Source of the DNA: Pseudomonadota bacterium
GTDB lineage: Bacteria; Pseudomonadota; Alphaproteobacteria; UBA8366
Length of the DNA stretch: 64,000 nucleotides
Direction: 5' to 3'
Assembly: GCA_036339585.1 (NCBI GenBank)
Contig: JAYZAS010000002.1
Location: 1-64,000, forward strand
Shown here: in pieces, positions 1 to 64,000 of the stretch
How the letters are laid out: each line of letters opens with the position of its first letter
Position numbering within the stretch: position 1 is the first letter of the stretch
Program-made: the position numbers and the translations under genes
The notes under the pieces: generated by a model
What the model was told of the DNA's origin: nothing
The model's database searches: none
The model's input: only the letters and a program-made list of their open reading frames with translations

Positions 1-957
1 GGCATGGGTCTGGCTTCAATGCTAGCTGCTCTTGCACAAACGCCCATTCAACTTGGTGGTGCGGTATTTCTTATCGGCGTTATGGGGGCTATATATCACC
101 CCGTTGGGTTGGCGCTCGTGGTAGAAGGGAAGGTCAATACAGGTGTTCCTTTGGCGGTTAATGGCATATTTGGCAATCTTGGTGTTGCAGCTGCCCCTTT
201 GGTAACCCTCTTTTTGATTGAATATTCCGGTTGGCGTGCCGCCTTCTTCATCCCGGGCGCTGCTTGTTTTACCGTTGGCATTGCGTATACCATATTTTTG
301 CGCGCTGGGCCTGATCCGGGAGTAATTTCCGCAGAGAAAAAAGCTTCGGTAGACGCCTCTATTCTTAATTTGGATCGGAATCTTCTTTGCCGTGTCTTTG
401 CAATAATTTTCTTCACAGCCGCAATAGGGAGTTTCATATTTCAAAGTACAACTTTCGCCCTTCCCAAAATATTTGATGAGCGCCTCACGGGTTTTGCTGC
501 AAGTGGCCGAGAAATAGGCTGGTGGTCTTTTGCAGTATTTGCAATTGCCTCTTTTGCCCAACTGATCGTGGGATTTACTGTAGACCGTTACTCCGCACGT
601 CTAGTTTTTGCGATAGTGGCTGCATTACAGGCAGTTTTTTTCGGATTAATGTTGAATCTTGAGGGTGTGCAAGCACTCATTGTAGCTGTATGTTTTATGC
701 TTGTTGTCTTCGGTCAAATTCCGATAAATGATGTTTTAGTTGGCCGTGTTGCGAAAAGTGAATGGAGGTCGAGAGCATTCTCGGCGCGCTACATAGTAAC
801 CTTTGCGGTGATGGCGACAACCATACCAGCTTTATCCTATATCCACGCTAATTGGGGCTTCACCCGATTATTTGTTTTAATGGGGATCGGAGCATCAGCA
901 ATCTTTTGCGCTGTGCTTTTCCTTCCCAATACCAAGGCGGCTATTCAATCAAATTAA
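1..957 (+). CDS. MFS transporter, 3' part only
   Basis: C-terminal portion of a major facilitator superfamily carrier. The reading frame is open to the left edge, and the roughly 318 visible residues are short of the usual 400 or so, so the true start lies outside the window and the methionine at position 4 is probably internal. The visible part is a string of hydrophobic helices: about three, then a polar loop near residues 100-125 (the usual cytoplasmic loop between the two six-helix halves), then about six more. A substrate cannot be read from it. It converges on the FetB-like gene with only 20 bases between the stops. Confidence 0.8.
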   Translation, partial: GMGLASMLAALAQTPIQLGGAVFLIGVMGAIYHPVGLALVVEGKVNTGVPLAVNGIFGNLGVAAAPLVTLFLIEYSGWRAAFFIPGAACFTVGIAYTIFLRAGPDPGVISAEKKASVDASILNLDRNLLCRVFAIIFFTAAIGSFIFQSTTFALPKIFDERLTGFAASGREIGWWSFAVFAIASFAQLIVGFTVDRYSARLVFAIVAALQAVFFGLMLNLEGVQALIVAVCFMLVVFGQIPINDVLVGRVAKSEWRSRAFSARYIVTFAVMATTIPALSYIHANWGFTRLFVLMGIGASAIFCAVLFLPNTKAAIQSN

Positions 958-977
958 CGAACTTTTTCATATTATGA

Positions 978-1787
978 TCAGTCACTCTTGAATAACCGTA
1001 ATCGGTCAAGCCGAAGTCGATGCCGGGAGTCACTCAAAAGTCTTGCGCCGCCTAATATCGCAAATAGAGAACCGAAAGCGGTGCCCCCCGCAACCATAAA
1101 CATAATTAGCAGTTGGTATTTCACAGCCTCCTCCGGATCAACACCGGCGAGTATCTGTCCAGTCATCATGCCTGGCAAAAACACAATCCCCGCAGCCGCC
1201 ATCGAATTTATAATTGGCAACATGGCGGTACGAAGTGCCTCCCGCACTATTGGACGAAGTGCCTCATCTCGTGATTGACCAAGACTGAGCCTCGTTTCGA
1301 TTGCTAACTTTTCTCGGGCAGCACCATTTGTGAGATTATTAAGCCCAAGGCTAACTCCATTCATAGCATTACCTAAGATCAGTCCGAGTAGAGGAATAGC
1401 GTACTGAGGATGGTACCAAGGGTCTGGTCGTATCTGGGCTAAGGCGAAGATTGTCACTAACATTCCAGCTAAAGCCATTGAACTAATACCAATACCAAGG
1501 CTCCACCATCCAACAAAGCGCCTATCTTGTCGGGCAACAGACTCTCTGCCTGCGAATATTATCATTATTAAAGCCGCTAAACCGGTGAATAAAAGAGATA
1601 CATTATCAAAAAGCCAAACAAGCACCAGACCAATTAAAGCAAACTGGGTAATCATACGGGCAGTGGCAATTAACAATCGTTTTTCAAGACCAAGGCCAAA
1701 ACAGAGAGATAAAATGGCATTTACAAGCAGTAGCGATGCGGCGACAGCAAGCTCTGTATACGTTAGAAATATTGTTTCAGTATTCAC
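978..1787 (-). CDS. fetB: FetB-type (UPF0014) ABC transporter permease
   Basis: 269-residue inner-membrane protein with about seven hydrophobic helices, full length for the FetB/YbbM (UPF0014) family. Family hallmarks include the GLILGNAMNGVSLGLN stretch near residues 135-150 and the LPGMMTGQILAGVDPEEAV loop near residues 205-222. In E. coli FetAB is reported to export iron and protect against oxidative stress. Here that role is inferred from family membership. The start overlaps the stop of the ATP-binding gene by 4 bp, so the two are translationally coupled, and FetB probably forms a homodimer with two FetA subunits. Confidence 0.88.
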   Translation of the reverse strand: MNTETIFLTYTELAVAASLLLVNAILSLCFGLGLEKRLLIATARMITQFALIGLVLVWLFDNVSLLFTGLAALIMIIFAGRESVARQDRRFVGWWSLGIGISSMALAGMLVTIFALAQIRPDPWYHPQYAIPLLGLILGNAMNGVSLGLNNLTNGAAREKLAIETRLSLGQSRDEALRPIVREALRTAMLPIINSMAAAGIVFLPGMMTGQILAGVDPEEAVKYQLLIMFMVAGGTAFGSLFAILGGARLLSDSRHRLRLDRLRLFKSD

Positions 1788-2389
1788 AATTGCTCCGTCT
1801 TTGTCTTACCACTACAAAAGGTCAAGGCAACTGATGCCATCCGATGCATTTGGGCCCTATCGTGGGTCGCCATGAGAATGATCGAGCCACTATCCATTTG
1901 TTTTTGTAATTCCAGTTCAACTGCATTTGCATTTTTAGAGTCCAGAGCAGAAGTGGGCTCATCTAATAAAAGTAAGGGCGGTTTAGATGCCAACACCATT
2001 GCCAGTGAAAGGCGTTGTCGCTCACCAGTTGAAAGGCGACTGGTTGGCCAATTAAAAATTTCCTCTTGGAGCCCAAATGTTTCTGCTAGTGTCTTTGCTG
2101 CTGTTAATTGCATAAAATGCGCTTCAACTTTGTCATGCCACCATGCTGATTCTGGTTGCAAGTAGGCCGCTTTTTTTCGCCACTCGGGTGCTGACATCAT
2201 CGCCCGCGATTCCCCATTAAGAGAAATTTTCCCATTATTAGGATCTAAGTCTGCTACGGCCCTCAAAAAAAGGCTCTTTCCGGAGCCAGATGGTCCGTGT
2301 ATTGCAACACATTTTCCCTTGTCTACCTGAAGAGATGTCGGATGCAGACCGGGGCGGGTTAAATTTTCGATTACTAGGCCGTCTGACAT
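1784..2389 (-). CDS. fetA: FetA-type ABC transporter ATP-binding protein
   Basis: 201-residue ABC ATPase with all core motifs: Walker A GPSGSGKS at 32-39, signature LSTGERQ at 119-125, Walker B LLLLDEP at 139-145 and the switch histidine in ATHDR at 174-178. The short length, with little beyond the nucleotide-binding core, matches FetA/YbbL. It is first in a two-gene operon with the UPF0014 permease, which is the main reason for this name rather than a generic ABC ATPase. Predicted role: energising metal, probably iron, export at the inner membrane. Confidence 0.87.
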   Translation of the reverse strand: MSDGLVIENLTRPGLHPTSLQVDKGKCVAIHGPSGSGKSLFLRAVADLDPNNGKISLNGESRAMMSAPEWRKKAAYLQPESAWWHDKVEAHFMQLTAAKTLAETFGLQEEIFNWPTSRLSTGERQRLSLAMVLASKPPLLLLDEPTSALDSKNANAVELELQKQMDSGSIILMATHDRAQMHRMASVALTFCSGKTKTEQL

Positions 2390-2438
2390 TTAATAACTCT
2401 TTCGAGACGTGGAACGAAAGTCACGCTATACATTTAGC

Positions 2439-2930
2439 ATGAAATTAATATTTACCATTACCACAACATTGCTGTTGGGCGCGCTTTTTTCGCAATTCCC
2501 TGAATTCTATCAGCAATACCTTCAACGGGTGGGCGGCCAGCTGGACGGTATTCGACTCGAAATAAGTGATTTGGATCAACGTGCAGCGTCAGTCCAGAAC
2601 AATCGTTTTCAATACATTCGTCGCCTCTTAGAAAATGGGGATCCTATCGTACAGAATGAGGGTCATAGTCTTGCTCGCTTGTTAGGAAGACAAATCAAAT
2701 TGCAACGGACCTTTGAAGACTTGAACACCTCTGACACATTATGGAGGTCGGTGCGGTTTGCTCAGCATGTCAGCAATGATATAGCTATCCCCACTTTATA
2801 CTCCTTCAGGCCAGCTGTGCCAATTACAGTCGAGGGTGCATATTATTTTTCATTAGGGGCTTTTTTGGGATGGTTTGCCAGTTGGCTTTTGGGCAGGAGT
2901 TTTCGACGTCGGACAACACGGAACAATTAA
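2439..2930 (+). CDS. DUF2937 family membrane protein
   Basis: About 163 residues, resembling the DUF2937 family. One hydrophobic segment lies at the N-terminus (about residues 2-20, ending near FSQFPEF). A polar, probably periplasmic helical region of about 110 residues follows, and a second hydrophobic segment near residues 132-153 precedes an Arg-rich tail (GRSFRRRTTR). This predicts two membrane anchors with both ends in the cytoplasm. The ATG at 2439 is preferred over the in-frame GTG at 2409 because it places the hydrophobic segment at the very N-terminus. No function is known. It stands between the fetAB and cobST operons. Confidence 0.7.
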   Translation: MKLIFTITTTLLLGALFSQFPEFYQQYLQRVGGQLDGIRLEISDLDQRAASVQNNRFQYIRRLLENGDPIVQNEGHSLARLLGRQIKLQRTFEDLNTSDTLWRSVRFAQHVSNDIAIPTLYSFRPAVPITVEGAYYFSLGAFLGWFASWLLGRSFRRRTTRNN

Positions 2931-2967
2931 ATATCGAATGTTCTGCGCTGCACCATAGCTCCTGATT

Positions 2968-4842
2968 TCATCCACTGATTTTTCTTCGCGGACGTTTATT
3001 TTGTAATTCACGAGTGTCATCGTCAAACAAATCTGCTAACTGTTCCATCATGGTGCCTCCCAATTGATCAACATCTACGATTGTCACTGCACGTTTGTAA
3101 TATCGGGTAACATCATGACCAATACCTATAGCAACAAGTTCAACGGGCGAACGCTGCTCTATAAACTCAATCATGTCACGTAAATGGCGTTCGAGGTAAT
3201 TGCCAGGATTCACCGATAACGTAGAGTCATCGACTGGAGCCCCATCCGATATTACCATCAATATCCGCCGCTGCTCCGATCTTCCAAGAAGCCGTTCATG
3301 CGCCCACAGGAGTGCCTCTCCATCTATATTTTCTTTCAGCAAGCCTTCACGAAGCATCAATCCCAGATTTTTACGGGCCCGCCGCCACGGAGCATCAGCA
3401 GCTTTGTAAATGATGTGCCGAAGGTCATTAAGCCTGCCAGGGTTTGCCGTCTTACCATCGTGGATCCACTTCTCACGGCTTTGACCACCCTTCCAAGCAC
3501 GAGTAGTGAAGCCTAAGATTTCAACCTTGACGCCGCAGCGCTCTAAGGTGCGGGCTAAAATATCAGCGCTCATCGCGGCAATTGTGATTGGACGACCACG
3601 CATCGAGCCAGAATTGTCTATCAACAACGTAACAACAGTGTCACGAAACTCCGTATCGTGCTCCATCTTGAATGACAACGGATATAGCGGGTTGGTTACC
3701 ACACGATCAAGGCGGGCCGTGTCGAGAAGCCCCTCTTCGAGATCAAAATCCCATGACCTCATTTGTTTTGCCATTAATCTCCTTTGCAATCTGTTCGCAA
3801 GTTTACCAATGACACCTTGCAGATTTAACAATTGCTGATCAAGCATTTGCCTCAAACGGACTAGTTCATCGGGGTCACAGAGTTCATCTGCTGCTATAAG
3901 CTCATCATAACTTTCAGTGAAAGCCTTATAAAACGGTTCGCGAGGTACGTTTGAAAGATCATGCTGCGGTCTCCATGGGGTGCCGGGCTCGCCATCCTCA
4001 TCCCCTCCATCCGCTGGCTGTGAGTCATCCTCAAAGTCGTCAGGCATCATGTCTGAGAAATCTTCTTCACCTCCCGTCTGCTCTGTAGCATCGGCCATAG
4101 CTTCTGCATTTTCATCAGCCTCACCCTCTGAATCTTGCCCCGGGTCAGAATCCTTGTCACTCTCTTGCTCGTCTTCTGCAGGGTCAGGCTCCCCATCATC
4201 GGGGGCCTCCGCTTCAATATCAATTTCAAGGTCCTTTATTAACTGGCACACCGTTTTACCATAGCTCGTTTGATCGTTTATACGATCTTCAAGCTCATTC
4301 ATGATTTTGCCAATACGCTCACGAAGCCACGGTTCCCATAGTTCGCAGACCTTTTGGGCTGCCCTCGGTGGTGGTGCACCCGTAAGATGCTCCCGCACCA
4401 TCATTCTAAGCGCTTCAGGCATGGTTGCTTCGGTGCGGTCATTTATTCGATGAAGACCCAAACGTCGGTAACGCTCTTCTAACATTGCCGACAGATTATC
4501 TCCAAGCCCCGGCATTTTGCGGGCACCAAGAGCTTCACATCGCGCTTCCTCTAACGCTTCGTAAAGCATGGGAGCAACATCCCCCCGAGGCATATTTTTC
4601 GCATGTGTCTCAGGATTATGATGGCGTAACTTAAGCGCCATTGAATCTGCTTCCCCACGCACATGGGCAACCTCATCAGGCGGCAGGTCACGGCTTGGAA
4701 AAGGCAATCTCGCTCGTTCACCAATTAAGCCCGATGGTTCATTTGAATAGGTGACCTCTATATCCTCTTTTTCGGCAATTGCCCGCAAGGCTGCACCGGT
4801 CGCATACTTAAACTGCTCTACTGGAGAATCACTATCAGCCAT
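2968..4842 (-). CDS. cobT: Cobaltochelatase subunit CobT
   Basis: 624-residue CobT, the von Willebrand A-type partner of CobS in the ATP-dependent CobNST chelatase that inserts Co2+ into hydrogenobyrinic acid a,c-diamide during aerobic cobalamin synthesis. From N to C: a helical domain (1-200), a very acidic low-complexity linker (about 205-290), and a VWA domain with the MIDAS motif DNSGS at 409-413 and the ISDGAP strand near 531-536. The start at 4842 ([10 protein letters not shown]) is chosen because it leaves a 19-bp gap after cobS and matches the family N-terminus. The frame stays open upstream, but that extension lies inside cobS. CobN is not in the window. Confidence 0.95.
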
Positions 4843-4861
4843 AGCGCGTCCTACGCCAAAT

Positions 4862-5866
4862 TTACGATATAGTTGCCGATACAGTGCTTTCTGGTAATTC
4901 TGTACCAAAACAGCGCTGATAATACTCAGCCACCATAGGCCGTTCAGTCTCATCACACTTGTTAAGAAATGTCATCCGGAAACCAAGTGCAATATCAGAA
5001 AATATTTCTGCGTTCTCAGCCCAGGTAATCACAGTCCGCGGTGACATCACAGTTGAAATATCGCCATTCATAAAACCCGAGCGGGTCAGCTCAGCGCAAG
5101 CGACCATTGCCCCAATCTTTTCCTTGCCAACTTTATTATTGTAGCTGGGCGACTTCGCCAAAACAATATCAACCTCCTGTTCATGCGGCAGGTAGTTTAA
5201 CGTTGTTACAATATTCCAACGATCCATTTGCCCTTGGTTTATTTGTTGGGTGCCGTGATAAAGCCCAGTTGTATCACCTAGCCCAACGGTATTCGCTGTT
5301 GCAAAAAGTCGAAAATATTTGTTAGGTCTCACAACTTTACTTTGATCAAGAAGGGTTAGCTTTCCATCAACCTCGAGCACTCTTTGAATCACAAACATAA
5401 CATCGGGTCGGCCAGCATCGTATTCGTCAAAGCAAATTGCACATGGGTTCTGGAGACACCATGGCAGTATACCTTCGCGAAATTCTGTTACTTGCTTACC
5501 GCTCCTTACTACAATCGCGTCTTTCCCTATTAGATCAATTCTGCTGATATGGCTGTCCAAATTTACCCGAATACAGGGCCAATTGAGCCGTGCAGCTACC
5601 TGCTCTATATGTGTTGATTTACCTGTGCCATGGTAACCTTGTATCATGACCCGCCTATTGTGCGAGAAACCTGCGAGAATTGCCATTGTAGTCTCGTAAT
5701 CAAAAACATATGCTTCATCAATGTCGGGAACATATTCAGACCCAACAGAAAAAGCGGGTACTTTCATTGGAGTGTCGAGGCCAAAGGTTTTTTTTACCGA
5801 GATCTCTTTATCCGGTACATCCAATTCATGCGCTCGTGCGCGGTCTTCTAAATTTGAAACAGCCAT
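4862..5866 (-). CDS. cobS: Cobaltochelatase subunit CobS
   Basis: 334-residue AAA+ ATPase of the MoxR/CobS type, usual length for the family. Walker A is GYHGTGKS at 77-84 and Walker B is CAICFDE at 142-148, followed by the sensor region FRLFATANT. It forms a hexameric ring that, with CobT, powers CobN in cobalt insertion. It lies directly upstream of cobT, 19 bp apart, with a shared direction that indicates one transcript. The J-protein gene lies 52 bp upstream on the same strand. No cobalamin riboswitch was recognised upstream. Confidence 0.95.
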
Positions 5867-5918
5867 TTTGATATTCGCTTTCTGATTATCAAGCCACAGA
5901 TTTTTCTGAAAAACAATC

Positions 5919-6485
5919 CTAAGAGAGGACCACTTTTTTCAATTTTGCGTATGCTTGGTTAATATCCTTCAGCCTCTCCTCGGCAGCAGGATCACCGCCA
6001 TTAACATCCGGATGTAACTTCTTCACGAGTTCCTTATAGCGGGATTTCAATTGGGTCAAGGTTGTCGGTGGCCTAATTTCCATTACGCTGAAGCTACGAC
6101 GTGATTCGGCATCATATTTCGTATATTCAGGCGAAGAGCCGGCCCCAGTCCGGTATTCCCGAAAAATACCGAATGAGTCGTCAAATTTAGGCTGCTGTGA
6201 ACGGTTGCGAGCAGCTCTAACGTTAGTACCCATGGGCCATGTTGGCCTCCGCCAAACAGTATCGTTGCGAATTTCAGCCTCAATTTCGGGCTCCCGCATA
6301 TCCTTGTAATAATTCCATTTTAAATTGTAAGCCCGCACGTGCTCAAGGCAGAACCAATAAAAATCACCGAGCCTGTTAGGTGACTTAGGTGCTCGATACT
6401 CACCTAACCTAATGCAATCTGGATGATCACAGATCCGCCCAGAGACTTCGTCGTCAATTTCTATCCTTTTATTTTTCCACTTCAT
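5919..6485 (-). CDS. J-domain protein with N-terminal Cys/His motif
   Basis: 188 residues from the start chosen here ([10 protein letters not shown]). The J-domain is at the C-terminus rather than the N-terminus: its HPD signature, which stimulates Hsp70 ATPase activity, is at 158-160, followed by helix residues typical of the domain ([14 protein letters not shown]). The N-terminal half has C19-x4-C24 and C46-x2-H49, spaced like a zinc-binding site. The frame remains open to 6527, but the upstream Met gives 14 extra residues that reach into the bolA leader. It is divergent from bolA and probably co-transcribed with cobS-cobT. The partner substrate is unknown. Confidence 0.85.
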
Positions 6486-6564
6486 AAGACTAATATGTAC
6501 AGTCAAACTAAATGTGACAAGCGACAAACCTGTAGTTTTCGAAATACAGAGTAGGATAAGGAAA

Positions 6565-6846
6565 ATGTCAGTAGCAGCGTTAATTGAAAAGAAACTAGAG
6601 GCCGCACTTGAACCAGTCAGGCTTGAAATAGTCGACGAATCGCACCTTCACGCAGGCCACACAAATGCACCAGAGGGTGGAGAAAGCCATTTTCACGTTA
6701 CTGTTGCAGCGGCTGCCTTTGAAGGCCAAAACCTGGTATCTCGTCAACGGAAAGTCTACGAGATCCTTGCAGATGAACTAGCTGGTCCGGTCCATGCGTT
6801 ATCACTCTCAACATTGACCCCAGACGAAGTAGAGCAACATACATAG
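6565..6846 (+). CDS. bolA: BolA family protein
   Basis: 93-residue BolA-fold protein, normal family length. It has the family core with the conserved histidine segment (ESHFHVTV near residues 47-54) and the C-terminal LADELAGPVHALSL helix. BolA proteins bind [2Fe-2S] clusters together with monothiol glutaredoxins and act in iron-sulfur traffic or regulation. The start at 6565 is supported by the purine-rich AGGATAAGGA just upstream and by homology. The frame extends further upstream without similarity. It is divergent from the J-protein/cobST genes with 79 bp between starts, so the promoters share that space. Confidence 0.92.
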   Translation: MSVAALIEKKLEAALEPVRLEIVDESHLHAGHTNAPEGGESHFHVTVAAAAFEGQNLVSRQRKVYEILADELAGPVHALSLSTLTPDEVEQHT

Positions 6847-6922
6847 CTCGCTTTACATGGATTAACTAACAAACACTTGGTTTTAATCAAATCGCTGGAC
6901 GAAATACATCTGTTATAACATT

Positions 6923-8233
6923 CTAATCCCTGTTAGGGGCAGCGTTTGGTTGCGATTGCGGCGGAGTTACCCGCAATAATGTTATTTGATGTCGTTGACG
7001 TCTCAAAACCTCAAAGCGGAAACCATGGAATTGAAATACCTGCCCGGCTTTTGGGATAGACCGTGCTTCATAAAGCACCAACCCGGCGATAGTTGCAGCT
7101 TGTTCATCTGGCAATCTCCAATCAAAATCACGTGACAAATCACGAAGTGTTACCGATCCACTCACAATGAAAGTTCCGTCTGATTGAGGCTTAACTCCAT
7201 GGAAAGCGCGATCATGCTCGTCCTCAATCTCACCAACAATCTCCTCTAGGATATCTTCGAGAGTTACTATCCCAAGAAAAGCACCGTATTCGTCAACAAC
7301 AAGCGCAAAGTGCTCGCGTCGTTCCCGAAATGCCTGGAGCTGTTCAAGCAACGTCGTAGTATTCGGAATAAACCACGGATCACCAGCTATTTCTGTAATC
7401 TTGAGTTCAGAAAACCCCGAACCGCTAGAGTGCTTGGCGCGAAGAAGTGCTTTTTCATGCACAACACCGACTATATTCTCCGGCTCGCCTTTAAACAACG
7501 GAAGTCTCGTATAGTGGCTTTCAAGAACAGCCTCAATCAAGCTTTCATTAGAGAGTTCTGAGTCAAGCATTTCCACGTTGCGTCTATGTGTGATTACTTC
7601 ATCTACTTCCACTTCATCGAGATCGAGAATACCCCGCAGCATCTGCTGCTCCTGTCGCAAATCTGGTTCCCCAGTATGAAGGGCAATCGCCCCTCGCAGT
7701 TCTTCCTCGCGCTCTTGCTCAACCTGGGCATTTGAGAGTTGTACCCCGAGAATTTTAAGCGAGTGTCTAACCAGAAAATTAATGCTTGCAGCAAAAGGTC
7801 TCAATAAATTCACTATTAATTGCATCGTTGGCGCAACGGCTAGAGCCATCCGGTCAGCATGGCTCAAGGCGTAAGTTTTCGGTAAAACTTCGGCGAATAT
7901 AACGACAACTAAAGTCATGGCACCAGTGGCATATAGAATTCCTGCCTCTCCAAACGCGTCCAGAAACAAGCTAGTTGCCAACGCCGAAGCAAATATATTC
8001 ACAAGATTATTGCCTAATAAAATTGATCCGATAAGGCGTTCTTTTCGCTGTAAAAGGGCAAGCACAACCTCGGCACGCCGACTCTGGTTCCGAACGAGTT
8101 CATGCATTCGTGGGTTGGAAGCCGCTGTAAGTGCGGTCTCTGATCCTGAGAAAAAGCCGGAGACTACAATCAACAGTGTTATGAACCCAATAATCACCAT
8201 GTGCTCAGTGACCAGAAAATACCCCGCACTCAT
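6923..8233 (-). CDS. HlyC/CorC (CNNM-type) membrane protein with CBS domains
   Basis: 436-residue member of the hemolysin C/CorC family. The order is an N-terminal DUF21/CNNM membrane domain with three to four helices (about 10-160) that contains the family hallmark SGFFSGSETALTAAS, a pair of CBS domains (about 200-330, with ALVVDEYGAFLGIVTLEDI), and a C-terminal CorC/HlyC transporter-associated domain with FHGFRFEVL. Such proteins are linked to Mg2+/Co2+ homeostasis, but the exact ion is not shown here. The start is well supported by GGAGGTGA five bases upstream of ATG and overlaps the aroB stop by 4 bp, so it is the third gene of aroK-aroB-corC. Confidence 0.9.
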   Translation of the reverse strand: MSAGYFLVTEHMVIIGFITLLIVVSGFFSGSETALTAASNPRMHELVRNQSRRAEVVLALLQRKERLIGSILLGNNLVNIFASALATSLFLDAFGEAGILYATGAMTLVVVIFAEVLPKTYALSHADRMALAVAPTMQLIVNLLRPFAASINFLVRHSLKILGVQLSNAQVEQEREEELRGAIALHTGEPDLRQEQQMLRGILDLDEVEVDEVITHRRNVEMLDSELSNESLIEAVLESHYTRLPLFKGEPENIVGVVHEKALLRAKHSSGSGFSELKITEIAGDPWFIPNTTTLLEQLQAFRERREHFALVVDEYGAFLGIVTLEDILEEIVGEIEDEHDRAFHGVKPQSDGTFIVSGSVTLRDLSRDFDWRLPDEQAATIAGLVLYEARSIPKAGQVFQFHGFRFEVLRRQRHQITLLRVTPPQSQPNAAPNRD

Positions 8234-9342
8234 AGTTCACCTCCGCTCTTCAAAACTTCAATTAAAACCTCGCGCTCTACATCACGGCTCAGAAAAGCCT
8301 GCCCGATGCCACGGGCCAATACAAATGTCATCATGCCATCCGTGACCTTTTTATCTTTCGCCATGTGATTGAGAAGAGCTTCTGTATCCCAATTCACGGA
8401 CGGCCTGTCAGCCGTAGAGACGGGCAGCCCAACGTTGCGAAGATGGTTACGGGCAGCAACTTGTGTGTTTGATTTGCAATGACCGAGCTTGGTCGAAAGC
8501 GTGAGCGCCATTACCATACCTATTGAAACAGCTTCACCGTGCAATAACAAATCACTAAAACCTGCTTCCGCTTCCAATGCATGCCCAAATGTGTGACCAA
8601 AGTTAAGCAATGCTCTACGGCCTGCTTCTTGCTCATCTTCCACCACGATTTTAGCCTTGGCTTTGCAGCTCATAACTACGGCGCGTTGTCGCTTTATTTT
8701 GTCACCCGCACAGACCTTCGACCCGTTGTGCTCAAGCCAGTTGAAAAACTTTTCATCTCCTATCAGCCCATATTTTACAACTTCCGCATATCCCGCCTTC
8801 AGCTCGCGTTCCGGGAGCGTATCTAAAACACCAACATCACAGAGGACCAACCGTGGCTGATGGAAAGCACCCACAAGATTCTTCCCATGAACGGTATTGA
8901 TTCCGGTTTTTCCTCCGACCGAACTATCAACTTGAGCCAGCAATGACGTTGGTATCTGGACAAAATCTATACCGCGAAGTATTGACGCCGCTACGTATCC
9001 AACTAAATCCCCAATTACGCCTCCACCGAGCGCCACAAGGCATGTGCCACGCTCAATACCTAATGCTAAAATGCAGTCCACGAGTTCCACAAAATATTTA
9101 AAACTTTTTGTGCTTTCTCCGGCTGGGAGCACAAGACTTTCGTGGCTTATACCCTCTGATTCGAGAGATTCGGCCAATATGTCATTATAGATTGGTGCCA
9201 CATTTGAATCGCTTACAACTACGACTCTCGGTTGGCGCAGTAGAGGCGCAATAATATTTCCACTATTTTGTATTAGGTTTTCGCCGACCACAATGTCGTA
9301 ACTTCGTTCACCGAGCTCAACCGAAACAGTTTCATTATTCAT
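8230..9342 (-). CDS. aroB: 3-dehydroquinate synthase
   Basis: 370-residue AroB, second enzyme of the shikimate pathway. It converts DAHP to 3-dehydroquinate using NAD+ and a divalent metal. The family core is present: GGGVIGDLVGYVAAS near 105-119, PTSLLAQVDSSVGGKTGIN near 130-149, and metal-binding His segments including NFGHTFGHALE. The gene overlaps aroK upstream and the CorC-type gene downstream by 4 bp each, so expression of all three is probably coupled. The aroK-aroB-CorC order is common in alphaproteobacteria. Confidence 0.97.
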   Translation of the reverse strand: MNNETVSVELGERSYDIVVGENLIQNSGNIIAPLLRQPRVVVVSDSNVAPIYNDILAESLESEGISHESLVLPAGESTKSFKYFVELVDCILALGIERGTCLVALGGGVIGDLVGYVAASILRGIDFVQIPTSLLAQVDSSVGGKTGINTVHGKNLVGAFHQPRLVLCDVGVLDTLPERELKAGYAEVVKYGLIGDEKFFNWLEHNGSKVCAGDKIKRQRAVVMSCKAKAKIVVEDEQEAGRRALLNFGHTFGHALEAEAGFSDLLLHGEAVSIGMVMALTLSTKLGHCKSNTQVAARNHLRNVGLPVSTADRPSVNWDTEALLNHMAKDKKVTDGMMTFVLARGIGQAFLSRDVEREVLIEVLKSGGEL

Positions 9343-9911
9343 TGTCCATATCTTCTTTCATCCAAAATTGCTGCAACACTTGCAATGACGTCATCAACCG
9401 TCGATTCTAAAGAGCCATCTTTGCTAATAACTGTAATATCTGCTTCCGCATACACTGGATATCGTTTGACTAGCAGCTGAGACAGAGTTTGCCGTGGGCA
9501 TGAAGTTTTCAACAATGGTCTTGTCTCCCTCCGGCAGACTCGTTTCCACAAAGTCTCAAAGTCAGCTTTAAGCCAAATCGAAATACCCTGTCCCAGTATT
9601 TCAGTCCGAGCACCTGCGTCCATAAATGCACCTCCGCCAGTCGCTAGAATACCCGCTCCTTCACCTAACAACCGAGAGAGCACCCGGCGTTCACCATGAC
9701 GAAACTCTGCTTCTCCATATTTTTCAAAAAAATCAGCCACCGAACATCCTGCAGCCATCTCTATTTCCTGATCTACATCCGTAAAAGGTAAGTTTAGACG
9801 CAACGCCAAACGCTTCCCAATCGCTGTTTTCCCAGCCCCCATCAAGCCAACAAGAACCAATGGTTTTGAAAGCTCAAGCAAGACAGATCGGATCAATTCA
9901 ATCTTTTCCAT
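9339..9911 (-). CDS. aroK: Shikimate kinase
   Basis: 190-residue cytoplasmic kinase that phosphorylates shikimate at the 3-hydroxyl. Walker A GLMGAGKT is near 22-29, the shikimate-binding DVDQEIE near 46-52 and the GGGAF loop near 96-100. The start is preceded by AAGAGA on the coding strand. It is first in the aroK-aroB-CorC operon. About 150 bp separate it from the divergent small membrane protein gene, which must hold promoters in both directions. No convincing hexamer pair could be picked there. Confidence 0.95.
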   Translation of the reverse strand: MEKIELIRSVLLELSKPLVLVGLMGAGKTAIGKRLALRLNLPFTDVDQEIEMAAGCSVADFFEKYGEAEFRHGERRVLSRLLGEGAGILATGGGAFMDAGARTEILGQGISIWLKADFETLWKRVCRRETRPLLKTSCPRQTLSQLLVKRYPVYAEADITVISKDGSLESTVDDVIASVAAILDERRYGQ

Positions 9912-10062
9912 TTCTCTTAGTTTATAGACAGAAGTACACGCATGCTGAACAATATTTCTTTAGATTGATTGCATTGATTAAAATAATTAGTGTACGTAGC
10001 GGGCCAAGTTTGTTAAGGCCATTAGGTTTTGACGTTAAAACAACTGCAAGATATTAGACAAG

Positions 10063-10203
10063 ATGGTTCGTTTAACAAAATTTATAGTAATTCTGCTTAT
10101 TTTATCCGTTGTTGGAGGGGCAGTCTTTCTTGCAACAGGAGAGTTCCCACCACCCTCTAAATCTGTAGAACAAGTAATCGATAATAACCGCTTCAAGAAG
10201 TAA
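10063..10203 (+). CDS. 46-residue single-pass membrane protein
   Basis: A short frame of 46 codons starting MVRLTKFIVILLILSV and ending NNRFKK. One hydrophobic helix spans about residues 6-24, followed by a Pro-rich stretch (GEFPPPSK) and a polar tail. The pattern (positive N-terminus, one helix, short Pro-containing tail) looks like a real small inner-membrane protein with N-in orientation. Similar small proteins are, to my recollection, found ahead of xerD in other alphaproteobacteria. It ends 30 bp before the xerD start, so the two are probably co-transcribed. No function is known. Confidence 0.65.
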   Translation: MVRLTKFIVILLILSVVGGAVFLATGEFPPPSKSVEQVIDNNRFKK

Positions 10204-10233
10204 AAAGGGTTCATCTCTTTTCAAAATGACCCA

Positions 10234-11154
10234 ATGACAAAAGCTTTTAAGTCCTGCCACGTTGAAACGTTCCTCGAGATGCTAGTTGCCGAACGGGGGC
10301 TCGCTCCAAACACTATTGAAGCATACGAACGCGATTTGACTGAGTTTGCTACATTCTGTGAATGTCGGGGAACAGAGCCAGTGAGTGCTTCAGCCCAGGA
10401 TTTGAGTCTCTACATGGGTAAGTTGTGTGCCGACGATATATCTGCCTCTACGCAAGCCCGACGGCTGTCGGCACTAAAACAGTATTACAAGTTCTTACAA
10501 GCAGAATCTATACGAAGAGATAATCCAAGCACCATTGTGCAAGGTCCAAAAAAAAGGCAGCACTTGCCAAAGATACTGTCCGAAGCACAGGTTACACTTT
10601 TACTTGAAACTGCTGCTGTGGATGAAAGCCCAAAAGGGTTGCGGCTGACTGCTTTACTTGAAGTGCTGTATGCTACTGGTCTCAGGGTGAGTGAATTGAT
10701 CTCACTTCCTTTGAGCTCCGTCATGGACGATAGAGACGTTCTAATAGTTCAAGGAAAAGGGAATAAAGAGCGTATGGTGCCAATTGGACAACCAGCAAAG
10801 CAGGCAGTTAAAGCCTACAAAAAAGTACGCAGCAGATTCCTAAGAGGATTGAATAAATCCTCATGGTTGTTTCCCTCAAATTCAAAAGCCGGGCATCTAA
10901 CCCGGCAGCGTTTGGGGCAACAGTTGAAAGAATTGGCACTCAAAGCTAAAATTGATCCTACAAAAGTAAGTCCGCACGTGCTGCGCCATGCATTTGCCAG
11001 CCACTTGCTCGCAAACGGTGCTGATCTAAGAGCTGTTCAGCAAATGCTCGGACACTCAGATCTAACGACTACACAAATATATACCCATGTATTAGACGAA
11101 CGCCTCAGAAAAGTTGTTGGAGACTTTCACCCTCTGGCGCACACAAATTTCTAA
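10234..11154 (+). CDS. xerD: Site-specific tyrosine recombinase XerD
   Basis: 306-residue tyrosine recombinase that, with XerC, resolves chromosome dimers at dif under FtsK control. An N-terminal SAM-like core-binding domain (about 8-95) precedes the catalytic domain, which has every active residue: R151, K175, H248, R251, H274 and nucleophile Y283. The length and chromosomal setting, next to accA with no phage genes, favour housekeeping XerD over a mobile-element integrase. The start ATG at 10234 follows the small membrane protein gene closely. A hairpin lies just downstream. Confidence 0.94.
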   Translation: MTKAFKSCHVETFLEMLVAERGLAPNTIEAYERDLTEFATFCECRGTEPVSASAQDLSLYMGKLCADDISASTQARRLSALKQYYKFLQAESIRRDNPSTIVQGPKKRQHLPKILSEAQVTLLLETAAVDESPKGLRLTALLEVLYATGLRVSELISLPLSSVMDDRDVLIVQGKGNKERMVPIGQPAKQAVKAYKKVRSRFLRGLNKSSWLFPSNSKAGHLTRQRLGQQLKELALKAKIDPTKVSPHVLRHAFASHLLANGADLRAVQQMLGHSDLTTTQIYTHVLDERLRKVVGDFHPLAHTNF

Positions 11155-11175
11155 AACTATCTTTGGGAATGAAGC

Positions 11176-11200
11176 GGCTCGCTAGTTGTTTTAGTGAGCC
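11176..11200 (+). repeat. Hairpin in the xerD-accA gap
   Basis: A 9-bp stem (GGCTCGCTA / TAGTGAGCC, with one G-U pair) and a 7-base loop lie 21 bases after the xerD stop and 41 before accA. No T-run follows, so it is not a standard intrinsic terminator in the plus direction. It could be an mRNA stability or processing hairpin, or a weak attenuator. Confidence 0.45.
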
Positions 11201-11241
11201 TGTGCTAGGACATTAATAACAGCAAAAACGAAATTACTAAT

Positions 11242-12198
11242 ATGAAGACATTCTTGGATTTTGAACAGCCGATAGCCGACTTAGAGGGCAAGATTGAAGA
11301 ATTACGCCATTTGTCCAACAATGATGACATCAACATCACGGAGGAGGTGGGACGATTAAAAGAAAAATCACAGAGGCTTTTATTTCACACGTACGACAAT
11401 CTCTCACCGTGGCAGAAGGTTCAAGTTGCAAGGCACCCAGAACGCCCACACTGTGTCGACTACATAACCGAACTGATAAAGGATTTTACACCGCTTGCTG
11501 GCGACCGACAGTTTGGTGATGACAAAGCAATAACAGGCGGTTTAGGGAAGTTCCGGGACCAGAGTTGTATGGTAATCGGCCAAGAGAAGGGTGCAAATAC
11601 AAGTGAAAGGGTGGAGTACAACTTTGGCATGCCCCTGCCGGAAGGATACCGAAAAGCAAATAGACTTATGCGTATGGCAGATCGATTCAGACTGCCAATC
11701 ATAAGTTTTGTGGACACTCCAGGCGCATACCCCGGTGTCGGCGCTGAAGAGCGGGGGCAGGCGGAGGCTATTGCAAAGTGTATCGAAACCTGTCTGTCCG
11801 TAAAGGTCCCATTGATTAGCATAATAATAGGGGAAGGAGGTTCTGGAGGTGCAATAGCAATCGCAGCTGGAGATCAAGTTCTGATGTTAGAACACAGCGT
11901 CTACTCCGTTATTTCACCCGAAGGCTGCGCTTCGATATTATGGCGAGACACAGGCGCCACGCAAACAGCAGCTGAGGCGCTGCGCCTGACAGCCGCAGAC
12001 TTAAAAAAACATGGGCTAATAGATCTAGTCGTAAATGAGCCTTTAGGAGGGGCACACCGAGACAAGCTCGGCACCATCAATGCCGTGGGAAATGCAATCG
12101 AAACAGCCCTAGAAAATTTAAAATCACAAAATAGCAACGAGATCTGTGCCCAACGCCGTAATAGGTATCTCAAACTTGGGGAGGAGATTACCGCATGA
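11242..12198 (+). CDS. accA: Acetyl-CoA carboxylase carboxyltransferase subunit alpha
   Basis: 318-residue AccA, normal length. With AccD it transfers the carboxyl group from biotin carboxyl carrier protein to acetyl-CoA, giving malonyl-CoA for fatty acid synthesis. Visible family blocks are FVDTPGAYPGVGAEERGQAE near 154-173, GEGGSGGAIAIAAGD near 197-211 and SVISPEGCASILWRD near 222-236. The last four bases overlap the start of a lipoprotein gene, so the two are translationally coupled. AccD is not in the window. Confidence 0.97.
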   Translation: MKTFLDFEQPIADLEGKIEELRHLSNNDDINITEEVGRLKEKSQRLLFHTYDNLSPWQKVQVARHPERPHCVDYITELIKDFTPLAGDRQFGDDKAITGGLGKFRDQSCMVIGQEKGANTSERVEYNFGMPLPEGYRKANRLMRMADRFRLPIISFVDTPGAYPGVGAEERGQAEAIAKCIETCLSVKVPLISIIIGEGGSGGAIAIAAGDQVLMLEHSVYSVISPEGCASILWRDTGATQTAAEALRLTAADLKKHGLIDLVVNEPLGGAHRDKLGTINAVGNAIETALENLKSQNSNEICAQRRNRYLKLGEEITA

Positions 12199-12836
12199 AA
12201 TTAGTACCCCTAGCATTCTTTATTTTATGTTTGCTATCTGGTTGCCTTACCAATCCCAAGTCGATATTCCGACCCGACTTCGCTAACAAGTCCAAAAGTG
12301 GATACCCTATTCCGCCGGCCGATAAGCGGCAATCAGCGATGCAAAATACCACGCAATCAATCTCAAATCCAACAACCACAGATTCAAGCCATCAAAACGA
12401 ATTTAACTCAGTTAACCACGAACGTCCTGCAAGAATATCTAGCGAATTGAATTCAAGAATTCCTGGAAAAACTCCAATGCTGGTTGACCAATATTACCGC
12501 CAACAGCTCAGTTTGCAAAAAGGAGACACCAACCCGGGCAGTGCCCCCCCTCCCGTTACAAAAAAGGATGACTCGTGGTGGTATCGATTATTTGGCGCGA
12601 GCAAAACACTTCCACCATCGACATCAAATGACTGCTATGAAGGAATACTGACAAAAGAGGGCGTCACCTGCCAAGCCATGCGCACAGATGACGGGCGCTT
12701 ACTAACGCTGGGGGGAGCATTGCGAGGTTTCGGCCCGGGTGACCGCGTATGCGTTTGCGGCCCACCCTCTGTTACCTCATTTTGTCAACAGGGAACGACG
12801 ATTTACATAGCTCTTATTGATAAAAGTTGCCTTTAG
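12195..12836 (+). CDS. Lipoprotein with C-terminal Cys-rich domain, unknown function
   Basis: 213 residues. A signal peptide ends in the lipobox LSGC, with the lipidated cysteine at 17. A low-complexity Ser/Asn/Pro-rich linker (about 25-140) follows. The compact C-terminal domain (about 145-213) has cysteines in NDCYEG, GVTCQA, RVCVCG and TSFCQQG and ends in a beta-like TTIYIALI strand. That domain resembles small DUF5818-like OB-type domains, but this is recollection only. It is predicted to be anchored in the outer or inner membrane facing the periplasm. Its 4-bp overlap with accA suggests coupled expression, though no link to fatty acid synthesis is evident. Confidence 0.65.
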   Translation: MKLVPLAFFILCLLSGCLTNPKSIFRPDFANKSKSGYPIPPADKRQSAMQNTTQSISNPTTTDSSHQNEFNSVNHERPARISSELNSRIPGKTPMLVDQYYRQQLSLQKGDTNPGSAPPPVTKKDDSWWYRLFGASKTLPPSTSNDCYEGILTKEGVTCQAMRTDDGRLLTLGGALRGFGPGDRVCVCGPPSVTSFCQQGTTIYIALIDKSCL

Positions 12837-12972
12837 CAGCGAACAAGATAAGTGCGATTCGCCAACTTTCCTGCAATAATATCGTTTCTCATGGCCGCTT
12901 AATCGCTGCCAGTCCAGATTCAAAGACCTTGTTGCACACAATCTCCGGCTCAGGGCACTATAGGTGATGATA

Positions 12973-14247
12973 ATGTTATATGATCAAGATGTCTCAAATT
13001 GCTACACATTTAAGGGGTTAAAGAACCCCCTAACCGAGAAATATAATATGCTTCTTGAGGAGAGCATTGCTCGGATATGTGGAGACGGAGGGTTAGAAAT
13101 CCCGTCCGCTTTGAGAATTGTCGAGTGTAAAGATGACCTTCCGAAATTAAGGGAAATAGCTCATTTGTTCCAAAATGAGTTCGCCGACGTTGTCATTCTC
13201 GGCACAGGTGGATCAAGTTTAGGGGGGAAATGTATATGTGCGCTTGCAAAGAGCAATAAGCCTAAACTCCATTTCGTAGATAATATTGACCCTGCTACAT
13301 TTGCCGAGCTATTTGCTGTTATAAATCCCGCCTCCACAGGTGTTCTTGTAATATCAAAGTCAGGTGATACTTCAGAAACCCTTGCCCAATTCAACGTGTT
13401 TGTACAATGGTTTGAGACGCGCTTGACCCCAAGCGAAGTTTCTGGCCGGGTGAAAATCATCACGCAACAACGTAGCAGTGCTTTGAGGGAAATAGGAAAC
13501 AAAAAAAACTTCGATATTCTAAATCATGATCCGAATATCGGTGGCCGCTTTTCAGCATTTTCGTTGGTTGGAATTCTGCCAGCGTTAATTGCGGGTGTAG
13601 ACATTAGTTCGTTCCGTAAAGGCGCCGCCACCACACTTATTCATGCACGAAAAAAACGTCACAAAAGCGCACCAGCCCAAGGCGCCGCACTTAAGTTAGC
13701 CGCTTCGAGGCACGCAACATTGGGTACAGACATTCTGATGTTGTACAGCGATAAATTGTTTTGGTTTGGTCAATGGTATAGGCAACTGTGGGCTGAGAGT
13801 ATCGGCAAGGACGGATACGGCGCGACCCCAGTACCTTTTTTAGGCACAGTTGACCAGCATAGCCAACTACAACTGTATCTCGATGGTCCATCAGACAAAT
13901 TATTCACTGCAATAATGCATGGTTATGAGGATATAGGAATTTTTGTTAACCCTTCTGCAACTGGTAACGTTAGCCTCGGCGCGCTGGAACAAAGGACACT
14001 GGGGGATTTAATTAATGCCAGCCAGCATGGAACTATAGACGCACTGGTGGCTGCACACCGTCCGGTTCGAACGATAGCCACAGGTGAACTAAATGCGGCT
14101 GCATTAGGTGCCTTAATGATGCATTTTATGCTGGAAACGATAATTACTGCCGACTTGCTGGGGATTGATCCGTTCAACCAGCCTGCAGTCGAGGAAGGTA
14201 AAACGCGAACAAAACAATACCTAAAAAATTTCACAGACAAATGTTAA
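12973..14247 (+). CDS. pgi: Glucose-6-phosphate isomerase
   Basis: About 424 residues, the short form of PGI rather than the 550-residue form. The enzyme interconverts glucose-6-phosphate and fructose-6-phosphate. Recognisable blocks are the sugar-phosphate site GTGGSSLGG near 79-87, ISKSGDTSETLAQF near 127-140, GGRFSAFSLVG, and GATPVPFLGTVDQHSQLQ with the catalytic region. Candidate starts are GTG 12964, ATG 12967 and ATG 12973. The last is preferred because AGGTGA sits at the right distance. The gene overlaps mutL by 7 bp. Confidence 0.93.
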   Translation: MLYDQDVSNCYTFKGLKNPLTEKYNMLLEESIARICGDGGLEIPSALRIVECKDDLPKLREIAHLFQNEFADVVILGTGGSSLGGKCICALAKSNKPKLHFVDNIDPATFAELFAVINPASTGVLVISKSGDTSETLAQFNVFVQWFETRLTPSEVSGRVKIITQQRSSALREIGNKKNFDILNHDPNIGGRFSAFSLVGILPALIAGVDISSFRKGAATTLIHARKKRHKSAPAQGAALKLAASRHATLGTDILMLYSDKLFWFGQWYRQLWAESIGKDGYGATPVPFLGTVDQHSQLQLYLDGPSDKLFTAIMHGYEDIGIFVNPSATGNVSLGALEQRTLGDLINASQHGTIDALVAAHRPVRTIATGELNAAALGALMMHFMLETIITADLLGIDPFNQPAVEEGKTRTKQYLKNFTDKC

Positions 14248-16028
14248 TCAAGCGCCTACCCGAACAAACTATCAATCGCATCGCTGCCGGTGAAGTGATT
14301 GAGAGACCCGCCTCCGCGGCAAAGGAATTAGTCGAAAACAGTATTGATGCAGGTGCGAGTGATATCGAAATAACCGTTCGAGACGGGGGAAAGTCAATGT
14401 TGTCAGTCGTTGACAATGGTGTCGGAATGACCCGTGATGACCTCGAACTTGCGATAGAACGTCATGCAACTTCGAAACTTCCAAATAATAATTTACAAGC
14501 AATCACAACGCTTGGGTTCCGGGGAGAAGCACTGCCGTCTATTGGTGCTGTAAGCCGTTTTTCTTTGCAATCCCGCACTGGCAAAGCAGATACGGCTTGG
14601 ATGATCAATGTAGAGGGCGGTGTTGCAAAAAGCCCAGCTCCTACATCTCATCCATGCGGCACAACAGCGATGGTACGTGACTTATTTTATGCGACCCCTG
14701 CGCGTCTAAAATTTCTTCGCACTGAAAGAACCGAGTCTCAGCGAATTGTCGAAGCTGTAAAACGCATTGCTATGTCGCACCCGGAAGTGGGTTTCCGTCT
14801 CACGGTCGATGGTCGGCCTAGATTACGATATGTAGCTGAGAAAGGTAATCCAGTAATTATACGCTTAGCACGGCTGAAAGCAGTTATGGGCGCTGAATTT
14901 GCTGAAAATGCCCTATCAATTGATGCCCAAAGGAATGGACTGCAAGTAACTGGCTTCGCTGGGGTACCAACCTTAAATCGTGCCAATGCAGCAATGCAGT
15001 ATCTCTTTGTTAATAATCGGCCTGTCACTGACCGACTTTTAGTTGGAGCAGTGCGCGGATCCTACGCAGATTTCCTGGCCCGAAACCGTCACCCACTGGT
15101 CGCCTTATATCTTCAAATTGACCCACACCTTGTAGACATAAACGTACACCCCGCAAAATCCGAGGTTCGTTTTCAGGATCCAAAATCAGTGCGCAGTTTG
15201 GTTGTTGGAGCGTTGAAGCGCGCACTTTTAGAAGCTGGACATCAGGCATCTACCTCCAATAGCTATGCGGCAGTCGATACTTTTCTCTCTCCAAAATCTT
15301 CTAACCGCAGCCAACCCAACTATCTCACATTATCAGCCCAATCTTTTAATAGGGATACTTTTCATCCTCAAACCGATCTCGGAGAGAGAAGAGATTTACA
15401 CCCTGCCGCAAGAACACCAGAACCAGACACATCATCCATGGCTTTACCCTTCCCATTGGGAGCGGCGCGCGCTCAGTTCCATCGAACCTATGTTTTTGCT
15501 GAAACACATGACGGAATTGTGATAGTCGATCAGCATGCTGCACACGAGAGATTAGTTTATGAGAGGTTAAAAAAAGACTTGGCGGTTAGTGGCGTGGCGC
15601 GGCAGGGCCTTTTAATTCCCGAGGTTGTCGAACTCACTTCAACAGAAGTTGTTCTTCTTACAAATCGTTCATCAGAGTTGGCAGAGTTTGGTCTGACACT
15701 GGAAGCATTTGGCGAGGGCGCAGTTCTCGTTCGTGAAGTTCCAGAGCTATTGGGGCATATGAACATAAAAGAATTAGTCAAGGACCTCGCCGATGAACTT
15801 AGTGAATTTGGCGAATCATTCACCCTTAAGGAAAAACTCGAACAGGTATGCAGTACAATGGCTTGCCATGGCAGCGTTCGTGCGGGTCGTATTCTAAATG
15901 CTTCAGAGATGAATGCGCTTTTGCGGGAGATGGAAGTTACACCTCACTCGGCTCAGTGTAATCATGGTCGCCCAACTCATATAAAACTCCAATTATCAGA
16001 TATTGAGAAGTTATTCGGGAGACGCTAG
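14241..16028 (+). CDS. mutL: DNA mismatch repair protein MutL
   Basis: 595-residue MutL linking MutS recognition to strand removal. The N-terminal GHKL ATPase has KELVENSIDAGAS (E32 and N33 region), DNGVGM at 58-63 and GFRGEAL at 92-98. A variable linker (about 335-400) leads to the C-terminal dimerisation and nuclease domain with DQHAAHERLVYE, which fits the DQHA(x)2E(x)4E endonuclease motif, and a late CxxHG-type segment (MACHGSVRAG). This predicts a latent nicking endonuclease, as in bacteria lacking MutH. It overlaps pgi upstream and converges on rsmD with a 4-bp overlap. Confidence 0.96.
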   Translation: MLIKRLPEQTINRIAAGEVIERPASAAKELVENSIDAGASDIEITVRDGGKSMLSVVDNGVGMTRDDLELAIERHATSKLPNNNLQAITTLGFRGEALPSIGAVSRFSLQSRTGKADTAWMINVEGGVAKSPAPTSHPCGTTAMVRDLFYATPARLKFLRTERTESQRIVEAVKRIAMSHPEVGFRLTVDGRPRLRYVAEKGNPVIIRLARLKAVMGAEFAENALSIDAQRNGLQVTGFAGVPTLNRANAAMQYLFVNNRPVTDRLLVGAVRGSYADFLARNRHPLVALYLQIDPHLVDINVHPAKSEVRFQDPKSVRSLVVGALKRALLEAGHQASTSNSYAAVDTFLSPKSSNRSQPNYLTLSAQSFNRDTFHPQTDLGERRDLHPAARTPEPDTSSMALPFPLGAARAQFHRTYVFAETHDGIVIVDQHAAHERLVYERLKKDLAVSGVARQGLLIPEVVELTSTEVVLLTNRSSELAEFGLTLEAFGEGAVLVREVPELLGHMNIKELVKDLADELSEFGESFTLKEKLEQVCSTMACHGSVRAGRILNASEMNALLREMEVTPHSAQCNHGRPTHIKLQLSDIEKLFGRR

Positions 16029-16591
16029 CTCGCAACCTTTAAAATTAATATGCGAGTTCCGCCATATTGACGCTCCAGAAGTAACTCCATGTTGGATGGG
16101 ATGCTATATTCATCATATGCGTCAAGTTCTGCGCAACAAACTGTGTCCACTCCAACCCAATTTGCCGCCAAGAGACCTGTAAGTGCCGACAATAATAACA
16201 TCTCTTTATATGGAGGATCGAGAAATAGCAAATCTACCGGTTCCGTGTTAGTAGGTGGATTTGTCGCGTCAGTTTGCAGCACACGAACACGAGAGGATTC
16301 GCCCAATTCGAAAGAATTTTTTTTTATCGCTTCTAAAGCGATCTCAGCTTTTTCCATGAAGATACATTTGGAAGCTCCCCTACTTAGAGCCTCAAAACCC
16401 AAAGCCCCACTGCCGGCGAAGGCATCTAGTACGCTTGCGTTTTCTAACACTGACTGCTTTCCGGCACGGTACCCGCCATGAGCTAGTATATTAAAAAGAG
16501 ATTCCCGCACTTTATCGCTAGTGGGGCGCACTCCAAGGCCCGCAGGTGCGACTAAAGCTCTTCCTTTATGTTTCCCTGCCACGAGGCGCAT
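16025..16591 (-). CDS. rsmD: 16S rRNA (guanine-N2-)-methyltransferase RsmD
   Basis: 188-residue SAM-dependent methyltransferase that modifies G966 of 16S rRNA. The SAM-binding motif DAFAGSGALG is at 56-65 and the catalytic DPPY at 125-128, preceded by LLFL. Opening residues MRLVAGKHKGRAL and RPTSDKVRESLFN are typical of the family. It follows the pseudouridine synthase gene with stop and start sharing one base (TAATG), so the pair forms a small rRNA-modification operon. It converges on mutL. Confidence 0.94.
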   Translation of the reverse strand: MRLVAGKHKGRALVAPAGLGVRPTSDKVRESLFNILAHGGYRAGKQSVLENASVLDAFAGSGALGFEALSRGASKCIFMEKAEIALEAIKKNSFELGESSRVRVLQTDATNPPTNTEPVDLLFLDPPYKEMLLLSALTGLLAANWVGVDTVCCAELDAYDEYSIPSNMELLLERQYGGTRILILKVAS

Positions 16592-17397
16592 TAAATTCGC
16601 CTACCTTTTTTATCGTTTGGACTAGCTCTGTTCTCGACTTTCTGCATGCGCGAAATAATTTTTGGTCCAACGTACTCTGCTAACTTCCCAAAATGCACTT
16701 CATCTACTTCGCCACGTTTCAGGTTACCTAACTCAAACGGTCCGTAACCTATCCTGATTAAGCGATTAACCCGCCACCCAAAAGACTCACAAACCTTTCG
16801 GATTTCGCGATTTTTGCCCTCCCTTAAAGTCATTCTAAGCCATCCATTTGCGCCAGACTGTTTCTCTAATTTTACATCTATGGGAGCATAACGGACACCT
16901 GCCACGGACATACCATTCGCTAACGCTCTCAATGAATCCCTTTGTGGTCGACCAAATACTCGCACTCGGTAGTGCCTTTCCCAACCCATAGAAGGCAACT
17001 CAAATTGACGCGATAATTCTCCATCATTCGTAAGCAATAGCAAACCTTCAGAATTCAAATCGAGCCGGCCAACTGATATGACCCTAGGCAAGCTAGATGG
17101 CAAAGAACCAAATATTGTTTTCCGTTTTTCCGGGTCTCTTTCCGTTGTCAGCAGACCAACTGGCTTATGGTAACGCCAAACGCGCACGGGCTCTTTAACG
17201 GGCAATGCAAGCCCATCAACTTTCACCCCAACGACAGTGTCAATATTGGTTGCTGGATCTTTGCATATTCTGCCGTTAATCGCGACACGCCCAGCCTTAA
17301 TCCAGCGCTCAGCTTCCCGACGCGAACACAACCCAGACCTAGCGATAACTTTTGCGATGCGCGCAGGCTGGCCGTTCCACTTCATCATTTTTCCCAT
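16591..17397 (-). CDS. rluB: rRNA pseudouridine synthase, RluB/RsuA family
   Basis: 268 residues. An N-terminal S4 RNA-binding domain (about 11-60, with SRREAERWIKAGRV) precedes the pseudouridine synthase domain with catalytic D113 in GRLDLNSEGLLLLTNDG. A basic tail follows (RASPNDKKGRR). The best match is RluB, which makes pseudouridine 2605 in 23S rRNA, but RsuA, RluE and RluF share the motif, so the target is inferred. Met codons at 17397, 17388 and 17385 are all possible starts. GGGAA before the later two makes them plausible. Confidence 0.88.
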   Translation of the reverse strand: MGKMMKWNGQPARIAKVIARSGLCSRREAERWIKAGRVAINGRICKDPATNIDTVVGVKVDGLALPVKEPVRVWRYHKPVGLLTTERDPEKRKTIFGSLPSSLPRVISVGRLDLNSEGLLLLTNDGELSRQFELPSMGWERHYRVRVFGRPQRDSLRALANGMSVAGVRYAPIDVKLEKQSGANGWLRMTLREGKNREIRKVCESFGWRVNRLIRIGYGPFELGNLKRGEVDEVHFGKLAEYVGPKIISRMQKVENRASPNDKKGRRI

Positions 17398-17484
17398 GTA
17401 TCAACAAGACTATGGCGTTATTTGCGTAGATGCAATGAATAAGCTTGCTTGACCACATACTCGTAATGAAGTCAAATTCTAGCA

Positions 17485-17943
17485 ATGAATAGACTTTATT
17501 CTTTGAATATGAAGATTGCACTTTGCGAGGCTGAGAACGCATTGTCTCGCGATGAGGTGCCGGTTGGGGCAGTCATTGTCGAAGGAACTACAGGTAAAAT
17601 CATCGCGAGGGCCGGCAATGGTGTCGAACGGCTGCATGATCCAACGGCACACGCTGAAATTCTAGCGATTCGCGAGGCTTGTGCAGCATTAGGTCAAAAA
17701 CGGTTAGACGGTTACGATATATACGTGACACTTGAACCGTGCACGATGTGCGCCGGCGCAATTTCACATGCACGCCTTCGACGACTTTATTTTGGTGCTA
17801 TGGATGTAAAGGGTGGCGCAGTAGAAAATGGGATTAAATTTTTTGAACGTTCCACCTGCCACCATGTGCCCGAAATCTACGGGGGAATACAAGAAATCGA
17901 ATCACAAAAATTACTAACAACATTTTTTCAAAATAAACGGTAA
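17485..17943 (+). CDS. tadA: tRNA-specific adenosine deaminase
   Basis: 152-residue zinc deaminase that converts A34 to inosine in tRNA-Arg(ACG). The HAE motif is at 56-58 (zinc ligand and proton shuttle) and the PCTMC motif at 85-89 supplies the two cysteine ligands. The family segment FGAMDVKGGAVEN near 103-115 matches TadA rather than a nucleobase deaminase. It is divergent from rluB with 87 bp between starts and converges on purD, the stops being one base apart. Confidence 0.94.
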   Translation: MNRLYSLNMKIALCEAENALSRDEVPVGAVIVEGTTGKIIARAGNGVERLHDPTAHAEILAIREACAALGQKRLDGYDIYVTLEPCTMCAGAISHARLRRLYFGAMDVKGGAVENGIKFFERSTCHHVPEIYGGIQEIESQKLLTTFFQNKR

Positions 17944-17944
17944 T

Positions 17945-19234
17945 CTAAATTTTTTTTGTTTCACGTTCCACTGCGCGCCACCCAATATCATGCCTATAAA
18001 ACCCATTAGGCCAATTAATAGCATTGACTCCTTTATATGCTTTTTGTTGTGCTTCAGTGACTGTTTTGCCTACAGCAGTGACATTCAAGACTCTACCACC
18101 GACTGCCTGCAGTTTTCCTCTTGAGTCGAGGGCTGTGCCGGCATGGAATAACTTAACGTCCTTCATCATTGAAATACTTTTGAGATTGCCAATCTCTGTT
18201 GGCTGCTTAAACATATTTGGATAACCCTTAGAAGCTAGTACAACCGTCAGCGCTACTTGTTGATGCCAGCGAAGATCAAAATCCTTAAGTTCGCCATCAG
18301 CTGCCGCAATAAGCGCTGGTAGCAAGTCTGACTTCAAACGCATCATGAGCACTTGGCACTCTGGGTCTCCAAAGCGAACATTAAATTCAATAAGTTTTGG
18401 TCCTTTCTCAGTGATCATTATTCCAGCAAACAGAACACCTGTGTAAGGTATTCCCTCTGATCTCATTGCAGAGACCGTACGGGAAATAATTTTATCCTCT
18501 ATTTCTGCCTGAAGTGCATCTGTCATGATAGGTGCCGGACTATATGCCCCCATCCCACCAGTGTTGGGGCCAGTGTCTCCATCTCCAACAGCCTTATGAT
18601 CTTGCGCAGAAGCGAGCATCAAGGCGTTATCCCCGTCGCACAGGGCGAAAATACTGACTTCTTCTCCGGAAAGATATTCTTCAACTACAATGGATGCGCC
18701 AGCATTTCCGAAACGATCCCCAACAAGAGCATCCTCTGCTGCAGCCAGTGCTTCTCGAACATTCATAGCCACGGTCACACCCTTGCCGGCAGCTAAGCCA
18801 TCAGCCTTGACAACTATAGGTGCGCCCTTCTCCTTGATGTACGAACGAGCATCTGCGATTTTGCTAAAGTGACGGTAAGACCCTGTTGGAATGTTGTACT
18901 TCGCGCAAAGCGATTTTGTAAAACTCTTCGAGCCTTCTAACTGAGCTGCAGACCCAGTTGGTCCAAAACATTTTACTCCAATATTTTTCAGGCGGTCTAC
19001 CAATCCATTCACCAACGGCGCTTCCGGGCCAACTATCACAAAGTCAATATGATTTGTCTTCGTGAAATTAACCAATGAGTCAACGTCATCTTGATCTATG
19101 TCAACACATTCAGCCACTTCTGCTATCCCAGCGTTACCGGGAGCACAATATATCACTTCGCTTAACGGCGAGCCCGACAACGCCCAACACAGTGAATGTT
19201 CACGCCCTCCTGAACCTACAACTAAAAGCTTCAT
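17945..19234 (-). CDS. purD: Phosphoribosylamine--glycine ligase
   Basis: About 429 residues. It is the ATP-grasp enzyme joining phosphoribosylamine and glycine in purine synthesis. It opens with MKLLVVGSGGREHSL, the classic PurD N-terminus, which decides the start over an upstream in-frame Met. Further blocks are GPEAPLVNGLVDRL, the ATP-grasp VEEYLSGEEVSIFALCDG, GPNTGGMGAYSPAP and EFNVRFGDPECQVLM. It is divergent from xseA with about 83 bp between starts, an arrangement common in alphaproteobacteria. Confidence 0.96.
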   Translation of the reverse strand: MKLLVVGSGGREHSLCWALSGSPLSEVIYCAPGNAGIAEVAECVDIDQDDVDSLVNFTKTNHIDFVIVGPEAPLVNGLVDRLKNIGVKCFGPTGSAAQLEGSKSFTKSLCAKYNIPTGSYRHFSKIADARSYIKEKGAPIVVKADGLAAGKGVTVAMNVREALAAAEDALVGDRFGNAGASIVVEEYLSGEEVSIFALCDGDNALMLASAQDHKAVGDGDTGPNTGGMGAYSPAPIMTDALQAEIEDKIISRTVSAMRSEGIPYTGVLFAGIMITEKGPKLIEFNVRFGDPECQVLMMRLKSDLLPALIAAADGELKDFDLRWHQQVALTVVLASKGYPNMFKQPTEIGNLKSISMMKDVKLFHAGTALDSRGKLQAVGGRVLNVTAVGKTVTEAQQKAYKGVNAINWPNGFYRHDIGWRAVERETKKI

Positions 19235-19317
19235 TTTAATGTTCTGCCTTTGCAAAAAACCTACATTCTACATATCATATAGGCTTTAACTATGGATTAC
19301 TTTTCCCGATATTGAAT

Positions 19318-20730
19318 ATGAACGGTAACATTGTTTCAAACAAAGCGGAATATTCGGTCTCGGAACTTTCTGCCGCGCTCAAACGCACTGTCGAAAGTTC
19401 GTACGGATATGTGCGTGTGCGAGGAGAAATATCAGGTTTAAAACGTGCAGCCTCTGGCCACATGTACATGACTTTGAAAGATGACAACGCCGTAATAAGT
19501 GGCGTCTGTTGGCGCGGTGTGGTTAGTCGCCTAAATGCTAAACCTGAAGACGGGCTCGAAGTGATAGCGACAGGAAAAATTACCACCTACGCTCAGCAGT
19601 CAAAATATCAGATAGTCCTAGAGCAAATAGAGATTGCAGGCGAGGGTGCCCTCCTCAAGCTGCTAGAGAACCGTCGAAAAAAGCTTGCTTACGAAGGTCT
19701 GTTTGATGAAGAAAAAAAACAACCCTTACCTTTTTTACCTACGCGGATTGGCGTAGTTACTTCTCCAACAGGAGCAGTTATCCGAGATATATTGCATAGA
19801 ATAGATGATCGCTTCCCGCGCGACATTCTGCTTTGGCCAGTACTCGTGCAGGGAGAAAAGGCCGCGCAGCAAATAGCCGATGCTATCAATGGTTTCAATG
19901 CTTTTAATCGCGACAATCAGTTTCCGCCTCTAGATCTATTGATTGTAGCACGGGGAGGAGGCAGCCTAGAAGACATGTGGCCCTTCAACGAAGAAATCGT
20001 AGTTCGAGCAGTTTCAGATTCTAGGATACCGCTGATTTCTGCTGTAGGTCACGAAACTGATACGACGCTTATAGATTATGCCGCAGATCAACGAGCGCCG
20101 ACGCCAACTGCAGCAGCGGAGATAGCCGTACCTGTGCGGAACGAGCTTAAAGTAGCGGTCATAAGTTTGGGCCGTCGCCATCTCTCAGCTATAGTTCGAA
20201 GGACTGAAGAAAATCGTATCCGGCTTGAAGGAATCTGCCGCGGTCTTCCAGACCTAAAAATGTTACTAGCAGGCCATAATCAAAGGCTAGATATCGCCAT
20301 TGAGCGCCTTGACCAAGGGGGTATCCGACTTCTAAAAGCACTCGAGGCGTCTTTATCGGCATTAGGTCGACATAATAAGCCGCCGCATCAAATCATTAAT
20401 AATAACGCCAAAATATTATCGCGAGAAACTGAAACACTGCGCCGGGCAGGACAACACTTAATACAACGACGGGTGCAACAGCTTAAAGCATTCAGCGAAC
20501 TTCTTGAGAGTGTCTCCTTCAGGCGAATCATTGATCGCGGCTATACAGTGATATGGGACAAAAATGGCAGCCCAATAACCTCAGCCGCTGCAGCCACTGC
20601 TGGGACTCAGGTCGTTGTGGAGTTCACCGACGGGAAAAAAAATGCAGTTATTAATGATGACCTCCAGAAAAAAGGAAAAAAATCCCGTGTCGCATCTAAT
20701 CCCAACGGGCACCAAGGAGAGCTGCTTTGA
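19318..20730 (+). CDS. xseA: Exodeoxyribonuclease VII large subunit
   Basis: About 470 residues. It is the catalytic subunit of ExoVII, which degrades single-stranded DNA from both ends. An N-terminal OB-fold (YSVSELSAALKRTVE onward, to about 105) binds DNA. The nuclease core has RIGVVTSPTGAVIRDI, ARGGGSLEDMWPFN and SAVGHETDTTLIDYAADQRAPTP segments. A long helical region and a C-terminal segment (RIIDRGYTVI) follow. ATG 19318 is chosen over TTG 19312. The small subunit XseB is not in the window. The gene overlaps the M23 peptidase by 4 bp. Confidence 0.95.
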   Translation: MNGNIVSNKAEYSVSELSAALKRTVESSYGYVRVRGEISGLKRAASGHMYMTLKDDNAVISGVCWRGVVSRLNAKPEDGLEVIATGKITTYAQQSKYQIVLEQIEIAGEGALLKLLENRRKKLAYEGLFDEEKKQPLPFLPTRIGVVTSPTGAVIRDILHRIDDRFPRDILLWPVLVQGEKAAQQIADAINGFNAFNRDNQFPPLDLLIVARGGGSLEDMWPFNEEIVVRAVSDSRIPLISAVGHETDTTLIDYAADQRAPTPTAAAEIAVPVRNELKVAVISLGRRHLSAIVRRTEENRIRLEGICRGLPDLKMLLAGHNQRLDIAIERLDQGGIRLLKALEASLSALGRHNKPPHQIINNNAKILSRETETLRRAGQHLIQRRVQQLKAFSELLESVSFRRIIDRGYTVIWDKNGSPITSAAAATAGTQVVVEFTDGKKNAVINDDLQKKGKKSRVASNPNGHQGELL

Positions 20731-21545
20731 AACATATTATCTGTTGGATATGTTCCATCTTATTTTTTTCTTGTGCGGCAGAGGCTCTCACACTCAATGG
20801 CAACTTTACCCAAGGTGGTCTTGTAATCGGTCGTACCACAGCAGAGACGATAGTTATCTTCAACGAAAGAAAAATACGTGTCTCACCAGAAGGGATTTTC
20901 GTTATAGGATTCAACCGGGATGCAAAACCAATCGCACACCTCAAACTTATATATAAAAATGGTCAAGTCCATCATAGGATTTTATCAATCATCGAGCGGA
21001 AATACAAAATAGAAAAGATAGTAGGTTTACCCTCTGCTAAAGTGTCGCCTCCCGGGAAGGTGCTAGCTAGGATAGAATTTGAGGCCAAGCTAGTATCCAA
21101 GGCGCGCGAGATAGATACGCCAGCTATCCATTTCCTTCAAAATTGGATGTGGCCCGCCGAAGGAAGAATAAGTGGTGTATATGGTAGTCAACGTGTTCTC
21201 AACGGTTTACCTAAAAGACCTCATTACGGTATTGACATAGCTGCACCGACAGGCACAAAGGTTGTAAGCCCCAACTCGGGCATAATACGAATGGTACACA
21301 AGGATATGTATTTGTCCGGCGGCACTGTGATAATAGACCATGGCCACGGTGTTTCGTCCACATTGTTACACCTAAAGTCTATAGCCGTGAAAGAGGGCCA
21401 ACCTATCACACGGGGCGACGTAATCGGTACAATAGGATCCAGCGGCAGGGCTACGGGGCCACATTTAGATTGGCGCATTAACCTATTCAAACGACGGTTG
21501 GACCCTGAACTTTTGATGCATCCTGGCTCAAGGACTAGAAACTAA
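20727..21545 (+). CDS. M23 family (LytM-type) peptidase
   Basis: 272 residues. A hydrophobic signal peptide (about 1-20) directs export. An uncharacterised N-terminal domain (about 22-130) precedes a LytM domain (about 142-262). Metal-site motif H166-x3-D170 (HYGIDIAAP) is present, and so is H215. The final motif reads H246-L-D248 where the usual form is HxH, so one zinc ligand is Asp. That variant is known to me in proteobacterial relatives, so it may still be active. Predicted role: periplasmic cell-wall endopeptidase or amidase regulator. It is coupled to xseA by a 4-bp overlap and converges on lpxK. Confidence 0.85.
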   Translation: MKHIICWICSILFFSCAAEALTLNGNFTQGGLVIGRTTAETIVIFNERKIRVSPEGIFVIGFNRDAKPIAHLKLIYKNGQVHHRILSIIERKYKIEKIVGLPSAKVSPPGKVLARIEFEAKLVSKAREIDTPAIHFLQNWMWPAEGRISGVYGSQRVLNGLPKRPHYGIDIAAPTGTKVVSPNSGIIRMVHKDMYLSGGTVIIDHGHGVSSTLLHLKSIAVKEGQPITRGDVIGTIGSSGRATGPHLDWRINLFKRRLDPELLMHPGSRTRN

Positions 21546-22492
21546 GCGACTTTACTAAGCAGTGCCTCAATTAATTCTTCATTCTCCCATTTTATTTCTA
21601 CAGGGAGTGTGATGATCGATTTCAACGTAGTCAGTGGTAACCGAACCATGTCTTTCTCTGTTGTAATAATGAGGTCTTCATCGCATTCCTTTTTGGCTAA
21701 AATTGTTTCTATTTCGTGAATGCTGTAGGGGTGGTGATCAGGGAAAGAATGAGTCGATATTACCTCGGCTCCCAGTTTACGGAGGCTTTCGAAAAATTTT
21801 TCTGGTCTACCTATTCCGGCAAAAGCAATGACCTTTTTACCTACAATTTCGTCTCCAAAAACAGGCTGCATTTTGGCCCGTAGAATAGGTTTGTCTGTGT
21901 CTATTTCTAAAAACGGTGGCCCGATCGATATGATAGCATCTGCTCTCATAAGCCCATCTTTGATCGGTTCGCGCAAAGGGCCCGCCGGTATTACTCTGCA
22001 ATTTCCAAATCCGTATCCTCCATCAACAACCACGAGTGAAAGCGCTTTCTGTATGTTTGGATTTTGGAAACCATCATCCATAACAACTACCTGCGCTCCG
22101 TTAGCAGCAGCGGCCCGAGCGCCAGCCGGTCGATCAGTGGATACAAAACAAGGCGAACGCCTGGCAAGAAGCAATGATTCATCACCAACATCCTTATAGG
22201 TGTGCAACTTCATATCTACCATTACAGGGCCCTTTAATTGGCCCTTATAACCGCGGGTCAGAAAATGACTGCGCACACCCCTCGCCTGTAGACGAGAACC
22301 TATATCAATTGAAACTGGGGTCTTTCCTGCCCCACCAACTGTAAGATTTCCGACACATATTAGAGGTACCGGGACAGGTTCCGGCAGCCCCATCTGCTGA
22401 CGATACCTGCCTATCGAAGCAACAATCCAACTCGCCGGAATCAGACAGCTTGATACGATACCTTTTTCATTCCAAAAATTAGGCATCTGCAT
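21542..22492 (-). CDS. lpxK: Tetraacyldisaccharide 4'-kinase
   Basis: About 316 residues. It phosphorylates the 4' position of the lipid A disaccharide precursor at the inner membrane. The family P-loop segment VGNLTVGGAGKTPV is near 45-58, with an N-terminal hydrophobic segment (CLIPASWIVASIG) for membrane attachment and VVMDDGFQNPNIQK near 140-153. Several starts overlap the end of waaA (22507 TTG, then ATG at 22501, 22492 and 22486). 22492 is chosen as a compromise between the GGGAA spacing and the usual family N-terminus. It is last in the lipid A operon. Confidence 0.92.
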   Translation of the reverse strand: MQMPNFWNEKGIVSSCLIPASWIVASIGRYRQQMGLPEPVPVPLICVGNLTVGGAGKTPVSIDIGSRLQARGVRSHFLTRGYKGQLKGPVMVDMKLHTYKDVGDESLLLARRSPCFVSTDRPAGARAAAANGAQVVVMDDGFQNPNIQKALSLVVVDGGYGFGNCRVIPAGPLREPIKDGLMRADAIISIGPPFLEIDTDKPILRAKMQPVFGDEIVGKKVIAFAGIGRPEKFFESLRKLGAEVISTHSFPDHHPYSIHEIETILAKKECDEDLIITTEKDMVRLPLTTLKSIITLPVEIKWENEELIEALLSKVA

Positions 22493-23774
22493 CAATTTCA
22501 TTCCCAAGGGCTGATATGACTATTGGTTTGATTACATCGCAAACTCGATCAATCACGTCACTGTTGATCTTTGCAACCATCTCTGCTGCCCTAGTCCTTT
22601 CTGACCAAAGTTCGCGATCCTCAAACATTTGTCCTACAACTGAGGCCAAATGCTTCGCGTCGTGAACTGTCACTGCACCTCCGTCAGCCAGTAATGCGTC
22701 AGCTACGCCTTGAAAATTTACCATATCGGGCCCTTGTACAATGGCGCAGCCGAGCTGAGCTGCTTCAAGTGGATTGTGGCCGCCATGACGCCCCATACTT
22801 CCCCCAATAAAAGCTATTCTAGCGAGCCGATAAAAGAGACCGAGTTCGCCGAGGGTATCAGCAATATAAATCGTTGTATCAATTGTAATCTTTTCCCCCG
22901 TGGACCGCCGAACACACTGATGACCACGACGTGCTAATTCAGTCTCAATTTTGAGTGCCCTTCCCGGATGGCGTGGGACTATTATGGTCAACAAGTCCGG
23001 GACCTTAGAAAGCAATGCCGTGTGCGCATTTGATACCATCACCTCTTCACCAGCGTGAGTACTTGCAGCCACCCATACAGAACGCCCACCAATATCATTC
23101 TGTAAAGATTCTAATCGAGCGGCATCGAACCTCAGAGGTTCAGCCGAATACTTGAGGTTCCCAAGAGAAAGGACATTATTTGCGCCCAGCTTGCGAAGCC
23201 GCCCAGCTTGTTGCTCATTTTGGGCCAAACAAACTTCAAATCCTGAAACTAAGCGAAAAGCAACACCCCCTAACCGCTGCCAAGCACGAAATGCGCTTGC
23301 AGACATCCGCCCATTTACTAAGACCGCGGGTATATTACGCTGCACAGTTTCAGTGATTAAGTTAGGCCAAAACTCGGACTCTATCCAAAATGCAATGTCG
23401 GGGGTCCAGTGAGCAAGGAAACGGCTTACCCAATGCGGACAGTCGAGGGGTAAATATTGATGGAAAGCTCCTGAAGGTAATCGTTCCTCAAGGTATCCTG
23501 CAGATGTAACTGTTCCGGTAGTCACGAGAACCTGCAGGCCAGAATATCCTTCCAGTAAACGGTTAATTAGCACCAAAGCAGACTGGGCTTCTCCAACACT
23601 GGCAGCATGCAACCAGGCAAGAGGGCCGGGAGGCCTCGAAAACGCAGCAATCCCTTTGCGCTCTTTAAGACGGAGGAGGTCTTCTTTACCTTTTGCACAA
23701 CGAAGCTTAAGCAACATACAAGCAAGCGGCGTTGCCAACAATGTGATGACACGATAAATAGCAAGAGTTCTCAT
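22479..23774 (-). CDS. waaA: 3-deoxy-D-manno-octulosonic acid (Kdo) transferase
   Basis: 431-residue inner-membrane glycosyltransferase (family GT30) adding Kdo to the lipid A precursor. The N-terminal membrane segment (about 5-23) is followed by LAWLHAASVGEAQSA with the proposed catalytic glutamate, the acceptor-domain IESEFWPNLI, and the CMP-Kdo domain with IVPRHPGRA, IGGSMGRHGGHNPLEAA and GPDMVNFQ. It starts 4 bp inside the upstream acyltransferase gene and overlaps lpxK. Whether one or two Kdo units are added cannot be told from sequence. Confidence 0.94.
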   Translation of the reverse strand: MRTLAIYRVITLLATPLACMLLKLRCAKGKEDLLRLKERKGIAAFSRPPGPLAWLHAASVGEAQSALVLINRLLEGYSGLQVLVTTGTVTSAGYLEERLPSGAFHQYLPLDCPHWVSRFLAHWTPDIAFWIESEFWPNLITETVQRNIPAVLVNGRMSASAFRAWQRLGGVAFRLVSGFEVCLAQNEQQAGRLRKLGANNVLSLGNLKYSAEPLRFDAARLESLQNDIGGRSVWVAASTHAGEEVMVSNAHTALLSKVPDLLTIIVPRHPGRALKIETELARRGHQCVRRSTGEKITIDTTIYIADTLGELGLFYRLARIAFIGGSMGRHGGHNPLEAAQLGCAIVQGPDMVNFQGVADALLADGGAVTVHDAKHLASVVGQMFEDRELWSERTRAAEMVAKINSDVIDRVCDVIKPIVISALGNEIDADA

Positions 23775-24508
23775 ATTGCCCTATCAGTTCTCCGTGACAA
23801 TTCAATTTCATTTGCGTCATCTGGCGATGTTCTCGGATTGCCCAACATTCCATCTGCCAAGTCTGTAATTTCTTGGAGTTTATTCTCAAGTTCGAGGCGC
23901 AAACATTCTTTTAATCCAGCGTCGGCATCGCCGGGTATTTCCATTGGTGCACCCCACATCAAAACACCACGACAAAATGGAAGAGGTAAGTTGAATCTGT
24001 CCCAACTTTCAAAAACTTTACGCGGCCTGCAAGCATAGGTGAGAGGGATAATAGGCACACCACACATATGAGCTAGCGTTATAACCCCCTCTTTTACGCG
24101 CATCCGCGGTCCACTTGGTCCATCCGGAGTTACACCTACAACCTTCCCTTTCTTCAGTAGCCGCGCAATCCCTAATGCAGCGCTCGTCCCACCGTGCCTA
24201 CGCGAACCTACTACGGTTCTGGTGCCAAAGTGACCAATTGTTCGACTAATAAGGCGACCATCACGATGTCCTGATATCAGAATATGAATCCTATCGGGAT
24301 ATCGCCATGCTAGGAACATCATCAATAATCGACCATGCCAAAAGGCCACGATGAAAGGCTTACCCTTCTCCACCCAATACTCAGGAACTTCTTGACCAAT
24401 AATCTGCCACCGCCCGGTCCATGCCAGCAGTCTCATGTATGCAAACATTAACCAGCATATAATGCCCTGTACCAAAGACGACCGCGTGACTGATTTAATT
24501 AAACCCAT
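23771..24508 (-). CDS. DUF374 lysophospholipid acyltransferase family protein
   Basis: 245 residues from a start one base after the msbA-like stop (TAAGATG), which decides between this and a longer frame reaching into that gene. A hydrophobic N-terminus (IICWLMFAYMRLLAW) is followed by the DUF374 blocks AFWHGRLLMM, ISGHRDGRLI and GVTPDGPSGPR. The WHGR histidine is the likely catalytic base of an acyltransferase. Its place between a lipid exporter and Kdo transferase suggests a late acylation of lipid A or a related lipid. That substrate is inferred. Confidence 0.88.
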   Translation of the reverse strand: MGLIKSVTRSSLVQGIICWLMFAYMRLLAWTGRWQIIGQEVPEYWVEKGKPFIVAFWHGRLLMMFLAWRYPDRIHILISGHRDGRLISRTIGHFGTRTVVGSRRHGGTSAALGIARLLKKGKVVGVTPDGPSGPRMRVKEGVITLAHMCGVPIIPLTYACRPRKVFESWDRFNLPLPFCRGVLMWGAPMEIPGDADAGLKECLRLELENKLQEITDLADGMLGNPRTSPDDANEIELSRRTDRAI

Positions 24509-24509
24509 C

Positions 24510-26372
24510 TTAAGCCTTGTTGGCACTAGTTGAGGTGGTTTGCTGGCGTGTAGCTCTATCACCTCCCAAAGCATTATTATCTTCAAACTGAATGCGGCAC
24601 AATTGAGCATAAAGACCGTCTTCCGCAAGTAAGGACGAATGCGTTCCTTGTTCGACAATCCTGCCTTCATTGAGGACGTAGATTAAATCTGCATTGGTCA
24701 CTGTGGACAAACGATGCGCTATGACAAGCGTGGTTCGGCCATCAATTAACCGCCCAAGAGCCTGTTGCACTTTTCGTTCGGAGGCTGAGTCAAGGGCTGA
24801 AGTAGCTTCATCCAGCAGCAGTATTGGTGTATTCCGTAGCATTGCGCGGGCAATTGAGATGCGTTGGCGTTGCCCACCTGAGAGCTTCACTCCCCGCTCA
24901 CCGACCTCTGTATCGTACCCGTCAGCAAGCTCCGATATAAACTCATGCGCAGCAGCCGCTTTTGCCGCTTCAATTATTTCAGATTCTTTTGCACCTGGAC
25001 AGCCATAGGCAATATTAGCGCGTACCGTATCATTGAAAAGAATTACCTCCTGACTGACAAGAGATATTTGTGCCCTCAACGAGTCGAGAGTTGCGTCGCA
25101 CACATTGACACCATCAATGTTAATTTGCCCATGGTCTGCATCATAAAATCGCGGAATCAAATTGAGAATGGTTGACTTGCCCGCTCCAGAAGGGCCAACC
25201 AAAGCTACAGTTTGCCCCGCGGGTGCCAATAAATTGATAGAAGACAGAGCTTGTTTACCTTCCTCGTATGCAAAGCTGATGTTCTCGAAACACACCTCAC
25301 CTTTTTTTACTTCGAGAGCAATGGCGTCAGGCCCGCTGACTATTTTCGGTTTGTAGTCAATCATAGAAAAAACCCGCTCAGCCGCCGCCATTCCTTGCTG
25401 AAGACTTGCATTCAGGTTTGCAAGCCCCCTTACCGGCTGATAGGCAACCACCATAGCAAGAAAAAAAGTTACAAACTGGCCAGCATTTATATCCATAACA
25501 ATGTCATTATCCCCGGTAATGACTCTGTAACCAGCGTATCCAAGAATGCCTGAGCCGGCTATACCGATCATAATCTCCATAATCGGGTAGGTTCGTGATC
25601 TCGTTTTGCCGGCCTTGTAATGAAGATCAAAAACCGTCTCAAATTCTTCTGCCGCCCTACGACGCTCAAAACCCTCCATTCCATCCGCTTTGACCTGACG
25701 CATGCCCTTAAAAACCTCGTCAAGAAAACTGGTGATACCTCCAAGTCGTTGCTGGGTCCGATCAGCAATACTCCGCATTCTCTTGCCAATATAAACAATC
25801 GGCCAGATACTGGCTGGAAATACAAATATCACCATCAGTGCGAGTTGCCAGTTGGTATGTATCATCACTGCTACTAAAACCAATACTTTTATCAGATCGC
25901 GCCCTATACCAGTAAAAGCTTTAGTCACAGCATCTCGAAGGAAAAGTAAATCAATAGTAAAGCGCGAGATTAATTTACCAGTAGCCCCTTTGTTAATAAA
26001 AGCTAGATCAGCATCAACAATCCGATGAAACATCTGGTTTTGCATGGCCACGACCACCCTAAGGCCGGTCTTTTGCATCAAAATAGTCTGCCCATAACTA
26101 GCAAACCCTTTAACCACTGATATAACGAAGAATAAGACTGGAAGAGCCATTGCGAGGTCTCTATTTCCTTTTCCCAAAACCTCGTTGATGGCGGGTTCAA
26201 GCATTTTAACTTGCACACCTGTTGCAATAGCCACAATTAACATAAGAGATACTGCTAATGTAATCTTCCCTATGTGGGCACTTAAATAATTTTTGATCAA
26301 TCTTTCTGCAAGTTCACGGGTAGATTTATCAAATTGAAATTTGTGGGATTTTTCTGGCACTAAATCACCCAT
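24510..26372 (-). CDS. msbA: MsbA-like lipid A flippase ABC transporter
   Basis: 620-residue half-transporter with a membrane domain first (about 1-320, six helices) and an ATPase second. ATPase motifs are Walker A GPSGAGKST near 377-385, signature LSGGQRQR and Walker B ILLLDEATSALD, with the switch histidine in VIAHRLS. The domain order and the downstream acyltransferase-waaA-lpxK genes indicate export of lipid A-core across the inner membrane. The 278 bp upstream, shared with the divergent lipoprotein gene, must hold its promoter, but no clear element was seen there. Confidence 0.9.
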   Translation of the reverse strand: MGDLVPEKSHKFQFDKSTRELAERLIKNYLSAHIGKITLAVSLMLIVAIATGVQVKMLEPAINEVLGKGNRDLAMALPVLFFVISVVKGFASYGQTILMQKTGLRVVVAMQNQMFHRIVDADLAFINKGATGKLISRFTIDLLFLRDAVTKAFTGIGRDLIKVLVLVAVMIHTNWQLALMVIFVFPASIWPIVYIGKRMRSIADRTQQRLGGITSFLDEVFKGMRQVKADGMEGFERRRAAEEFETVFDLHYKAGKTRSRTYPIMEIMIGIAGSGILGYAGYRVITGDNDIVMDINAGQFVTFFLAMVVAYQPVRGLANLNASLQQGMAAAERVFSMIDYKPKIVSGPDAIALEVKKGEVCFENISFAYEEGKQALSSINLLAPAGQTVALVGPSGAGKSTILNLIPRFYDADHGQINIDGVNVCDATLDSLRAQISLVSQEVILFNDTVRANIAYGCPGAKESEIIEAAKAAAAHEFISELADGYDTEVGERGVKLSGGQRQRISIARAMLRNTPILLLDEATSALDSASERKVQQALGRLIDGRTTLVIAHRLSTVTNADLIYVLNEGRIVEQGTHSSLLAEDGLYAQLCRIQFEDNNALGGDRATRQQTTSTSANKA

Positions 26373-26650
26373 TAAAGGACCGGAGGTTCTCTGAGTTGCG
26401 AGCCTCGAAAATTATTAATGAAGTCTGCAGCCTACAACTCCTCGTGCGCTTCCACAACTCATGGAAATTCTTGCAATCGAATACCAATATTTCTGCACAT
26501 TTACCATTACTATTGATGGCAAAATACTATTCCAAACCGCAAAATTTTCGCCTGAATGATCAAAAATACTCTAAAATATGGGTTTCAAAGACGGGTGGCA
26601 CAACTTCTGCATTCTAAAATCTCGAATTCTTTCTACTTTGGAGCTTCGAT

Positions 26651-27133
26651 GTGAAAATAATAAAGTCCATCATTGTGGCCGGCACGATTACACTATACAT
26701 TTCTGGCTGCCAAGTTCTCACCGATCGCGATAACAAAATTGCCGGGGCAACGATTGTTGGCTCAGGTGCAGGAGCATTACTCGCGGCCGAGCTCTACGGG
26801 GTGGGCACTGGCGGGGCACTTGCTATGTTTTTACTCGGTTCAGCGGGAGCAGCAGCAGGCTACTACCTGGCTCAGGAATTACTGCCAGAGGAAAAACAAG
26901 CTTTGAATGATGCAGCTTATCGAAGCTTAGAGAATGCAGACATAGGAGAGACAATAATCTGGCGTGACAACAAGACGGGCAATCACGGCAGTTTCGTGCC
27001 GACTCAAGAATTCGTAGATAAGCAAGGCCGAACCTGTCGTCATCTCCGAACACAGATCACGGTTCGAAACGAGACAATGACATCGACGGCATCAGCCTGC
27101 CGATTGCACGATAGCGCTTGGCAATCGGTCTAA
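26651..27133 (+). CDS. Glycine-zipper surface-antigen-like lipoprotein
   Basis: 160 residues with a GTG start supported by GGAG about seven bases upstream. The signal peptide ends in ISGC, so cysteine 20 would be lipidated. A Gly/Ala-rich glycine-zipper segment (GATIVGSGAGALLAAE through GSAGAAAGYYLA, about 32-74) can insert in or lie on a membrane. The C-terminal part (about 95-155: SLENADIGETIIWRD, GRTCRHLRTQITV, ASACRLHDSAWQ) matches the rickettsial 17-kDa surface antigen type. Probable outer-membrane lipoprotein with a structural role. It is monocistronic. Confidence 0.78.
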   Translation: MKIIKSIIVAGTITLYISGCQVLTDRDNKIAGATIVGSGAGALLAAELYGVGTGGALAMFLLGSAGAAAGYYLAQELLPEEKQALNDAAYRSLENADIGETIIWRDNKTGNHGSFVPTQEFVDKQGRTCRHLRTQITVRNETMTSTASACRLHDSAWQSV

Positions 27134-27436
27134 AAAATCAGACATTTGATGCTAATAAACAAACGGCTTGAACAAGTGCAAACCTAACCTTTCTTGAGTA
27201 AAATATTTGGGCCAAATACAAAAATCACAGGTTGCTTCCACACGAATAACTTTTTTTAATTGTAATGCTGAACCATTCGCACCAACCCAGATCGATTTTA
27301 ATACTGCCTACTTTGCAAAAAAATTAAGAGTGAAAAAGTTTCCCAAATTTTTTATGTTTTTGGCACACTAGCGCTGTCCTCAAACACAACAGTTATTAAT
27401 ATTTTTTGGTTGGACAATAATTTAAGTTGTTAGCGA
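27134..27436. other. Gene-free stretch between convergent genes
   Basis: About 300 AT-rich bases between the ends of the lipoprotein gene and ctaA. Besides a 15-base palindrome and several A/T runs, nothing could be identified. No frame of convincing composition, no tRNA-like fold and no hairpin followed by a T-run was found in either direction. Confidence 0.6.
27204..27218. repeat. 15-base palindrome TATTTGG-G-CCAAATA
   Basis: Perfect 7-bp inverted repeat around a single central base, lying 70 bases past the lipoprotein stop and over 200 from ctaA. It could be a protein-binding site or a small hairpin at the 3' end of the lipoprotein transcript. No T-run follows. Confidence 0.4.
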
Positions 27437-28447
27437 TTACAGATAAGCTAACCGCAGGCTCAGAACGGCAAGGCAAAATAGTGTGATGGCGCCCAACTGA
27501 TGAATAACACCTAATCCGGTTGGCACTACAGACAACAAGGTCGCAATCCCAAGAATTAGTTGGAGAACAGCGACGGCTGCTACAACTTTTGATAATCTCA
27601 ACCATTTTGGATCAATTTCTTGTCGATGGATAATCCAACAAAACCACAATGCAGCTGCGACACTGCAATACGCCAATAAACGATGGTGAAATTGGGCGGC
27701 GGCCGGGTTTTCAAATGCGTTTAGCCACCAAATACTTGATGTGTTGTAATCTGACGGCATAAACGTACCGCCCATGGATGGCCAATCGGAATATATCACC
27801 CCTGCATTAAGTCCGGCAACAAAACCGCCGGATATTATGGTTAAGAGAAAAATTGTGAAAATCACCCATACCGGCCATTTTCTACTGAGCTCCTCTTTTT
27901 GTTTACTATTAAGGTTAAGCCCCACAGCTAGCCAAATAAGGTAGGCCAAGATTAATAAGGCCACAGACAAGTGAGCTACAAGACGATACTGACTTACATC
28001 TTCCCGGTCGACGAAACCACTTTTTACCATCCACCAACCAACGAATCCCTGCATACCGCCGAGAAAAAGAAGCAAGATTAGGTGCGGGGTGAGGTGCCGT
28101 GGTAGCCGCCGTTTCGCTGCGAACCACAAAAGGGGCAAGACGAATACTAAGCCAATCAGTCGGCCCCAAACTCTATGTATATATTCCCACCAAAAGATGG
28201 TTTTAAAGGCTGGCAGCTCCATCCCATAGTGCTGGATACGATACTCAGAGGTTTGCCGATAAAGCTCAAAGATGCGATTCCACTCTGCCTCAGTCATTGG
28301 GGGCAACCATCCAAAAAGCGGGCGCCATTCTACCATTGAAAGTCCAGATTCTGTTAACCGTGTAGCCGCACCTATCAACATCATGGCAACCACCATTGCT
28401 GCGCAAACGTACAGCCAAGAAGCTATTGGTTTTACGCCTGTATCCAT
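27437..28447 (-). CDS. ctaA: Haem A synthase (CtaA/Cox15)
   Basis: About 336 residues. This inner-membrane oxygenase converts haem O to haem A for cytochrome aa3-type oxidases. About eight hydrophobic helices are visible, with haem-ligand histidines in EYIHRVWGR, YRLVAHLSVA, QFHHRLLAY and GVIHQLGAI. The long loop WNRIFELYRQTSEY and the form of the first helix place it in the Cox15-like group used by alphaproteobacteria. Start 28447 is chosen because GAGAGGAG lies just upstream. An in-frame Met 13 codons earlier lacks such a site. The oxidase genes are outside the window. Confidence 0.94.
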   Translation of the reverse strand: MDTGVKPIASWLYVCAAMVVAMMLIGAATRLTESGLSMVEWRPLFGWLPPMTEAEWNRIFELYRQTSEYRIQHYGMELPAFKTIFWWEYIHRVWGRLIGLVFVLPLLWFAAKRRLPRHLTPHLILLLFLGGMQGFVGWWMVKSGFVDREDVSQYRLVAHLSVALLILAYLIWLAVGLNLNSKQKEELSRKWPVWVIFTIFLLTIISGGFVAGLNAGVIYSDWPSMGGTFMPSDYNTSSIWWLNAFENPAAAQFHHRLLAYCSVAAALWFCWIIHRQEIDPKWLRLSKVVAAVAVLQLILGIATLLSVVPTGLGVIHQLGAITLFCLAVLSLRLAYL

Positions 28448-28788
28448 TAACTCCTCTCCATAAATGAATGCCCTGAAAATATCCAAGTCATTTTACAAGA
28501 AAACACGCTGTTGACATTACGTGCACACTTCTTTGACTCAAAAACTTATTCGATATGTCGACACATAGTTTTTATGCCGGAGCACGATTAATACTCAAGA
28601 TATGGCATTCAAAAATACTCTTGCCAACTGCCTCTAATAATTTTTTTAAAATGCCAAGTTGCAAAATAACTCTGAAAAATTTTTGGTGCGGGACAAGAGA
28701 AGGACCTTGTGCGATTTTAATCAGCAATGGAATAAAAAAACCACATTTGGTGCTAGCCAAAAGCCATGCGCACTTATAAACTAGTAAA
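28448..28788. other. Divergent intergenic region, ctaA/marR
   Basis: About 340 bases between the divergent starts of ctaA and the MarR-type gene. It is AT-rich. A 16-base imperfect palindrome lies near the marR start. A frame on the plus strand here (74 codons) has no recognisable domain and reads like chance. Promoters for both genes must lie here, but no clear hexamer pair was identified. Confidence 0.5.
28746..28761. promoter_or_regulatory. Candidate MarR operator
   Basis: TTTGG and CCAAA arms separated by six bases form a 16-base imperfect palindrome ending 27 bases before the MarR-type start. Size and place suit autoregulation by a MarR dimer, which usually binds 16-20 bp palindromes. 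This is inferred from position only. Confidence 0.35.
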
Positions 28789-29268
28789 ATGGAATATTTG
28801 CCTGCATCAAGTCATAAAAGTATGACAGCCGAAAATATCGGATTTCTAATCTGGCGAGTAGTAAACAAGTGGCAAAAAGAACAAAAATCTGTTCTAACAG
28901 CCCACAACATAACTCCGGTTCAGCTTCTACTTTTAGCGGGATTGGAGGAGATGTCGTCGGCTTCTGAATCAATTAAGCAATCCGAATTAGCCCATCATTG
29001 TGGAGCTGATTCTATGATGACGTCACAAGTTGTTCGGTCGTTAGAAAAACGCAAGCTTCTGAAACGCGACAAACATGAGAGAGATGGACGCGCGATCCAG
29101 TTAACCCTCACAAAACGGGGAAAAATTTTGGTACATGAGGTCATTCCCAAAATGCTTGCAACAGACCTTGGGTTCTTCACTGGACTCGGCGAAAGGACTG
29201 GTGAATTTGCTGACGCTCTCAAGATGCTCTTGGGAGAACGTCCACGTCGGAGAGTTCCGGCCGCCTAA
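28789..29268 (+). CDS. MarR family transcriptional regulator
   Basis: 159 residues with the MarR winged-helix layout: a helical N-terminus (about 10-35), a helix-turn-helix (about 60-90, QSELAHHCGADSMMTSQVVRSLEKR), and a wing with the family DKHERDGRAIQLTLTKRG (about 92-109), followed by C-terminal dimerisation helices and a basic tail (RPRRRVPAA). The ligand is unknown. It is divergent from ctaA and converges on the helicase gene. The nearest targets by position are its own gene and ctaA. Confidence 0.88.
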   Translation: MEYLPASSHKSMTAENIGFLIWRVVNKWQKEQKSVLTAHNITPVQLLLLAGLEEMSSASESIKQSELAHHCGADSMMTSQVVRSLEKRKLLKRDKHERDGRAIQLTLTKRGKILVHEVIPKMLATDLGFFTGLGERTGEFADALKMLLGERPRRRVPAA

Positions 29269-29276
29269 TTTGCGCG

Positions 29277-32033
29277 TCAAGCCTGTGCAGAAAGTTTTTT
29301 ATTATTATTAAAAAACTTTCGTGTTTCAGCCACTGCTTCCGCTAATCCAACTGGCTGCACTTCAACGCCGGCTGGAAAAGCTCCTAACAATCGAGACGGC
29401 GTCATCGGATCAAGCATGACAAATACGCCACGATCGTCGGCCCTACGCACCAAACGGCCGTAGGCTTGCTTCAAACGGAATCGTGTAATCATATCGTCAT
29501 ATTGTTTCTTCCCGAAAAAGCTTCGCCGAGCGCGATGAAGTATTGTGGGGCGTGGCCAAGGCACCCGATCAAAAACAATCATCCGCAGGCTCTCTCCCGG
29601 CACGTCCACACCGTCACGCACCGCATCAGTACCAAGCAAACATGAATTTTTTTCTGCACGGAAAATATCCACTAATGTGGGAAGGTTCCACCGATCTATA
29701 TGCTGAGAATACAAAGCTAGACCTTCAGCGTCGAGTGTTCCTATGATGCGTTTATAAACTGCTCGCAGCCGGCTAATAGCTGTGAATAAGCCAAGCCCTC
29801 CCCCCCCTGCGGCAATGAATAGTTCTCGATAAGCTGCCGCCACCTGATCAAGCTTATCCTTCCGAACATCTTTAATAATAAAAACTCGAGTCAATGCACC
29901 ATAATCAAATGGGGAGGGAACCTCTGCTCTGATGGCCGCTTTGAGATTATGGCACGCACCGGTTCGCATCTCCGCAGTTTGCCAGTCGAAGTCCGCGTCG
30001 CCTGTGCCATCGCGAAGAGTTGCAGAGGTTACCAAGACTCCGTGTGCTGGCCCCACAACTTGTTCGGCGAAAGGTATTGTTGGGTCAATCCAATGGCGGT
30101 GCATACCAACATCAAAATCACGCCCATCTAATCGTTCAACACTTAGCCACTCGGCAAACCGCTCGCTAACATTTTCCAGCTCAGAGTTGAGGGATGCCAG
30201 CATGTCGCGCCACACGGATACAGGCTGTTCACCGCGGTAAAGGATCGATTGCACCAATCCTTCTATTCGATTGCGACTTTTTGTGTCCAGCTCACTTGCT
30301 TGATCATCGAGCTTTGACTCGAGACTTCGTCGAAGTTCTCTTAGTGGCCTCTCTAATAGGTAAAGATCGCCCTCGAGTTTTGACGCCGCTTCAAGGAAAT
30401 CATCTGACAATTCTATTGTATCGCATTCGAGATTATACGGACTTTTAGAGTCCTGGCTACGACTGTAAACATAAGATCGTATTTGACATAAAAATGCTTC
30501 GGCAGGGCCAACCGGGCGCGCATCGACACAGCGTTGATGCCAACCCTCTCCCGGCAAAGACCGCGCAGCCTTCAATACCTTTTCAAGACACGACATTAAA
30601 TTATCATCATCCGATATCAACCCCTCGATGCGTAGCTTTAGACCCCGCGCACGGCTCCGTGTCCCCAGCTCAGCACCCCGAAGCCATCGACGGAGCTCGG
30701 CTGTTTCGCGACCGCTTAAATATGCGGAAAACGCACTGTCAGCTGCATCAAAAATATGATGCCCTTCATCAAAGACCATCCGCGTTGGAGATCTAGCACC
30801 AGAGAAACGACCCCGGGTGGCATTGGCCATCACAAGCGCATGGTTGGCGATTACCAAAGTTGCCCGACGAGCTTCCCGAATATTTTTCTCAATGAAACAT
30901 TTTCCATAATGGGCGCAACTTCCGTATACACACTCACCTCGCCGGTCGGCAAGGTCGAGAGTATGCTGGCGTCCTACAAGGTCTATAAGCCAAGCTGGGA
31001 AGTCTCCACCGGTCATACTCCCATCTCGGCTCACCAAAGCCCAGCGCGCTAATAATCCGAGGCCGATTGCATCTCTTTTACGAATGGTTACTTGTTTTAC
31101 TGAATCCTCAAAGTTTAATAGGCAAAGATAGTTTTCTCGCCCCTTACGAACGACAACTTGCCGCGCCCTCTCCGAACTAATGGGAAAGAGCTTGCACAAC
31201 TCTTGATCAATTTGGTGTTGGAGATTACGGCTATAAGTCGAGATCCAAACAGGGAATTCATTTTTTTCAGCCCAGAGGCTGGCCGGTGCCAAATAACCTA
31301 GGGTTTTTCCAACACCAGTTCCAGCCTCTGCCAATATCATAGTCGGAGCACCTCCGTTTACGCTGGGTTGAAACGCAGCAGATGTAGCGGAGGCATAGTC
31401 AGCTTGACTCGGTCGGTCTTCTGACTCAACCCCTACCAATTGCCTTAACCGCTCGCGCGCCTCAACAGGATCAACGCCTTTGTCACTAGGAGGAACCGTT
31501 GGCGCATATTCCGACCACTCGGGAAGCTGTGTCCAGATTTTTAGTCCGGCACCTGATTTTGTTGGGTTGTTATTAACTTTTAACGTTGCAAGTAGTGACT
31601 CCCCCCAAGACCAACCACCCATAGCCATTGTGTCAATTAGTTCGGCCAAATTGGAACTAGGCAACTCCGCAAATTGCCTAAACAAATTCAAAGTAACACT
31701 TCGCAAGATAGAGGCCTCTTCCGGTAGCGATTTAGGCAAAGGTAGTTTTAGTGTTCTGGCCAGGCCGGTTGGGGTCGGTATCGTAAATGTAGCCGGCAAA
31801 ACGAATGCGAATAATTCGAGAACATCGAATGCTTCAAATAGATTGAGGCCTAACCGACCTGCCACAACAGGCATATGACACAAGATTGGTCTTTTACCTC
31901 GAATGATTCGTGATCTTGCATCCTTCAAAGACAGTTCCCGAATTTCGCCGTCTTTTGTCAGCCAAACTGCGGAAGCAACTCCAGCAACAAGAATTGGTGC
32001 TTCTTCTAGTCGGAAAGGTTTATTCGTAACCAT
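29277..32033 (-). CDS. DinG/XPD-like iron-sulfur DNA helicase
   Basis: About 918 residues from the start at 32033, which lies just after a likely false upstream start. It is a superfamily 2 helicase of the DinG/Rad3 group. Walker A is AGTGVGKT at 237-244, and four cysteines at 304, 368, 373 and 379 form the expected [4Fe-4S] site. The DEAH-like box is FDEGHH at 421-426, and C-terminal motifs include LLGTDAVRDGVDVPG and QAYGRLVRR. Residues 1-200 have no helicase motifs and may be a decayed exonuclease-like domain. Predicted role: 5'-3' unwinding of damage or R-loop structures. Confidence 0.88.
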   Translation of the reverse strand: MVTNKPFRLEEAPILVAGVASAVWLTKDGEIRELSLKDARSRIIRGKRPILCHMPVVAGRLGLNLFEAFDVLELFAFVLPATFTIPTPTGLARTLKLPLPKSLPEEASILRSVTLNLFRQFAELPSSNLAELIDTMAMGGWSWGESLLATLKVNNNPTKSGAGLKIWTQLPEWSEYAPTVPPSDKGVDPVEARERLRQLVGVESEDRPSQADYASATSAAFQPSVNGGAPTMILAEAGTGVGKTLGYLAPASLWAEKNEFPVWISTYSRNLQHQIDQELCKLFPISSERARQVVVRKGRENYLCLLNFEDSVKQVTIRKRDAIGLGLLARWALVSRDGSMTGGDFPAWLIDLVGRQHTLDLADRRGECVYGSCAHYGKCFIEKNIREARRATLVIANHALVMANATRGRFSGARSPTRMVFDEGHHIFDAADSAFSAYLSGRETAELRRWLRGAELGTRSRARGLKLRIEGLISDDDNLMSCLEKVLKAARSLPGEGWHQRCVDARPVGPAEAFLCQIRSYVYSRSQDSKSPYNLECDTIELSDDFLEAASKLEGDLYLLERPLRELRRSLESKLDDQASELDTKSRNRIEGLVQSILYRGEQPVSVWRDMLASLNSELENVSERFAEWLSVERLDGRDFDVGMHRHWIDPTIPFAEQVVGPAHGVLVTSATLRDGTGDADFDWQTAEMRTGACHNLKAAIRAEVPSPFDYGALTRVFIIKDVRKDKLDQVAAAYRELFIAAGGGGLGLFTAISRLRAVYKRIIGTLDAEGLALYSQHIDRWNLPTLVDIFRAEKNSCLLGTDAVRDGVDVPGESLRMIVFDRVPWPRPTILHRARRSFFGKKQYDDMITRFRLKQAYGRLVRRADDRGVFVMLDPMTPSRLLGAFPAGVEVQPVGLAEAVAETRKFFNNNKKLSAQA

Positions 32034-32082
32034 TACTCTTATTATAACGACACTCCATGAAAAATTGAAAAACGAATCCACA

Positions 32083-32111
32083 TTGACGCCAGCGCGTCTC
32101 CTTCATACTGT
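32083..32111 (+). promoter_or_regulatory. Possible promoter of lysK
   Basis: TTGACG and TACTGT separated by 17 bases, with the second element 22 bases before the lysK start. The -35 is good and the -10 weak. A GGAG ribosome site lies between it and the ATG. Confidence 0.4.
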
Positions 32112-32133
32112 CCAGTAATTAGTGGAGTAAAAC

Positions 32134-33714
32134 ATGATTATTAATAGAGAAATTTCAGAAAAGGCCAAAGCATGGCCTTTCGACGAGGCACGCCGTCTCC
32201 TCAAGCGTATCAAGAAAAAAACGCCTGAAAAGGGCTACGTCCTTTTCGAAACTGGCTACGGGCCATCTGGCTTACCACACATTGGTACATTTGGAGAGGT
32301 GCAGCGCACGGCAATGGTACGGCAAGCTTTTCAACAAATTTCAGACATTCCAACGAAGCTGATTGCTTTCTCAGATGATATGGATGGATTTCGTAAGGTG
32401 CCGGAAAATCTTCCAAAAAAGGAAATGCTACAAGCACACCTACATAAATCGCTAACAAAAGTTCCAGATCCATTCGGCACGCATGAGAGTTTTGCCCACC
32501 ATAATAACAATAAGCTAAGGGAATTTCTTGATCACTTTGGATTTGACTACGAATTCAAGAGTGCAACCGAGAGTTACTGCACGGGGGAGTTTGATGCCGC
32601 CCTATGCCGCATGCTGGAAGTCTATGACAAAGTAATGAGTATAATGCTGCCAACGCTTGGAGAGGAACGTAGAAAGACTTACAGCCCATTTCTGCCAATT
32701 TGCCCTGAAACCGATCACGTACTGCAAGTCCCTGTCCTCGAGACAGACCCCAGTGCAAACACAATCGTATATCTTCGAGCTGATGGAAAAAAGATCGAAA
32801 CTGAGGTCACGGGTGGCAAATGCAAGCTGCAATGGAAACCAGACTGGGCAATGAGGTGGTATACATTTGAAGTTGACTATGAAATGTCAGGCAAAGACTT
32901 ATTAAGCTCGGTTCAGCAATCGGGCCATATCACTAGGGAGTTAGGCGGCAAACCTCCCCAAAATCTTACCTATGAACTATTTCTTGATGAGCATGGAGAA
33001 AAAATCTCAAAATCACGTGGCAACGGCCTAACGATTGACGAATGGCTGAATTATGCTCCCCAGGAGTCTCTCTCTTTATTCATGTATCAGAAACCCAAAT
33101 CCGCAAAGCGACTTCATTTCGATATCATCCCCCGCAACGTAGACGAATATTTAAATTGTCTGAATAAATTCTTCTCAGAAACACCAAGCCAACAATTTGA
33201 AAACCCTGCATGGCATATCCACGGAGGAGCTCCTCCAGAAAATGACTCCCCCTTAACCTTCACGATTTTATTAAACTTGGCGAGTGTGTGTAATACAGAA
33301 GACAAGGCTGTTTTGTGGGGTTTCATCACTCGTTATGCACCAAACGCTAACCCAGAGATGAATCCCACATTAGATGCGTTAGTGGAATATTCAATCCGCT
33401 ACTACAAAGACTTTGTCAAACCTACCAAGAAATTCCGGAGTCCTACAGAACAAGAACGTAAGGCCTTACATAACCTTGCAAAGATGCTAGAGAGCGTGGG
33501 CCCTGATACATCCGCAAAAGACTTGCAGAATAAAGTGTTCCAAGCAGGTAAAGAAAGCGGTTTCGAAAATCTGCGGTATTGGTTTAAGGCTTGCTACGAG
33601 GTGCTTTTCGGACAAGAGGAGGGACCACGCATGGGTTCTTTCATAGAGCTGTACGGAGTTTCGGAGACAGTCAAATTAATTCGCGAAATACTAGCTGAGA
33701 CAGATGAAACCTAA
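32134..33714 (+). CDS. lysK: Lysine--tRNA ligase, class I
   Basis: 526-residue class I lysyl-tRNA synthetase, the form found in archaea and many alphaproteobacteria in place of class II LysS. The HIGH-type signature is HIGT at 49-52 after GPSGLP. The KMSKS-type loop is KISKS at 290-294 within EKISKSRGNG. A helical anticodon-binding region fills the C-terminus. GGAG stands eight bases before the ATG. It converges on the amidase gene with 8 bp between stops. Confidence 0.95.
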   Translation: MIINREISEKAKAWPFDEARRLLKRIKKKTPEKGYVLFETGYGPSGLPHIGTFGEVQRTAMVRQAFQQISDIPTKLIAFSDDMDGFRKVPENLPKKEMLQAHLHKSLTKVPDPFGTHESFAHHNNNKLREFLDHFGFDYEFKSATESYCTGEFDAALCRMLEVYDKVMSIMLPTLGEERRKTYSPFLPICPETDHVLQVPVLETDPSANTIVYLRADGKKIETEVTGGKCKLQWKPDWAMRWYTFEVDYEMSGKDLLSSVQQSGHITRELGGKPPQNLTYELFLDEHGEKISKSRGNGLTIDEWLNYAPQESLSLFMYQKPKSAKRLHFDIIPRNVDEYLNCLNKFFSETPSQQFENPAWHIHGGAPPENDSPLTFTILLNLASVCNTEDKAVLWGFITRYAPNANPEMNPTLDALVEYSIRYYKDFVKPTKKFRSPTEQERKALHNLAKMLESVGPDTSAKDLQNKVFQAGKESGFENLRYWFKACYEVLFGQEEGPRMGSFIELYGVSETVKLIREILAETDET

Positions 33715-33722
33715 GGAATAAA

Positions 33723-35090
33723 CTAATCTTTGACCAACGGCGCTTTCCCCATCAGTTCATCAGCTAGTCCAAGTATACGTTCAGCTGCTAATGCTACCGA
33801 AAGGAGCTTTTTGTCTTCTCCTTTACGGCCGATAAATTGAAGTCCTACGGGGAATCCTTTCGCGTCTAACCCTACAGGAATTGTAATCGCACATAAATCT
33901 AACAAGTTCACGATAGAAGTATTGCGAAGCGCCCTCATGTTCAATTTTCGATATAATTGTGGCTCCGTAACCTCACGAATTGTTGGCGGGCTTATTGGAA
34001 CTGTGGGCCCGACCAAAACATCAACATCCACTAGGGTCTGATCAATTTCTTTTGCAAGTAGCATCAATCGTTGTAACCGTTTGTCGTAATCAGAGGCGGA
34101 GATATTCGCCATCTTCTCAAACCGGGACTTTACGTTTGGGTCTAACGTATCTTTCCAGTCAGGGAATTCCGTGTTGATTAGCGCCGCAAACTCTGATGCC
34201 GCAAGTCCGCCCCGAGAGAAGATCTCTCCCGCCTCAGAAATCGCACGAGGACTTATTTCTGATAAACTTGCTCCCCGCTTTTCAATAGCGCACGTCGCTC
34301 TAAGCGCCACTTCTCCTATGTTCGTGTCACAACTATCAAAGAACCAACTGCATATTCCCATCTTCAATCCCAATACGTCGTGTGAGCGCAGGTTCATCAA
34401 AAATTGATCAAATGGGATATTAGTCTCCGGGTCAATGACCGAAAACATCACTACTGCGTCAGAAACTGATCGAGTAATTACGCCAGGGGTATCTAAAGAA
34501 TGACTGAGCGGAACGAGACCTTTAGTCGACCAACGGTTTTTTGTGGTCTTTAATCCCACGGTTCCGGTGAAACTAGCTGGTACTCGCACAGACCCAGCAG
34601 TGTCGCTTCCTAACGCGGCTAACGCAGAGCCCTCTTGTATGCTGACACCCGAGCCAGAGCTCGAACCACCTGATACATGAGGTTCATCAATACTCCATGG
34701 ATTCACTGGTGTTGGCCAATGGGGGTTTGTACCCAAACCACCGAAGGCAAATTCGACCATATGTGTTTTGCCCATAAACACGGCGCCAGCATTTCTCAAA
34801 CTAAGAATCACTTCCCCTTCAAAACACCATTTCTTAGGCAGCGGATGGGGCGTGCCGGCATATGTTTCAAAGCCATTCAAACCAAACAGGTCTTTGATTG
34901 AAATCGGAATCCCGCTTAAGATCCCTGGTTTTTGGTTGCTCGCTGGCGACCAATGACGGTAGGCACACAAAGTTTCTTCATGTTCTCGATACCGTGAGAC
35001 TGCAGTTTCAATCACCCTATCTCTCATAGAGGGATCATTTGTTATTTTAGGGATAAGCATTTCTAAAGGTAAATCAAACAAACTAACCAT
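33723..35090 (-). CDS. Amidase signature family protein
   Basis: 455 residues with the amidase signature catalytic triad: Lys66 in ISIKDLFG, the cis-serine within GGSSSGSG at 141-148 and nucleophile Ser167 in GSDTAGSVR. The Gly/Ser-rich core is intact, so it is probably active. The family hydrolyses many amides. It is unlikely to be GatA because no gatB or gatC lies beside it and the C-terminal region differs. The substrate is unknown. It is divergent from the DUF952 gene with 111 bp between them. Confidence 0.85.
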   Translation of the reverse strand: MVSLFDLPLEMLIPKITNDPSMRDRVIETAVSRYREHEETLCAYRHWSPASNQKPGILSGIPISIKDLFGLNGFETYAGTPHPLPKKWCFEGEVILSLRNAGAVFMGKTHMVEFAFGGLGTNPHWPTPVNPWSIDEPHVSGGSSSGSGVSIQEGSALAALGSDTAGSVRVPASFTGTVGLKTTKNRWSTKGLVPLSHSLDTPGVITRSVSDAVVMFSVIDPETNIPFDQFLMNLRSHDVLGLKMGICSWFFDSCDTNIGEVALRATCAIEKRGASLSEISPRAISEAGEIFSRGGLAASEFAALINTEFPDWKDTLDPNVKSRFEKMANISASDYDKRLQRLMLLAKEIDQTLVDVDVLVGPTVPISPPTIREVTEPQLYRKLNMRALRNTSIVNLLDLCAITIPVGLDAKGFPVGLQFIGRKGEDKKLLSVALAAERILGLADELMGKAPLVKD

Positions 35091-35201
35091 CTATTTCTCT
35101 GTATTATTTTCGGTAAATAATTGTAATTTGCTCGTGCAATGTTACATCGAAGAAGAGATACGACCTAGGCTTTTGGGAAGAATTATTTTACTCGTATTCC
35201 T

Positions 35202-35543
35202 ATGACAATAATTTATCACATCGCTCATGAGCCTGATTGGCGGGCTGCACAAGATTTAGGCTTTTACAAAGGAGGAGACACCTTCGACAAAGAAGGATTC
35301 ATTCACTTTTCTATTGCCGAAGAGATAAAAATAAGTGCAAAATTACATTACCAGGGCATTGCAGATCTTCTGTTGATTGCGGTTTTTGACTACAAACTGG
35401 GCACAGCGTTGAAGTGGGAGACCACTCGTGGAGGGAAATTATTTCCCCATCTCTATGCGCATTTAGATCCATCGTATGTTGAATGGGTTGCACCACTGTG
35501 TTTGGGAAAAGACGGCTTGCACATATTCCCTAATTTGGAGTGA
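35202..35543 (+). CDS. DUF952 family protein
   Basis: 113 residues matching DUF952, a small family with a fold related to ADP-ribosyltransferase-like proteins. Conserved blocks are IYHIAHEPDW at the start, DKEGFIHFS near 30-38, LKWETTRGGKLFPHLYA near 70-86 and the closing segment. The biochemical role is not known. The stop overlaps an in-frame GTG of pyrD, and the likely pyrD ATG is 5 bp past the stop, so the two form an operon. Confidence 0.85.
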   Translation: MTIIYHIAHEPDWRAAQDLGFYKGGDTFDKEGFIHFSIAEEIKISAKLHYQGIADLLLIAVFDYKLGTALKWETTRGGKLFPHLYAHLDPSYVEWVAPLCLGKDGLHIFPNLE

Positions 35544-35548
35544 TTAAA

Positions 35549-36595
35549 ATGGATATGCCATCCACAATTATGCCATTTCTGCGCCAAATAAATCCGGAAC
35601 GTGCTCACCACCTTACCCTTCTCGCCTTAAAACTGGGTTTTGGACCCTCCGATCCTTATTCAGATCAAAAGTCCCTCGCAATTAAAGTTGCCGGCCTCTC
35701 CTTTGAAAACCCAGTAGGCTTAGCAGCAGGCTTTGACAAGAACGCAGAAGTTATCAGTCCAATGCTAAAAGCAGGGTTTGGATTTGTCGAAACAGGTACA
35801 GTTACGCCAAAACCGCAGGAGGGTAACACTAAACCACGTGTTTTTCGGCTACCGGAAGACGAAGCAATCATCAATCGGCTTGGCTTCAATAATCAGGGAC
35901 TTCCGGCTTTTACAAAACGTCTCCAAGCGCACAAAATAAATACCGGCGTTGTGGGTGCAAATATAGGACACAACAAGGCTTCCACGGACCCGATCTCCGA
36001 TTATATAACCGGTGCCGAAGGGGTGTCTCAATTCTGTGATTATCTTACCATCAATGTTTCCTCCCCGAACACACCGGGCCTCAGATCATTGCAAAGTAAA
36101 GATACGTTACATTGCCTAATCGAGTCAGTGTTGAAGGCTATGAACAAAAAAAGGAAACCGGTCTTTGTGAAAATAGCACCTGATCTCACGGAAGAAGAAC
36201 GAGCCGACATCGCAGATGTTGCTATTAACTCTGGCATTGCGGGATTAATTGTCTCCAACACGACCATAGAACGCAATGCCGGCTTAAAAAATCCTCTTAA
36301 AACAGAAACTGGAGGACTCAGTGGGAGACCATTATTGGCCCCCTCGACAGAGTTGCTCTCAGAGATGTATTTTCGTACGGAAGGTAAAATTGCCTTGATC
36401 GGCGTAGGCGGCATAGCGTCAGGCAGGGACGCGTATGAAAAGATTTGTGCTGGCGCATCACTTGTCCAGCTCTACACCGGGCTTATTTACCACGGTCCCA
36501 AATTAGTGCGCAGAATTAAAGATGAACTTGCGTCTATGCTGAAGCAGGATGACTTTAGTTGCGTAGCTGATGCAGTCGGTAGCCAAGCAAAATAA
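35549..36595 (+). CDS. pyrD: Dihydroorotate dehydrogenase (quinone)
   Basis: About 348 residues, class 2 length, with an N-terminal helix pair for membrane and quinone contact (PFLRQINPERAHHLTLLALK). The FMN barrel has NPVGLAAGFDKNAE near 55-68, ETGTVTPKPQ, NRLGFNNQG, TINVSSPNTPGLR with the catalytic serine of class 2, and GVGGIASGRDAYEKI. It oxidises dihydroorotate to orotate in pyrimidine synthesis, passing electrons to quinone. ATG 35549 is chosen for its GGAG spacing of eight bases over GTG 35540 and ATG 35555. Confidence 0.96.
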   Translation: MDMPSTIMPFLRQINPERAHHLTLLALKLGFGPSDPYSDQKSLAIKVAGLSFENPVGLAAGFDKNAEVISPMLKAGFGFVETGTVTPKPQEGNTKPRVFRLPEDEAIINRLGFNNQGLPAFTKRLQAHKINTGVVGANIGHNKASTDPISDYITGAEGVSQFCDYLTINVSSPNTPGLRSLQSKDTLHCLIESVLKAMNKKRKPVFVKIAPDLTEEERADIADVAINSGIAGLIVSNTTIERNAGLKNPLKTETGGLSGRPLLAPSTELLSEMYFRTEGKIALIGVGGIASGRDAYEKICAGASLVQLYTGLIYHGPKLVRRIKDELASMLKQDDFSCVADAVGSQAK

Positions 36596-36665
36596 ACTAC
36601 AGCACTTGCCCCCGACCTAAACGCTGCGTAACCTCTAATTGATTCTGCAGTAATAACAACCAACC

Positions 36666-37958
36666 ATGAAGCATCTACGCATGTCGATCCAAGTTCACGC
36701 TATTATCTTTAGTTGCTATTCCGCAGCGTCAGTTGCTGCAATGTTCGTTCTACCTAAATTTGTTACCGGGCTAAGTTATTCCACCACAATACTTTTCGGG
36801 TTGCTATTTATCTTAGCCGGAGGTCTTATTCAGGAAATATCATCTCGGACTGCTAATGAAAGGCAGGCTGTGAGACGCCTTATCGTGCTGCGAAAAGCGT
36901 ACAACCAAAATCAAAAAGATTTAGAACGCAACAGAGACGAGCTAAGGCGTGTTTACGAAGCACTGGAAAATTTCAAATCAAGAGGTAAGACCACACAGAC
37001 GCCGGGCGACATTGACGAAGTTGCATCCGAGGTTAAGGTTCTGCATGGACTCGTCGAGCAGCTCTATTCCTCTGGCAATACTGAAATCCGACCAATTACG
37101 GCGGCATCACTCGATGTTGACCCCACTACCGAGGAGGGATTTGGATCACCTAGCGTCGGGGCCCGAGATGTGAAAGATATAAGCCGCGATCTTTTAGTGG
37201 AAATTATGCGCGATGCCCTGCGGCATAATCGAGTAGACCTACATCTTCAGCCCATTGTTACTCTACCACAACGTAAGCGACGATTTTTCGAAAGTTTCAT
37301 ATATATCCGATCAGCCGACGGCGAAGTCATTTCTCCGCTACAGTATGAAGGAGCGGCCAAAGAGAAAAATCTTAGCCTTGCGATTGATAACATGCTTCTT
37401 TTTCGAAGCGTGCAGTTACTGCAGAACGCGCACAAACAAAATTACTCAACTGCATTTTTTTGTAATATTTCGGCTGACACGTTTAGTGATCAAAAATTTT
37501 TATCAGGGTTCATAGAGTATCTTGAGATTAATCGAAACATGGCACCGTGTGTGGTGTTTCAGCTTTCCCAAGCCGAGCTAGCCGCCCGAGCAGATGACAC
37601 GGGCCAAGACCTTCAGCGATTGGTAAACGTTGGTTACAGACTGTGCATGAATGAGGTTACTGATTTAACTTTTGATCCTAATGGTTTGGCACGGCTTGGA
37701 TTTCGATTTGTAAAGATCCATGTAAAAAATCTTTTGAAAAAAAATATAATGGCTACATCTGAGTCTATTCAAAATATGAAAACATCCCTTGATGAAGCAG
37801 GTATTGATCTAATCGTAGATGGCATAGAGACAGAACAAGAGCTTATTGATTTGCTCGATTTTAATATCGATTTAGGACAAGGTTATCTTTTCGGCGAACC
37901 CCGCATGAGTAAAAATCCAAGCGATAATTCCAAACCTCCGGAACTGCGCGTAGTTTAG
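36666..37958 (+). CDS. TipF-like degenerate EAL-domain membrane protein
   Basis: 430 residues: two membrane helices (about 9-30 and 36-56), a coiled coil (about 62-105), a linker, and an EAL domain (about 175-415). The catalytic set is eroded. EAL reads ESF (209-211), the DDFG motif reads NEVT (329-332), the following KID reads KIH (350-352) and an early glutamate is Gln299. Asn267 and Glu388 remain. It should not hydrolyse c-di-GMP but could bind it. This architecture is that of Caulobacter TipF, a c-di-GMP-responsive flagellar assembly factor. The assignment is by layout, and no flagellar gene lies nearby. Confidence 0.75.
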   Translation: MKHLRMSIQVHAIIFSCYSAASVAAMFVLPKFVTGLSYSTTILFGLLFILAGGLIQEISSRTANERQAVRRLIVLRKAYNQNQKDLERNRDELRRVYEALENFKSRGKTTQTPGDIDEVASEVKVLHGLVEQLYSSGNTEIRPITAASLDVDPTTEEGFGSPSVGARDVKDISRDLLVEIMRDALRHNRVDLHLQPIVTLPQRKRRFFESFIYIRSADGEVISPLQYEGAAKEKNLSLAIDNMLLFRSVQLLQNAHKQNYSTAFFCNISADTFSDQKFLSGFIEYLEINRNMAPCVVFQLSQAELAARADDTGQDLQRLVNVGYRLCMNEVTDLTFDPNGLARLGFRFVKIHVKNLLKKNIMATSESIQNMKTSLDEAGIDLIVDGIETEQELIDLLDFNIDLGQGYLFGEPRMSKNPSDNSKPPELRVV

Positions 37959-37994
37959 AATGAACGAATTAAAACAATTGCATTTCACAATAAA

Positions 37995-38858
37995 ATGACC
38001 CAACCCCGTTATATAAAAGTCGTGTCAGATCTGAGATGGAAATATGACCTATTTATTCTTGATCAGTGGGGTGTTTTGCATAATGGTGCTAATGCGCACC
38101 AAGGTGCAGTCAATGCAATGACCAGAATAAAATCGGCCGGAAAAAAAATCATTTTGGTATCTAATTCCTCAAGACGAGTTTCGGCTAGTGCAGATGGTTT
38201 AAAAAAATTTGGAATCACACCTGACCTATATGACCACATACTCACCTCGGGCGAACTAGCGTGGGAGGCCATTAAAAATCAGACCGATCCTTTTTATCAG
38301 CGACTGGGCACAAAGTGTTTTATAATCGGCGATGATCAGCGGGAGGACTTCCTTGATGGCCTTAGCCTCAATCCAGTTAATTGCGTAAAGTCGGCGGATT
38401 TTTTATTGGTTGGTGATTTACCAGTCGGACCTATCGAACAATTAACGCCAGTTCTTGTTGAGGCTAAAGCATGTAATTTAACAATGGTAATACTCAATCC
38501 GGATATGCTCAGCATAGACCCCAATGGAGAGCTAAGCCCGTGCCCTGGGCAGGTTGGAGATGCATACAGCAAATTAGGGGGAGCCGTTAAAATTCATGGA
38601 AAACCAAATCTAAGCGTTTATCAAAAATGCTTTGAACTTGAACCAAACGCCCAAAAAATAGTAGCGATCGGAGACTCACTTCATCACGATATAGCGGGAG
38701 CAAGCAATGCAGGTATAGACTCAGTTCTAATTACGAGTGGTATTCATGCTTTTGAGCTCAAAACAGTGCCCGGTTCGAAAGCTAAAGAGAGAGAAGTTCA
38801 TAGTCTTTGCTCAAGAACTGGAATAACTCCCACGTTCTGGGGAACGCGATTTATATAA
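37995..38858 (+). CDS. HAD-superfamily class IIA hydrolase (TIGR01459-like)
   Basis: 287 residues with a class II HAD layout like the NagD group. Motif I reads FILDQWGVLHNG near 20-31, motif II ILVSNSSRR near 53-61, and the late motif AIGDSLHHDIAGASNAG near 222-238. In motif I the second acidic residue after the nucleophile is replaced by Trp (DQW), which is the normal form in the TIGR01459 family, so activity is uncertain. The substrate is unknown. It follows the TipF-like gene by 36 bp and is probably co-transcribed. Confidence 0.85.
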   Translation: MTQPRYIKVVSDLRWKYDLFILDQWGVLHNGANAHQGAVNAMTRIKSAGKKIILVSNSSRRVSASADGLKKFGITPDLYDHILTSGELAWEAIKNQTDPFYQRLGTKCFIIGDDQREDFLDGLSLNPVNCVKSADFLLVGDLPVGPIEQLTPVLVEAKACNLTMVILNPDMLSIDPNGELSPCPGQVGDAYSKLGGAVKIHGKPNLSVYQKCFELEPNAQKIVAIGDSLHHDIAGASNAGIDSVLITSGIHAFELKTVPGSKAKEREVHSLCSRTGITPTFWGTRFI

Positions 38859-38980
38859 TCACGAGTTTGTGGGAGGATAGAGGAATAGATAAGTAAATAA
38901 AGCTATGCAATCTTCAAATGTTTTGTGCAAAACTTCGCTTCAAATACCTCATTCCAAATTTTGCCTAATTTTGTTTACTC

Positions 38981-38994
38981 AGTAGTGCACTACT
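38981..38994. promoter_or_regulatory. 14-bp perfect palindrome before methylmalonyl-CoA mutase
   Basis: AGTAGTGCACTACT is its own reverse complement and ends 12 bases before the mutase ATG. It may be an operator for a dimeric regulator or an RNA hairpin covering the ribosome site, which is otherwise poor here. Confidence 0.5.
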
Positions 38995-39006
38995 AAACAG
39001 CTAGAT

Positions 39007-41163
39007 ATGACCAAACCTAACGATATATTTAAGACTTGCACAAAAGACGATTGGGAAAGGCGCGCTCAAAAAGAATTGGGCGACGGTGCAACAGAATCAT
39101 TGAACTGGTCGACCCCAGAGGGTGTGCCAATTAAATCTCTTTACACAGCTGCAGACCTAGATTCACTCGATCATCTAAATTCTATGCCTGGATTTCCACC
39201 ATTCATACGGGGCCCTCGGGCGACCATGTATACAGGAAAACCTTGGACAATTCGACAGTATGCGGGCTTTTCCACGGCTGAGGAGTCAAATCAGTTTTAT
39301 CGTAAGTGTCTTGCTGCAGGACAAATGGGTTTATCCATAGCATTTGATCTCGCTACCCACCGTGGCTATGACTCCGATCATCCGCGGGTGATTGGCGATG
39401 TAGGAAAAGCAGGTGTCGCAATTGACTCAGTCGAGGACATGAAGATTTTATTTGATGGTATACCATTAGAAAAAATGAGCGTTTCAATGACAATGAATGG
39501 CGCAGTGCTTCCCGTACTTGCTAATTTTATAGTTGCCGGAGAAGAGCAAGGTGTTGCGCCAGCACAGCTATCTGGAACCATTCAAAATGATATTTTGAAA
39601 GAGTTTATGGTCCGAAATACATACATCTATCCGCCAGCCCCATCGATGCAGATTGTTGCCGATATAATTGAATATACCTCAAGCAATATGCCGCGTTTCA
39701 ATTCCGTTTCCATTTCTGGCTATCATATGCAAGAAGCGGGAGCAACGTGTGTGCAAGAATTAGCTTTTACAATCGCAGATGGGATAGAGTACGTGCGCGC
39801 GGCTGTCAAAAAAGGGCTGGACGTAGATAAATTTGCACCACGGCTTTCTTTCTTCTTTTGTCTTGGAATGAACTTTTTTATGGAAATTGCTAAACTCCGT
39901 GCAGCTCGATTACTCTGGGCAGAGCAAATGCAGAAACATTTCCAACCTAAAACCGAACAATCGTTGATGCTCCGTACTCATTGCCAAACATCCGGCGTAA
40001 CCCTTACTGAACAGGATCCTTACAATAATATTATCCGCACAACTATTGAGGCCATGGCAGGCGCACTTGGCGGAACGCAATCTCTTCACACTAATAGCTT
40101 TGATGAAGCGATGGCATTGCCGAGTGAATTTTCATCGAGAATTGCGCGCAATACTCAACTAGTTTTGCAGGAGGAAACGGGAATAACTAAAGTAGTAGAT
40201 CCATTGGCAGGGAGTTATTATGTCGAAGCATTAACTGCCAGTGTAGCCTCCCACGCACGGAAATTGATCGAAGAAGTTGAGGATTTGGGTGGAATGACAA
40301 GTGCGATTGAGGCTGGCATGCCCAAACTACGAATTGAAGAAGCAGCTGCAGCGCGACAAGCTCGGATTGATCGAGGTGAGGAGGTAATTGTTGGAGTCAA
40401 CAAATACAAACCCGACCGAAAGGATCCCGTCGAGTTATTAGATATCGATGATACTTCAGTTCGAGACTCGCAAATAAAACGCTTGGAGCGTGTTCGTATC
40501 GATCGCGATAACAATCTCTGCCAGACCGCGCTCGAAAAACTTACACAAGTCGCAAAAAGCAAAAACGGTAATCTTCTGGCCTCAGCAATTGAAGCTGCAC
40601 GTGCACGAGCTACGGTTGGTGAAATTTCTCAGGCCTGTGAAAAAGTGTTTTCTCGTCATCGTGCCGCCGTGCGCTCTATCTCCGGCGTTTACGGTTCTGC
40701 TTATGCTGGCGATGAGAACTTTGCAAAAATACAGTCTGAGATTGAATATTTTCAAACTAGTGAAGGACGTCGTCCTCGAATATTGATGATAAAAATGGGA
40801 CAAGATGGGCATGACCGAGGAGCTAAAGTGATTGCTACGGCTTTCGCAGATATTGGTTTTGATGTAGATGTAGGTCCGCTTTTTCAAACTCCTGAGGAAG
40901 CTGCCCGTCAGGCAATCGAAAGTGATGTTCACATAATTGGTGTGTCTTCACAAGCTGCTGGCCACAAAACACTCGTACCTCAGCTGATAAAAATTCTTCG
41001 AGAAACGGGGGGAGACGACATTTTAGTGATTTGCGGTGGTGTCATCCCACCTCAAGATTATGAATTCTTATACAAGGCCGGAACCGCAGCGATTTTCGGG
41101 CCAGGCACGAATATTCCCGCCGCCGCAGCGGAAATTTTAAGACTAATTAAAAGCAGGAATTAA
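39007..41163 (+). CDS. scpA: Methylmalonyl-CoA mutase
   Basis: 718-residue adenosylcobalamin enzyme interconverting methylmalonyl-CoA and succinyl-CoA, the last step of propionyl-CoA use. The N-terminal barrel has [20 protein letters not shown] near 76-95 and [14 protein letters not shown] near 359-372. The C-terminal B12-binding domain has DGHDRG at 600-605 (D-x-H-x-x-G), whose histidine ligates cobalt. One chain holds both halves, so no separate small subunit is needed. The YAGFSTA form and length argue for mutase proper over ethylmalonyl-CoA mutase. The MeaB chaperone gene lies about 1.7 kb downstream on the other strand. Confidence 0.95.
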
Positions 41164-41173
41164 ATATCGGGCG

Positions 41174-42391
<1,218 letters not shown>

Positions 42392-42436
42392 TCACCAATT
42401 TTATCTTGATGCAAAATTTTTTGCCGGCTCACGTCT

Positions 42437-42458
42437 GCTTTCCCAACTCGAGGAAAGC
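42437..42458 (-). terminator. Hairpin between rpmB and tgt
   Basis: GCTTTCC and GGAAAGC form a perfect 7-bp stem with an 8-base loop four bases past the rpmB stop. No T-run follows on the transcribed strand, so it may be an mRNA 3'-end or processing hairpin rather than a strong terminator. Confidence 0.35.
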
Positions 42459-42461
42459 GGG

Positions 42462-42758
42462 TCAATCCCTAGCTTGTTTTGCAACAGCTCTTTCTAATCG
42501 TTTTTTCAGCCTTTTTGCCTCCGGCGTTAATTTACGATTGGGGGTGCCCAACAAAAAAGCATCTAGCCCGCCTTTATGCTCGATGGTGCGAATCGCTGCT
42601 GGTGTAACACGTAAGCGCACAGTTTCGCCAAGAATGTCGCTTAACACCGAACTATTTTGCAGATTTGGCAAGTACCGACGCCTCGTTTTGTTATGCGCAT
42701 GGCTCACATTATTACCAGCCTGAACGCGTTTTCCCAGTATCATACAACGGCGTGACAT
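42462..42758 (-). CDS. rpmB: 50S ribosomal protein L28
   Basis: 98-residue ribosomal protein bL28 of the longer alphaproteobacterial type. It opens [22 protein letters not shown], reading as the family's conserved Cys/Gly/Asn-His start, and carries many basic residues ([25 protein letters not shown]). No CxxC zinc pair is present, so it is the zinc-independent form. It lies between meaB upstream (83 bp) and tgt downstream (73 bp), all on the minus strand. Confidence 0.94.
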
Positions 42759-42841
42759 CTCATCTTCACCATAAATTCAAAGGAATATGGGGACTTCTTT
42801 CGCTACTTCGGAAGCCGTTTTAGGGCAGTGAACCCAGCCAG

Positions 42842-43813
42842 TCAAGCTGGTTTTCCTCCACGAAATCGACGGATCAAGGCTAAGGCCGCATTAGGCGCCG
42901 TCATTTCCCCGTTGGCAACCTTGGAACCTAAAATATTCAGCTCATCACCGTTGTCCATATCGAGGCGAAATTCGCGTTCAAATCGTTCACGAATGGAATC
43001 CCAAAGCCAAACTCCCGCTTGTTTTTGTCGAACCCGCGCGAACGTGCCATCTGCCGTCATTACACTTCGCCATTTTTCGGCAACTTTCCATATCTCATCA
43101 ATACCGGTGTTATTCAGAGCAGAACACGTAAGGACTGGCACCTCCCAATTATTTGCATTTGGCCGTAGCATCCTAATTGCACTCTGATAATTGGAAGCAG
43201 CAATGCATGCAGATTTTTTGAAATCTCCATCAGCCTTATTAACCAACACAATATCCGCAATTTCAACGATACCCTTTTTCATACCTTGCAATTCATCCCC
43301 TCCTGCTGGAGAGAGAAGTAGTAAAAAAAGATCGGTCATATCTGCAACAGCAGTCTCTGATTGGCCTACTCCTACCGTCTCTACGAAAATCACATCAAAC
43401 CCAGCAGCCTCACAAGCTACCAAAGCCTCGCGGCTACGATTCCCAATTCCACCAAGTGCTCCTCCTGCTGGAGATGGCCGTATAAAAGCATTATCGTTTT
43501 TCGAAAGTTCCTCCATGCGTGTTTTGTCACCAAGAATAGAACCCCCGCTCCGTTTTGAAGTAGGGTCAACAGCTAATACTGCTAACTTATGTTCTCGCGC
43601 AAGCACGTGAAGTCCCAAACTTTCGATAAACGTTGATTTTCCGGCCCCAGGCGCTCCCGATATGCCAACTCGCATAGACTTACCGGAGTGGGGTGTTAGC
43701 TTGGCCAACAGCTCGGATGCCGCTGTTTCGTGATCGGGATTAGTAGATTCTAATAATGTGATCGCTTGGGCCAATGCCCGCCTATTGCCTGAAATCACTC
43801 CTTCATAAAGCAT
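42842..43813 (-). CDS. meaB: Methylmalonyl-CoA mutase-associated GTPase MeaB
   Basis: 323-residue G3E-family GTPase (MeaB/ArgK) that gates cofactor loading and protects methylmalonyl-CoA mutase from inactivation. The P-loop is GAPGAGKS at 53-60. Further motifs are VDPTSKRSGGSILGDKTRM near 83-101, the switch ETVGVGQSE near 145-153 and the base-specificity NKAD near 195-198. The gene starts with AGAGGTGA upstream. It serves the mutase encoded about 1.7 kb away on the opposite strand. Confidence 0.95.
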   Translation of the reverse strand: MLYEGVISGNRRALAQAITLLESTNPDHETAASELLAKLTPHSGKSMRVGISGAPGAGKSTFIESLGLHVLAREHKLAVLAVDPTSKRSGGSILGDKTRMEELSKNDNAFIRPSPAGGALGGIGNRSREALVACEAAGFDVIFVETVGVGQSETAVADMTDLFLLLLSPAGGDELQGMKKGIVEIADIVLVNKADGDFKKSACIAASNYQSAIRMLRPNANNWEVPVLTCSALNNTGIDEIWKVAEKWRSVMTADGTFARVRQKQAGVWLWDSIRERFEREFRLDMDNGDELNILGSKVANGEMTAPNAALALIRRFRGGKPA

Positions 43814-44049
43814 TCATTCACCTCTCTTATGACAGTTAATTTCTTCAGACCGCGGACTTATAAATCTATGAAGACTAGCGTTGCAACTTTCAAATACGGC
43901 GGATTGACTCATTCTTCAAGAATACGAAAGCCACTAATTTTCAATGAATGATCATAGAGAGAAAATCAAAATACAACCGCAAAGCATACGAGATTTGCTC
44001 ATTTTTTGTTATATGCAACAGTAATGAAGCCCATGCTAAACATATTGCT

Positions 44050-44616
44050 TTAAAGCTTGTCGCTGAGCAATTTCGACATAGAAAACTCGTCTACATAAGA
44101 TCCATTTACATTTAGTGACTCCCTGCGCATGCCTTCAATTCGATATTGCATTTTTTCATAAAGACGCAAAGCTCGTGCGTTATGGCTCATAACTGTCAGC
44201 TCCAATCTATGGATGCCAGCATGATGCGCAAAATGTTCGAGACCCTCCATAAGCGTTCTTCCTAACTTCTTGCCCGTATGCTCCTGCAATACACCGACAC
44301 CCACGGTAGCGGTATAACGATTACGCTGCAGTTCACCTCCCATTATAACAGCCTCGCCAACGGGAAAGTTTCCCTTCCACGCATTGAGAAGTAAGTGCCT
44401 CGGTAATTCTTGAAAACGATTGATGATCATCCGCATTTCGTCTATCGAGCCGGCTCGTTCCTCAGAACTACGCAAGAAAAAATCTGTCTCAGACAAGAGT
44501 GCGCGCCCGAAGTGAAACAAAGCTTCAGCATCATCGGCGGTCGCAACCCGGATTTTATAGTCGAAACGACCCTTAGCGTTACTCCGTGATGAATTCGGTT
44601 TAGCAGTAATAGCCAT
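44050..44616 (-). CDS. GNAT family N-acetyltransferase
   Basis: 188 residues with the GNAT fold. The acetyl-CoA loop reads LQEHTGKKLGRTLMEG (R/Q-x-x-G-x-G/A form) near 131-146, and the C-terminal motif ALRLYEKMQYRIEGMRRES near 160-178 resembles RimJ/RimL or amino-acid acetylases. It follows the Lrp-type regulator by 6 bp, so the two share a transcript. Because that regulator faces a LysE exporter, the acetyl acceptor may be an amino acid, but this is inference. Confidence 0.85.
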   Translation of the reverse strand: MAITAKPNSSRSNAKGRFDYKIRVATADDAEALFHFGRALLSETDFFLRSSEERAGSIDEMRMIINRFQELPRHLLLNAWKGNFPVGEAVIMGGELQRNRYTATVGVGVLQEHTGKKLGRTLMEGLEHFAHHAGIHRLELTVMSHNARALRLYEKMQYRIEGMRRESLNVNGSYVDEFSMSKLLSDKL

Positions 44617-44622
44617 CCGTCC

Positions 44623-45075
44623 TTACTCCCATTCACCTTCCTGAACCCCAAATACCGGCTTTTGCTCTACTACTGACGATAATACAACTGAGCTATCGGC
44701 CTGCCCGTATTCCCGAAAGCGCTCAATCAAAGATTTGAGCTCCGCGATAGATGGAGCAGCGAGCTTTATGAGGAAGCACGCTTCACCAGTAATGTGATGG
44801 CATTCCAAAACCTGCGGCAATTCTAGTGCCAAACGCGTTACTGCCTGAAACTTTGCGCTTTTACAGCTCAACCGTACAAATGCGGTGATCGGCAAACCTA
44901 CTGCATTACGCTCTAGCTTTGCATGATAGCCAAGCAGAACTCCAGTGTGTTCTAGGCGGCGAACCCGCTCTGCTACCGCCGGCGGTGATAAATCAACCCG
45001 TTTGGCTAAGGCATTAAAGGATAATCGAGCATTAGATACCAGTAGCTTTACAATATGAAATGTTTTTTCATCCAT
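44623..45075 (-). CDS. Lrp/AsnC family transcriptional regulator
   Basis: 150 residues: an N-terminal helix-turn-helix (about 5-50, LSFNALAKRVDLSPPAVAERVRRLE) and a RAM effector domain (about 60-140, with VLECHHITGEACFLIKLAAPS). Such proteins sense amino acids and often control an adjacent exporter. The LysE-type gene starts 134 bp away in the opposite direction, a classic pairing. A GNAT gene follows in the same transcript. The effector amino acid is unknown. Confidence 0.92.
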   Translation of the reverse strand: MDEKTFHIVKLLVSNARLSFNALAKRVDLSPPAVAERVRRLEHTGVLLGYHAKLERNAVGLPITAFVRLSCKSAKFQAVTRLALELPQVLECHHITGEACFLIKLAAPSIAELKSLIERFREYGQADSSVVLSSVVEQKPVFGVQEGEWE

Positions 45076-45112
45076 TTTTTACATTTATAAATTATTTGAC
45101 TTATTTTATTAA

Positions 45113-45128
45113 TTTTTTTTAAAAAAAA
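45113..45128. promoter_or_regulatory. T8A8 tract in the lrp-lysE promoter region
   Basis: Eight T followed by eight A form a perfect 16-bp palindrome inside a very AT-rich divergent promoter region. A possible -35 (TTGACT at 45096) lies just before it. Lrp-type proteins favour bent AT-rich DNA, so this is a likely regulatory zone. Confidence 0.4.
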
Positions 45129-45209
45129 GCAAATTTTTTATTTCGATATTGAAACAAAAATTTGTGGTATTAGTCGGCCCAATGTCTTTCCGAAACAAGG
45201 AAGCCGAAA

Positions 45210-45839
45210 TTGGATCTTATTCTTTTTTCAAAGGCCATAGGTATTGGGATTGCGATAGCAGCGCCCGTTGGACCTATTGCAGTAATGTGCGTTTACCGAA
45301 GTCTCAAACATGGATGGTGGCCGGGCTTCTTCACAGGGCTAGGCGCTGCCGCTGCCGATGCATTATTAGCAGCGATTTCTATTTTTAGCCTATCGGTCGC
45401 ATTACCGAAGTTGCTTGATCAAACGAACTGGTTTCAACCAGCGTGTGGAATAATTTTAATCATATTGGGCGCATTGATTTATTTAGAAAAACCGATCAAT
45501 GGTAATAATAAAACCACTGTTTTACAACTGCGTAACCTTGCCGGGAATTGGCTAAGTGCTTTCTTGGTTACAGTATTAAATCCCGCAACAATTTTTGCCT
45601 TCATAGCTGTTTTTGGAGGTTTCAAAATTGGAGATATCGCAGTGAACTCTATTCAAAAAATAACAGTCGTCGGTGGCGTTTTTGTAGGTGCGAGCATATG
45701 GTGGATCGGGCTCACGACTGCTGCGGCGCGGTTTCGCCGCGGGCTTAACCCAAAAACTATGTCGGCAGTAAATCGTTTGGGTGGAACGGTTGTTGTCGGG
45801 TTTGGTATTTTCACCATTATTGATTGGGGAGTTTTTTGA
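45210..45839 (+). CDS. LysE family amino-acid exporter
   Basis: 209-residue inner-membrane exporter with about six hydrophobic helices. The family signature AIAAPVGPIAVMCVYRSLKHGWWPGFFTGLGAA is recognisable in parts (PVGPIAV near 19-25, GLGAAAADA near 43-51), and so is VTVLNPATIFAF near 118-129. The start is TTG, backed by AAGGAA upstream. No in-frame ATG is available. It faces the Lrp-type gene, which probably activates it. The exported amino acid cannot be inferred. Confidence 0.9.
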   Translation: MDLILFSKAIGIGIAIAAPVGPIAVMCVYRSLKHGWWPGFFTGLGAAAADALLAAISIFSLSVALPKLLDQTNWFQPACGIILIILGALIYLEKPINGNNKTTVLQLRNLAGNWLSAFLVTVLNPATIFAFIAVFGGFKIGDIAVNSIQKITVVGGVFVGASIWWIGLTTAAARFRRGLNPKTMSAVNRLGGTVVVGFGIFTIIDWGVF

Positions 45840-45893
45840 AATGCAAATCAAAGATGTCTGGTTTCAGAACATGATCTCAATATTCAAAGAAAA

Positions 45894-48800
45894 CTATTTG
45901 TCATACATTACATCTCTGCCTAATGCCCTGCAAAGCAGTAGATAGAGTTTGCCAACATCGGCAGTCATAAATGTCGAGTGCAAGAGGTGTTCCGGATCAA
46001 CATCTTCTGCTTCTCGTAATAATGTTTCAAAGTGATCAAAATAGCGCATTACATAACGGCGCATTTCCTCCTCACGTTGAACCTTCTGAGCTATCAATGA
46101 AACAGTTGCAGAAGGCTTTTCACCGAGTAATTTGCGGGTGAATATTCCTCGATCACCCTTCACATAGCGCTTCCAATCGGCGTCCGGCACCTCTGTCCGC
46201 AGAATTCTAATGAGGTCAACAGCCGTTGAATGCAAGTCTTCAATAATGAATCGAGCCGTTTTTAAAAAAAGATTCCTTCGACCTGAGAGATCTAGCTCTT
46301 TCAATTTTTCAGCTTGATCGGCAGCGGCCGCAGCGGCTTCGGTAAGAATTGCAGCATGTTGATCAAAATGTGTGCTTGCTTCAGATGTTTTCAAAACTAC
46401 AGCATCGGTAGTCTCCAAAAGATTGCTTCGATGATTATCAACTCTCTCAGTTAAAGCGTCTATCTCAAGGCGTGCATCACCTGTCGCCTGCACCAAAGAT
46501 TGAGTTTGACTTCCCAACATTTCGCCAACCTCTCGCACGCGGACGCTCGCTTCGTCGCCGGCTTCACTTATGCCGCGAGCCTGTTGTCGCAACCCCTCCG
46601 TTAAAGTCGCCATACGGGAAGATAATTGATCGGTTGAACCATATAAATTGGTTATTTGCTCCGTGAAAACTTCGCCCACAAGTTGCATCCGTTCTGCCGC
46701 TTCTTTAGACGCCCGCATGATCTCTTTGGTTTCATTTTGGAGGGCCTCATTATTATCATTAATCTGCATGCCAGCTTGCAATGATGCTGAGGTGAGCCGC
46801 TCAGCTTGAGCATTGAAATGTTCTCCTGCGTCATTCATCAACCTCAATCCCTCCATAAGGGCCGTATTCACTGATGCGGTTTCTTTGTCGAAATTCTGAC
46901 CTGCCGCACCTAAGGTTTCGGCTACAGTACCCGCTGCCTCCAGCAAACGGGCAACCTGACGCTGCAATACATCGGATATTTCATCGGCTTGTTGTGAAGC
47001 TTGCAATGATGACTGCTTTAAAGTCTCAGTATGATGCTGGATTTGCGTATCAATCTGCTGAGACCTTTCATGCAGAAAATTAGCTAGATCCGACAAATAT
47101 CGACTATCGTTGGCCAGTGCAGCCTTCACCTCACTGGCACGCTCGCCAACATTGGTGGCCGCTTGATTCAGATCATTCGTATTTTCATTTAGCGCTTCCC
47201 GAATTTCTTTAACCTTTCCGGTTACATGGTCGGATGCTTGATTTAGTTCAATTCCTCTTTGGCGCATCAGTTCAGCTATTGAGCTAGCTTGGGCTGCAGA
47301 CCTATCTGCCGCGTCGCGCAAAGTCGCTGCCTGTTGTGTCAAAGTTGCGGCCATCATTTGCGCTTCTGTTACAGACGGCCCAAGAGCTTGGCCGATTTCA
47401 CCGACACTATCTTTAACAGCAACTGTAATCTCTGAAGCCTTTGCCTGCAAAAGAGCTTCTATCTCTCTGGCTTGTGACGCCGCATGATCGGATGCTCCCC
47501 GCAGATCTTGTGCTTGACGATCGAGTGCAGACCGCAGAGCATCTGCGCGATCTACGGCAAGATCGGTTGCCTGACCTAGTGATAGAGTTTGTTCTTGGAA
47601 CATAGCACTTAGAGCTTGAATTCGTTCGGCAGTTTGATCAGACGCTTTGGTAAGCTGCTCAGATTGCTGATTTACCGTGTCTTGCACTACCTGTGTTTGC
47701 TTAGCTATGTGCTCCGCTGTTCCTGACAGATTAATAGCCTGCGTTTTTAGGGCGCCAATCATGTTTTCAGTTTCAACGCTCGACTTTTCCGTAACATTTG
47801 CAAGGTTCTGGGACTGTTCGTTGATAACGAAAGTAAGCCGACCAATCTGTTCTTTTGCTTTATCAACTGTTACACCAATCTGCCCAGCATTGTGATTTAT
47901 TGATTCTCTTAGCCCGTGGCTAAGCAGAGTCACTTGCTGATCTACTTGGTTTTTTAGTTCATCCATTCGATGTTCAGCTGTAGTCAAAACATGATCAACA
48001 GCCTTAAACTGTTTTTCGAGCGCAACCTCGAGATGACCGGTAGCATCCGTTGCTTGCCGCGCTAATCCCACCGCCATGCGCTCAATCCGCTCGCCAGTAC
48101 GGTCAGTCATCGTACCAACGGCAGCCGATTGTTCCTCAAGGGAAGATCTCAATTTCTCGGTCATATGCCCAATTTCCTCATGGAGCTCCTCTGCTATAGA
48201 GGCGGCACGTGTCCCAACCTTCTCCGCAACAAGCTTGAGGTCCTCCGCACTTTCCGACAGGTATTTTTCCGCCTCGGCTGCTTGCTGCTCTGCATTGCGG
48301 CTAGCTTCCTGCAGATCTTCAGAGTATTGCTCGAACAATACACCAAGACTTTTTGCTTGTTCAGCTGCCCTATCCGATACACCACTCAAATCAGCTGCCT
48401 GAATTCTTAAAGCGGCGTTTATATGATCAGAATGCTCAAGAGCTGCTTGGGTAACGCGACCAAGGGCTTCGGCTTGGCCAGACACGGTAGACTCAACTTC
48501 GCCTCGCTGTTGGTCAATTTTCTTAACCAAATCTTGCAGTGTTTCAACATCAACCATTAATCTATCACGTATTAGGTGCACTTCCGCTGCAGCCTTATCG
48601 CTGGCCTGACCCAACCCAATTGTTTGAGTTTCCATCGCCTCTACTAATTTCGACATGTGTTGCGTCGCGTATTCACTAACTTGTGTTAACTCTTCAGCCT
48701 GTTTTTTAAGAAGATCGGAAACTGTTCTGACACGCCCTTCGTGTTCTTCAGCAGGATAACCCAAAAGATCAAGGTGACGGCGTAACATTTCAGTATGAAA

Positions 48801-49103
48801 GCGAACATCATGAGACCTACGAAAAGATGAAATCCCGGCCCAAAGCATGGCTACCGGCAAAGCAAACCCGGCAAACAGCATGCCCATCTCATGGGGCAAA
48901 AGCTGCACAGCAAAGTCCCACCCCAAATGCTCGTGCACATAAAACAAGCAAGTTAAAGCCCAGATCACACTGAGCCCGACTCCAAATCGAAGTATCAATT
49001 TCGCTTTGCGTTCTGTTTTTTGTGCCTCGTGTCGCAAATTGGTGAGACTAGGGCCAGATTCGATTTCATTTGCCCGGCGAAGTTTGGTCACATTATCAGC
49101 CAT
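45894..49103 (-). CDS. TipN-like membrane-anchored coiled-coil repeat protein
   Basis: 1069 residues. After a charged N-terminus come two membrane helices (about 37-55 and 72-92), a short basic region, then an almost unbroken helical repeat region (135-940), and a 129-residue C-terminal domain (941-1069) with NLFLKTARFIIEDLHSTA and EEEMRRYVMRYFDHFE. The repeats are 25 residues long. The two-helix anchor plus long coiled coil is the layout of Caulobacter TipN, the new-pole marker that recruits TipF, and a TipF-like gene lies 8 kb upstream. Alternatives are a generic cell-envelope scaffold or a methyl-accepting-like protein, but no HAMP or receptor tip is seen. It is monocistronic. Confidence 0.7.
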   Translation of the reverse strand: MADNVTKLRRANEIESGPSLTNLRHEAQKTERKAKLILRFGVGLSVIWALTCLFYVHEHLGWDFAVQLLPHEMGMLFAGFALPVAMLWAGISSFRRSHDVRFHTEMLRRHLDLLGYPAEEHEGRVRTVSDLLKKQAEELTQVSEYATQHMSKLVEAMETQTIGLGQASDKAAAEVHLIRDRLMVDVETLQDLVKKIDQQRGEVESTVSGQAEALGRVTQAALEHSDHINAALRIQAADLSGVSDRAAEQAKSLGVLFEQYSEDLQEASRNAEQQAAEAEKYLSESAEDLKLVAEKVGTRAASIAEELHEEIGHMTEKLRSSLEEQSAAVGTMTDRTGERIERMAVGLARQATDATGHLEVALEKQFKAVDHVLTTAEHRMDELKNQVDQQVTLLSHGLRESINHNAGQIGVTVDKAKEQIGRLTFVINEQSQNLANVTEKSSVETENMIGALKTQAINLSGTAEHIAKQTQVVQDTVNQQSEQLTKASDQTAERIQALSAMFQEQTLSLGQATDLAVDRADALRSALDRQAQDLRGASDHAASQAREIEALLQAKASEITVAVKDSVGEIGQALGPSVTEAQMMAATLTQQAATLRDAADRSAAQASSIAELMRQRGIELNQASDHVTGKVKEIREALNENTNDLNQAATNVGERASEVKAALANDSRYLSDLANFLHERSQQIDTQIQHHTETLKQSSLQASQQADEISDVLQRQVARLLEAAGTVAETLGAAGQNFDKETASVNTALMEGLRLMNDAGEHFNAQAERLTSASLQAGMQINDNNEALQNETKEIMRASKEAAERMQLVGEVFTEQITNLYGSTDQLSSRMATLTEGLRQQARGISEAGDEASVRVREVGEMLGSQTQSLVQATGDARLEIDALTERVDNHRSNLLETTDAVVLKTSEASTHFDQHAAILTEAAAAAADQAEKLKELDLSGRRNLFLKTARFIIEDLHSTAVDLIRILRTEVPDADWKRYVKGDRGIFTRKLLGEKPSATVSLIAQKVQREEEMRRYVMRYFDHFETLLREAEDVDPEHLLHSTFMTADVGKLYLLLCRALGRDVMYDK
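46284..48701 (-). repeat. Tandem 25-residue (75-bp) coding repeats
   Basis: Encodes residues 135-940 of the TipN-like protein. 29 full 25-residue units were counted by hand, with inserts of 15 residues after units 7, 8 and 10 and of 36 after unit 15. The usual form is Q-x3-L-x2-A-S/T-D-x-A-x2-R/Q-x3-I/L-x3-L-x2. DNA copies are diverged, so this is an old protein-level repeat, not recent duplication. Confidence 0.8.
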
Positions 49104-49200
49104 GTTTAAATCCTACGCTAAACTGGCAACGCGGGAAAGTAGGTGATTTATTTTTCAAATTATGGGCGGATAAATTTCGACTTCTGACCGTATTTTAACT

Positions 49201-49262
49201 CCGTTTTTTGTAGTGCCGCGAAAGTGCTTGCAGGGAGCGCTTGAAAACGGTACTGAAACGGT
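49201..49262. promoter_or_regulatory. Candidate operator of the SUF operon
   Basis: AAACGGT occurs at 49245 and 49256, 11 bp apart (one helical turn), and the inverted element CCGTTT lies at 49201. A weak -35 (TTGAAA at 49241) overlaps. The spacing suggests a site for the Rrf2-type regulator encoded 49 bp downstream. Confidence 0.4.
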
Positions 49263-49310
49263 CCAATTTAATTAGAAAGCATGTGTTTTTTTCTACCGAA
49301 GAAGTTTTTT

Positions 49311-49784
49311 ATGATTAAGCTGAACCGAATGACTGATTATGCCGTAATGATAATAGTGCACGTCAGTAGAAGCGCAGACATCATCACTACTGCACCAAGT
49401 CTGTCCCTAACAACCGGTTTGCCATTACCTACAGTAAGAAAGATTTTGAAAAAGCTTGCTAAAAAACAATTAATAAAGTCTCACCGAGGGGTGAATGGTG
49501 GCTACTCGCAACAGCGTCCGCTCAGTCAAATCTCTGTGGCGGAAATGATAGAAGCACTGGATGGTCCAGTTGTTTTAACCGCTTGCGCGGAAGGGGCCGA
49601 AGATTCATGCAACGTTGAGTCGCTCTGCCCCGTGCGCGGGGGTTGGGATCGTGTAAACAGGGCAATACGAAATACTTTGGAAGAAATTTCGCTGGAAGAA
49701 CTGTGTATGCCATCAAAACTGCCTGAAATAGTTAAACCCGCAGATCGGGAAGAGATTAGTGGAGACTTTATCCAATGTCAGTAA
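49311..49784 (+). CDS. sufR: Rrf2-type SUF system regulator
   Basis: 157 residues. The winged helix (about 1-70: [44 protein letters not shown]) is that of the Rrf2/IscR family. Cysteines at 92, 100 and 106 match the cluster-binding trio, so it probably senses iron-sulfur status and regulates the operon it heads. ATG 49311 gives the standard family N-terminus. A longer frame starting upstream is rejected. The gene overlaps sufB by 10 bp. The symbol is by function; this is not the cyanobacterial DeoR-type SufR. Confidence 0.9.
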
Positions 49785-51229
49785 CCCTAGAAACAGCTGA
49801 GGCAGTAAAGAAAATAGGCGACAAGTATGAATTTGGGTTTGTCACCGATATCGAACTTGAAACTGCTCCAAAAGGCCTCAACGAAGACGTTGTGCGTTTT
49901 ATCTCTGCAAAGAAGAATGAGCCTGAATGGCTTTTGGATTGGCGGTTAAAAGCCTATGCTCACTGGTTGAAAATGCCGGAGCCTAACTGGGCGAAGGTGA
50001 ATTTTCCCCCGGTCGATTATCAAGATGCCTACTATTATGCGGCCCCGAAAAAAGATGTCGACAAGCCGAATAGTTTAGACGAGGTCGATCCGAAACTTCT
50101 CGAGACCTATGAAAAACTTGGCATTCCCCTCAAGGAGCAAGAAATGCTTGCTGGTGTCGCGGTGGACGCTGTCTTTGACAGCGTTTCCGTTGCGACTACC
50201 TACAAGGGGAAATTGGAAGAAGAAGGTGTAATTTTTTGCTCCATATCGGAAGCAGTGCAGAAACACCCCGAATTGGTAAAGAAATACCTTGGCTCGGTGA
50301 TACCTTATGGAGACAACAAACATGCGTGTTTAAATTCAGCAGTGTTTACGGATGGCTCATTCGTATATATACCAAAAGGTGTGCGCTGTCCGATGGAACT
50401 CTCTACGTATTTCAGAATAAATGCTGAGAATACTGGTCAGTTCGAACGGACCTTAATTATAGCCGATGAAAGCTCATATGTAAGTTACCTTGAGGGTTGT
50501 ACGGCCCCAATGCGTGACGAGAACCAACTTCACGCTGCAGTAGTTGAACTTGTAACACTAGATGATGCAGAAATTAAGTATTCTACCGTACAAAATTGGT
50601 ACCCTGGTGATGAAAATGGGATTGGCGGCATTTATAATTTTGTAACCAAACGTGGGGCCTGCCGCGGTCGTAACTCTAAAATTTCATGGACCCAAGTCGA
50701 GACAGGCTCAGCAATAACTTGGAAATACCCGAGCTGCATTCTTGAGGGAGATAATTCTGTTGGCGAATTTTATTCCGTGGCAATAACAAATAATTATCAG
50801 CAGGCAGACACGGGCACAAAAATGATCCATCTTGGTAAAAACACCCGGTCTACCATAATAGCGAAAGGCATTGCTGCAGGTAAATCTGATTCCACATACA
50901 GAGGGCAAGTCAAAATTATGCCCGGCGGAGATGGGGCCCGCAACTTCACACAGTGCGACAGCCTTCTAATCGGTGATGAATGCGGCGCTCACACAGTTCC
51001 CTATATCGAGTCACGTAATCCGGCAGCTCAAATAGAGCATGAGGCCACTACCGCTAAAATTAGCGAAGATCAACTTTTTTATTGCCGTCAACGGGGACTG
51101 TCTGATGAGGAAGCTGTAGCGCTCATTATAAATGGGTTTTGTAAAGAAGTGCTCCAGCAGCTGCCGATGGAGTTTGCTGTTGAAGCCCAAAAGCTCGTTG
51201 GCATTAGCCTCGAAGGCAGCGTTGGCTAA
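49775..51229 (+). CDS. sufB: Fe-S cluster assembly protein SufB
   Basis: 484-residue SufB, normal length. It forms the SufBC2D scaffold on which clusters are built. Family blocks include [19 protein letters not shown] near 237-255, [21 protein letters not shown] near 315-335 read in parts, and the C-terminal [20 protein letters not shown] segment. It overlaps the regulator gene by 10 bp and precedes sufC by 32 bp. Confidence 0.96.
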
Positions 51230-51261
51230 ACTTTGATGCGTAGGACAGGTAGATAACAATC

Positions 51262-52014
51262 ATGCTCGAAATTAAGAACCTTCACGTGTCCATCGACGGC
51301 AACGAAATATTGAGGGGCATCAACCTAAAAATAGAGGCTGGCAAAACATACGCAATAATGGGTCCCAACGGATCCGGAAAGAGTACGCTCTCATACGTAT
51401 TGGCTGGCAGTGATAAATACAAAATCACCAACGGGACCGTATCTTTTAATGGGAAAGATCTTCTTGAAATGGATCCGGAGCAACGCGCTGGGGAAGGCCT
51501 ATTCCTTGGGTTCCAATATCCAGTTGAGATTCCGGGTGTAGCTACTTCGACTTTTCTTAAAACAGCGCTGAATGCGGTAAGAAAATATCGCGGCGAAGAC
51601 GAACTAGATGCGATGCAATTTTTGAAACTCGTTCGTAAGAAAGCAGAAGAAATTGCGATGTCTGATGAAATGCTTAAGCGGCCCGTCAACGTTGGATTTT
51701 CCGGTGGCGAAAAAAAACGCAACGAAGTGTTACAACTTGCTATGCTTGAGCCAAAGCTAGCGGTGCTAGACGAAACAGATTCGGGGCTCGACATAGATGC
51801 CCTAAGAACAGTCGCAGACGGGGTAAATAGGCTGCGAAACCCCAAACGTTCGATGCTGGTAATTACGCATTATCAGAGGCTATTAAATTATATCGTGCCT
51901 GATGTGATCCATGTTTTAGTGAACGGAAGGATTGTTGCCACAGGTGCGAAGGATCTGGCAATTGAACTAGAAAAATCAGGCTACAGCATGTTCACCGATA
52001 ACCAAGCTGCATAA
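51262..52014 (+). CDS. sufC: Fe-S cluster assembly ATPase SufC
   Basis: 250-residue ABC-type ATPase without a membrane domain. Walker A is GPNGSGKS at 34-41, the signature FSGGEKKRNE near 150-159 and Walker B LAVLDETDSGLDID near 171-184, the last in the form typical of SufC. It dimerises on SufB-SufD and drives the shape change for cluster assembly. Position and direction place it in the SUF transcript, with sufD 18 bp further on. Confidence 0.96.
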   Translation: MLEIKNLHVSIDGNEILRGINLKIEAGKTYAIMGPNGSGKSTLSYVLAGSDKYKITNGTVSFNGKDLLEMDPEQRAGEGLFLGFQYPVEIPGVATSTFLKTALNAVRKYRGEDELDAMQFLKLVRKKAEEIAMSDEMLKRPVNVGFSGGEKKRNEVLQLAMLEPKLAVLDETDSGLDIDALRTVADGVNRLRNPKRSMLVITHYQRLLNYIVPDVIHVLVNGRIVATGAKDLAIELEKSGYSMFTDNQAA

Positions 52015-52032
52015 CTCATAAGCGCTTTTCAA

Positions 52033-53343
52033 ATGGTAGTGAAACAAAACACAGCCCGCGATCTCGCAAAGCAATATGGTGAGATACACAGGCAACTTCC
52101 GGGAAGCCATCTGAATTGGCTAAAGGCACTACGCGAACACAGCCTCAACGTTTTTGACGAATTAGGTCTGCCGACGGTTCGAGATGAGCGCTGGAAATAT
52201 ACCAACCTAAACAAAATCCGGCAGGAAAATTTTGTGCCAGCTTCTTATGTCTCTTCCAATGAAAAAATTACTCTATCATTGCAAAAATTTTCCCAGATCG
52301 ACGCCTACAAGTTTGTTTTAATAAACGGGTCATTGATTAAATCGTTATCGGATATTGATGACTTGCCAAAAGGGTTAGAGTTGAAATCCATTGATGAAAT
52401 TGGCGAAGATAAGCTGTCCAGACTTATAGATTTTGAACGCACCCCAATGGCTGCATTGAACACTGCAGCATTTACAGACGCATTATGTTTAAACATTTGT
52501 GAGAGCGCACGTATAGACAAACCTATTCATTTGATTTCGTTAACTGAACCGTCAGCTAAGCCTGTAGTCTTCCACCCTCGCTTTATGATAAACGCCGGTC
52601 AAAATAGCAAAGTAACCTTATTTGAAAGTCATTTTGGCGCTCAAAATAATAACTATTTTAGTAATTGCGTAGCAGAAATCGAACTTAGCTCAAATGCAAC
52701 CGTGCATCATTACAAAATACAGAATGACCATAAAGAGGCCATTCATATTGCTGCTACGGAAGTAAGGCTTGCAGATGGCTCTAATTACGAAAATTTTATT
52801 GTTACCATTGGGGCGAAGCTTTCGCGTAATGAAGTTAACGCAAAAATCATTGGCAGTAATGCTGATTGTCGTTTGTTGGGCATATATCTATTAAATGGCA
52901 ACCAACATGGAGATCACACAACATCCATAGACCATGCTGCACCAAATAGCACGTCCCACGAAATATACAAGGGAGTTCTCGATGATAAAGCCCGCGGTGT
53001 CTTTCAGGGCAAAATTTTGGTTCGTAAAGAAAGCCAGAGAACTAGCGGTTACCAGCTTAATCAAGCACTTCTTCTGTCGAAAGGCACGGAAGTGGACTCT
53101 AAACCAGAACTAGAAATTTATGCCGATGATGTCAAATGCTCACACGGTGCCACCGCCGGCGAACTCGATGAGGACGCATTATTTTACTTGCGGGCGCGCG
53201 GCATTAATGAAGTGGTTGCCCGAAACCTTCTTATCGAGGCTTTCATCAAATCTGCAATAGATGAAATCTCTAATCCCTTAATCCAAAAAACTTTGAGTGA
53301 GACAATTTCTACTTGGCTGTCCACAGGAAAATGTAATGACTGA
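52033..53343 (+). CDS. sufD: Fe-S cluster assembly protein SufD
   Basis: 436-residue SufD, paralogue of SufB in the SufBC2D scaffold. The N-terminal helical part (LPTVRDERWKYTNLNKIRQENF near 46-67) and the C-terminal beta-helix with DVKCSHGATAGELDEDALFYL near 363-383 are characteristic, the latter carrying the conserved His of the SufB-SufD interface. It overlaps the chosen sufS start by 8 bp. Confidence 0.95.
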   Translation: MVVKQNTARDLAKQYGEIHRQLPGSHLNWLKALREHSLNVFDELGLPTVRDERWKYTNLNKIRQENFVPASYVSSNEKITLSLQKFSQIDAYKFVLINGSLIKSLSDIDDLPKGLELKSIDEIGEDKLSRLIDFERTPMAALNTAAFTDALCLNICESARIDKPIHLISLTEPSAKPVVFHPRFMINAGQNSKVTLFESHFGAQNNNYFSNCVAEIELSSNATVHHYKIQNDHKEAIHIAATEVRLADGSNYENFIVTIGAKLSRNEVNAKIIGSNADCRLLGIYLLNGNQHGDHTTSIDHAAPNSTSHEIYKGVLDDKARGVFQGKILVRKESQRTSGYQLNQALLLSKGTEVDSKPELEIYADDVKCSHGATAGELDEDALFYLRARGINEVVARNLLIEAFIKSAIDEISNPLIQKTLSETISTWLSTGKCND

Positions 53344-54583
53344 TATTTCTAATCGTCCGTCAAAGACTTACGACGTAGAAAAAATCCGTTCGGACTTCCC
53401 GATTCTGGGAACGGAGGTGCACGGACAACCGTTTGCATTTCTTGATAGCGCCGCCTCAGCACAGAAACCCCGCCAAGTGATAGATGCCATAAGTGCCGTA
53501 TATGACTCTGGGTACGCTAATGTTCACAGGGGAGCCTATCAGCTCAGTGAGGTTGTTACCGACAATTACGAGGGTGCTCGGGACAAGGTGCAGGAATTTC
53601 TCAATGCTGAGTATCGCGGTGAAATTATTTTCACACGAAATGCAACCGAAGCAATAAACCTAGTTGCCAGTAGTTATGCACGAAGCAGACTGAATTGTGG
53701 AGACGAGATAATAATTACTGAGATGGAGCACCATTCCAACATCGTGCCTTGGCAATTGTTGAAAGCAGAAAAAGACTTAGTACTGAAAGTGGTACCGATA
53801 ACAGATTCCGGAGAGTTGCGAATGGATGTTTTCGAGAAACTTTTAAGTGAACGCACGAAGCTAGTATCATTTCCCCATATATCAAACGTGTTGGGCACAG
53901 TACTTCCAGTGAAACGCATTACAGAGCTCGCCCATTCCGCTGGCGCAGCCGTATTAATCGACGGGTGTCAGGCGGTGATGCATGAGTCTGTCGATGTTCA
54001 AAATTTGGATTGCGACTTTTATGCTTTCTCGGGACACAAGCTCTATGGGCCATCTGGTATTGGAGTGCTGTATGGTAAAAAAGAACTTCTAGATGCCATG
54101 CCCCCATATATGGGCGGCGGAGACATGATTAACACCGTTACTTTTGAAGAAAGCACATGGGCCGATCTTCCAGCAAAATTTGAAGCTGGGACGCCAGCTA
54201 TTGCGCAGGCGATTGGCCTGGGCGCTGCGATCGACTATATAAATAATATCGGCCTTGTAGCGATTGCCAGGCATGAAAATGATCTTCTTAATTATACAAC
54301 TTCTAGGCTAAATGCTATCGACGGACTTAGAATCATTGGGACTGCATCAAATAAGGTTAGCGTAATCTCAATGATCCTTGATTGTGCGCACCCCCATGAC
54401 ATGGCCACAATTTTAGATAGGTCAGGAGTTGCTATTCGCGCTGGCCACCATTGTGCCCAACCGTTGATGGATCGTCTAGGGCTTCCAGCAACTGCACGCG
54501 CCTCTTTTGGTCTTTACAATAATCAAAATGATGCTGACCAGCTATGCCAGGCATTAGAAACGGTACAGGAGATTTTTAGCTGA
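53336..54583 (+). CDS. sufS: Cysteine desulfurase SufS
   Basis: About 415 residues. This PLP enzyme frees sulfur from cysteine for cluster assembly. The PLP lysine lies in FSGHKLYGPSG, and the sulfur-carrying cysteine in RAGHHCAQPLM. The start at 53336 gives the family N-terminus (KIRSDFPILGTEVHGQP) and follows AGGAAA at good spacing. The frame stays open 39 bp upstream. With SufU as the next gene, sulfur is likely passed to SufU, since no SufE is present. Confidence 0.95.
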   Translation: MTDISNRPSKTYDVEKIRSDFPILGTEVHGQPFAFLDSAASAQKPRQVIDAISAVYDSGYANVHRGAYQLSEVVTDNYEGARDKVQEFLNAEYRGEIIFTRNATEAINLVASSYARSRLNCGDEIIITEMEHHSNIVPWQLLKAEKDLVLKVVPITDSGELRMDVFEKLLSERTKLVSFPHISNVLGTVLPVKRITELAHSAGAAVLIDGCQAVMHESVDVQNLDCDFYAFSGHKLYGPSGIGVLYGKKELLDAMPPYMGGGDMINTVTFEESTWADLPAKFEAGTPAIAQAIGLGAAIDYINNIGLVAIARHENDLLNYTTSRLNAIDGLRIIGTASNKVSVISMILDCAHPHDMATILDRSGVAIRAGHHCAQPLMDRLGLPATARASFGLYNNQNDADQLCQALETVQEIFS

Positions 54584-55047
54584 TGCTAGACGAGCTTCGC
54601 GAACTCTATCAGGAAGTAATTTTAGACCATGGGAAAAACCCCCGTAACTTCCGTCGCCCCGAAAAGCCCGAGCGCGAGGCTGCTGGTAAAAATCCCCTCT
54701 GTGGTGATCAAGTCGTTGTCTACGTTGACGTTGATAAAAACGAATGTATCGTTGATGTAAGTTTCCTTGGTAAAGGATGTGCAATATCAATCGCATCTGC
54801 CTCAATGATGACGGAGATAGTTAAGGGCAAATCAATTACTGAGGCGAAAACCTTATTCGATGATTTCAGGAAGATGTGCACAACTGACGATTTTAATCTT
54901 GAAAGTGAAGATGGCGATGAGGAGATTGAGCGTCTACAGGTTCTTTCTGGAGTTCGACAGTTTCCTGTTCGTGTTAAATGTGCCACACTGGCGTGGCATG
55001 CTCTAGATGCGGCAGTTCACGGAGTAGAAGAAATATCCACGGAGTAG
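54583..55047 (+). CDS. sufU: SufU-type scaffold/sulfurtransferase
   Basis: 154-residue IscU-fold protein of the SufU subtype. Cys40 and Asp42 (NPLCGD), Cys66 (GKGCAIS) and Cys133 (VKCATLAW) form the zinc/sulfur-accepting site. An insert of about 20 residues between the second and third cysteines marks SufU rather than IscU. It receives persulfide from SufS. The start shares one base with the sufS stop (TGATG), so translation is coupled. Confidence 0.94.
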   Translation: MLDELRELYQEVILDHGKNPRNFRRPEKPEREAAGKNPLCGDQVVVYVDVDKNECIVDVSFLGKGCAISIASASMMTEIVKGKSITEAKTLFDDFRKMCTTDDFNLESEDGDEEIERLQVLSGVRQFPVRVKCATLAWHALDAAVHGVEEISTE

Positions 55048-55050
55048 GAT

Positions 55051-55443
55051 ATGGACAATCATAAAGAATTATCAGATTTTCTGCCTGGAGGATCCGATTT
55101 TAAAGCTATGTCTGGATCGCCAGTAGAGGCGGGAGTGCCTTTAGCCTCGGAAGCAGATCTGGTCGCAGCACTAAAGACCGTATTTGATCCTGAAATACCG
55201 GTTGATATATTTGAGTTGGGCTTAATATATAGCTATGACATTAATCAAGATGGATCGGTTGAGGTCATGATGAGTTTAACAGCCCCGGGTTGTCCTGTTG
55301 CTGGGGAAATGCCTAAGATGGTAGCCGATGCAGTTGCAAGCGTTAAAGGATTTGGAGAAGTAACGGTCCAACTTGTCTGGGACCCACCATGGACCAAAGA
55401 ACGAATGACAGAAGCAGCGAAATTAGCTTTGGATATGTGGTAG
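55051..55443 (+). CDS. sufT: SUF system protein SufT (DUF59/MIP18 family)
   Basis: 130 residues with a DUF59 domain (about 38-128): VFDPEIPVDIFELGLIY near 49-65, and TAPGCPVAGEMPKMV near 76-90 with the conserved cysteine. Relatives aid maturation or carriage of iron-sulfur clusters. The N-terminal extension (about 1-36) is polar. GGAG stands just before the ATG. It is three bases after sufU. Confidence 0.93.
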   Translation: MDNHKELSDFLPGGSDFKAMSGSPVEAGVPLASEADLVAALKTVFDPEIPVDIFELGLIYSYDINQDGSVEVMMSLTAPGCPVAGEMPKMVADAVASVKGFGEVTVQLVWDPPWTKERMTEAAKLALDMW

Positions 55444-55474
55444 ATAGAATAAAATGACGGAAGTAGGTGAAGAC

Positions 55475-55813
55475 ATGCCAACATCACAATTAATGACACT
55501 AACTGAAACTGCGGCAGAGCGTGTAAAAATTTTGATTGCACAAGCTGACAAACCTATAAAAGGACTTCGTGTTGGTATTAAGACACAGGGCTGTTCCGGC
55601 ATGTCATATTTCGTCGAGTATGCCGAAGAACAGAAAAAGTTTGAGGAAATCGTCCAAGATAAAGGTGTTACGATATTCATTGACCCAGCTGCAACTATGT
55701 TTCTTATTGGGTCAGAAATGGATTATCAGGAGGACAAATTCACTTCCGGTTTTGTGTTCAGTAATCCCAACGAGAAGGGTCGTTGCGGTTGTGGGGAATC
55801 TTTTCACGTCTAA
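55475..55813 (+). CDS. sufA: A-type Fe-S carrier SufA/ErpA family
   Basis: 112 residues from ATG 55475, which has AGGTGA upstream. An in-frame ATG at 55454 lacks such a site. The three family cysteines are Cys40 (QGCSGM), Cys104 and Cys106 (GRCGCGESF). It probably carries clusters from SufBCD to apoproteins. It is last in the SUF operon, and an inverted repeat follows. Confidence 0.93.
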   Translation: MPTSQLMTLTETAAERVKILIAQADKPIKGLRVGIKTQGCSGMSYFVEYAEEQKKFEEIVQDKGVTIFIDPAATMFLIGSEMDYQEDKFTSGFVFSNPNEKGRCGCGESFHV

Positions 55814-56134
55814 TACAACGGGCCTTTTAGCAGCATTGTTGCTCGATACTATTTTCTCGGCTGCTCGCAGCGCTGAGCCGCTTGGCTAAAAGATTTTTAG
55901 TTGGAAGTGTACTACTGTAACCCCTTCGCCTCATATCTGAAAACATTATCTGGATTGACGGGAAGTCTCTTTTAGCCCAATAGCAGAAAATTTTCTGAAA
56001 GGCTTTGATCACAAACGCTTAGATATAGTTTTGTACCGCAACAAACGGTCTAACTACAGAGCGGTTATTATTAATATACTTATTCTATAACTTATTTGGG
56101 CCTATCAATAACAAAATAAAAAATGATAAATTTT
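55814..56134. other. Gap between the SUF operon and tRNA-Gly
   Basis: About 320 AT-rich bases. They hold an inverted repeat just after sufA and, on the minus strand, the 3' flank of the tRNA with several T-runs. No coding frame here looks real. Confidence 0.6.
55824..55892 (+). terminator. Inverted repeat after sufA
   Basis: CTTTTAGC and GCTAAAAG arms are 53 bases apart. The inner part can form further GC-rich pairings (GCTGC, GAGC), and ATTTTTAG follows. It may end the SUF transcript, but the arm distance makes this uncertain. Confidence 0.35.
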
Positions 56135-56208
56135 TGGAGCGGATAGTGGGAATCGAACCCACTCGTTCAGCTTGGGAAGCTGACAGGCTACCATTACATC
56201 ATACCCGC
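56135..56208 (-). tRNA. tRNA-Gly, anticodon CCC
   Basis: On the minus strand the gene opens GCGGGTA, pairing with TATCCGC at the 3' end (seven pairs, one G-U). The anticodon arm is TCAGC-TTCCCAA-GCTGA, giving anticodon CCC. The T arm is GTGGG-TTCGAAT-CCCAC. The discriminator base is U, as expected for tRNA-Gly, and CCA is encoded. It reads GGG codons. Confidence 0.95.
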
Positions 56209-56219
56209 AATTAGTTTAG

Positions 56220-56248
56220 TTTATACGGTACAGAAAAAATGGTTGCAA
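56220..56248 (-). promoter_or_regulatory. Promoter of tRNA-Gly(CCC)
   Basis: On the minus strand TTGCAA and TATAAA are exactly 17 bases apart, and TATAAA ends 11 bases before the tRNA. It is a good vegetative sigma-factor match. Confidence 0.65.
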
Positions 56249-56321
56249 TCGCGCCGCTTGCGTGAAAACTCCTAATTTGTAATTGGTCACTTTAAAATGT
56301 GGGTTTATAAGAGCAATAATT

Positions 56322-57284
56322 ATGAGCAGTGTCACCATAGGATTAGGTCCGAAGCTTGACCCGAACAAATTTCGCGACCCAGACTACACGGCTCGGGGAG
56401 AAGCTCGTGCGGAGGTTTCTCTTAGTAAACTAGAGACTATTTGGTTCAATACCGGAACACTTTGCAACCTTGCGTGCGAAAATTGCTACATTGAATCTAG
56501 TCCTAAAAATGACAAACTCGTTTACCTAAGCGCCTCAGAAGTTGATGAGTTTCTTCACGAGACTACCTATCATCAACTTGGTACCAACGAAATAGGGTTT
56601 ACCGGCGGTGAGCCTTTTATGAATCCCGATCTAATAGTTATGCTGGAAAATGTGCTTGCACGAGGCTTTGAAGCATTGGTACTCACAAACGGTATGCGCC
56701 CACTAATGAAGTGCGCCGATGCCGTTCTCTCACTTCATCCTCGAGAAAAATGCAAATTCCGAGTTTCATTAGACCATTTCACACAAGGAGGCCACGAAAA
56801 GATACGTGGAGAAAATACATGGGAACCCGCTCTACAAGGACTAAAATGGCTGTGTGAAAACGGTTTCCCAGTTTCAGTTGCTAGCCGAACTTGTTGGTTA
56901 CAAAGCGAAGACATCATACGCAAGGGCTTCGATGCACTATTCTTTAATGAAAAAATTACTATCGATGCGTCAAATCCTACTAGTTTAGTTCTTTTTCCTG
57001 AATTGGATGACCAAATCGACGTGCCAGAAATAACTGAAAGTTGCTGGAATGTGCTGGATATTTCCCCACGTGAGTTGATGTGCTCTCATTCTCGGGTTGT
57101 ATTAAAACGCAAGGGAGATTCCTCTCCAGTTGTTTCACCGTGCACCCTTTTGCCATATGAAGAAGCATTTGATTTTGGATCAACACTAGCCAGCGCTCAG
57201 CACCCAGTGAAGTTAAAACATCCTCATTGCAGCAAATTCTGCGTCCTCGGCAGGGCCTCATGTAGCACCGGTTCCAATGTATAA
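56322..57284 (+). CDS. Radical SAM protein of unknown function
   Basis: 320 residues from ATG 56322; a TTG 39 bases upstream is also open. The radical SAM cluster motif is C48-x3-C52-x2-C55 (CNLACENC), and the SAM-binding GGEP is at 95-98. The C-terminal half has further cysteines (LMCSHSR, VSPCTLLPY, HCSKFC and SCST) that could hold an auxiliary cluster or bind a substrate, as in SPASM-like proteins. The opening GLGPKLDPNKFRDP is typical of a conserved family I recall in Rhodospirillales. No peptide precursor gene is adjacent. The substrate is unknown. Confidence 0.85.
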   Translation: MSSVTIGLGPKLDPNKFRDPDYTARGEARAEVSLSKLETIWFNTGTLCNLACENCYIESSPKNDKLVYLSASEVDEFLHETTYHQLGTNEIGFTGGEPFMNPDLIVMLENVLARGFEALVLTNGMRPLMKCADAVLSLHPREKCKFRVSLDHFTQGGHEKIRGENTWEPALQGLKWLCENGFPVSVASRTCWLQSEDIIRKGFDALFFNEKITIDASNPTSLVLFPELDDQIDVPEITESCWNVLDISPRELMCSHSRVVLKRKGDSSPVVSPCTLLPYEEAFDFGSTLASAQHPVKLKHPHCSKFCVLGRASCSTGSNV

Positions 57285-57375
57285 TTAAAAAATTTAGAGG
57301 TTTTGCTTTGACAAACTAACTAAACAGGGGCTTAAACTATAAATCGAATACTGCTGTGGTCTACAGGAATAGGAA

Positions 57376-57768
57376 ATGTATCAGAAACGTACCCGCGACA
57401 TCAAAGTAACGGTTAAGCCATTCTACCTTGAAGATCAATCTGCACCAGACGAGAATCATTTTGTGTGGGCTTATCACGTGAAAATAGAGAATAACGGGGT
57501 TCAAACTGTACAATTGCGAACACGTTACTGGCAAATAACTGATGCAGATGGCAGGGTTCAGGAGGTGCGCGGACCTGGAGTTGTGGGCGAACAACCTGTG
57601 TTAGGTCCGGGCGATGATTTTGAGTATACCAGTGGAACACCTTTGCAAACACCGTCTGGCATAATGGTGGGCACTTATCAAATGGAAGCACCAAATGGAG
57701 AATGTTTCGATGTGCGAATCCCTGCGTTCTCACTTGATAGCCCGCATCAGCCAATGCAGTTGAATTGA
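57376..57768 (+). CDS. apaG: ApaG protein
   Basis: 130-residue ApaG, normal length, an immunoglobulin-like beta fold. Blocks include [10 protein letters not shown] near 13-22, [13 protein letters not shown] near 29-41, [10 protein letters not shown] near 50-59, [22 protein letters not shown] near 66-87 and MVGTYQM near 96-102. It is linked to cobalt/magnesium resistance in enteric bacteria, but the biochemical role is unsettled. It lies alone between the radical SAM gene and folE. Confidence 0.94.
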
Positions 57769-57829
57769 TGGGATAAAACTGTAGTAGTTTAAGTTCGAAA
57801 TATCCGGTAAATAACCTACATTAGACTCT

Positions 57830-57847
57830 GGATAGAAAACACTATCC
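57830..57847. promoter_or_regulatory. Inverted repeat before folE
   Basis: GGATAG and CTATCC arms around six bases, ending 41 bases before the folE ATG. It could be an operator or leader hairpin. No T-run follows. Confidence 0.3.
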
Positions 57848-57888
57848 AATCAATACAGAATTGTTAGGCTGAAAGAGGTTTGAAACTA

Positions 57889-58512
57889 ATGACGGCACAA
57901 CCAACGGCAAAAGGCGCAGACGATCCGGGGCCCAGCCGTGAACAAGCTGAGAAGGCTGTACGGACGCTCATCCAATGGGCTGGCGACAATCCCGAACGTG
58001 AAGGTCTCGTAGATACTCCGGCTCGTTTTGTGAGGGCTTGGGAGGAGTATTTCTCGGGCTACAACGAAGATCCCGTCGAGGTTCTCGAGCGAACTTTCCA
58101 AGAAACGGGTGGTTATGATGAAATGGTGGTCCTCAGAGACATCGAGTTCTTTTCGCACTGCGAACACCACGTAGTGCCAATAATTGGAAAGGTACATGTC
58201 GCTTACCTTCCATCCAACAGAGTAATTGGCATAAGCAAATTGGCGCGTGTTGTAGAAATTTTTGCTCGACGTCTACAAATACAAGAAAAGTTGACGGCTC
58301 AAATAGCTCAGACTATAGACGAAGTATTAGAACCCAAGGGTGTCGGTGTCGTAGTTCAAGCTCAACATCAATGTATGACAACACGTGGGGTTAAAAAATC
58401 TGGTGTATCGATGATCACTAGCCACATGTTGGGCGCATTCCGTGATGACTCAAAGACTCGGCGTGAGTTTCTCTCATTTATAGAGGGTGCTAGCCCAAGC
58501 TTCTCAACCTAA
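57889..58512 (+). CDS. folE: GTP cyclohydrolase I
   Basis: About 207 residues. It converts GTP to dihydroneopterin triphosphate, the first step to folate and also feeding queuosine precursor synthesis. Zinc ligands are Cys91 and His94 in SHCEHHVVP and Cys162 in HQCMTTRGV. This is the zinc-dependent FolE1 form. ATG 57889 with AGAGG upstream is preferred over TTG 57880, which would have no spacing to that site. Confidence 0.95.
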
Positions 58513-58560
58513 CTCTGCCTAAAGTTATTTAGTGAACCAGTCTTCGCAAAACCGTGATGG

Positions 58561-58572
58561 TATACTAGTATA
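58561..58572. promoter_or_regulatory. 12-bp palindrome before trkH
   Basis: TATACTAGTATA is its own reverse complement and ends 38 bases before the trkH ATG. TATACT could serve as a -10 element, but no -35 lies at the right distance, so an operator is equally possible. Confidence 0.35.
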
Positions 58573-58610
58573 TTTTACACAGAAAACTGAACCTGAGTGG
58601 GCCTCTTGCC

Positions 58611-60062
58611 ATGCTCGACTTTCGCCCAGTGCTTTTCATTCTTGGTGTGTTGTTATCAACACTAGCTGGCGCTATGTGTTTACCTGCTATCGCGGACTTA
58701 GTAAGCGGTAATAAAGATTGGCAGGTGTTCGCAGTCTCCGCAGGGTTTACCGGCTTTATCGGGGGACTTTTTGTTTTTTCGAGTGCGCGGCGGGTTAAAA
58801 AAGGCATCAATGTTCGTCAAGCTTTTCTCTTAACATCCCTTGCATGGATCATTATTCCCGCTTTTGGCGCTTTGCCAATGATCTTTGCTGACCTGAACTT
58901 GACTTACACTGACGCTTTCTTCGAAGCGATGTCTGGGATTACCACTACTGGGTCCACAGTGATAGTTGGCTTAGACAATGTCCAGCCAGGTATTCTTCTC
59001 TGGAGAGCCCTCCTCCAGTGGCTAGGAGGGATTGGGATAATAGGAATGGCAATTGCTATTATGCCACTTCTTCAAGTGGGCGGTATGCAGTTATTCCGTA
59101 TGGAATCCTCCGACAAGTCAGAAAAAATTATGCCCCGCGCAGCACAGTTAATCGCCTACATTGGCTTTATCTATCTCTCCTTCACAGCGGTTTGTGCACT
59201 TCTCTACTGGATCACTGGCATGACTGGATTTGATGCCATTGCACACGCAATGACCACTATTGCGACAGGAGGCTTCTCAACTCATGATCTTTCAATAGGT
59301 TACTTTGAAGATATAAGGGTAGAACTTATTACTATTGTTTTCATGCTGATTGGAAGCTTACCATTTGTACTCTATTTGAAAGTATTGCGTGGCAATTTTA
59401 GGGCTCTTTGGCGTGACAGCCAAGTGCAGTGGTTTTTTACCATCGTGATCACAGCCGTGGGTGCGCTTGCAATATATTTGTGGCAAACAAAAGGGAAGGA
59501 TCCCGTTACCGCCATTTCGAATAGCGCCTTCAACGTGGTCTCAGTGATCACCGGCACCGGCTATTCCACCACAGATTTTAGTGCATGGGGTCCGTTTGCC
59601 CTCGCCTCATTTCTATTTCTTATGTTCATTGGAGGTTGTGCAGGCTCGACAACCTGCGGGATCAAAGTCTTCCGCTTCCAAGTGCTCTATGCAACCGCCC
59701 TAACTCAAATTCGAAAGTTACACGAGCCCCATGGCGTGTTCCTCTCGTACTATAATAGAAAACCGATTGACGAGACAGTTGGGAGCTCAGTAATGGGATT
59801 TTTCTTCCTATATGCCCTCTCCTTTGCTGTCTTGGCCACAGGTCTTGGGCTGATGGGACTTGATTTCCTTACGGCAATATCAGGGGCTGCCACAGCAATT
59901 TCTAATGTGGGGCCGGGTTTGGGCTCCACGATAGGCCCTGCCGGAACCTTCATTACGCTACCCGACTCCGCAAAATGGCTTTTATCTTTTGGAATGTTAA
60001 TTGGCAGGCTCGAATTATTTACTATTTTCGTGCTGCTAGCACCTTCATTCTGGCGCGAGTAG
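58611..60062 (+). CDS. trkH: Trk-type potassium transporter TrkH
   Basis: 483-residue inner-membrane K+ channel-like transporter built from four M1-P-M2 repeats. Filter-like segments are SGITTTGSTV, TIATGGFSTH, VITGTGYSTTD and ISNVGPGLG, one per repeat, each with the expected glycine. It works with the NAD/ATP-binding TrkA, which is not in the window. It is monocistronic and ends 4 bp from the convergent lipoprotein gene. Confidence 0.94.
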   Translation: MLDFRPVLFILGVLLSTLAGAMCLPAIADLVSGNKDWQVFAVSAGFTGFIGGLFVFSSARRVKKGINVRQAFLLTSLAWIIIPAFGALPMIFADLNLTYTDAFFEAMSGITTTGSTVIVGLDNVQPGILLWRALLQWLGGIGIIGMAIAIMPLLQVGGMQLFRMESSDKSEKIMPRAAQLIAYIGFIYLSFTAVCALLYWITGMTGFDAIAHAMTTIATGGFSTHDLSIGYFEDIRVELITIVFMLIGSLPFVLYLKVLRGNFRALWRDSQVQWFFTIVITAVGALAIYLWQTKGKDPVTAISNSAFNVVSVITGTGYSTTDFSAWGPFALASFLFLMFIGGCAGSTTCGIKVFRFQVLYATALTQIRKLHEPHGVFLSYYNRKPIDETVGSSVMGFFFLYALSFAVLATGLGLMGLDFLTAISGAATAISNVGPGLGSTIGPAGTFITLPDSAKWLLSFGMLIGRLELFTIFVLLAPSFWRE

Positions 60063-60066
60063 GACT

Positions 60067-60666
60067 TTATCTCAAAAAAGCACTCAAGTGCTTACGTAAG
60101 CGTGCCTCAAAAGCTTTATTGAATTCACCCATAACATCATTATTCATCTGTTCCCACAATCGTTCCCGTTCCGCAATTGTTGCATTTTCAGAGATGGTTC
60201 GGCTAGCTCTAACAGTCGTTCTTGCTGCGGCTTGCCCTCCGTTTGCCGCCTTGAGCACTTCTATGCCGACTGACAGAACGACATCGTAACGCTCACCTTG
60301 ATTATTTGTAAAAGCGCCACGAATGCCGCCAACTTTTTCTAACTTCACTTCAACCACGCTCGCCTGATCAATAGTCAAACTCGCCACCCCATATTTTCCT
60401 ACCGCACGCAAACGATCCTTGGCCCATCTTTCAGCAGCATCTAATAATTGGTTCGGCATTTCGTGTTCTATGTAAGGAGATTTCAATGGAGCTTTGTAAA
60501 TGCGTTTAACGTCAATTTTTGCCACATCAAGATTGATTTTTGAAAGTTTAGAAAATGAGGTCGGACCAGTTAATGGTCTCTCCCGTGGAGCCTCACAGGC
60601 CACCACAACAATTAAGGACGAAAAAAAAACTAAAAAGCGCCAAAAATAAGCAATATTGCTCGTCAT
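60067..60666 (-). CDS. Putative lipoprotein, unknown function
   Basis: 199 residues. A signal peptide ends VVAC, so Cys24 may be lipidated. The mature part holds mixed helix and strand, with SPYIEHEMPNQLLDAAERWAKDRL near 66-89 read in parts, strands SLTIDQASVVEVKL and RYDVVLSVGIEVL, and a helical tail (RLWEQMNNDVMGEFNKAFEAR). I do not recognise a named domain. Its start overlaps the hslO stop by 4 bp, so it belongs to argD-argF-hslO. A periplasmic role is likely. Confidence 0.7.
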   Translation of the reverse strand: MTSNIAYFWRFLVFFSSLIVVVACEAPRERPLTGPTSFSKLSKINLDVAKIDVKRIYKAPLKSPYIEHEMPNQLLDAAERWAKDRLRAVGKYGVASLTIDQASVVEVKLEKVGGIRGAFTNNQGERYDVVLSVGIEVLKAANGGQAAARTTVRASRTISENATIAERERLWEQMNNDVMGEFNKAFEARLRKHLSAFLR

Positions 60667-61598
60667 TCCAATCTTCCTCTATCGCGCAATTCAGTTAAAT
60701 CACTCTCACGAAAAATAGTCTGCAGATTACAAAACTCACATGTAACAACTACCTTTCCGTTCACCTTCAAGCTTTCTATTTCCTCATTCGGCAGAGCAGC
60801 GAGGACCAACTCAACCCGTTCTTTAGAGCAACTACATTTTGCACACAGATTTTTAGCCTCGTACACACGAATTTTATCACCATTGAATAGCTCGAAAAGT
60901 ACCGAAAATGGTGAAATACAATTTTGATATAGGGTGATTGGTTTTATTTTCTGTACTAAATCTCGGTGTTGCTTCCATACCTCATCGATCTTTCCGTTAG
61001 GGACCATTGATTCTTTTCTAGGCAAACGCTGAAGCATAACTCCACCCGTCCGCCAAGTTTTGTCTCTGTCACGAGAGACTCCTATTTTCAATACTGCGTC
61101 AAATTGAACAGATTGCTGGAAATAATGATGGGCGCATTGTTCAAGTGTTCTACCGCCTAATTCGACTATACCTTGGTAACGCTCTTTCTCCGGTCCACGT
61201 TCAACTGTAAAAGCAAGATAGCCCTCTCCCACTAGTTGAACCGTGTTGCTTTTTTTATTGCAAAAGGTGGGCAAACAGGTGCGATCAAACTTGGCATAAC
61301 CTCTCAGTTGGCCGCCATCCGTTGCATCACAAACAAGTAAACGGACCGGGCCATCTCCTTTTATTTGTAAGTTTAGCACGCCTTTGTACTTGAAAATCGA
61401 GGCTAACATTGCAGTTAACGTTAACGCTTCTGCCAATAAATGAGCTACCGGTGCAGGATAGTCATGGGCAAGAATAATTTCATCAACGACGGAACCCAAT
61501 CGAACTAGCCGTCCATGAAGCTCAAGCCCATCCAACAAAAAAGGAAGAACGAAATTATTTTTGGGGGCGACCGCCCCATCAGCTACGACATACACCAA
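60663..61598 (-). CDS. hslO: Redox-regulated chaperone Hsp33
   Basis: 311-residue Hsp33, a holdase turned on by oxidation. The N-terminal folding domain has [19 protein letters not shown] near 17-35. The C-terminal zinc switch has CAKCSC followed about 35 residues later by CEFC, giving the CxC and CxxC pairs. It overlaps the argF end by 16 bp, so the start lies inside argF, and a lipoprotein gene overlaps its stop. The argD-argF-hslO order is typical of alphaproteobacteria. Confidence 0.95.
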
Positions 61599-62482
61599 GC
61601 TAACACGCCTTTTTGTGCATGAAGTCGATTTTCGGCCTCATCCCAAACTACCGATTGCGGACCATCAATAACATCAGCAGTGACTTCCTCACCACGGTGA
61701 GCTGGCAGGCAATGCATGAAAATCGCATTATCCTCCGCTAACGACATTATTCGCTGATTTACCTGATAAGGCTGTAATAACTCGTGCCTGCGTTTTGGAT
61801 CGCGATCGCCCATCGAAACCCACACATCTGTAACTATACAATCGGCTCCACTTACCGCCTCGTCGGGGTCCTCGGTTAAGAGAACATTCCCACCTTCACT
61901 TATTGCCCACTCAATCAATGTCGACTCGGGGCCAAGTCCCCGAGGACAACCTAGACGCAGCGGGAACCCCAGTTTCACTGAAGCTTGAATCCAGCTCGCA
62001 GCTACGTTGTTCCCGTCACCTAGCCAAGCAACACACCTGCCCGTAATTGGGCCCTTACGTTCTTCAAAGGTCATAATATCAGCCAGAATTTGGCAGGGAT
62101 GCGTCAGATCTGTGAGACCATTTATTACAGGAACAGTTGAATGCTGTGCCAATTCTTCCAAATTTTCGGCCGATTTTGTTCGTAACATTATGCCATCTAC
62201 ATACCGTGATAGCACACGAGCGGTGTCTGCAACCGTCTCACCACGGCCCAGCTGACTTTCCGATTCGCTTAGCAGCACAACATCACCACCCAACTGCCGC
62301 ATGCCTACCTCAAAACTTACCCGTGTTCGGGTGGAGGGTTGTTCGAAAACCATAGCCAAAGTCTTCCCGCTCAGCGGAAGTTGGCTACAGCTATCATCCC
62401 TCTTGAACTCACCACCGAGACAAAGCAACCGCCGCAGTGTGTGCTCATCAAACCGATCCAGATCAAGAAAATGTCGTGGCAC
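61583..62482 (-). CDS. argF: Ornithine carbamoyltransferase
   Basis: 299-residue enzyme making citrulline from ornithine and carbamoyl phosphate in arginine synthesis. The carbamoyl phosphate motif STRTR is at 50-54, HPCQ at 128-131 and the ornithine-binding [11 protein letters not shown] near 260. These motifs separate it from aspartate carbamoyltransferase. It starts three bases after argD ends. Confidence 0.96.
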
Positions 62483-62485
62483 CCT

Positions 62486-63700
62486 TTAATCCTTTTTCTT
62501 AACTTTTTTCTTCTCTAACTGCTTTGCCACCGTAGAGAGCATACTTACTGCCTCGGCAACATGGTGCTCATCGATAATCAAAGGAGGAACTAACCGCAAA
62601 ATGTTGTCACCAGCCCCCACAGTCAACAAACCTTCATCTCTGAGGAGCTTAACTAACTCGCTATTTGGCGGCCCACATTTGATGCCGAGCATAAGGCCCT
62701 TGCCCCTCACACCCTTGTAAACTGTTGGATGCATCTCACACTGTTTCGTAATTTCATGGCGCAACAGCTTACCTACCTTTTGCACTTTCTCGAGAAACTT
62801 CCTTTCCGATACGATTTCAAGAACTTTTCTAGCCACGGCACCAGCGAGGTAGTTGCCGCCAAACGTTGAACCATGTGTGCCAGCAACCATCCCCTTTGCA
62901 GCCTCTGACGTTGCCATTACAGCGCCTATAGGAAATCCTCCTCCGAGACCCTTAGCAACAGCCATCACGTCCGGCTCGACACCAGACCACTCATGGGCCC
63001 ACAGTTTCCCCGTACGCCCAATGCCACATTGGACCTCGTCAAAAAACACTAGCAGCCCGAATTCATCGGCAATCGAGCGCACCTCCCTCAAGAAGTCGTT
63101 CTCCGCAGGCCTGATCCCGCCCTCGCCTTGGATTGGCTCTACTAATATAGCAGCTGTCTCCTCCGTAACCGCCGCCCTTAGTTCATTAGTGTTACCGAAT
63201 GGTAAAATGTCAAAGCCTTCAGTCTCAGGTCCAAACCCCTCAAGATGACCGGCATTTTTAGATGCAGACAGGGTTGCCAAAGTCCGACCATGAAATGAGC
63301 CATCAAAGCTCAATATTCTGTAACGCTCTGGCTCACCATTTGCGCTATGATACTTTCGACATAACTTTATCCCGCCCTCCACCGCTTCTGCTCCCGAATT
63401 GCAGAAAAAGGCAAAGTCCGCAAAAGATGTTGCCACCAACTGATTTGCCAACATCTCTTGGTCAGGAATACGGAAGAGATTAGAAGTATGCCAGACTTTC
63501 TTGGCCTGCTCACTTAATACTCGTACTAAACGTGGATCACTATGTCCTAGTGCATTGACTGCTATTCCCGCACAAAAATCAAGGTAGCGAGTCCCATCTG
63601 TTGATACCAAGTATGCACCATCACCTCTGTCGAAAGAGATATCAGCCCGAGCATATGTTGGCATTACAGCTGTTGGTTTATTTTTATGTGAGTCAGACAT
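62486..63700 (-). CDS. argD: Acetylornithine aminotransferase
   Basis: 404-residue class III PLP aminotransferase acting on N-acetylornithine, and probably also on succinyl-diaminopimelate. Blocks are FFCNSGAEAVEGGIKL near 99-114, SFDGSFHGRTLATLSAS near 131-147, VFFDEVQCGIGRTG near 219-232 and the PLP lysine in AVAKGLGGGFPIGA near 250. A basic tail (KKKVKKKD) closes it. It is first of argD-argF-hslO-lipoprotein, behind a good promoter. Confidence 0.95.
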   Translation of the reverse strand: MSDSHKNKPTAVMPTYARADISFDRGDGAYLVSTDGTRYLDFCAGIAVNALGHSDPRLVRVLSEQAKKVWHTSNLFRIPDQEMLANQLVATSFADFAFFCNSGAEAVEGGIKLCRKYHSANGEPERYRILSFDGSFHGRTLATLSASKNAGHLEGFGPETEGFDILPFGNTNELRAAVTEETAAILVEPIQGEGGIRPAENDFLREVRSIADEFGLLVFFDEVQCGIGRTGKLWAHEWSGVEPDVMAVAKGLGGGFPIGAVMATSEAAKGMVAGTHGSTFGGNYLAGAVARKVLEIVSERKFLEKVQKVGKLLRHEITKQCEMHPTVYKGVRGKGLMLGIKCGPPNSELVKLLRDEGLLTVGAGDNILRLVPPLIIDEHHVAEAVSMLSTVAKQLEKKKVKKKD

Positions 63701-63735
63701 TTATACCAGTTCAAGTAAATTTTCGGCAAACCAGG

Positions 63736-63764
63736 ATAATCTGATTTCGCGGCTTAGCTGTCAA
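63736..63764 (-). promoter_or_regulatory. Promoter of argD operon
   Basis: On the minus strand a perfect TTGACA is followed after 17 bases by GATTAT, whose last base is 35 bases before the argD ATG. No Arg-box type palindrome was identified around it. Confidence 0.6.
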
Positions 63765-63816
63765 CTTTATGAAACTACTAAGCAGCAGCCAATCGCCATA
63801 TCAGATTTTTATAAAC

Positions 63817-64000
63817 TCAAGCCTTCAATTTATAACCTTTGTCCAGAAGGCGCGCAGTCAACCACCAAAGAAATATATTTACTCCCATTAAAACAGTTAC
63901 TCCAAGCCAGAAAGGGGCATCAGCCTGCTTTATAAACCCATACCGAAACCCATCTATCATGTAAAAAAGAGGGTTTAACATAGCTACTTTTTGAAAAATC
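63817..64000 (-). CDS. ABC-2 type transporter permease, C-terminal end
   Basis: A minus-strand frame running off the right edge, about 60 codons before its stop. It reads QKVAMLNPLFYMIDGFRYGF, then a hydrophobic helix (FWLGVTVLMGVNIFLWWL), then a basic tail (TARLLDKGYKLKA). The NP-FY-IDGFRYGF pattern plus a last helix and basic tail is the usual C-terminus of ABC-2 permeases of the drug/polysaccharide export type. Its cognate ATPase would lie further right. It is upstream of argD on the same strand, with the argD promoter between. Confidence 0.8.
   Translation of the reverse strand, partial: IFQKVAMLNPLFYMIDGFRYGFIKQADAPFWLGVTVLMGVNIFLWWLTARLLDKGYKLKA

Follow-up and report, generated by a model that had tools for sequence, protein, structure and literature searches.

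The window analyzed here, a 64,000-nucleotide stretch of an alphaproteobacterial contig (JAYZAS010000002.1, positions 1 to 64,000), carries on its minus strand a gene for a 1069-aa membrane-anchored rod protein (45894..49103) that we assign to the TipN/GPR family. The assignment draws on the open reading frame, which stands as the earlier note had called it together with its 1069-residue product, on matches in 39 of 40 relatives, and on homology to TipN and GPR/RgsE. The window genome holds a single copy. In many relatives the gene keeps the same company (mcm, the rod-protein gene, GNAT, meaB), as it partly does in Kiloniella and Azospirillum, and this shared neighborhood favors orthology inside the order and, to some extent, outside it. 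In the window itself, positions 39007-45839 encode methylmalonyl-CoA mutase, a tRNA-ribosyltransferase (TGT), MeaB, a GNAT acetyltransferase, an AsnC-type regulator and a LysE-type exporter. Divergent from the rod-protein gene, positions 49281-54583 encode an Rrf2-type regulator followed by SUF iron-sulfur operon genes, an arrangement that among the loci examined recurs only in the nearest relatives, L087 and L094.

The protein begins with a membrane-anchor region (residues 1-120; 48744..49103, minus strand, as are all features below), delimited by alignment A2 and by hhalign matches. Hydropathy places the two membrane helices proposed earlier at residues 36-54 (48942..48998; 2.03 over 19 residues) and 73-91 (48831..48887; 1.84 over 19 residues). 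W48, P83, W88 and the motif LRRxLxLLxYPAE are conserved in alignment A2.

From about residue 121 to 934 (46302..48743) the protein is a helical rod of 25-residue units, consensus DRAAEQAREIGEALREQAEELTEAS, with one proline (P576) and neither Trp nor Cys. BLOSUM62 autocorrelation of the window protein peaks at lags 25, 50 and 75 (z = 12.7, 13.3 and 12.3), with smaller peaks at 7, 11, 14 and 18, as expected of a 7+7+11 unit. Fitted to 30 orthologues whose alignment has no gaps in the rod, a cyclic repeat model scored 405 at period 25, 225 at 18 and no more than 178 at any other period between 15 and 40. The phase jumps of this model (+10, +10, +10 and +14 mod 25) correspond to inserts of 15, 15, 15 and 11 (36-25), recovering the hand segmentation of the earlier note, which had inserts of 15, 15, 15 and 36. 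Finally, a 25-unit model trained on orthologues with at most about 38% rod identity to the window protein scored the held-out window protein at 436, whereas shuffles gave -41 +/- 11 (z = 43). The period scan and this held-out score together bear out the claim that a significant 25-residue period spans most of the rod.

Because shuffling destroys all periodicity, the informative part is the contrast between periods. On the held-out window protein, period 11 was weak (z = 3.2) and period 7 unsupported (z = 1.1 versus 43 for period 25), so the repeat does go beyond generic heptads, as had been suggested. This contrast counts against a generic filament-forming coiled coil of the crescentin, SMC or kinesin kind with no link to polarity. 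SMC models do match the coil (3.5e-5), and a Sinorhizobium meliloti relative is annotated as 'kinesin', but the SMC-type matches are restricted to the rod while the protein's two homologous ends point to another family, and we regard the generic reading as quite improbable.

The unit makes seven helical turns per 25 residues, with core positions A2, A6, I9, L13, Q16, L20 and A23, of which Q16 is the best conserved position of the unit (49% Gln). On a helical wheel the bulky residues cluster, Ala flanks them on both sides, and charged residues occupy the far side. With 25/7 = 3.571 residues per turn, above the 3.50 of the heptad and below the ~3.62 of a straight helix, the repeat implies a left-handed, long-pitched supercoil; simple arithmetic would put the pitch at about 40 nm. 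The "slightly right-handed" coil entertained in the earlier note was therefore wrong, since 25/7 gives a gently left-handed one. The same arithmetic predicts an almost straight coil for units of 29/8 and 40/11 and a right-handed one for 11/3.

These helical properties also bear on whether the rod is a coiled coil at all, or instead a series of apolipoprotein-like amphipathic helices lying on membrane or lipid. GPR/RgsE has been described as apolipoprotein-like (PMC8262873). Rhizobiales rods with periods of 11, 22 and 44 fit that description, and the window rod shares with the Apolipoprotein A1/A4/E family (PF01442) its helical, partly hendecad periodicity. The Pfam match, however, lies far below the family's curated cut-off (E 2.7e-6, 27.6 bits versus 90). 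Apolipoprotein helices have wider non-polar faces, whereas the bulky non-polar arc of the 25-residue unit (I9, L20, L13) spans only ~45 degrees, or roughly 90 when Ala is counted, and the conserved Gln sits at its edge. We consider the lipid-bound arrangement unlikely and treat the rod as a coiled coil below.

The three 15-residue inserts lie ~40 residues apart and are better read as three 40-residue (25+15) units covering residues 277-396 (47916..48275), where lag 40 is the top lag (z = 4.8). This reading is supported by whole-unit expansions in two relatives of the same order, L194 (genome G030) and L195 (genome G033). The anchor-to-anchor distance is 860 in the window protein, 1060 in L194 (+5x40 = +200) and 1220 in L195 (+9x40 = +360); lag 40 outranks all others within their enlarged zone (z = 8.3 and 10.2, respectively), and the remaining rod keeps lag 25. 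An 889-residue version in another family of the order is explained by a 29-residue (25+4) insertion.

Two further features of the rod stand out. P576 (47376..47378), the sole proline in the window protein's rod, is conserved without exception across 25 orthologues, and a helix break is predicted at residues 570-574 in a full-length AF2 model whose low confidence (pLDDT 54.9) limited its use to helix breaks. P576 may act as a hinge. In the C-terminal half of the rod, residues 746-820 (46644..46868) form the most conserved stretch (column conservation 0.69, 0.74 and 0.68, where the rod as a whole averages 0.61) and are a candidate docking site.

Rod length is nearly constant within the order. 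Across 35 relatives with matches spanning at least 490 residues, mostly at about 30-43% identity, the net length change counted from match coordinates was at most one residue in 29 (a contig edge truncates two of these, and the match covers part of the rod only in a few), and the other six carry insertions. Alignment A5 likewise has no rod gap in 22 of 24 relatives and a 29-residue insert in two. A table of length invariance within the 860-residue clade is circular, as that clade was chosen by its length, so the claim of constancy rests on the order-wide search instead. Outside the order, rod lengths differ widely. Among pairs whose C-terminal domains are 60-70% identical, a set not selected by length, rod length is the same in 82% of non-Rhizobiales pairs, a non-independent set dominated by one clade, and in none of the Rhizobiales pairs. 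Class-wide evolution of the rod in 25-residue steps found no support, with 12 of 406 distinct-length pairs at multiples of 25 versus 15.8 expected, and apparent 25-steps are partly an artifact of truncated loci in which the N-terminal model slipped along the repeats. A role as a long ruler is plausible and would fit both the near-constant length in the order and the invariant P576; the much longer rods of L194 and L195 speak against it.

The rod leads into a C-terminal domain (residues 940-1069; 45897..46286) identified by profile search and AF2. AlphaFold2, run with 45 sequences, predicts a confident seven-helix domain (pLDDT 91.7), in keeping with the compact end domain anticipated from the sequence. 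The domain is unclassified: fold searches yielded no match, the best E values being 0.46 for PDB and 0.61 for BFVD, sequence searches against PDB and viral models gave nothing significant, and Pfam has no family for it. A Pfam PNMA match (7.5e-4) occurred in one of 45 members and was taken as chance.

When 385 sampled Alphaproteobacteria genomes were searched with a profile built from the window's order only (A1), the domain turned up in 145, across the class and almost always once. It ends open frames of about 460-2750 aa; frames shorter than this occur at contig edges. A scan of named genomes located it in Kiloniellales, Rhodospirillales, Azospirillum, Ferrovibrio, Rhizobium, Mesorhizobium, Ochrobactrum and others. 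A few genomes gave two or three hits; those in G268 (three) and G138 (two) may stem from paralogues or from assembly mixture. In genome G018 a stop-ridden 28-residue scrap of the domain (C1:698713-698796) lies ~2 kb past the intact gene and is possibly a decayed partial duplication. One typical homologue of the window's clade (L085, CP051228.1) is filed under 'Mesoflavibacter sp. ih5', a Bacteroidota name; that label is probably wrong.

Both ends of the protein connect it to known polarity factors. Profiles of the window's order aligned by hhalign to Caulobacteraceae TipN with a probability of 97.0% for the anchor (E 1e-10) and 96.5% for the C-terminal domain (E 8e-10), and to Rhizobiales GPR/RgsE at 97.7% and 99.8% (E 1e-28). 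As a check, either end and the rod were also compared with Caulobacteraceae rods, and these probabilities stayed below 10%; one control of the rod against the Rhizobiales rod reached 60% on a single aligned column, which is meaningless. The TipN-like membrane-plus-coil layout noted earlier thus becomes homology at both ends, and the proposed orthologue search with the end domain recovers GPR/RgsE and TipN alike. Two N-terminal membrane helices within the homologous region, a long helical, coiled-coil part presumably on the cytoplasmic side, and the homologous C-terminal domain together make a strong sequence-based case for membership in the TipN/GPR (RgsE) family.

We linked these profiles to the characterized proteins through individual genomes. 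The S. meliloti protein annotated as 'kinesin' is 2089 aa long and matches the window-order C-terminal profile at E 1e-31; RgsE, a homologue of Agrobacterium GPR, is 2089 aa (PMC7327166). Its record (L154, CP090106.1) is labeled plasmid pSymB, spans 3.7 Mb and carries folP, petA and cytochrome b genes, and may be the chromosome. Caulobacteraceae genomes were located through MipZ, and 30 of 40 have the C-terminal domain, usually in one gene and mostly ending a ~830-1200 aa frame. In one of them MipZ is 91% identical to the solved structures 2xit/2xj4, which are of MipZ from Caulobacter crescentus, now C. vibrioides. The protein of this genome (L186), the Caulobacter copy, assigned as TipN via its genome's MipZ and not from a TipN accession, is 885 aa from its likely start. 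Published TipN is 882 aa (PMC13170164). Two candidates of similar length (L057 and L058; 881 and 886 aa) were rejected, their MipZ not being Caulobacter-like.

TipN has been called Caulobacter-specific (PMC4460556). GPR is reported to resemble TipN (PMC8546619), and distant RgsE homologues occur in Rhodospirillales (PMC7327166); both observations agree with the one-family result. Close homologues with a known role have been described (TipN, GPR), whereas in the open-access literature we found no description of a 25-residue repeat in this family. As far as we found, then, the window protein is a known family's rod variant with a previously undescribed unit.

Between the conserved ends, the rod differs in repeat type across the class. 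The 25-residue period is the commonest and prevails in the majority of members outside Rhizobiales, where z reaches 29, with unbroken-phase rods of at least 37 units in L069 (938 residues) and L122 (1030 residues). By autocorrelation, Rhizobiales rods have periods of 11/22/44 or 29, and period 29 also appears in L080, L092 and L096, named Kiloniellales. In Caulobacteraceae 25 is the top lag in most members, not all, at low z (5-7). RgsE and TipN rods both exceed shuffles under the 25-unit model, to which generic helical periodicity contributes.

We tentatively propose that all of these belong to one ancient alphaproteobacterial family of pole scaffolds with fixed ends and a modular ruler rod, in which the unit (25, 29, 40 or 11) sets twist and copy number sets the distance from membrane to docking domain. 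This wider proposal is possible rather than likely. If true, unit type would yield a left-handed, nearly straight or right-handed rod, and the C-terminal domain would be a new kind of docking domain.

Coil matches can also point elsewhere. NCBIfam ZorA_1 matches the rods of both the window protein (8.5e-5) and RgsE (L154; 1.5e-19), raising the idea of an ion-driven stator of the ZorA/MotA type that carries a long tail, as in anti-phage Zorya. The scores, 21 bits (window) and 70 bits (RgsE), are far from the curated cut-off of 190, the matches fall within the coil, and the protein has two membrane helices rather than a MotA-like set. A stator is highly implausible, and the ZorA-RgsE rod match reflects either shared coil geometry or an annotation trap.

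On balance, we think the gene is probably the window organism's orthologue of the TipN/GPR (RgsE) polarity scaffolds, although the weak 25-residue signal of TipN (z = 5.5) counts against this, and we propose the following mechanism. The anchor would hold the protein in the inner membrane. Rods would self-associate through their small and aliphatic core and the conserved glutamine to form a long, gently left-handed cytoplasmic coiled coil; about 813 residues would extend roughly 120 nm if they form one continuous helix. Tol-Pal would recruit the protein to the division site, as for TipN and RgsE, and it would be retained at the new pole. There, clients from the ParA/MipZ/PopZ-type segregation machinery and the cell-wall machinery would dock on the C-terminal domain and residues 746-820, with the rod fixing their distance.

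By analogy, a polar or septal landmark scaffold is the most likely role, and we infer localization and partners from that likeness. TipN, a marker of the new pole, binds ParA as well as recruiting TipF (PMC9178275), and the septal Tol-Pal complex interacts with TipN (PMC7403779). RgsE partners include TolQ, RgsA and RgsS (PMC7327166). Removing the last 10 residues of GPR leaves poor complementation and removing 221 leaves none, though the ring still forms when 332 residues are missing (PMC8262873). The window organism has PopZ-type, MipZ and MreB genes.

Work on GPR has treated it as a protein of Rhizobiales that contains apolipoprotein-like parts. Our data unite TipN, GPR and many unnamed alphaproteobacterial proteins through the anchor and through a C-terminal domain for which Pfam has no family, while the intervening rod changes repeat unit and copy number from lineage to lineage. 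What is gained is a definable domain for deletion, a profile for class-wide annotation and a testable ruler hypothesis for pole organization.

The window protein thus compares with two characterized scaffolds. With TipN of Caulobacter crescentus it shares two N-terminal membrane helices, a coiled-coil rod and a homologous C-terminal domain; the Caulobacter copy, L186, differs by its long N-terminal extension, its shorter rod, its weak 25-residue periodicity and the Pro-rich stretch that precedes its C-terminal domain. With GPR of Agrobacterium tumefaciens and RgsE it shares homologous ends and the order of parts, but those proteins reach about 2,100 aa, and Rhizobiales rods have periods of 11/22/44 and 29 in place of the window's 25. 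GPR/RgsE bacteria grow from the pole without MreB (PMC8546619). Since the window organism does have MreB, its protein need not act in polar growth as GPR does.
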